Source: a virus. Taken from it: DNA of 21,678 nt. A program made the position numbers and the translations under genes. A model generated the notes under the pieces. It did not search any database. It worked only from the letters and a program-made list of their open reading frames with translations, and had not been told where the DNA came from. The stretch lies in IMG/VR virus record IMGVR_UViG_3300047564_002314, positions 1 through 21,678 of that record; one strand, given 5' to 3'. Numbering within the stretch: the first letter of the stretch is position 1; each line of letters opens with the position of its first letter. Positions 1 to 21,678 of this stretch are shown piece after piece.

Positions 1-301
1 TCAGTACTTGATTTCTATACATTTCTGCCAATTTATCTACAGGTTCCACGATAGTAACAACCCAGTCCGATGGAATGGGAATCGTTGTGTCCTTTGAAAT
101 AGGAATCCAAGGAAACAGAGCAACTTGGAAAGACCTATCTTCATCAGAAACAATATCTGAAGGATTTTTCATCCTAATTGAACAGGGTTTCTCTAGAAAA
201 TATCCAACAACTTTTGGATTTTCCTCATCACCAACCACCATCTCTTTAACATCGGAGATAATATCTTCTCCAGATTTAAGAAGAACTAATTTTACAGTCA
301 T
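1..301 (-). CDS. Sm-like phage protein, copy A (3' end outside window)
   Basis: The first 100 codons of a gene that runs off the window's left edge; no stop codon is reached. The ATG at 301 opens MTVKLVLLKSGEDIISDV, a beta-rich Sm1-like start. It is followed by an FPWIP segment and a closing helix-like stretch ending AEMYRNQVL. The same plan (VKL..SGED, a PW motif, then I..V.DxYNQ) occurs in the genes at 3607-3909 and 16016-16405, so I see three paralogues. Sm/LSm proteins usually form rings that bind RNA, but no function is shown for this group and the Sm link is my inference from the pattern. A good sigma70-type promoter lies at 326-354, with GAAGAG as a weak ribosome site. The homing endonuclease gene sits just upstream. 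Confidence 0.8.
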   Translation of the reverse strand, partial: MTVKLVLLKSGEDIISDVKEMVVGDEENPKVVGYFLEKPCSIRMKNPSDIVSDEDRSFQVALFPWIPISKDTTIPIPSDWVVTIVEPVDKLAEMYRNQVL

Positions 302-325
302 AGTTTTTTTCTCTTCATCAAGGTC

Positions 326-354
326 ATTCTAGCAATAAAAAAGGGAGGCGTCAA
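326..354 (-). promoter_or_regulatory. sigma70-type promoter for Sm-like gene A
   Basis: On the minus strand TTGACG (354-349), a 17-base spacer and TAGAAT (331-326) match the -35/-10 consensus at 5 of 6 positions each. Transcription would start near 319, 18 bases before the ATG at 301. The -35 overlaps the TGA stop codon of the endonuclease gene (353-351). Confidence 0.6.
337..348. repeat. 12-bp direct repeat, downstream copy flanking the endonuclease
   Basis: AAAAAAGGGAGG, identical to 965-976. The two copies bracket the GIY-YIG endonuclease gene. The other copy is the 3' arm and T-tract of the hsp20 terminator, read on the plus strand. This copy has no pairing arm, so it is not itself a terminator. 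Confidence 0.75.
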
Positions 355-929
355 GTTTGCTCTCTCTTTTTTGCTTCTCTTATCTTAGCTGCCTCACTCA
401 TTTTTCTTTTTGTTTCTTCGCTCATTTGCTTTTTTGCTTTACTCATTTTTCTTTTTGTTTCTTCACTTTTTGGTTTTCCGCATAAAGATTTACTCAATTT
501 TTTCTTAGTTTCATCAGAAAGTTTTCTACCCTTGTATAAGTTAGAAAGGTAAAGTTTAGCATCTTCTGGAAATATTCTACCTTTACTTTTCTCACCTATC
601 TTTTTTTTAGTTTCTTCACTATGTTTTCTATTACGCATTTTTTGTTTAGTTTCTTCCGTATGAGAAACAAATACAGGAGGAGCATCACCCCCATCAGTCT
701 TATTTTCTAATATTCCAGTTTTTTTATTTTTTCTCCCCAATATACTTATTATATAAACTTCATGTCTATATGCTTCATTTTCACTTAAATTTTTCTTTAA
801 TAAAATAATTTTATCGTTGGTGGGCACCCTAACTGAATGATTTTTATCCCAGGCTCTATTACCGCTCCCCTTACCAATATAATAAGGAATATTATTTTCA
901 TCAAAATAAGCATAGGTATAATAATTCAT
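351..929 (-). CDS. GIY-YIG homing endonuclease with NUMOD3-like repeats
   Basis: 192 aa. The N-terminal nuclease domain shows TYAYF (4-8) and YYIGKGSGNRAWD (16-28), with the family's Tyr and Arg (R25), a Glu at 57 and an Asn at 76 in ENKTDGG. From about residue 90 there are five copies of an ETK.K(M/I/L) motif (around 92, 105, 139, 157 and 171), typical of the NUMOD3 DNA-binding modules of phage Seg-like and free-standing homing endonucleases. Such enzymes nick or cut DNA and spread their own gene during co-infection. It lies between hsp20 and Sm-like gene A, in no intron that I can see. It has its own late promoter (954-961) and a good ribosome site (AGGTAGG). Codon use is very A-rich. The assignment is firm; the target site is unknown. 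Confidence 0.9.
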   Translation of the reverse strand: MNYYTYAYFDENNIPYYIGKGSGNRAWDKNHSVRVPTNDKIILLKKNLSENEAYRHEVYIISILGRKNKKTGILENKTDGGDAPPVFVSHTEETKQKMRNRKHSEETKKKIGEKSKGRIFPEDAKLYLSNLYKGRKLSDETKKKLSKSLCGKPKSEETKRKMSKAKKQMSEETKRKMSEAAKIREAKKREQT

Positions 930-953
930 TTAAACATTCCTACCTTTTATTGA

Positions 954-961
954 TATTTATA
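954..961 (-). promoter_or_regulatory. T4-type late promoter (TATAAATA) for the endonuclease
   Basis: A perfect TATAAATA octamer on the minus strand, directly after the T-run of the hsp20 terminator. The predicted start near 948 leaves a leader of about 19 bases containing the ribosome site AGGTAGG. The gp55 late sigma factor that reads such sites is encoded in this window. Late expression of a homing endonuclease has a T4 parallel in I-TevI. Confidence 0.65.
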
Positions 962-964
962 AAC

Positions 965-976
965 AAAAAAGGGAGG
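965..976. repeat. 12-bp direct repeat, upstream copy flanking the endonuclease
   Basis: AAAAAAGGGAGG, identical to 337-348. Here it is the A-run plus one stem arm of the hsp20 terminator, as read on the plus strand. Confidence 0.75.
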
Positions 977-1003
977 ATTACTGGATTTTGCCAGTTACCT
1001 CCC
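965..1003 (-). terminator. intrinsic terminator after hsp20
   Basis: On the minus strand GGGAGG and ACTGG pair with CCAGT and CCTCCC (an interrupted stem with a small internal bulge and a CAAAAT loop), followed by TTTTTT. It starts about 30 bases after the hsp20 stop codon. Confidence 0.8.
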
Positions 1004-1035
1004 TATGGCATAGCGCCGACGATATTCAATTATAT

Positions 1036-1470
1036 TTATAGGTAATCTTTGCGCTTGTGATGTTCTGGAACAATCTTACCAAGAGTAACTGTCAATAACC
1101 CATCCTCAAATTCAACTGATCTAACTTCCGTTTCATCTGAGAGCGTCCAAGCTCTGGTGAAAGATCGTTGAGCCAATCCTTTGTGGACATACTTGGTATC
1201 GGTTTCTTTATCTTCTTTTTGTCCTTCGATAAAGAGTTTTCCATCTTGGGTGTAGACATAGACTTCTCCTTTCTTAAATCCAGCAAGAGCAATTTCCAAT
1301 TTCGATTCAACATTGCTCACTTGAACAAGATTATATGGGGGATAATTGGAAGTTGTTTCGTGAAGTTTAAATACACGGTCAAAGTATTCATCCATTCCAA
1401 TAGTATTGCGGTTAATTCTTTCCAGCAAAGCAGGAAGATCCGCAGCCTGATATTTCATAAGGTTAGTCAT
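1036..1470 (-). CDS. hsp20: small heat-shock protein (Hsp20/IbpA family)
   Basis: 144 aa, an ATP-independent holdase chaperone that keeps unfolding proteins soluble. An alpha-crystallin domain spans about 45-130, with YPPYNLVQ, the LAGFKKGEVYVYTQDGKLFIEG core, and the end strand FEDGLLTVTL. The C-terminal tail IVPEHHKRKDYL fits the IbpA type. Hsp20 is a recurrent gene in T4-like cyanophages; protecting host or virion proteins late in infection is an inference. The ATG at 1470 has a strong ribosome site, AAGGAG (1484-1479), 8 bases upstream. It is a single-gene unit: a terminator (1546-1581) and a TATAAT box (1531-1536) lie upstream, and a terminator (965-1003) downstream. Confidence 0.93.
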   Translation of the reverse strand: MTNLMKYQAADLPALLERINRNTIGMDEYFDRVFKLHETTSNYPPYNLVQVSNVESKLEIALAGFKKGEVYVYTQDGKLFIEGQKEDKETDTKYVHKGLAQRSFTRAWTLSDETEVRSVEFEDGLLTVTLGKIVPEHHKRKDYL

Positions 1471-1530
1471 TATGGTAGCTCCTTTTTAAGCGAGTTTGTG
1501 TTTTGTGGACCCTTTCGGCATCCAATACTA

Positions 1531-1536
1531 ATTATA
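1531..1536 (-). promoter_or_regulatory. putative -10 element (TATAAT) for hsp20
   Basis: TATAAT within TTGTATAATTAG on the minus strand, 9 bases after the T-run of the upstream terminator and about 60 bases before the hsp20 ATG. No convincing -35 is seen at 16-18 bases, so it may need an activator. The box upstream of the CobT-like gene has a very similar context (TTTGTATAATAG). Confidence 0.4.
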
Positions 1537-1545
1537 CAAGAAACG

Positions 1546-1581
1546 AAAAAAAGAGGTACGGAAAAAACCGAACCTCTTTTT
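1546..1581 (-). terminator. intrinsic terminator after regA
   Basis: A 10-bp arm AAAAAGAGGT (1548-1557, plus strand) pairs with ACCTCTTTTT (1572-1581). An inner CGG/CCG continuation encloses an A6 loop. The minus-strand transcript ends in a long U-run. The symmetrical A/T flanks could let it work in both directions. It closes the cobS-to-regA gene chain. Confidence 0.8.
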
Positions 1582-1629
1582 AGGGTGTTCCGACTTTTGT
1601 AGAGACCGCACGAAAGGTCTCATACTTAT

Positions 1630-2067
1630 TTATTCGGTTTCTACTGCCTTTCCTTTCTTACCAATATTATACTTTTGCTCAAGAATCCAATCATTCTTAT
1701 CTTTATAAGCAAGAACTTTGATTTGATTCAAAGGTGCAATATCTGTTGCAGAATCTTCATTAACTAAAGTAATCAAACCCCAATCAGATAGAAGTCTAGC
1801 AATTCTGTTCCTACGCTGAACATCATTGATTGTCAAGTTTGCGTGTTTACCATCGAGAGCAAACAGTTCTTTAAAATGAACAAGATAGTATCTACCTTGT
1901 TTGTGTAGAATGTGGCAACTTTGATAGAGTTTTTTCTCTTTTCTTGATGCCACTCCAATACGAGTTAAAGTCTCACGAACCTTTAGAAAATCATCAGGTT
2001 CATTTAGAATAACTTCAACCATCATACTAGGAGACCACTCCACTTGAGGTTCAATTGTATTTGTCAT
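1630..2067 (-). CDS. regA: RegA translational repressor of early genes
   Basis: 145 aa (T4 RegA is 122). RegA binds the start region of phage early mRNAs and blocks ribosome loading, also on its own message. The match is close over residues 15-110: the EPDDFLKVRETLTRIG start, LYQSCHILHKQGRYYLVHFKELFALDG, and RIARLLSDWGLI. The extra length is an N-terminal stretch of about 15 residues and a basic tail. Its ATG overlaps the gp62 stop codon in an ATGA junction, the same gene order as T4 44-62-regA. A TATAAATA octamer at 2117-2124 inside gp62 might provide a separate late start. A terminator follows. Confidence 0.95.
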   Translation of the reverse strand: MTNTIEPQVEWSPSMMVEVILNEPDDFLKVRETLTRIGVASRKEKKLYQSCHILHKQGRYYLVHFKELFALDGKHANLTINDVQRRNRIARLLSDWGLITLVNEDSATDIAPLNQIKVLAYKDKNDWILEQKYNIGKKGKAVETE

Positions 2068-2432
2068 TTTTTTCCACCCTTTTCAAGTTTTTTCTCGATA
2101 AATTCAAGTTGTTCTTTATTTATAATCTTTAGTGCTTGACTAGCCTTATCATTACTATATCCATAGTATTCTTTAATAAGATGAAGATTTTTTTCCTTTT
2201 CCTTTTTCATCCAAGGAGAAAATCTCTTCTTTTTCCTAAGAGCATTTAGATAAAAGGCGTATTGCATATCCTTAGACAAATGATGATTCATATTCATCTC
2301 ATTTGCATAAAGAACACAATCAATATGTCCAGATAAGCATCTATTGATAATAAAGGGTGGGTAATCTTTTACTTCTTCGGATAAATCTTCTTTAGTAAAA
2401 TTAATAGAATTCAACCAATCTTTAAGTTCCAT
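2064..2432 (-). CDS. gp62: clamp loader small subunit gp62
   Basis: 122 aa. In T4, gp62 joins four gp44 subunits to form the loader that opens the gp45 clamp on DNA. The visible pattern MELKDWLNSIN, YPPFIINRCLSGHIDCVLYA and KKRFSPWMKKEK is the short cyanophage form (T4 gp62 is about 187 aa). I chose the ATG at 2432 over an upstream TTG because it follows the stop of the 46-aa gene by 2 bases (TGATTATG), a junction also seen before the cupin-like gene and gp45. No clear Shine-Dalgarno is present, so translation is probably coupled. The end overlaps regA by 4 bases. Confidence 0.88.
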   Translation of the reverse strand: MELKDWLNSINFTKEDLSEEVKDYPPFIINRCLSGHIDCVLYANEMNMNHHLSKDMQYAFYLNALRKKKRFSPWMKKEKEKNLHLIKEYYGYSNDKASQALKIINKEQLEFIEKKLEKGGKK

Positions 2433-2434
2433 AA

Positions 2435-2575
2435 TCAAAATACTGCCGTCACACTTACAATTGTAGCATTCGGATTGCGAGCAAGAGCAACTTCCTTGGC
2501 ATCCTTATAATCTTTAGCAATCACTTCCTCTTTGAAGACTGTGCCTGCTTTATACAATGTTACTAGACATTTCAT
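2435..2575 (-). CDS. 46-aa protein overlapping dam and leading into gp62
   Basis: Reads MKCLVTLYKAGTVFKEEV, then AKDYKDAKEVALARNPNA and TIVSVTAVF. It has a compact beta-alpha-beta look (strand, strand, helix, strand), no membrane segment and no Cys pair. It starts inside the last 26 bases of dam in another frame and stops 2 bases before gp62. It fills the only gap in an otherwise seamless gene chain, which is the main argument that it is real, together with its well-formed secondary-structure pattern. I do not recognise a function. Translation is probably coupled to dam, as no ribosome site is seen. Confidence 0.7.
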   Translation of the reverse strand: MKCLVTLYKAGTVFKEEVIAKDYKDAKEVALARNPNATIVSVTAVF

Positions 2576-3401
2576 AATTAAAAAGTAAGAGTTCTTTACG
2601 TTGTTTTTGTTCTCTCATATATTCACCAACGGAACGCATTGTATAAGTCAAATCAAACTCAGCAGCTTTCCAGTTCTTAAATCTATCTTTTACAAGTTGA
2701 TCAGAATTATAACTAATCAATTGATCCATATTATTAGAGTCGCAATCAGAAGCAAACTTATCGTGATCAAATCCTTTATGCATTGATCCCTTACGCCCAT
2801 AGAGATTGTCCTTAATGTCATAAGGAGGATCGAGATACATAAAAACTCCCTTATCCCCATCCATCAGATAATCATACGAATAATTAGTTATACGCCAATT
2901 AGCAATTAACTGAGAATACTCTGGCAGTTTTTGAATTCCTCGCATTGAGAAGTTGGAGTTACTTGCTTGCTCTGAAAAAGATGAACTTTCTGTGAGACCA
3001 CTAAAAGAACATTTGTTAACAATATAGAAAGCAACAGCACGATTAAAGTTCGTTTCAGACTCATCATTGATATGTCCCTTTGACTTTGTAAATAATTCTC
3101 TTGCCAATTCTGGGGTATTGTAAGCAAGTTTACAATCAACCAATTCGTTTTTAAGATCCTCCCCAAACATCTGGAGTTGCTGCCAGAAGTTTACAAGAGG
3201 TTCATATAAATCATTAACCCATATATCTAGGTTGGGATACTTTTTGGTAATATGAATTGCTACACTTCCTCCGCCAAGAAATGGTTCACGAAATCCATTG
3301 TAGTTGCGAAGATCAGGAAAATAGGTATCCATCTTGACACAAGCACGAGACTTGCCTCCAGGATACCTCAGGGGAGTTTTTAATTGTTTTTGACTAATCA
3401 T
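2550..3401 (-). CDS. dam: DNA adenine methyltransferase (Dam, D12 class)
   Basis: 283 aa, the usual Dam length. It transfers a methyl group from S-adenosylmethionine to adenine N6. Visible motifs: TPLRYPGGKSR (9-19) and REPFLGGGSV (38-47), the cofactor-binding part; NKCSFSGLTESSSFSEQ (129-145); and the catalytic DPPY (191-194). The target is probably GATC, as in T4 Dam, but that is inferred. No restriction enzyme gene is nearby, so it is an orphan methylase, possibly shielding phage DNA. GGAG precedes the ATG; the start overlaps the upstream gene's stop (ATGA). The last 26 bases overlap the 46-aa gene. Confidence 0.95.
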   Translation of the reverse strand: MISQKQLKTPLRYPGGKSRACVKMDTYFPDLRNYNGFREPFLGGGSVAIHITKKYPNLDIWVNDLYEPLVNFWQQLQMFGEDLKNELVDCKLAYNTPELARELFTKSKGHINDESETNFNRAVAFYIVNKCSFSGLTESSSFSEQASNSNFSMRGIQKLPEYSQLIANWRITNYSYDYLMDGDKGVFMYLDPPYDIKDNLYGRKGSMHKGFDHDKFASDCDSNNMDQLISYNSDQLVKDRFKNWKAAEFDLTYTMRSVGEYMREQKQRKELLLFNYEMSSNIV

Positions 3402-3610
3402 TCAAACTCTCCTGTCTTATTTTTACTAGAAGTATATGAAGAAGGTGGTACATAAGGAGGAACGCAAGTTACAGTAATAGAAGAAGACTTACTTGCTTCT
3501 GCCATCTCACGATATCCAAGTCCGACATAGATTTGCCCACCAACTACAGCAACTGCCATCGAACCCCAAAAAATGTAATACCATTGAGATTTGATTTGAT
3601 GCTTTTTCAT
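3398..3610 (-). CDS. small single-pass membrane protein, unknown function
   Basis: 70 aa. A basic N-terminus (MKKHQIKSQ) precedes one hydrophobic helix at about 10-31 (YYIFWGSMAVAVVGGQIYVG), then a Ser/Thr/Pro-rich tail containing CVPPYVPPSSY. The positive-inside rule suggests N-terminus in the cytoplasm and tail outside or in the periplasm. The helix lacks a signal-peptidase site I would trust, so it is more likely an anchor. Both ends overlap neighbours in ATGA junctions (Sm-like gene B upstream, dam downstream), which supports a real, co-translated gene. I do not recognise the family. Confidence 0.7.
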   Translation of the reverse strand: MKKHQIKSQWYYIFWGSMAVAVVGGQIYVGLGYREMAEASKSSSITVTCVPPYVPPSSYTSSKNKTGEFE

Positions 3611-3909
3611 AGAATTAATTTTTTAGATGGTGGAGTGGTAATAGTAGAAAACATTTGATTATACTGATCTACAATTTGTTCTTGAACATCAGCGATATAA
3701 ACAATATATTTTTTAGTAATCTCCAATTCTTCACCCTTTCCTTTAAGGAGAGGAGACCAAGGAGCAAATCCTAATTGTCCCTGTCCAGTAGGAATAGCAA
3801 CGATAGGATTAGAAATAACAATTACTTCTTCACCAACATCAGTTTTATCATCAATCAGGTCGGCAATAACATCTTCACCAGACCACATACGAATTAGTTT
3901 TACGTTCAT
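3607..3909 (-). CDS. Sm-like phage protein, copy B
   Basis: 100 aa. It starts MNVKLIRMWSGEDVIADLIDD, then VIVISNPIVAIP, FAPWSP, ITKKYIVYIADV and a closing DQYNQMFS. The strand pattern and the SGED, NP and PW signatures repeat in copies A (1-301) and C (16016-16405). The first half resembles an Sm1 motif (strand, loop with Gly-Glu, strand); RNA binding is inferred, not shown. It sits 5 bases after the gp44 stop and overlaps the membrane-protein gene by 4 bases, so it is made together with the clamp loader. Copies A and B are closest in length and start; C has a longer tail. Confidence 0.82.
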   Translation of the reverse strand: MNVKLIRMWSGEDVIADLIDDKTDVGEEVIVISNPIVAIPTGQGQLGFAPWSPLLKGKGEELEITKKYIVYIADVQEQIVDQYNQMFSTITTPPSKKLIL

Positions 3910-3914
3910 AATTT

Positions 3915-4859
3915 TTATTTAAAGTTACATTCTACCATAATTTCAGTCAATGCAGCAAGGAGGTTAATCTCCTGGTCAGCTACGAATGCAATTTGATACT
4001 GATACTTAGCAATAATAAGCACAGCAGAAGGAACGCTAGCGTTTTCAAGGGATACAGAAAGAGCATCGTAAATACGACGGAGAAGTACACTAGAGTCATT
4101 GTCAAGATTATTGACGACCCACTTACGAACTTCGGTAAAGTTTTTTTCTTTGAGACTTTTAATGAGATCATTGATATTTACATCAGAGAATGAAGCAAGA
4201 ATTGCGGAATCGATTTTACCGCTAGTTGAGTACCTTTGGCACTCATTAAGAACACGCCTCCAATCAGGGAAGTGTTTGTTTATTAGTTCTGCAATAACTT
4301 TTGGATCATATTCAATACCCTCTTCCTCAAGAACATTCCTGAGACGGTTGAAGAAGGCAGCAGCAAGTTCTGCTTTTGCCTTTCCATTGATTGAGAAATC
4401 AATAACAGCACACCTTGAGTGGAGTGGTTCAATGATTTTGTTCTTGTAATTACAGGTAAAGATGAATCGACAGTTGTTATAAAACGTCTCAATATTTGCC
4501 CGTAGGAGGAGTTGTACATCGTTTCCTGTGTTATCTGCTTCGTCAATGATGATAACTTTGTGTTTTGCAGACGAAGAAAGTGAGACGGTCGAAGCAAAGT
4601 TTTTTGCTTGGTTCCGTACCGTGTCCAGAAATCGTCCTTCATCAGATCCATTGATGACATAATAATCAACTCCCAACTCATTACAAAGTGCTTTTGCTAC
4701 AGTAGTTTTTCCAACACCAGGAGGACCTGAAAGTAGCAAGTTTGGCACTTCTCCTTTATCTAGAAATTCTTTAAAAGTCTTTTTTGTTGCCTCTGGTAGA
4801 ATACATTCTTCAATTGTCTTTGGGCGATATTTTTCAACCCACAGGAATTCATCCCGCAT
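3915..4859 (-). CDS. gp44: clamp loader large subunit gp44 (AAA+ ATPase)
   Basis: 314 aa (T4 gp44 is 319). This is the ATPase of the loader that places the gp45 clamp at primer ends. Seen in order: EKYRPKTIEE (9-18), Walker A GPPGVGKT (45-52), Walker B VIIIDEAD (102-109), the arginine-finger SRC (148-150), then the helical lid and collar. The ATG at 4859 has GGGGA upstream. In T4, genes 45, 44 and 62 are adjacent; here four genes separate 45 from 44 and four separate 44 from 62, all in the same direction with minimal gaps. The assignment is firm. Confidence 0.97.
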   Translation of the reverse strand: MRDEFLWVEKYRPKTIEECILPEATKKTFKEFLDKGEVPNLLLSGPPGVGKTTVAKALCNELGVDYYVINGSDEGRFLDTVRNQAKNFASTVSLSSSAKHKVIIIDEADNTGNDVQLLLRANIETFYNNCRFIFTCNYKNKIIEPLHSRCAVIDFSINGKAKAELAAAFFNRLRNVLEEEGIEYDPKVIAELINKHFPDWRRVLNECQRYSTSGKIDSAILASFSDVNINDLIKSLKEKNFTEVRKWVVNNLDNDSSVLLRRIYDALSVSLENASVPSAVLIIAKYQYQIAFVADQEINLLAALTEIMVECNFK

Positions 4860-4865
4860 AATAAA

Positions 4866-5339
4866 TTATTCCCCGATAGTGTGAATCACTGGTTTTTCGT
4901 AAGCCAGTATACGATACAACTCTGCATTTTGTCCAGAAGAAACGGGAATAAACTCCGTCTCTGAACTAAAATCATCATCACGAATTGCTTGATTGATGAC
5001 GATAGAACCATCTTCTCCTGAGATGCTACGATGATAAGTTCCAACAGGAATTACAAGAGCACCAGAACTGCGATTAAGATGCACAATATGATAAGGATAT
5101 TTCCATTCTGGATTCACTAATTCAAATGTACGAAGACCAGATAAAACACGATTATGGTCTATCTGATGATAGTGAATATAAAATTGTTTTGCTCCAACAA
5201 TATCATCAGGAGGAGAAATAGCAGGTCCAGTATGAACAACTAAATCAGAAGCATTAGAATCTTCTACAGAGATGTCATAAAAAATAACAGAATTAGTCTC
5301 CCGAAATACTCTATGCTTTTTAAAATTAACTTCACTCAT
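4866..5339 (-). CDS. cupin-like conserved phage protein
   Basis: 157 aa from the ATG at 5339. The sequence is rich in strands, with FYIHYHQIDHNR (53-64), E73 in TFELVN and P98-V-G-T-Y-H103. These resemble cupin motif 1 (HxH..E) and motif 2 (PxGxxH), so a small metal-binding beta-barrel is likely. The DHNRVL..RTFEL layout recalls sugar-epimerase-type cupins, but substrate and reaction cannot be read from sequence. The upstream gene's stop TGA and this ATG form TGATTATG. It is the last of four genes inserted between the clamp gene and its loader. The cupin call is an inference; the gene is real. Confidence 0.75.
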   Translation of the reverse strand: MSEVNFKKHRVFRETNSVIFYDISVEDSNASDLVVHTGPAISPPDDIVGAKQFYIHYHQIDHNRVLSGLRTFELVNPEWKYPYHIVHLNRSSGALVIPVGTYHRSISGEDGSIVINQAIRDDDFSSETEFIPVSSGQNAELYRILAYEKPVIHTIGE

Positions 5340-5341
5340 AA

Positions 5342-5869
5342 TCAAATCCAGTCAGGTTTACGGTGGGGAAGACGAATATAATTATCACATACCCAAGGTT
5401 TAGAAGCAATATACATTTTATATGCGTCAAATGTAGAAATGCTTGTGTCCAATTTGTACTCATCTGGCATTGCCCTCACAAAGGGGGTTGGGTCGTTGCT
5501 AGAGGACCTTCCAGAATCGCCTGTAGGGAAGATTTCCCGTGCTGCTAGGAGCGTGTGGAAGCAGGTATGAACCTTGCCGTAGCGTGCCGCATACTCCTCA
5601 CAGAGGGCGAATCCGTGAGCGATGAGCCACTGCCAGTTCATCACAAACTCTGATGCCCACTTGGTACAGGGATGATTGCGAAAAGCACCCTTCTCAGTCG
5701 CATAGGGAGTACCGTCTGCTTTGGGAAGAGTGCCGAAACCGTGTCCCCACTTGTCAGAAGCAACAATAGAAAGCATTTGACAAGTTTCAAGGGGCATTTT
5801 AACAATATGTTTATCAGGAAGAACCCTGGCAGATTCCCAAGGGTCAGAAGAAGTCACAAAGATGTTCAT
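5342..5869 (-). CDS. conserved phage protein of unknown function (DKHivKM motif)
   Basis: 175 aa from the ATG at 5869, chosen because it overlaps the previous stop (ATGA) and begins MNIFVTSSDPWESARVLPDK, the usual start of this family; a longer frame to 5902 has no support. Conserved-looking features are LPDKHIVKMPLETCQMLS and ACTKW/HPCTKWASEF-type His-Cys segments, plus many Trp residues. I remember similar NIF...DP..A....DKHVVKM proteins as phage hypotheticals, with no proven activity. The middle of the gene (5581-5640) is about 60% G+C by hand count, well above the neighbourhood, suggesting a different recent history. Confidence 0.75.
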   Translation of the reverse strand: MNIFVTSSDPWESARVLPDKHIVKMPLETCQMLSIVASDKWGHGFGTLPKADGTPYATEKGAFRNHPCTKWASEFVMNWQWLIAHGFALCEEYAARYGKVHTCFHTLLAAREIFPTGDSGRSSSNDPTPFVRAMPDEYKLDTSISTFDAYKMYIASKPWVCDNYIRLPHRKPDWI

Positions 5870-6321
5870 TTTAAAAATTTGAGAAGGTATCTCACCCCCC
5901 ATTCTAGTGTATGGGAGGGAATATCGTCAATGTTTTCTTCAAGAATATTTTTTGCCTTTACAATTCTTTCCTCACCACAAGCACGAGCAGTGGCACCAGA
6001 AGCACGGATAAACTCTTGATAATCTTCAGAATTATTAAATTTGACTCCACTAATGTAAAGTTCTCTCACTTGACGAAAAAGTTCTTCAGTCTCTGGTTCA
6101 AAAGTAATAGTCTTATCCTTAAATGGAATAGACATTGTTTTCATACAAGACATACTAAACTTCATTGCCTTTCTAGTTTCTTCAAGAGAAAGAGCGTGTG
6201 ATTCGGAGTCACGGAATGCATATTGAATACATCCATTAGAACACTCCATCACTCGAAGAATTGCTAGTTTATCCTTTTCGGAATCTGAAAGATTGTTGAA
6301 AAGAGTTTCCCAGTCTTTCAT
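5866..6321 (-). CDS. conserved hypothetical protein, 151 aa
   Basis: Mostly helical by eye: MKDWETLFNNLSDSEKDKL, then a Cys-containing segment (MECSNGCIQYAF), KAMKFSMSCMKTMSIPF, and EELFRQVRELYISGVKF. The C-terminal half contains ATARACGEERIVKAKNILEE. No membrane segment, signal peptide or known catalytic motif is seen. Both ends overlap neighbours by 4 bases (speD upstream, the 175-aa gene downstream), so it is an integral member of the chain. I do not recognise it. Confidence 0.7.
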   Translation of the reverse strand: MKDWETLFNNLSDSEKDKLAILRVMECSNGCIQYAFRDSESHALSLEETRKAMKFSMSCMKTMSIPFKDKTITFEPETEELFRQVRELYISGVKFNNSEDYQEFIRASGATARACGEERIVKAKNILEENIDDIPSHTLEWGVRYLLKFLK

Positions 6322-6653
6322 TCAAGTGGTCTCACAAATTCACTACAAATAATTTCCTCCGAACCAAATTGAGTTTTCATATATTCAACTCCGAGTTGAG
6401 GATCTGAATGATCTCCACAAGTAAAAATATCACACACTGCCATTCCCATCTCGGGCCAAGTATGAATACTAATGTGACTTTCAGCAAGCATAGCAACGCA
6501 AGTTACACCTTGAGGGTCAAATTTGTGAGAGTTTAATGCAAGTAGAGTTGAATTGCATTTTGTGGATGTATGATAGACAACATCTCTAACATAGTTCTCA
6601 TCATCTAGAAGATCAGGAGAACATTTTTTAAGTGTAAAGAGAATATGCTTCAT
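6318..6653 (-). CDS. speD: S-adenosylmethionine decarboxylase, pyruvoyl type
   Basis: 111 aa. It removes CO2 from S-adenosylmethionine to give the aminopropyl donor for spermidine. The proenzyme cuts itself between E58 and S59 in LAESHISIHTWPE, turning the Ser into the pyruvoyl cofactor. H64 and the Cys in FTCG (79) match the prokaryotic short form. speD is a known cyanophage auxiliary gene; supplying polyamine for packing phage DNA, or changing host SAM use, is inferred. Its ATG overlaps the gp45 stop (TAATG) and its stop overlaps the next gene (ATGA). Confidence 0.95.
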   Translation of the reverse strand: MKHILFTLKKCSPDLLDDENYVRDVVYHTSTKCNSTLLALNSHKFDPQGVTCVAMLAESHISIHTWPEMGMAVCDIFTCGDHSDPQLGVEYMKTQFGSEEIICSEFVRPLE

Positions 6654-7318
6654 TATCCAAATGTGCTATCGGGTTCTAGGGCGATGTAGTAAACTAGATC
6701 GTAAGATGTATTTTTGAAACGAGAAAGAAGTTTAGAAGAGATAACAACCTCATAGTTTCCAGGAAGAATCTTGATGTTTTCCACCTTAAAGTTGAAAGAA
6801 AACTCTTCATCAGTCTCTCCAACAATCACAGAGAAATCATTGGAAGTATCGTTCTTCTTATCACGAACAACCAGTTTTACTACACCTGCCTCACCAACCA
6901 CAGACAAATCGGGAAGTTGATATACAGATGCTGCTTTCAGTAGTTTATCAAGTTCTTTGGTATCGAGAATGAAACAAACATCTTCACTAGGAAGACTGAT
7001 TGATTTATCGGGTGGAGTAATAATTACATTGGGATCTGCAAAGAAATACTTGGAACGAGACTTACCTTCTTTGATTACAACATAACCATCATTCTGAAAA
7101 TCAAGTTCAGCACTTTGATGAAGATTCAATCCATTCAGAAATTGATTCAAATCATAAATTCCAAAGTCCTTAGGAAGTTCTTCATCAATGGTTGCTTCTG
7201 CGAGAATATTCTTCATCACAGAAATGGTACGGAGATTATTTCCCTCCTTAAAAAGGATAGACTGATTGATAGAAGAGAAATTCTTCAACAGAGTCAGAGT
7301 TTTATCAGACAGTTTCAT
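6653..7318 (-). CDS. gp45: sliding clamp gp45
   Basis: 221 aa (T4 gp45 is 228). This is the trimeric DNA polymerase processivity ring, also the mobile activator of late transcription with gp55 and gp33. The match is clear at MKLSDKTLTLLKNFSSIN, FGIYDLNQFL, FFADPNVIITPPDKSI, LPGNYEV and the YYIALEPDST end. I place the start at 7318 by comparison with T4 (MKLS...). An in-frame ATG at 7339 would add seven residues (MKLKEKT) and sits in the TTGATTATG junction used by two other genes, so the longer form is possible. The clamp helps both replication here and the late promoters at 954 and 12150. Confidence 0.95.
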   Translation of the reverse strand: MKLSDKTLTLLKNFSSINQSILFKEGNNLRTISVMKNILAEATIDEELPKDFGIYDLNQFLNGLNLHQSAELDFQNDGYVVIKEGKSRSKYFFADPNVIITPPDKSISLPSEDVCFILDTKELDKLLKAASVYQLPDLSVVGEAGVVKLVVRDKKNDTSNDFSVIVGETDEEFSFNFKVENIKILPGNYEVVISSKLLSRFKNTSYDLVYYIALEPDSTFG

Positions 7319-7341
7319 AGTTTTTTCTTTAAGTTTCATAA

Positions 7342-7752
7342 TCAACGGAATTCGGTAAGACCGTTATCTTTGCGGGTATAATGCCCATCAAAGTGAAGTA
7401 GAAGCATAGCATAGTGAATAACTTTCATCAAATCACGCTTGTTACGCCCATCCTTATCACCATAACGAGAACCATACTTTAGGATGTTTGCCTGACAGAA
7501 ACCTGCTGCTAGTTTCTTTGCTGCCATAAGGTCAATGGTCTGGATGTCGGCATAACCATCAGTATCACCACAGTAATGACCGTGATAAGTAGTAGTTACA
7601 TAGTCTTCAACATCCTTAAGGATTTTATCTTCGTTATATTTCCAAAGATGATTTTTTTTATCAGTCATACTTACAGGTTTATTTTCAATTTGAATCATAT
7701 CATTAGAATTGATTGAGAACACGTATTCGGTTCCGTAAGGGTGCTCATCCAT
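7342..7752 (-). CDS. DUF3310-like protein
   Basis: 136 aa from the ATG at 7752. The C-terminal half, AAGFCQANILKYGSRYGDKD followed by a DLMKVIHYAMLLLHFDG helix, resembles the DUF3310 pattern (G.C..N.IKY..R.G.K....DL.KA..YL) common in phages and loosely labelled nucleotide kinase without proof. The start is uncertain: the open frame extends to 7812, and GGGGAGG lies about 24 bases before 7752, followed by a complementary CTCC that might fold and shorten the gap. An N-terminal extension containing WGGKTISSF would need a non-ATG start. Function unknown. Confidence 0.7.
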   Translation of the reverse strand: MDEHPYGTEYVFSINSNDMIQIENKPVSMTDKKNHLWKYNEDKILKDVEDYVTTTYHGHYCGDTDGYADIQTIDLMAAKKLAAGFCQANILKYGSRYGDKDGRNKRDLMKVIHYAMLLLHFDGHYTRKDNGLTEFR

Positions 7753-7789
7753 AATAAAAGAGGAGATAGTTTTACCTCCCCATATTCTA

Positions 7790-8908
7790 TCAGTTTGCCA
7801 CCTGTTCGTCAATATATTCTACAGTCAGTTCAGGTTGCGAAGGCATTTGGAAGTCAGCATCAACCTTGTCGTACAGTTCCAAGAATGCTTGCTTGGTTTC
7901 ATCATCAAAGCGGTTTACACACACTTGAATTGCCTTTGCCTTATCTTGAAAGATGCTGTAGGCACGAATGATGTGAACCAGGCGGCGGGTGCTGATGATT
8001 TCTTCAATACCACCATCATAGAAGGTCTTGCGGATGATATCACCCCAATCCACCAGGCGCTTGCAGAACTCACGATCCTCCACACCAAGGTCCAGAGCAA
8101 TACCCTCAAGGATTTTTTGTTCTGTTGCAGGGGCAGGATAGGTTTGCTCAAAGGTCACAGGGAAACGCTCTAGGAACGCCTCATTGAGCACGTTGGTGCC
8201 GATGAACCTACCGTCATCAGAACCCTTGCCCTTGGTGTTTGCAGTGGCAATCACGTTGAATCCAGCAGCAGGTTTGACCCAGCGACCAATCTTCTTCAGG
8301 AAGACACCTTTGCCTTCAAGGATGGATTGGAGACACAGAATTTTGTTGCTAGCGAGGTCGATTTCGTCAAGAAGCAGGATTGCTCCTCGCTCCAGTGCCT
8401 CAATGACGGGACCGTTGTGCCAAGCAGTATTCCCATCAACAAGGCGGAAACCCCCGATAAGGTCGTCTTCATCAGTTTCAATAGTAATGTTTACACGAAT
8501 CATTTCACGCTTCAGTTGAGAACACGCTTGCTCCACACTGAACGTTTTACCATTACCCGACAGACCCGTAATGAACGTAGGGTAAAAGAGACGGGACTGG
8601 ATAATTTTCTTAACATCAGCAAAGTTACCAAACTTGACGAAAGTATCATCTTTTTCAGGAATAAGATTTTGTTCCACAGCAGGAAGGGCGGCAGGTGCTT
8701 GATAAGAACGTTCAATCTCTTCGACACGATCTTGAGTCACTTCAAGATTCCAACGACCGCGAGTAGTCTTATAGTTAGCAAGTTTTTTAACAACAGTCTG
8801 ATAATTTTCATCATTCATAACACACCAAGCACGGATATCACTAGAAGCAATGTTATTGCCATAAAGTGCTTGAAGGGAGGAGCGGATGTAGTCAGAAGAG
8901 AGAGTCAT
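7790..8908 (-). CDS. cobS: CobS-like MoxR-type AAA+ ATPase
   Basis: 372 aa. Walker A GLSGNGKT (115-122), Walker B ILLLDEID (177-184), and sensor-type VIATANTKGKG and FLERF segments mark the CobS/MoxR branch of AAA+. In bacteria CobS works with CobT and CobN to put cobalt into the corrin ring; cobS is a hallmark cyanophage gene usually read as boosting cobalamin (needed by ribonucleotide reductase). No cobN is seen here, and a CobT-like HExxH/VWA partner lies just upstream, so a MoxR-VWA chaperone or protease role is an alternative. G+C in the ATPase core is high (8041-8100 about 62%, hand count) compared with the N-terminal part. The promoter TATAAT is at 8932-8937; no Shine-Dalgarno seen. 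Confidence 0.9.
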   Translation of the reverse strand: MTLSSDYIRSSLQALYGNNIASSDIRAWCVMNDENYQTVVKKLANYKTTRGRWNLEVTQDRVEEIERSYQAPAALPAVEQNLIPEKDDTFVKFGNFADVKKIIQSRLFYPTFITGLSGNGKTFSVEQACSQLKREMIRVNITIETDEDDLIGGFRLVDGNTAWHNGPVIEALERGAILLLDEIDLASNKILCLQSILEGKGVFLKKIGRWVKPAAGFNVIATANTKGKGSDDGRFIGTNVLNEAFLERFPVTFEQTYPAPATEQKILEGIALDLGVEDREFCKRLVDWGDIIRKTFYDGGIEEIISTRRLVHIIRAYSIFQDKAKAIQVCVNRFDDETKQAFLELYDKVDADFQMPSQPELTVEYIDEQVAN

Positions 8909-8931
8909 TTGTGTTTTGTTTCAACCTAGTC

Positions 8932-8937
8932 ATTATA
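8932..8937 (-). promoter_or_regulatory. putative -10 element (TATAAT) for the cobS operon
   Basis: TATAAT on the minus strand, nine bases after the terminator stem at 8947-8965 and 24 bases before the cobS ATG. A 17-base spacer would put a poor TTCTTG -35 inside the terminator hairpin. It would drive the long chain from cobS to regA. Confidence 0.45.
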
Positions 8938-8946
8938 AAGCAAAAT

Positions 8947-8965
8947 GGGGGTTTCAAGAACCCCC
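8947..8965 (-). terminator. intrinsic terminator after the 61-aa gene
   Basis: A 7-bp perfect stem GGGGGTT/AACCCCC with a 5-base loop, followed on the minus strand by ATTTTG. The U-run is short, so read-through into cobS is plausible. It starts 5 bases after the stop codon of the 61-aa gene. Confidence 0.6.
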
Positions 8966-8970
8966 AGTGG

Positions 8971-9156
8971 TCAGTTCGCCAACTGGTTCTTGAGTTTCTC
9001 AAGGTAGTCGGAACTGGCAATGTGTCCAGTATAACCTGGATAGTATTTTTCTACAAGTGCTGGTATTCCCATAGCAGTAATGCTGCTATCACATTTAATC
9101 CAGACTTCTTTAGTGTCGTATTTTAGTATATGTTCTAGTGGAAATTTAGTTTTCAT
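8971..9156 (-). CDS. 61-aa protein following the CobT-like gene
   Basis: Starts MKTKFPLEHILKYDTKEVWI and ends with a helical SSDYLEKLKNQLAN. There is a YYPGYTGHIA segment in the middle; no membrane segment or catalytic motif. The ATG overlaps the CobT-like stop codon (ATGA), so translation is coupled, and a terminator follows 5 bases after the stop. Position and tight junctions support a real gene, perhaps a partner of the CobT-like protein or CobS, which is a guess from location only. I do not recognise it. Confidence 0.7.
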   Translation of the reverse strand: MKTKFPLEHILKYDTKEVWIKCDSSITAMGIPALVEKYYPGYTGHIASSDYLEKLKNQLAN

Positions 9157-11348
9157 ACAACTAAGGAAATAAACTCACCAAGAACTTTTTTATTTAGTTT
9201 TTTGGTTTTAAGAGATTTTACAAATGCGCTTTTAATTTGAGATTTAGTAGCACATTCAGCAACCTCAAACTCAGTATCCTGAGAAAGTGACGAAGATGAC
9301 ATTCCAAAATATGCATGATATCCAGAATTTGTAATAGTAAAACTCTTCAGTTTTTTCCAATCATTTTGGATTTTATCAAACTGTTTATCAAGTTGAGAAT
9401 GATAAAGTTTAATAAATTGCTGAGCACTACGATTTTCAAGAACCCTAATTCCAATAAAATTGGTAGAAGGAAATTTATCTCGCAGATTTCTAATTAGAAT
9501 ATTTGTGAAGGAATGATACCCATTGTCAAATTTATAAGTTGTGCCGAGTTTACGGTCACGGAGAAATGTAGAATTTGGATAAACATAAGAACTACCAAGA
9601 TATGGATTTTTTTCCCACTTGGATTTGATTTCCCTATAGTAAGTTAGAGGATTTGCTTCACCATCAGTCAAAACAATACACTGAACCTTTTGAAGTTTAT
9701 AGTCTTTTTGAAACTTAGGAAGAATCTGATGAAGAGAAATCATTGCCTCATTCAAGGGAGTTCCAGACAAACACAACCGAGCTGGATGTGTATAGGAACA
9801 ATTATAAGATCTACGAAAACAACAAGCAAGACGCCAGATGTTAATAAGTTGATGCTCTAGTTCTTTGCCAGATACTTTGCTACTAAGCATATTCATCATA
9901 GAAAAGGTTTCATCCACAATCAAAAGACTTTCTTTCTTCTCATAATGTGGAGTGCGATCAGCAGCAAAATACTTATCGTTCTCATAGTCATACTCTCCAC
10001 GACGCCATTCATTAGTGAAAGCATAAACCTCAAAGGGAATAGAAACTTTCTTACAGAACCATACAAGATTGAAGAGTTGCTTACAGGTATCAAGCATCAC
10101 ATCGGACATAGAACCACTCCAATCCAGAACAAACACTAGACCGTGATTCTTACCATCAGGAATTATAGAAACTTTCTTGAACAAATCCTCATTATACTTG
10201 TAGGTATGAAGACGAGTGGTATCAAGAACTCCTGTACGCGCAGTTGAAGCACGAGCATACTGGTCTGCTGCTTTACGGCACTCAAACTCTTTCACAAGAT
10301 AGTTTACTTCCTTTTGAGCAGAAGACTTAAACTTCATAAACTCAAGGTCAGTTTCTTTGTATAGATTTGATGGAGTAACCCCGTGTGAAGATGCCCACTC
10401 ATTATGAATTTTTTGTTGATGGGAGAAAGAGTTATCAATCTCCTTATGAACATCAGAATTTTTGCCAATAACCGTGTCAAGATTTAGTTTGGGAATTTCC
10501 ACATAAGTATTCTCATATGGATCATTGCCTACAAGATTACGAATCTTTTCTTCCAAAGAATCAGCAGTACGGACTTCAGGTTCATTCTCATCACCAGCAG
10601 AAGAATTGACTGGAGTTTGGTCTCCCTGAGCAGTTCCACCAGAACCATCTTCCTCCTTAGATTCTTTGGGTTGAGAATTATCAACATCTCCATCTTGTTC
10701 GGAAGAAGACTCATTAGTTTCAACAACTTCTCCAGAAGAAGACTGAGAATTGCCACTCATTTCGTGAGCATCAAAGTCAGCGACTTTTTGTTCCTTCTCC
10801 TTTTCCTTCTTACAATACTTATAAAGTTCTTCAGCAGCAATCAGAACATCAGCAAAAGATTCGGTTGCGACAATCAAATTGACAATCTCTTGCTCCTCAG
10901 AATTAAAATCCAGAGTCACAAAGTTACCGACCTTGAAGTAAAGGTTTACGCGGTCAGCAAGATTAAAAGTAGAAATATCCTCATCACCAATCTGAAAGAA
11001 ATCATCTTGATTCAGTTCTTTATACCCATTGAAAAAAGTCTTAGAGAGACCAGCATATTTACGCTTCATCAGTTTCTCAATGCGAGCATCCTCAACGATG
11101 TTCACAAACTGCTGAGGAACTTTTACAGTTTCCGTCCAATCCTCATCAGGAGTAAAGAGTGCGTGACCCACCTCGTGCCCCACCAGAAGGTCATATACGG
11201 TGCCACTTGCCTTCTCCCAGAGAGGCAGGGTCAGAACGCGAGTATGAACGTTAAAGCAGGCAGTAGAGACCTTTTTATGCTCCACCACGAGGTCCTCAGT
11301 GGCAAGCAGTTTGGCAAGTTGAGATTTGATTTCGTGGAGAACTGGCAT
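9153..11348 (-). CDS. CobT-like protein: HExxH metallopeptidase-like domain plus VWA domain
   Basis: 731 aa from the ATG at 11348; the open frame to 11405 crosses the promoter and terminator and is not coding. Order: HEVGH (58-62) with a downstream VEDARIE helix (85-91), a zinc-peptidase-like pattern; a long acidic Ser/Gln-rich linker (about 185-265); then a VWA domain with MIDAS DWSGS (409-413), T529 and TDGEA (560-564). CobT also has an acidic linker and VWA and pairs with CobS, whose gene follows one gene later. The visible HExxH raises the option of real proteolysis. I infer a CobS-driven remodelling machine; cobalt chelation is one candidate job. 11161-11220 is about 62% G+C. Confidence 0.88.
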   Translation of the reverse strand: MPVLHEIKSQLAKLLATEDLVVEHKKVSTACFNVHTRVLTLPLWEKASGTVYDLLVGHEVGHALFTPDEDWTETVKVPQQFVNIVEDARIEKLMKRKYAGLSKTFFNGYKELNQDDFFQIGDEDISTFNLADRVNLYFKVGNFVTLDFNSEEQEIVNLIVATESFADVLIAAEELYKYCKKEKEKEQKVADFDAHEMSGNSQSSSGEVVETNESSSEQDGDVDNSQPKESKEEDGSGGTAQGDQTPVNSSAGDENEPEVRTADSLEEKIRNLVGNDPYENTYVEIPKLNLDTVIGKNSDVHKEIDNSFSHQQKIHNEWASSHGVTPSNLYKETDLEFMKFKSSAQKEVNYLVKEFECRKAADQYARASTARTGVLDTTRLHTYKYNEDLFKKVSIIPDGKNHGLVFVLDWSGSMSDVMLDTCKQLFNLVWFCKKVSIPFEVYAFTNEWRRGEYDYENDKYFAADRTPHYEKKESLLIVDETFSMMNMLSSKVSGKELEHQLINIWRLACCFRRSYNCSYTHPARLCLSGTPLNEAMISLHQILPKFQKDYKLQKVQCIVLTDGEANPLTYYREIKSKWEKNPYLGSSYVYPNSTFLRDRKLGTTYKFDNGYHSFTNILIRNLRDKFPSTNFIGIRVLENRSAQQFIKLYHSQLDKQFDKIQNDWKKLKSFTITNSGYHAYFGMSSSSLSQDTEFEVAECATKSQIKSAFVKSLKTKKLNKKVLGEFISLVV

Positions 11349-11370
11349 TGGTTTTATTTCGTATGAGACT

Positions 11371-11376
11371 ATTATA
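11371..11376 (-). promoter_or_regulatory. putative -10 element (TATAAT) for the CobT-like gene
   Basis: TTTGTATAATAG on the minus strand, starting one base after the T-run of the terminator at 11378-11402 and 22 bases before the ATG at 11348. No -35 is recognisable because that space is occupied by the terminator hairpin. The context is very like the hsp20 box. Confidence 0.45.
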
Positions 11377-11377
11377 C

Positions 11378-11402
11378 AAAAAAAGGAGGTCCTGAGACCT
11401 CC
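11378..11402 (-). terminator. intrinsic terminator after the internal-head-protein-like gene
   Basis: On the minus strand a perfect 7-bp stem (GGAGGTC with GACCTCC), a TCAG loop and T7. It begins about 25 bases after the stop codon at 11428. Confidence 0.82.
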
Positions 11403-11427
11403 CAATGGACAGTTTCAAAAGTGGACC

Positions 11428-12129
11428 TCAGTCGGCACTTACACCAGTTTTTCTCTGTCTTTCAAGTTTCTTACCTTTTGGTTTTGAACCACCACCACCT
11501 TCTCCATCATATGCAACGTGACCATATTCAGATTGTCCACGAAGATAATTTCTATCTTTTTGAGTCATATTACTTCTTTGATAAGAATGCCAAGCAGGTT
11601 TGGTGGATTTCTTACCCCTGTTTCCAGCATCGGGATTACCAGTTCTGTCAAAATGTTTTTGGGCAGATTTTACTTTCTCAGTCTTTTCACCCCTTTTTGA
11701 GAATCCACTTGCTGGAGTTGTTCTTCTCTTATTAGCAAGGTCTCCAAATGCTTTCCTTGCCTTTGGAGTTTGTCCATAAGAACCTTCTGCTTCATCAATA
11801 TACTGTTCTCCAAGTTCTCCCATTGCTTTTTGCTTACGGAGTTTCTTAGGATTCTTTGTCTTGTCTGCAGAGTAGTTACTATCATCACCCTCAGGGTCTA
11901 TAGAACTACGATGTCTTGTAGATCTTTCTTCATCATCAATCTTTGCACGACTTCTCTTTGCTTCATCTGGAGAATACGTTCTACCACTGTTATACCATTC
12001 TTTACCTACGTGACCTCTCTTCTTGGCATCTGCAGAATCTTCTCTACGCTTGATATTTCTACGATTTGCCTTAAAATCCTTCATGGACATACCTTCAGCA
12101 ATCATCATAAACTCTTTAAACGTTTTCAT
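11428..12129 (-). CDS. basic protein with a T4 internal-head-protein-like capsid targeting start
   Basis: 233 aa from the ATG at 12129; a GTG at 12141 would put the start at the transcription start, so it is rejected. The N-terminus MKTFKEFMMIAEG closely resembles the capsid targeting sequence of T4 internal proteins (MKTYQEFIAEA), and I10-A11-E12 fits the (L/I)xE site cut by the gp21 prohead protease. The remainder is hydrophilic, rich in Lys/Arg/Ser/Gly/Asp with many KR pairs (RNIKRRED, KKLRKQK, NKRRTTP), as expected for a DNA-packed, co-injected protein. A perfect late promoter lies at 12150-12157 and a terminator follows, so it is a single late unit. Packaging is inferred from this pattern; the body of the protein matches nothing I know. 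Confidence 0.82.
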   Translation of the reverse strand: MKTFKEFMMIAEGMSMKDFKANRRNIKRREDSADAKKRGHVGKEWYNSGRTYSPDEAKRSRAKIDDEERSTRHRSSIDPEGDDSNYSADKTKNPKKLRKQKAMGELGEQYIDEAEGSYGQTPKARKAFGDLANKRRTTPASGFSKRGEKTEKVKSAQKHFDRTGNPDAGNRGKKSTKPAWHSYQRSNMTQKDRNYLRGQSEYGHVAYDGEGGGGSKPKGKKLERQRKTGVSAD

Positions 12130-12149
12130 ATTAGCAGACACTTTTTAGA

Positions 12150-12157
12150 TATTTATA
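12150..12157 (-). promoter_or_regulatory. T4-type late promoter (TATAAATA) for the internal-head-protein-like gene
   Basis: A perfect TATAAATA octamer on the minus strand. The expected start near 12144 is about 15 bases before the ATG at 12129. It overlaps the TAA stop of the 45-aa gene and begins within the T-run of the preceding terminator. Confidence 0.75.
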
Positions 12158-12290
12158 AAAAAGAAGCGTCTCGTTGATTGAGACGCTTCTTGAGTGATTG
12201 TCTTCGTGCTTTTGCTTGTCGAAGTGCTTGTGGTTTAAGTTTTCGTTTCTGTTCTTTCTTAGAGTGATGCTGCCAATTTGGAGTGTTCAT
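12153..12290 (-). CDS. 45-aa very basic protein whose 3' end encodes a terminator
   Basis: Starts MNTPNWQHHSKKEQKRKLK and continues QALRQAKARRQSLKKRLNQR to DASFL. About one third of residues are Lys or Arg, and most of it would form a single amphipathic helix, so nucleic-acid binding is plausible but unproven. It begins 14 bases after the gp46 stop, with AAAGAA before the ATG. The last 12 codons are the two arms and loop of the terminator at 12158-12191, and the stop lies in the next gene's late promoter. The spacing after gp46 favours a real gene; overlap with the terminator means it could be a chance frame. I do not recognise it. Confidence 0.55.
   Translation of the reverse strand: MNTPNWQHHSKKEQKRKLKPQALRQAKARRQSLKKRLNQRDASFL
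12158..12191 (-). terminator. strong intrinsic terminator of the gp55-gp46 unit
   Basis: A 12-bp perfect stem AAGAAGCGTCTC (12161-12172) with GAGACGCTTCTT (12180-12191), a 7-base loop, then a T6 run on the minus strand. It lies inside the 3' end of the 45-aa gene. Confidence 0.85.
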
Positions 12291-12304
12291 TGTTCTTTGG
12301 TGTA

Positions 12305-14017
12305 TCAGGACACCATACGCGAAAAACCTTTGACTTTTTCAAACTTGAGGACACTTTCAAATCTGTCCTCCATTCCAGTCTTATGGGAAATGATAAACAC
12401 ATTAGTATCTTTAATCACATAACGAATAATCTTAAGGAACTCTTCTGTACCAAAACCGTCTAATGAACTATCAAATACCTCATCGAGAATCAATAGATTT
12501 GTATTGGTTGAATTTTTTAACTTGGCAACTTCACGCCAGGTAAAGAGAAGTGCCAAGTCTATTCGTTGTTTTTCACCTTCACTGAAAGAAGAATAAGAGA
12601 AGTCTTCGTGAATTGGAGACTGGACAGTTTCATTGAATTCTTCATCAAGAGTAAAGTTAATGTAAAAATCCATCATTTGAAGATACCTATTAACCTGTTG
12701 ATTGATTAATGGTAAGTACTTTTTGATAATCTTAGACTTTACACCACTATCTTTTAATAAAGAGTATGAAAAATCATGATACTGTATCGAATCTTTTTTC
12801 AATAACAATTCATCATAAACTTGAGTTAGACTCTTATTAAATTTTTCTAACTTGTCATGTTCAGTATTTCTGTTTGCAATGTTCTCGGTAATAGTTTGAA
12901 TTTCAAGTTCAAGGTCTCTGATTTGTCTACGACACCCAGAAATCTTAATGTTGTTTTGAGAAGCGCCATTAGTTAGTTTTGAAATTTCCTTAGATAGAGA
13001 AGTAAATTGACGCTCTCGCTCTTCTTCCTCTTTAATTGCCTCCTCTAGTTCTTTATAACCAGATTGCAACTCCTTTGCTTTATTTTGAGCGTCTGTAATT
13101 CTATTTAGTCTAAAGGTCTCATCAATCTCCTGTGTACAAGTAGGACAAACCGTATTTTCAGTAAAAAACTTATGCTCTTTGGTAATCGTAGATACTTTTT
13201 GCGATATTTTACCTTTAAGATTTCCTAACTTACGAAGTTTATCGGCATATCCAGAAATTAATTCTTGCTCTCGGATGAGTTCCTGAAGAGGTTCTTCTAT
13301 AGAATTATTTTCTTCGATATAAATGCCAATTTCAGTATCTAAATTGGCAATTTTTTCTTTATTGGCATTTATATTGGCATTACTGAGATTTTCCAACTCC
13401 TCAATAAAGTTTTTTTGTAAATCAACTTTATCTTTAAAAGAAGACTTCTTAAGTTCTAGAGTTTTTATATCCTCTCTAAGAGTTCTAAGTTTTTCTTTAA
13501 TAACAACTGTCATATGAGAAAAAATCTTAATATCCAAAAGATCTTCAATAACCTCCCTTCGGTTTGAAGGAGTCAATTGCATGAAAGGAACAAAATTGCT
13601 ACTACCAAGAATCACAATCTGAGTAAAAGATTTATAATTCATTTTCAGAACATTTTGCTCAAACCACTTCTGCTGGTCTACGGCAGATGCGTTTTGATCC
13701 ATCAAAGATGAGTTTTTATATATCTCAAAAATATTTGGTTTAATTCCTCTGCGAATTAAAAAATTATTTTTACCAATAGAAAACTCAATTTCAACTAAAC
13801 AATCTTTTTCATTTGTTGAGTTAATGAGTTGTGGTTTATTGATACCACGAAAAGACTTTCCAAAAAGAGAAAAAGTCAGAGCATCCAGAACAGTACTTTT
13901 ACCAGCACCATTGGATCCAATGATTAGTGTTGTATTATTTTTTTGGAAATTAATTTCCGTAAATTGGGTTCCAGTCGAAAGAAAATTTTTCCACCGAATT
14001 GTTTTAAATAAAATCAT
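12305..14017 (-). CDS. gp46: recombination endonuclease subunit gp46 (SMC-like ATPase)
   Basis: 570 aa (T4 gp46 is 560). The Rad50-like partner of gp47; together they resect DNA ends for recombination-dependent replication and degrade host DNA. Seen: Walker A GSNGAGKS (34-41), LINSTN and RRGIKPNIFEIY near 63-100, coiled coil with a zinc-hook CPTC at 291-294, the FSEGEKQRIDLALLFTW signature, Walker B LLILDEVFD, and an ISHK end segment. The start overlaps the previous gene by 14 bases. Within the coiled coil, an 8-base ATTGGCAT-like word repeats four times (13323-13380), probably from repeated Asn-Ala/Ile codons. Confidence 0.97.
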   Translation of the reverse strand: MILFKTIRWKNFLSTGTQFTEINFQKNNTTLIIGSNGAGKSTVLDALTFSLFGKSFRGINKPQLINSTNEKDCLVEIEFSIGKNNFLIRRGIKPNIFEIYKNSSLMDQNASAVDQQKWFEQNVLKMNYKSFTQIVILGSSNFVPFMQLTPSNRREVIEDLLDIKIFSHMTVVIKEKLRTLREDIKTLELKKSSFKDKVDLQKNFIEELENLSNANINANKEKIANLDTEIGIYIEENNSIEEPLQELIREQELISGYADKLRKLGNLKGKISQKVSTITKEHKFFTENTVCPTCTQEIDETFRLNRITDAQNKAKELQSGYKELEEAIKEEEERERQFTSLSKEISKLTNGASQNNIKISGCRRQIRDLELEIQTITENIANRNTEHDKLEKFNKSLTQVYDELLLKKDSIQYHDFSYSLLKDSGVKSKIIKKYLPLINQQVNRYLQMMDFYINFTLDEEFNETVQSPIHEDFSYSSFSEGEKQRIDLALLFTWREVAKLKNSTNTNLLILDEVFDSSLDGFGTEEFLKIIRYVIKDTNVFIISHKTGMEDRFESVLKFEKVKGFSRMVS

Positions 14018-14282
14018 CTTCTTCTATATTATCAGGAGGAATTACAATATCATTTGAAGTAAAAATGGCATATTCATAACCGTTTCCTTCACAGGCTTGA
14101 ATTAAAATATCAGCATCTATTTCCATAGTTCTCATTTTTGGAAAATCTTTATCTTCCAACATCATAGCAAATCTACTGGCATCATCTTCCTGTTCAAACA
14201 TATAAAGGATCTGATGACCATCTTCACTTTTTGCAGAATATGCACCCTGTTCTTCATGACCATCTACCGTAATTATAAACAT
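14004..14282 (-). CDS. DUF3110-like protein (cyanobacterial family) between gp47 and gp46
   Basis: 92 aa from the ATG at 14282, one base after the gp47 stop. The order F(I)ITVDG-EEQGAYSAK-GHQILYMFEQEDDASRFAMMLEDKDFPKM-MEIDADIL-GYEYAIF matches the DUF3110 pattern I know from cyanobacteria and plant plastids (VLLFN..EGIYTL..VLMFE.EDDA.RFA..LEAQDFP..VE.ID..E....GYE). Its function is unknown in hosts too. The gene is locked between two T4 core genes with a 14-base overlap into gp46, so it is translated with the recombination nuclease. Host origin is inferred from the family's known range. Confidence 0.78.
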   Translation of the reverse strand: MFIITVDGHEEQGAYSAKSEDGHQILYMFEQEDDASRFAMMLEDKDFPKMRTMEIDADILIQACEGNGYEYAIFTSNDIVIPPDNIEEDDFI

Positions 14283-14283
14283 T

Positions 14284-15318
14284 TTATGCCATTTCGCACG
14301 CTTCCTGATAAACTTCACGAATCAGATTTTTTAAGATTGATTTATCTAATTCAATTTCTGATTCTTGAATATATCTATCTAGTATGGAAAAAGTATCTTC
14401 TGATTCAAAATGACTAATGTCTTCAACTTCTTGAACTTGGAAATTTTCAACAATCTTCAAATCCTGAACATTTGATTCATAAAGTTTATCAAGAAACTTT
14501 TCAAATTCTTTTGGATTAGTTTTCTTTCTAACAATTACTTTAACAATTTTATTTGTATATTCATCAAACTGAAAATCTTTTGAAAGAGTATCTTCATAAT
14601 AAATGTTATAAAACATCTTAAATGGATTATCTACATGGAAGTGCTCTAGAGTTTCAGTGTCAAAGATAGTAAATCCACGAGTATCATTTACATCCGTCCA
14701 GTAAATTTCATATGGATTTCCCAGATAAAAAACCTTTCCATCATTCGATCTAGTATGATAGTGCCCAGAGAAAACACGGTCGAATTTATCGAATAATTTA
14801 CTATCCAACCCGTGTTCCATTACAATTTGACGATTAACTCTAAATCCTTGAAGTTCAAGGTGCCCCATAGCAACTTTACTGGATGTCTTTTTAACAAGTT
14901 TTAAAGTTTCTTTTTCATTTTCCTGGTTAATCCAGGGTAATAGAAGTATATTTAAGTCACCAACACAAATCTCTGTTGGTTTACTATACGTTTTAACATT
15001 CGGATAATTCTTTAACAAAAGTTCCGGAGAGTTTATTGTATTAGTGTTCTTATAGTAGGTATCATGATTCCCTACAATCATATGAACATTACAATTTTTC
15101 AATGGTTCAAATACCACTCGTTTTGCCCATTCAAGACTCTGATAATCAATAGATTTACGACTATCAAAAGCATCTCCCATATGGATGACTGTATCAATCC
15201 CGTACTGTTCCAGCGTCGGGAAAAACACATTCTTATAGAATTGCTCAAAATAATCATGAAATGATTTAGAACCCTTACGAGCACCGTAGTGAGTATCTGT
15301 GATGATTGCGATTTTCAT
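14284..15318 (-). CDS. gp47: recombination endonuclease subunit gp47 (Mre11-like)
   Basis: 344 aa (T4 gp47 is 339). The metal-dependent nuclease that works with gp46. Calcineurin-type phosphoesterase motifs are complete: D8-T-H10, GDAFD (48-52), GNHD (83-86), MGHLELQG, and FSGHYHTR. The start is the ATG at 15318, which overlaps the gp55 stop (TGATG); an upstream TTG is less likely. Co-transcribed with gp55 and gp46. Confidence 0.97.
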   Translation of the reverse strand: MKIAIITDTHYGARKGSKSFHDYFEQFYKNVFFPTLEQYGIDTVIHMGDAFDSRKSIDYQSLEWAKRVVFEPLKNCNVHMIVGNHDTYYKNTNTINSPELLLKNYPNVKTYSKPTEICVGDLNILLLPWINQENEKETLKLVKKTSSKVAMGHLELQGFRVNRQIVMEHGLDSKLFDKFDRVFSGHYHTRSNDGKVFYLGNPYEIYWTDVNDTRGFTIFDTETLEHFHVDNPFKMFYNIYYEDTLSKDFQFDEYTNKIVKVIVRKKTNPKEFEKFLDKLYESNVQDLKIVENFQVQEVEDISHFESEDTFSILDRYIQESEIELDKSILKNLIREVYQEACEMA

Positions 15319-15899
15319 CAATAACGAAGTTTCATCTGAACGTTTTCCTTGATGCTATTATAGTCGGAATAGTTGCCACCGTCAATCTGGTTGTCATCCA
15401 CGAAGACTTCATCATATCCAGTCTTCTCTAGAATCTTGTTCTTAATCTCTAATTGACGCTTCTCCCTTTGAATTCTTCTCAAAAATGCGTAGTGAATAAT
15501 TTGAGTAAAGTATGCAAAGGGGTTTGTTGATTTTGCTGGGTCAAAGTTATGAATGTACTGAACGCAATTTTCAATACCATCAGAAATCATATCATCAATA
15601 AAAATATAATTGATGAAGTTTGTTTTATAAGATAAGTGTGTCGCAATCTTTAAAAAACATTCGCCAAGGTAATTTGGAATTGGTGGTTTTCCTTCCCAAT
15701 GCTTACCTCTTTCTTGCTTTGGTAACTTTGTCAAGTCTTCATTAAACTTTTCTTTGTAAGAAGCTTCTACGCTTTTTCTATAAAGAACCATTGCTTCCAA
15801 GAGTTCTTTATTATTGACGTAGTGCTCCGACCTTTTTCTTTTTGTCATTATCGGAGTTGGTTCGGATTGAATTATCTTCACATTTGAAGTGGAAATCAT
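15318..15899 (-). CDS. gp55: late-transcription sigma factor gp55
   Basis: 193 aa from the ATG at 15899 (T4 gp55 is 185); a second in-frame ATG at 15848 would give 176 aa. gp55 directs host RNA polymerase to TATAAATA late promoters with help from the gp45 clamp. A sigma region-2-like segment is visible at about 93-150: NFINYIFIDDMISDGIENCV, then FDPAKSTNPFAYFTQIIHYA and FLRRIQREKRQ. The promoter TTGTGT-17-TATAAT lies at 15926-15954, consistent with early or middle expression. GAG sits 7 bases before the ATG at 15899. It heads the gp55-gp47-DUF3110-gp46 unit. Confidence 0.93.
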   Translation of the reverse strand: MISTSNVKIIQSEPTPIMTKRKRSEHYVNNKELLEAMVLYRKSVEASYKEKFNEDLTKLPKQERGKHWEGKPPIPNYLGECFLKIATHLSYKTNFINYIFIDDMISDGIENCVQYIHNFDPAKSTNPFAYFTQIIHYAFLRRIQREKRQLEIKNKILEKTGYDEVFVDDNQIDGGNYSDYNSIKENVQMKLRY

Positions 15900-15925
15900 A
15901 AAATACTCAAATATATATAAAACTA

Positions 15926-15954
15926 ATTATACCACCGAACAAAGTTATACACAA
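15926..15954 (-). promoter_or_regulatory. sigma70-type promoter for gp55
   Basis: On the minus strand TTGTGT (15954-15949), a 17-base spacer and a perfect TATAAT (15931-15926). The start would be near 15919, about 20 bases before the gp55 ATG. Its -35 lies 3 bases from the -35 of the opposite promoter at 15958-15987. Confidence 0.55.
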
Positions 15955-15957
15955 GAC

Positions 15958-15987
15958 TTGACACGGGTATCTAATTTCGTATATAAT
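15958..15987 (+). promoter_or_regulatory. consensus sigma70 promoter pointing against all genes
   Basis: TTGACA (15958-15963), an 18-base spacer and TATAAT (15982-15987): both hexamers perfect. The transcript would start near 15994 and run on the plus strand, antisense to Sm-like gene C and then uvsW. No plus-strand gene follows. Activity is not shown. Confidence 0.5.
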
Positions 15988-16015
15988 GTGCCTTGTCACC
16001 AATGATGAATATCAA

Positions 16016-16405
16016 TTAGCTATTATTATAGAGTTTCTCTAAGAGCTCTTTTGCTTCAGTGACACTAGAGATATATCCTTGTTTTCTAGAAAGATTTGGT
16101 TTTCCATTTTTAACATTATAAAGTTTTCTAGAAAATTCTTGATGCATCATAATAATATCGATATCATTAGACTCTGATATTGTTAGTACTTGTTCCATAT
16201 TAATAATGAACATATCTTCTCTTGTTGTCTTCAACCAAGGCTCTACCTTATATCCAACAGTCCCCTTTCTAGAAGTTATTTCGGAAACTTGAATTGGATT
16301 AATCAGTATTAGATAATGGTCATTCTCTTCTTCAGAAGGCATTACTCTAGCAAATATTTCTTCACTTGTTTTCAACTTTATTGTTGCATAAAAATCTTCT
16401 TCCAT
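16016..16405 (-). CDS. Sm-like phage protein, copy C
   Basis: 129 aa. It opens ATIKLKTSEEIFARVMP, then YLILINPIQVSEI, VGYKVEPWLK, FIINMEQVLTISE and a helix MMHQEFSRKLY. The order of (I)KL..(G/S)EE, NP, PW and the closing helix matches copies A and B, though G is replaced by S in the loop and the C-terminus is longer by about 30 residues (KNGKPNLSRKQGYISS onward). The gene starts 5 bases after the uvsW stop and is therefore expressed with uvsY/uvsW. RNA-related function is inferred only from the Sm-like plan. Opposed by a plus-strand promoter just past its stop codon. Confidence 0.8.
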   Translation of the reverse strand: MEEDFYATIKLKTSEEIFARVMPSEEENDHYLILINPIQVSEITSRKGTVGYKVEPWLKTTREDMFIINMEQVLTISESNDIDIIMMHQEFSRKLYNVKNGKPNLSRKQGYISSVTEAKELLEKLYNNS

Positions 16406-16410
16406 AAGTC

Positions 16411-17868
16411 TTATATGTTAATTGTGATTATTTCGTAATTAAATCGCTCTTCATTGTAAAGTTTTATTCTTTCAATAAAATGATTTAGTGTATAATTTTT
16501 CTTTGAATTGTGAGTGCAGTCATCAGAGATATCATAAAGTATTGCTTTCTCTTTATTTGATCCTTTTCTTAAGACTCTTCCTATTGATTGCAAGTTTCTA
16601 ATTTTTGATTTACTGGGCGATGCAAAAACTACATTATGCAAATTCTTAATATTAATTCCTGTAGAAAAAACTCCATAAGAAGCAACTATGATGGCATTAT
16701 TTTCTCTTTCAGTAATTTCTCTAACTAATTCTCTTTCTTCAGTATTAACTCCACCGTGAACAAAAAATACTTTTTGATTTTCGTTCTTACTAGTATTTAT
16801 TAAATTGAAAAGAGGCTCTCCATGTGCTTCAATTCGTGAAAACAGAATAAGAGTATTTCCTTTTAAATCTAAAGCAAGGTTCTTAATAAAGTTATTTCTT
16901 TTTTCGTGTCCTATAATATACTGTATTTCATCTTCAAAGACGTTAAATCTTTGAGGTGGATGCTTCAATACAATACAGTTAATATCCAACTTAGAAACAT
17001 GACCTTGCTCCATTAACTCAATAGTTCTGGTAATCTTATAAGAAGGACCAAACACCCCCTCTAATACCCACTTATGTGTTTGAGTTCCATCTAATGTTCC
17101 AGTAAATCCAAATCTATACTTTGCATGATGAAGATTTGACATTATCTTAATTAAAGACTTACTTTTAAAAAGGTGCGCCTCGTCACCAATCACAACATTA
17201 AAATCTTCAAACCAAGTCTTTTCAAGTTTGTAAATTGATTGCCAAGTTGTTATAATAACTTGAGATTTAGTTTCTCTTTCCTTCCCCGCATAAATTTTAT
17301 GGCAATATGACTCAGCATCCCAACCATAATCCTGGAAATCCTTGTACATCTGCTCTACTAGAGATGTCGTCGGAACAACTAAAAGAATTCTTTGCCCTTT
17401 ACCCACATAATATCTTACGAGGCAATAAATCATCAGTGATTTGCCACTGGCAGTGGGGCTTATCAATAATTTTCGATTATACCTTAGAGCACTATATACT
17501 CCCTCAATTTGATAAGAACGAGGTTTGTGGGAGCATATAGAGTTCATATAATCATTCACACCCTCCTTTGAAATATTCTCATTTATTTCAAAAGGTAGAC
17601 CGTAAAACTTATTTTCTCTAAATTCGTAAGTGTAATTGTATAGTTTTAATTTATCAATGACTTTATCCAACAACCCAGCATATATCTCTCCAGTATGAAC
17701 TGAAAGAAGTCTTATGGTTCCATCCCAATGACGATTTCTCATCTGAGGCATAAACTTTGCCCCTGGAACTTCAAAGGTAAAATGTGTTTGGAGTTCATAT
17801 AAAATATGAGGTTCACATTCTAACTTGATGTAAACCTCATTCTTCTTATGAATTATTACGTCACTCAT
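16411..17868 (-). CDS. uvsW: UvsW DNA/RNA helicase
   Basis: 485 aa (T4 UvsW is about 503). A superfamily 2 helicase that unwinds R-loops and branched DNA, ending origin-dependent replication late in infection. Motifs: QIEG (120-123), Walker A SPTASGKS (137-144), DEAH (229-232), GFTGT (254-258), and SIGRVLRKG near the end. The N-terminal part (1-110) is the small substrate-binding domain. The ATG lies in the 3' arm of a hairpin (17866-17888) and has no Shine-Dalgarno. In T4 uvsW is a late gene; a late-promoter-like ACTAAATA at 17891-17898 would suit that. Confidence 0.96.
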   Translation of the reverse strand: MSDVIIHKKNEVYIKLECEPHILYELQTHFTFEVPGAKFMPQMRNRHWDGTIRLLSVHTGEIYAGLLDKVIDKLKLYNYTYEFRENKFYGLPFEINENISKEGVNDYMNSICSHKPRSYQIEGVYSALRYNRKLLISPTASGKSLMIYCLVRYYVGKGQRILLVVPTTSLVEQMYKDFQDYGWDAESYCHKIYAGKERETKSQVIITTWQSIYKLEKTWFEDFNVVIGDEAHLFKSKSLIKIMSNLHHAKYRFGFTGTLDGTQTHKWVLEGVFGPSYKITRTIELMEQGHVSKLDINCIVLKHPPQRFNVFEDEIQYIIGHEKRNNFIKNLALDLKGNTLILFSRIEAHGEPLFNLINTSKNENQKVFFVHGGVNTEERELVREITERENNAIIVASYGVFSTGINIKNLHNVVFASPSKSKIRNLQSIGRVLRKGSNKEKAILYDISDDCTHNSKKNYTLNHFIERIKLYNEERFNYEIITINI

Positions 17869-17888
17869 AGAATTATAAAGATTCTATG
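17866..17888 (-). promoter_or_regulatory. hairpin enclosing the uvsW start codon
   Basis: An 8-bp perfect inverted repeat CATAGAAT/ATTCTATG with a 7-base loop. The 3' arm on the mRNA contains the uvsW ATG (17868-17866). A transcript from upstream would hide the start codon. One starting at the ACTAAATA element (17891-17898, expected start near 17885) would lack half of the 5' arm. Confidence 0.5.
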
Positions 17889-17901
17889 AGTATTTAGTGT
17901 A

Positions 17902-18339
17902 TCATCCCAAACCTGATTGGAATCTCATATATTCAATTGAATTTTTTATTTGATAAGTTCTATTGTGAATCATTTTAAGAATGTCTTCAATATAACCTAA
18001 CATAATATCATAGTATTCAACTTTTAATGATATTTGAGAAAGTTTCTCATCTGCATCCAAATATTTCTGCATAGAGTCTTTATCCCTAATTTTTTTAGGA
18101 AATGGATTCTCCACATAAACATCAGGATCCGCTTTTCCAGAATAGTACTCATATCTCTCGTGTTTTATATTTTTCTTTTGCTGCTCTGCTCTTTTCCTAA
18201 GTAGTAAAATATTATTATAAATGTCGAAATATTTTGCATGTAATCTTGGAGTATTCAAAGATTCTGTATGAAGATTATCAATATCCATCTTTGAATCGTT
18301 TTCCCACATTTCTTGAATTAATTCAAGATTAAAATTCAT
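17902..18339 (-). CDS. uvsY: UvsY recombination mediator
   Basis: 145 aa (T4 UvsY is 137). It helps load the UvsX recombinase onto single-stranded DNA coated by gp32. The match shows in the middle and end: RHEYYSGKAD-like ERYEYYSGKADPDVY, YLDADEKLSQISLKVEYYDIMLG, and the helix IKNSIEYMRFQSG. The ATG overlaps the gp3 stop (ATGA). It is followed, within its last bases and the next 30, by the uvsW control region. Confidence 0.93.
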   Translation of the reverse strand: MNFNLELIQEMWENDSKMDIDNLHTESLNTPRLHAKYFDIYNNILLLRKRAEQQKKNIKHERYEYYSGKADPDVYVENPFPKKIRDKDSMQKYLDADEKLSQISLKVEYYDIMLGYIEDILKMIHNRTYQIKNSIEYMRFQSGLG

Positions 18340-18896
18340 AGATCATTTCCATTGCGATTAACTATATTATACACCATATACTTAAAACTTACATCTGCCG
18401 TCAAGTAATTAATGTCCTCTTCAGTCGCATCAAATTGTAGAGTTGATAGAGAATATGGAAACATTGAACGAAATATAACCTGGAAGTTGAAGTTATTATT
18501 ACTATTTAAAACTAGAAGAGTTCCATCCGAATATAAGTTCATTTGAGATTTTTGTGGTTGCTCAAATTTTTCATAATTTTTTTGAAAATCATGAATTTGT
18601 TTTAAGGACTCTGGATATCCCAAACCTCTCATCCAATTTTGAATTTCCATATAATTGGATAAATCTTCATCAACCAAAAATCTTAATGTAAAATCACCAA
18701 AGTCCATTTTATCTCCAGGAATTGGAATATCCTTTAGATATGTTGGTTGATTTGCTACTCCCAAAGTAATATCTGGTATATTTGCTGAGTTTGCAAAGAA
18801 AGCAACCTTAGGTGCTCTATTTAATGTAAACTTAAATCCAACTGGTGCAAGAAAGTTTCTATTTTCAATTTGACCAGAAAAAGGAGTTTTTACCAT
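18336..18896 (-). CDS. gp3: tail tube terminator / tail completion protein gp3
   Basis: 186 aa (T4 gp3 is 176). It caps the tail tube and stabilises the sheath before the head is joined. IPIPGDKMDFGDFTLRFLVDEDLSNYMEIQNWM corresponds to the IPIPG and RFIVDEELKSWIGMYEWM pattern of T4 gp3. gp19 tail tube protein has a related fold, but its typical sequence fits less well, and gp3 after gp23 is the normal cyanophage order. No good Shine-Dalgarno; a TCTAAATA word (18908-18915) is a poor late-promoter candidate, only 12 bases from the ATG. Confidence 0.85.
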   Translation of the reverse strand: MVKTPFSGQIENRNFLAPVGFKFTLNRAPKVAFFANSANIPDITLGVANQPTYLKDIPIPGDKMDFGDFTLRFLVDEDLSNYMEIQNWMRGLGYPESLKQIHDFQKNYEKFEQPQKSQMNLYSDGTLLVLNSNNNFNFQVIFRSMFPYSLSTLQFDATEEDINYLTADVSFKYMVYNIVNRNGNDL

Positions 18897-18916
18897 TTTT
18901 TTCTAACTATTTAGAT

Positions 18917-18942
18917 AAAAAAAGAGGGTCCGAAGACCCTCT
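18917..18942 (-). terminator. strong intrinsic terminator after gp23
   Basis: A perfect 8-bp stem AGAGGGTC/GACCCTCT with a UUCG tetraloop on the mRNA, then T6 or more. It begins 28 bases after the gp23 stop. The UUCG loop is unusually stable, fitting the need to end the most abundant late transcript. Confidence 0.9.
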
Positions 18943-18969
18943 GAGAAAAGTAGGTTTAAACCAAATGGA

Positions 18970-20400
18970 TCACATAAGGTTCTTAACTTGTACTCTTCTG
19001 TAGTATACGTTGGAATTGGTTGTAAGATTACCAAGTCCTCTTGCTGCACCCTCTGCGAATGGGTTGGCAACCATACCATAACGAGTCTTAAACCCGATTT
19101 TTGGTTGGAAGGTGTTCTCTCCAACGGCACGAACCATCTGGAGGGGAACATATGGGCAATAGAACAGACCAGCGTCATAAGGTGAAGAACCCTTGTATCC
19201 AACAGTGTAATACTGAGCATTACTTGTGTTTGCTGAATATGGGTCAATGTAAACGCGGAATTTGCCCATCAGAGTACCAGCAAAGGTGTTGCCAGTATCA
19301 TCAACGTTGAGGTTAGCATTGAGTGCTGGGGTGTAATCAAGAACACCAGCCATGCTTAGAGCGGAAGCAACGTCTGCAGAGCAGATGATTACGTTACCCT
19401 TTCCTCTACGAGTTTGCTGAGCGATTGCGTTTGCATCACGCTCGATTTGGAACAGAAGACCCTTGAACTTCTCAACACTCCAACGACCGTTTGAGTCGAT
19501 GTCGAGGTCGAATACTCCAGGAGTAGCAACGTTGTTTCTAGCACCAGACTTAGCAACCTTATAGATGGTTCTGATGACTTCACGGTTGATTTCAGCAAGA
19601 ATCTCAGTTGAGAGAATGTTTGCTAATTCCGCTTCAGCATTCAGACCGTGGATTGCCTTGAGGTCTTGAGCAAGCTCAAGTGAGTACTCGGCTTTCAGAG
19701 CGCGTGACTTTGCTTCAACAAGAATCTTCTCGATTGAGAATGACATCTCGTTGAAAGTAGTGCCTGAGCTACCAAGTGCTTCTGCCTCATCGGTTCTCAT
19801 TCCCTGACCAGTTGTATAGAGAAGTTCAGATTCTCCATCTGGATTCAGAAGTCCAGGGTTGCTTCCAGTTTGAGGGGAAGTTGTACCCATACCAACGGCA
19901 CCATTGGTGAATCCGTCTGATAGGTTGTTTTGTGAGTTCTGACCAGAGAAAGCACTATTTGCTTCGTTGTAGAATGCCTCATCAGCAGTTGAAGGATCGC
20001 GGTCGGTTCCATAGGTGGAACGCATTGCGAAGATAAGTCCAGTAGGACCAGTCATTGGTTGAACGCCTGCAACATCATAAGCGATGAGGTTAGGCATTGA
20101 ACGTCTGATTAGTGAAATCAGAACGGGGTCGAAACCAGCTGAAGGACCGCCTGCAGCAGCAGCGCCTCCAAAACCAGCACCACCAACACCACTGCTCAAA
20201 TCAGCAGTTCCTGTGCTTGTGGTTGGGGCTTCGTAAAGCATTCCTTGATTGTGGAATGCACTCTCTTCTCTTAAAAACTTTTCTTGGTTTTCGAGCAGGA
20301 CAGCGGTTACAGCCTTTCTGTGTGAATCCTTGATTGAATCAAGACCTTCGTAGTTCAGAAGGGGTGCCCACTTTTCCTGCAGATGCTCGGAATGGAACAT
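18970..20400 (-). CDS. gp23: major capsid protein gp23
   Basis: 476 aa from the ATG at 20400, preceded by AAAGGT (T4 gp23 is 521). A longer frame to 20490 overlaps gp22 and lacks support. It forms the hexameric head lattice. MFHSEHLQEKWAPLLNYEGL is the standard cyanophage start; a Gly/Ala-rich segment at about 72-90 is followed by the conserved LIAYDVAGVQPMTGPTGLIF. A predicted gp21 cleavage site is L55-Y56-E57|A58, giving the mature protein, comparable to the T4 cut after residue 65. Codon choice is more G+C-rich than neighbours, as expected for a highly expressed gene. A UUCG-loop terminator follows. Confidence 0.97.
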   Translation of the reverse strand: MFHSEHLQEKWAPLLNYEGLDSIKDSHRKAVTAVLLENQEKFLREESAFHNQGMLYEAPTTSTGTADLSSGVGGAGFGGAAAAGGPSAGFDPVLISLIRRSMPNLIAYDVAGVQPMTGPTGLIFAMRSTYGTDRDPSTADEAFYNEANSAFSGQNSQNNLSDGFTNGAVGMGTTSPQTGSNPGLLNPDGESELLYTTGQGMRTDEAEALGSSGTTFNEMSFSIEKILVEAKSRALKAEYSLELAQDLKAIHGLNAEAELANILSTEILAEINREVIRTIYKVAKSGARNNVATPGVFDLDIDSNGRWSVEKFKGLLFQIERDANAIAQQTRRGKGNVIICSADVASALSMAGVLDYTPALNANLNVDDTGNTFAGTLMGKFRVYIDPYSANTSNAQYYTVGYKGSSPYDAGLFYCPYVPLQMVRAVGENTFQPKIGFKTRYGMVANPFAEGAARGLGNLTTNSNVYYRRVQVKNLM

Positions 20401-20449
20401 TTGCTTGTACCTTTTTTTGTGGATGTTTACGTTTGATTTAATATTAAAT

Positions 20450-21676
20450 TCAGTTTTTTGCAACTGTTGAAAGTGTTCTGAGATAAGCACTCATCGCAGG
20501 CGAATGTGATTCAACTGCAACATCTACTCCCTCTGAAAGGGTTTCAACTTTTGCTTGTTCAGAAACTGTCTTCTTAGGGAAATATGATTCCTTAAGCGTT
20601 TCTAGTTTTTCACGATATTGTGTCTCACTTTCAAACTCAACACTTTCGGAAAGTGAAGCGAGCTTCTCCTTCTGAGTGACTGCGAGTCCCTCAGAGATCT
20701 CATCGAAAATTCTATCTGCAACCGACTCGGAGAGGCGATTATTGAGCAGAATGTTTCTTTCGATTTGCTCGTTGAGTTTTGTCTCCATTTCATCAAGTTT
20801 ATCTACCATGCTCTCTAATACATCATATTTCTCTTCAGGGATTTGTACATAATGTTCTTCAAAAAGATTCTTCATGCCAGAAAGGAATGACTCTGTGAGT
20901 TCTTCCTTAAGACCTGCCTGAACGGCAAGTTCGTTTTGAGCGATCCATTCATCAGCAACATACTCAAGATATGCATCGACTCTCTCTTGAAGTTCGCTCT
21001 TGATTTCTTCAACAGACTCAATAATCTGTTGTTCAAACTGAGCTTCATATTGCTCTTCAAGAGCTTCTTTGATTTGAGCAACTTTTGATCTTAAAGCAGA
21101 CTCAAATACGATTCTGGACTTTTCTTGATATTCTTCGGAAAGTCCTTCCTCTTCATTGATATTTTGAAGAGCTTGTAGATCTTCTTCAATATCAAATGAC
21201 TCTTTTACTTTTTTCTTTTCATCATCATCTTCTTCCTCTTCATCACCTTCCTCTTCATCTCCCTCTTCGTCACCTTCCTCACCATCTTCGGTATCTTTCT
21301 TCTTAGCTTCAGTAACAGTCTCTTCTTCTTCGAGTTCTTCTTCAATCAGGTCTTCATCTTCCAGATCCTCATCTTCTTTGATGGCATCTGACTTCTTAAG
21401 AACCTTCATAGGTTCAGCACCCTTAGCACCCTTAGTAACTGCTGAAACAGACTTCAGACCTGAAGGCTCTTTTAGTTTTGCAGAATCGTCATCAACCTTA
21501 TAGTTGTCTGGGGTAGGTCCACCTAGGTCTTCCCAGTTACCTGTTTGACCAGGTGTAGAAACTCCAGAAGCATTTGAGTGTGACATTGCTTCACCTGCCT
21601 TTGCACCAGCATTGACAGCAGTTCTGGATTGCTTAGTGCCTACTTCCATTTCTTGTAAATTTGTACCACGAGACAT
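20450..21676 (-). CDS. gp22: prohead core scaffold protein gp22
   Basis: 408 aa (T4 gp22 is 269). The internal scaffold around which gp23 assembles, later chopped by the gp21 protease. The start NLQEMEVGTKQSRTAV, then NWEDLGGPTPDNYK, is the cyanophage form. Residues 101-153 are an almost pure Glu/Asp run with GDEEGDEEEGDEEE repeats, and 155-370 is long, helical coiled-coil-like sequence. Several LxE/IxE sites suit gp21 processing. The ATG at 21676 is two bases from the window edge, so the promoter is not visible; the alternative of a longer N-terminus is unlikely. gp23 follows after 49 bases without a terminator, so the two are co-transcribed. Confidence 0.92.
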   Translation of the reverse strand: MSRGTNLQEMEVGTKQSRTAVNAGAKAGEAMSHSNASGVSTPGQTGNWEDLGGPTPDNYKVDDDSAKLKEPSGLKSVSAVTKGAKGAEPMKVLKKSDAIKEDEDLEDEDLIEEELEEEETVTEAKKKDTEDGEEGDEEGDEEEGDEEEEDDDEKKKVKESFDIEEDLQALQNINEEEGLSEEYQEKSRIVFESALRSKVAQIKEALEEQYEAQFEQQIIESVEEIKSELQERVDAYLEYVADEWIAQNELAVQAGLKEELTESFLSGMKNLFEEHYVQIPEEKYDVLESMVDKLDEMETKLNEQIERNILLNNRLSESVADRIFDEISEGLAVTQKEKLASLSESVEFESETQYREKLETLKESYFPKKTVSEQAKVETLSEGVDVAVESHSPAMSAYLRTLSTVAKN

Positions 21677-21678
21677 TT

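Follow-up and report, generated by a model that had tools for sequence, protein, structure and literature searches.

A predicted capsid-targeted internal-head precursor of a T4-like cyanophage, with two cassettes bordered by gp21-type protease sites

The internal proteins IPI, IPII and IPIII of phage T4, like Alt, carry a capsid-targeting sequence (CTS), are processed by the prohead protease gp21 and are injected into the host. Residues 4 and 7 of IPIII are required for targeting and residues 8 and 10 for processing, and gp21 cleaves after L/I-x-E (PMC9026906). The polyvalent proteins of phages and conjugative elements, for example P1 DarB/DdrB, have several domains each, and both packaging and injection are predicted for them (PMC5512222). 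Cyanophages have virion effectors of their own, among them the SAM hydrolase gp6 of S-CREM2 and NMNAT-like cytidylyltransferases. These carry enzyme domains and have CTS-like leaders (MKDFDSFLEE, MKNFSSFLTEA, MRFRQFIIEA and MKSFLQFLKEA). Our search of the open literature found no description of the cassette architecture presented here, which subscription journals could hold, and no paper that mentions DUF6321 or DUF3008.

The window, by which we mean the whole stretch of 21,678 nucleotides analysed from IMG/VR record IMGVR_UViG_3300047564_002314, has on its minus strand part of a T4-like cyanophage genome. The genes there include gp22, gp23, tail tube, uvsW, gp55, gp47, gp46, a vWA peptidase, MoxR, gp45, speD, gp44 and regA. 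The gene that concerns us encodes 233 amino acids and has gp46 on one side and the vWA peptidase on the other (Table 1). A mechanical ORF call starts it at a GTG at 12141, which makes the protein 4 aa longer. We prefer the ATG because the GTG almost coincides with the expected start of late transcription. Compared with its orthologues L005, L006 and L007 (L numbers are our labels for the records compared), the gene has dN/dS values of 0.08-0.22, so it is a real gene under purifying selection. The protein has a pI of 10.0, with 56 K/R and 34 D/E residues. It matched nothing in Pfam, in PHROGs or in a PDB profile search, and AlphaFold2, given a 44-row alignment from which rows from public phage records were left out, reached a pLDDT of 54 and a pTM of 0.17 with no confident fold. 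We considered and rejected a homing element, since the nuclease motif is absent, as well as a tail or baseplate part and a chance resemblance to a CTS. Elsewhere in the window, at 351-929 near hsp20, there is an ORF that by eye resembles a GIY-YIG homing endonuclease with NUMOD-like repeats (SEETKxKM).

Table 1. Features of the predicted precursor gene and its surroundings (window coordinates)
Feature	Position	Strand	Remark
CDS, predicted modular internal-head precursor, 233 aa	11428..12129	(-)	ATG 12129, stop 11428-11430
Leader of capsid-targeting type (MKTFKEFMMIAE, residues 1-12); gp21 predicted to cut first behind E12	12094..12129	(-)	T4 IPII/IPIII pattern
Cassette A, residues 13-105 (GMSMKDF...KNPKKLRKQKAMGE)	11815..12093	(-)	conservation limits
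Linker, residues 106-113 (LGEQYIDE), gp21-type sites after E108 and E113	11791..11814	(-)	
Cassette B, residues 114-233 (AEGSYGQT...RKTGVSAD)	11431..11790	(-)	
T4-type late promoter box TATAAATA	12150..12157	(-)	exact, 28 nt 5' of ATG
Terminator-like hairpin after gp46	12161..12191	(-)	T-run merges into late box
Terminator-like hairpin after the 233-aa gene	11384..11403	(-)	

The protein begins MKTFKEFMMIAEG, that is, the leader MKTFKEFMMIAE followed by GMSMKDF. We translated T4 ipII and ipIII, which are annotated as internal virion proteins, and both begin MKTYQEFIAEA, so the original prediction was right that the start parallels the T4 targeting sequence. The leader matches the MKT[YF]xEF ... 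IAE pattern of these proteins with two extra residues (MM). Relative to IPIII, F4 and F7 are conserved, and I8 and E10 are replaced positionally by I10 and E12. Set against MKTYQEFIAE, MKTFKEFMMIAE has what marks the CTS-type internal head proteins of T4, and it ends in the [LI]xE motif IAE12, at which gp21 cleavage is predicted. The IAE|G sequence that had been pointed out is present. The suggested search of other cyanophage proteins also bore fruit: MKT[FY]xEF with [IL]AE is the recurrent start of many independent genes in these phages.

Expression late in infection is predicted from the upstream sequence. The gene had been credited with a perfect late promoter, and the box is exact and stands in a place enriched before CTS genes, but the octamer alone is not rare. 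It occurs 4 times in the window against 1.7 expected, a count reached by 9% of shuffles, and by itself the exact TATAAATA fails to tell CTS genes apart from the background (2/26 vs 59/733). When position is considered, using NATAAATA, a late box lies at the corresponding place in 11 of 27 CTS genes and in 33 of 474 other ORFs (P 3e-6); about 60% of CTS genes have no late box upstream. The gene was also said to have its own terminator, and a hairpin does follow it, but hairpin counts scarcely exceed those of shuffled sequence. A nearly identical copy of the terminator-promoter sequence (window 12150-12191) is found in L022 around 80-121, before a different CTS gene (MKTFQEFVSEMS).

With its leader, small size, basic composition, gp21-type site and late box, the window protein resembles the T4 internal proteins. 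It differs from them in that its body has no sequence relation to theirs, and in having two cassettes and extra internal gp21-type sites. The body had been described as basic and low-complexity. Basic it is, but residues 13-105 form a strongly conserved cassette, which we call A. In a profile of relatives conservation sets in at E12/G13 and ends at the invariant G104-E105, and the median dN/dS of 0.137 across 38 copies means that purifying selection acts on it across contexts. Among 84,980 cellular genomes we found a single chance-like match of 26 residues, so cassette A looks phage-specific. The C-terminal half of cassette B is distantly related to cassette A (hhalign probability 97.3, E 1.7e-11), while 20 column-shuffled controls gave at most 0.9%. 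The motif [IL]xE is short, and the 233-aa protein contains 3 of them where shuffles lead one to expect 0.74, a difference of only P 0.03. Two cassettes and two further gp21-type sites make a small polyprotein more likely than one internal protein.

We collected 41 distinct 8-aa contexts upstream of cassette A from several unrelated sequence families; they do not amount to 41 independent events because the junctions are partly related. E occupies P1 in all 41 and a hydrophobic residue occupies P3 in 39, while P2 varies (A, E, D, K, N, S, V, M). The background rate of hydrophobic-x-E is 2.3% per position. Directly before cassette B, [ILVMF]xE is found in 10 of 10 distinct contexts. A general comparison of breakpoints with sites gave weak enrichment (121 of 652 BLAST alignment starts within 3 residues, 96 expected), and it was too noisy, so we used the cassette-specific contexts in its place. 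The DUF3008 and EF-hand-like cassettes have no [IL]xE directly before the anchor we used.

These contexts bear on the likeliest alternative, a single cut. According to this reading the only cut takes off the CTS at IAE12, the host receives residues 13-233 as a single protein of 25 kDa, and LGE and IDE are incidental. The T4 internal proteins are cleaved once, at the leader, IAE12 alone sits in a proven kind of position, and the related C-terminal halves of A and B would fit a tandem two-domain protein. Against it, hydrophobic-x-E precedes cassette B in every distinct context, and cassette A also exists with only a CTS, as an ORF of about 106 aa, in L017, L020, L021 and L031. We regard a single cut as unlikely.

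We think it likely instead that the 233-aa protein is a CTS-targeted, gp21-processed, modular polyprotein of the internal head that is probably injected; its packaging, cutting and injection are what we infer. The precursor would be expressed late and carried into the prohead core by its leader. There gp21 would cut after IAE12, with a probable further cut behind LGE108, IDE113 or both. This would leave two small basic peptides in the head, A of about 11-12 kDa and B of 13 kDa, which would associate with the packaged DNA and then be ejected with it into the cyanobacterium. The precursor would be one member of a modular system in which interchangeable cassettes with gp21-type borders are fused into internal-head polyproteins, some of which would include enzymes (SAM lyase, NMNAT-like).

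The relatives show how widely cassette A is shuffled. We found 143 in IMG/VR and kept 80. In these, the ORFs with cassette A range from 104 to 1174 aa, and the cassette stands by itself after a CTS, terminally or centrally; the T4 internal proteins show neither such lengths nor such shuffling with enzymes. It is found at five or more genomic sites: gp46/peptidase as in the window, peptidase/MoxR, gp16/gp17, beside an NMNAT-like gene near gp61/nrdA, after nrdB, and near Dam. The window copy shares 91% DNA identity with the copy at the NMNAT site in L018; most of those at the adjacent peptidase site are less close to it. Near-complete genomes have one strong copy apiece, plus weak relatives. CTS-like segments also lie within long ORFs (S-SZBM1_194 TYREFIAE|G, L067 SYKDFIAE|G, L054 SFKEFLEE|G, L008 YKTFQEFMMIAE|G), which suggests that CTS genes have been fused.

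The fusion partners of cassette A include SAM lyase, an NMNAT-like enzyme, DUF3008 and DUF6321, and the cyanophage virion effectors are homologous to cassettes fused with it. PF23780 is absent from the 233-aa protein, in which, unlike those effectors, no enzymatic domain is recognised. It is present in L016, L022, L029, L054, L067, L081 and S-SZBM1_194. L016 (2775-3581) and L010 have a CTS, cassette A and a SAM-lyase domain (PF23780; E 1.4e-17 in L016) in a single gene, and the product is probably a head-delivered anti-restriction enzyme. Sequence comparison of the SAM-lyase cassette with the PDB gave chance matches only. The nearest annotated cultured homologue of L016 is S-CREM2 gp6 (58%), whose leader is the MKDFDSFLEE given above. 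L075 has the order CTS, NMNAT-like, A, DUF3008-like, DUF6321. The DUF6321 cassette matches 525 phage records. After DUF6321 genes, many cyanophages have a small conserved gene that begins MK(S/T)(F/Y)K(S/Q)F(L/M)SES(V/I), a candidate CTS protein (S-SZBM1_191, SSCSM1_30, L036 from 5188, L062 from 5839, L068 from 7162); its product was undetected in the two virion proteomes checked.

Polyvalent proteins (PMC5512222) likewise join disparate domains in one polypeptide, but their domains are large and accompanied by an autopeptidase, whereas the window cassettes are short and bordered by gp21-type sites. The 233-aa protein, with no Pfam or PHROG match, does not combine at least two domains with different known activities, as they do; L075 and L016 come nearer. 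The best cultured homologue with both cassettes is S-SZBM1_194 (UNH61311.1) of Synechococcus phage S-SZBM1, in which A is followed by B as in the window at 51-53% identity. It differs in its length of 707 aa, in the DUF3008-like sequence before A and in its place between gp16 and gp17, where the window gene comes after gp46. Downstream of A-B it has other cassettes, including an internal CTS and a SAM-lyase domain.

Published virion mass spectrometry links the family statistically to proteins found in virions. We used S-SZBM1 (PMC9146016), S-SCSM1 (PMC9602691 and the annotation of its record) and S-CREM2 (PMC10665884), covering the parts of these genomes that we read. Matches to ORFs with cassette A are found in 11 of 33 non-canonical virion proteins and in 2 of 157 undetected ones (Fisher P 5e-8); of these two, 192 is itself a CTS protein and 194 a cassette polyprotein. 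An anchored CTS-type start is found in 6 of 35 virion proteins against 5 of 252 (P 6e-4). The SAM hydrolase gp6 was detected in S-CREM2 virions with 19 unique peptides (PMC10665884), and the NMNAT-like enzyme in virions of S-SZBM1 (PMC9146016), S-SCSM1 (PMC9602691) and S-CREM2 (PMC10665884). The authors caution that such S-CREM2 proteins may be purification contaminants resulting from high expression (PMC10665884). S-SZBM1_194, with 30 tryptic peptides of usable length, is missing from the 30 virion proteins reported for S-SZBM1, as are its CTS proteins 191 and 192 (PMC9146016). Since S-SZBM1_194 has no N-terminal CTS of its own, it may be targeted differently. The Cas9-like nuclease and the kinase reported in S-CREM2 virions (gp12, gp14; L098 105-2714 and 2980-5247) have CTS-like leaders. 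A LGLxSDGHGGWYD-type segment after the leader is common to them and the NMNAT-like virion enzymes (L075; L099 26820-28049), and it is perhaps a second packaging cassette.

That S-SZBM1_194 went undetected could also be taken to mean that the window protein is a minor component of the prohead core like T4 gp67, gp68 or gp22, which would serve in assembly and be fragmented and mostly lost. Cleavage at [LI]xE does break the T4 core proteins into several pieces (PMC9026906). We find this improbable, since T4 gp22 and gp67 are acidic and have no IP-type leader, whereas the window protein is basic, its fusion partners are enzymes and proteins detected in virions, and the gene varies in architecture and place as core scaffold genes do not. 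Less probable still is a basic late protein that stays in the cell, for example one that binds DNA or RNA, with a CTS-like start by chance: it would agree with the lack of direct detection, of a predicted fold and of a known domain, but against it stand the recurrence of this start in many independent phage genes and the enrichment of fusions to virion proteins.

The class to which the original prediction assigned this gene, injected internal head proteins, is well supported by the leader, the gp21-type site, the late box and the virion-linked cassettes, with the membership of this particular protein predicted from its sequence. Its view of a single protein missed the two cassettes, the two further gp21-type sites and the shuffling of cassette A. 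We believe the more important finding to be how the protein is built, with two cassettes, as one of a family of shuffled internal-head polyproteins bordered by protease sites. More tentatively, and with doubt slightly outweighing belief, we propose that heads carry a modular payload of several effectors from which maturation would free peptides and anti-defence enzymes, with cassette A as a mobile injected peptide occupying its five or more sites. By analogy, the most likely role of A and B is interference with early host defence or another host process. An anti-defence role in particular is plausible only by analogy with relatives, where a SAM-lyase cassette takes the corresponding position.

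In hundreds of cyanophage records at least one such cassette is present under the label of a hypothetical protein. If these cassettes are head cargo released by the protease, then a large group of uncharacterised proteins would be delivered, just as infection begins, into the photosynthetic cells that are most abundant. Among these proteins is a SAM-lyase family that is known to block restriction.
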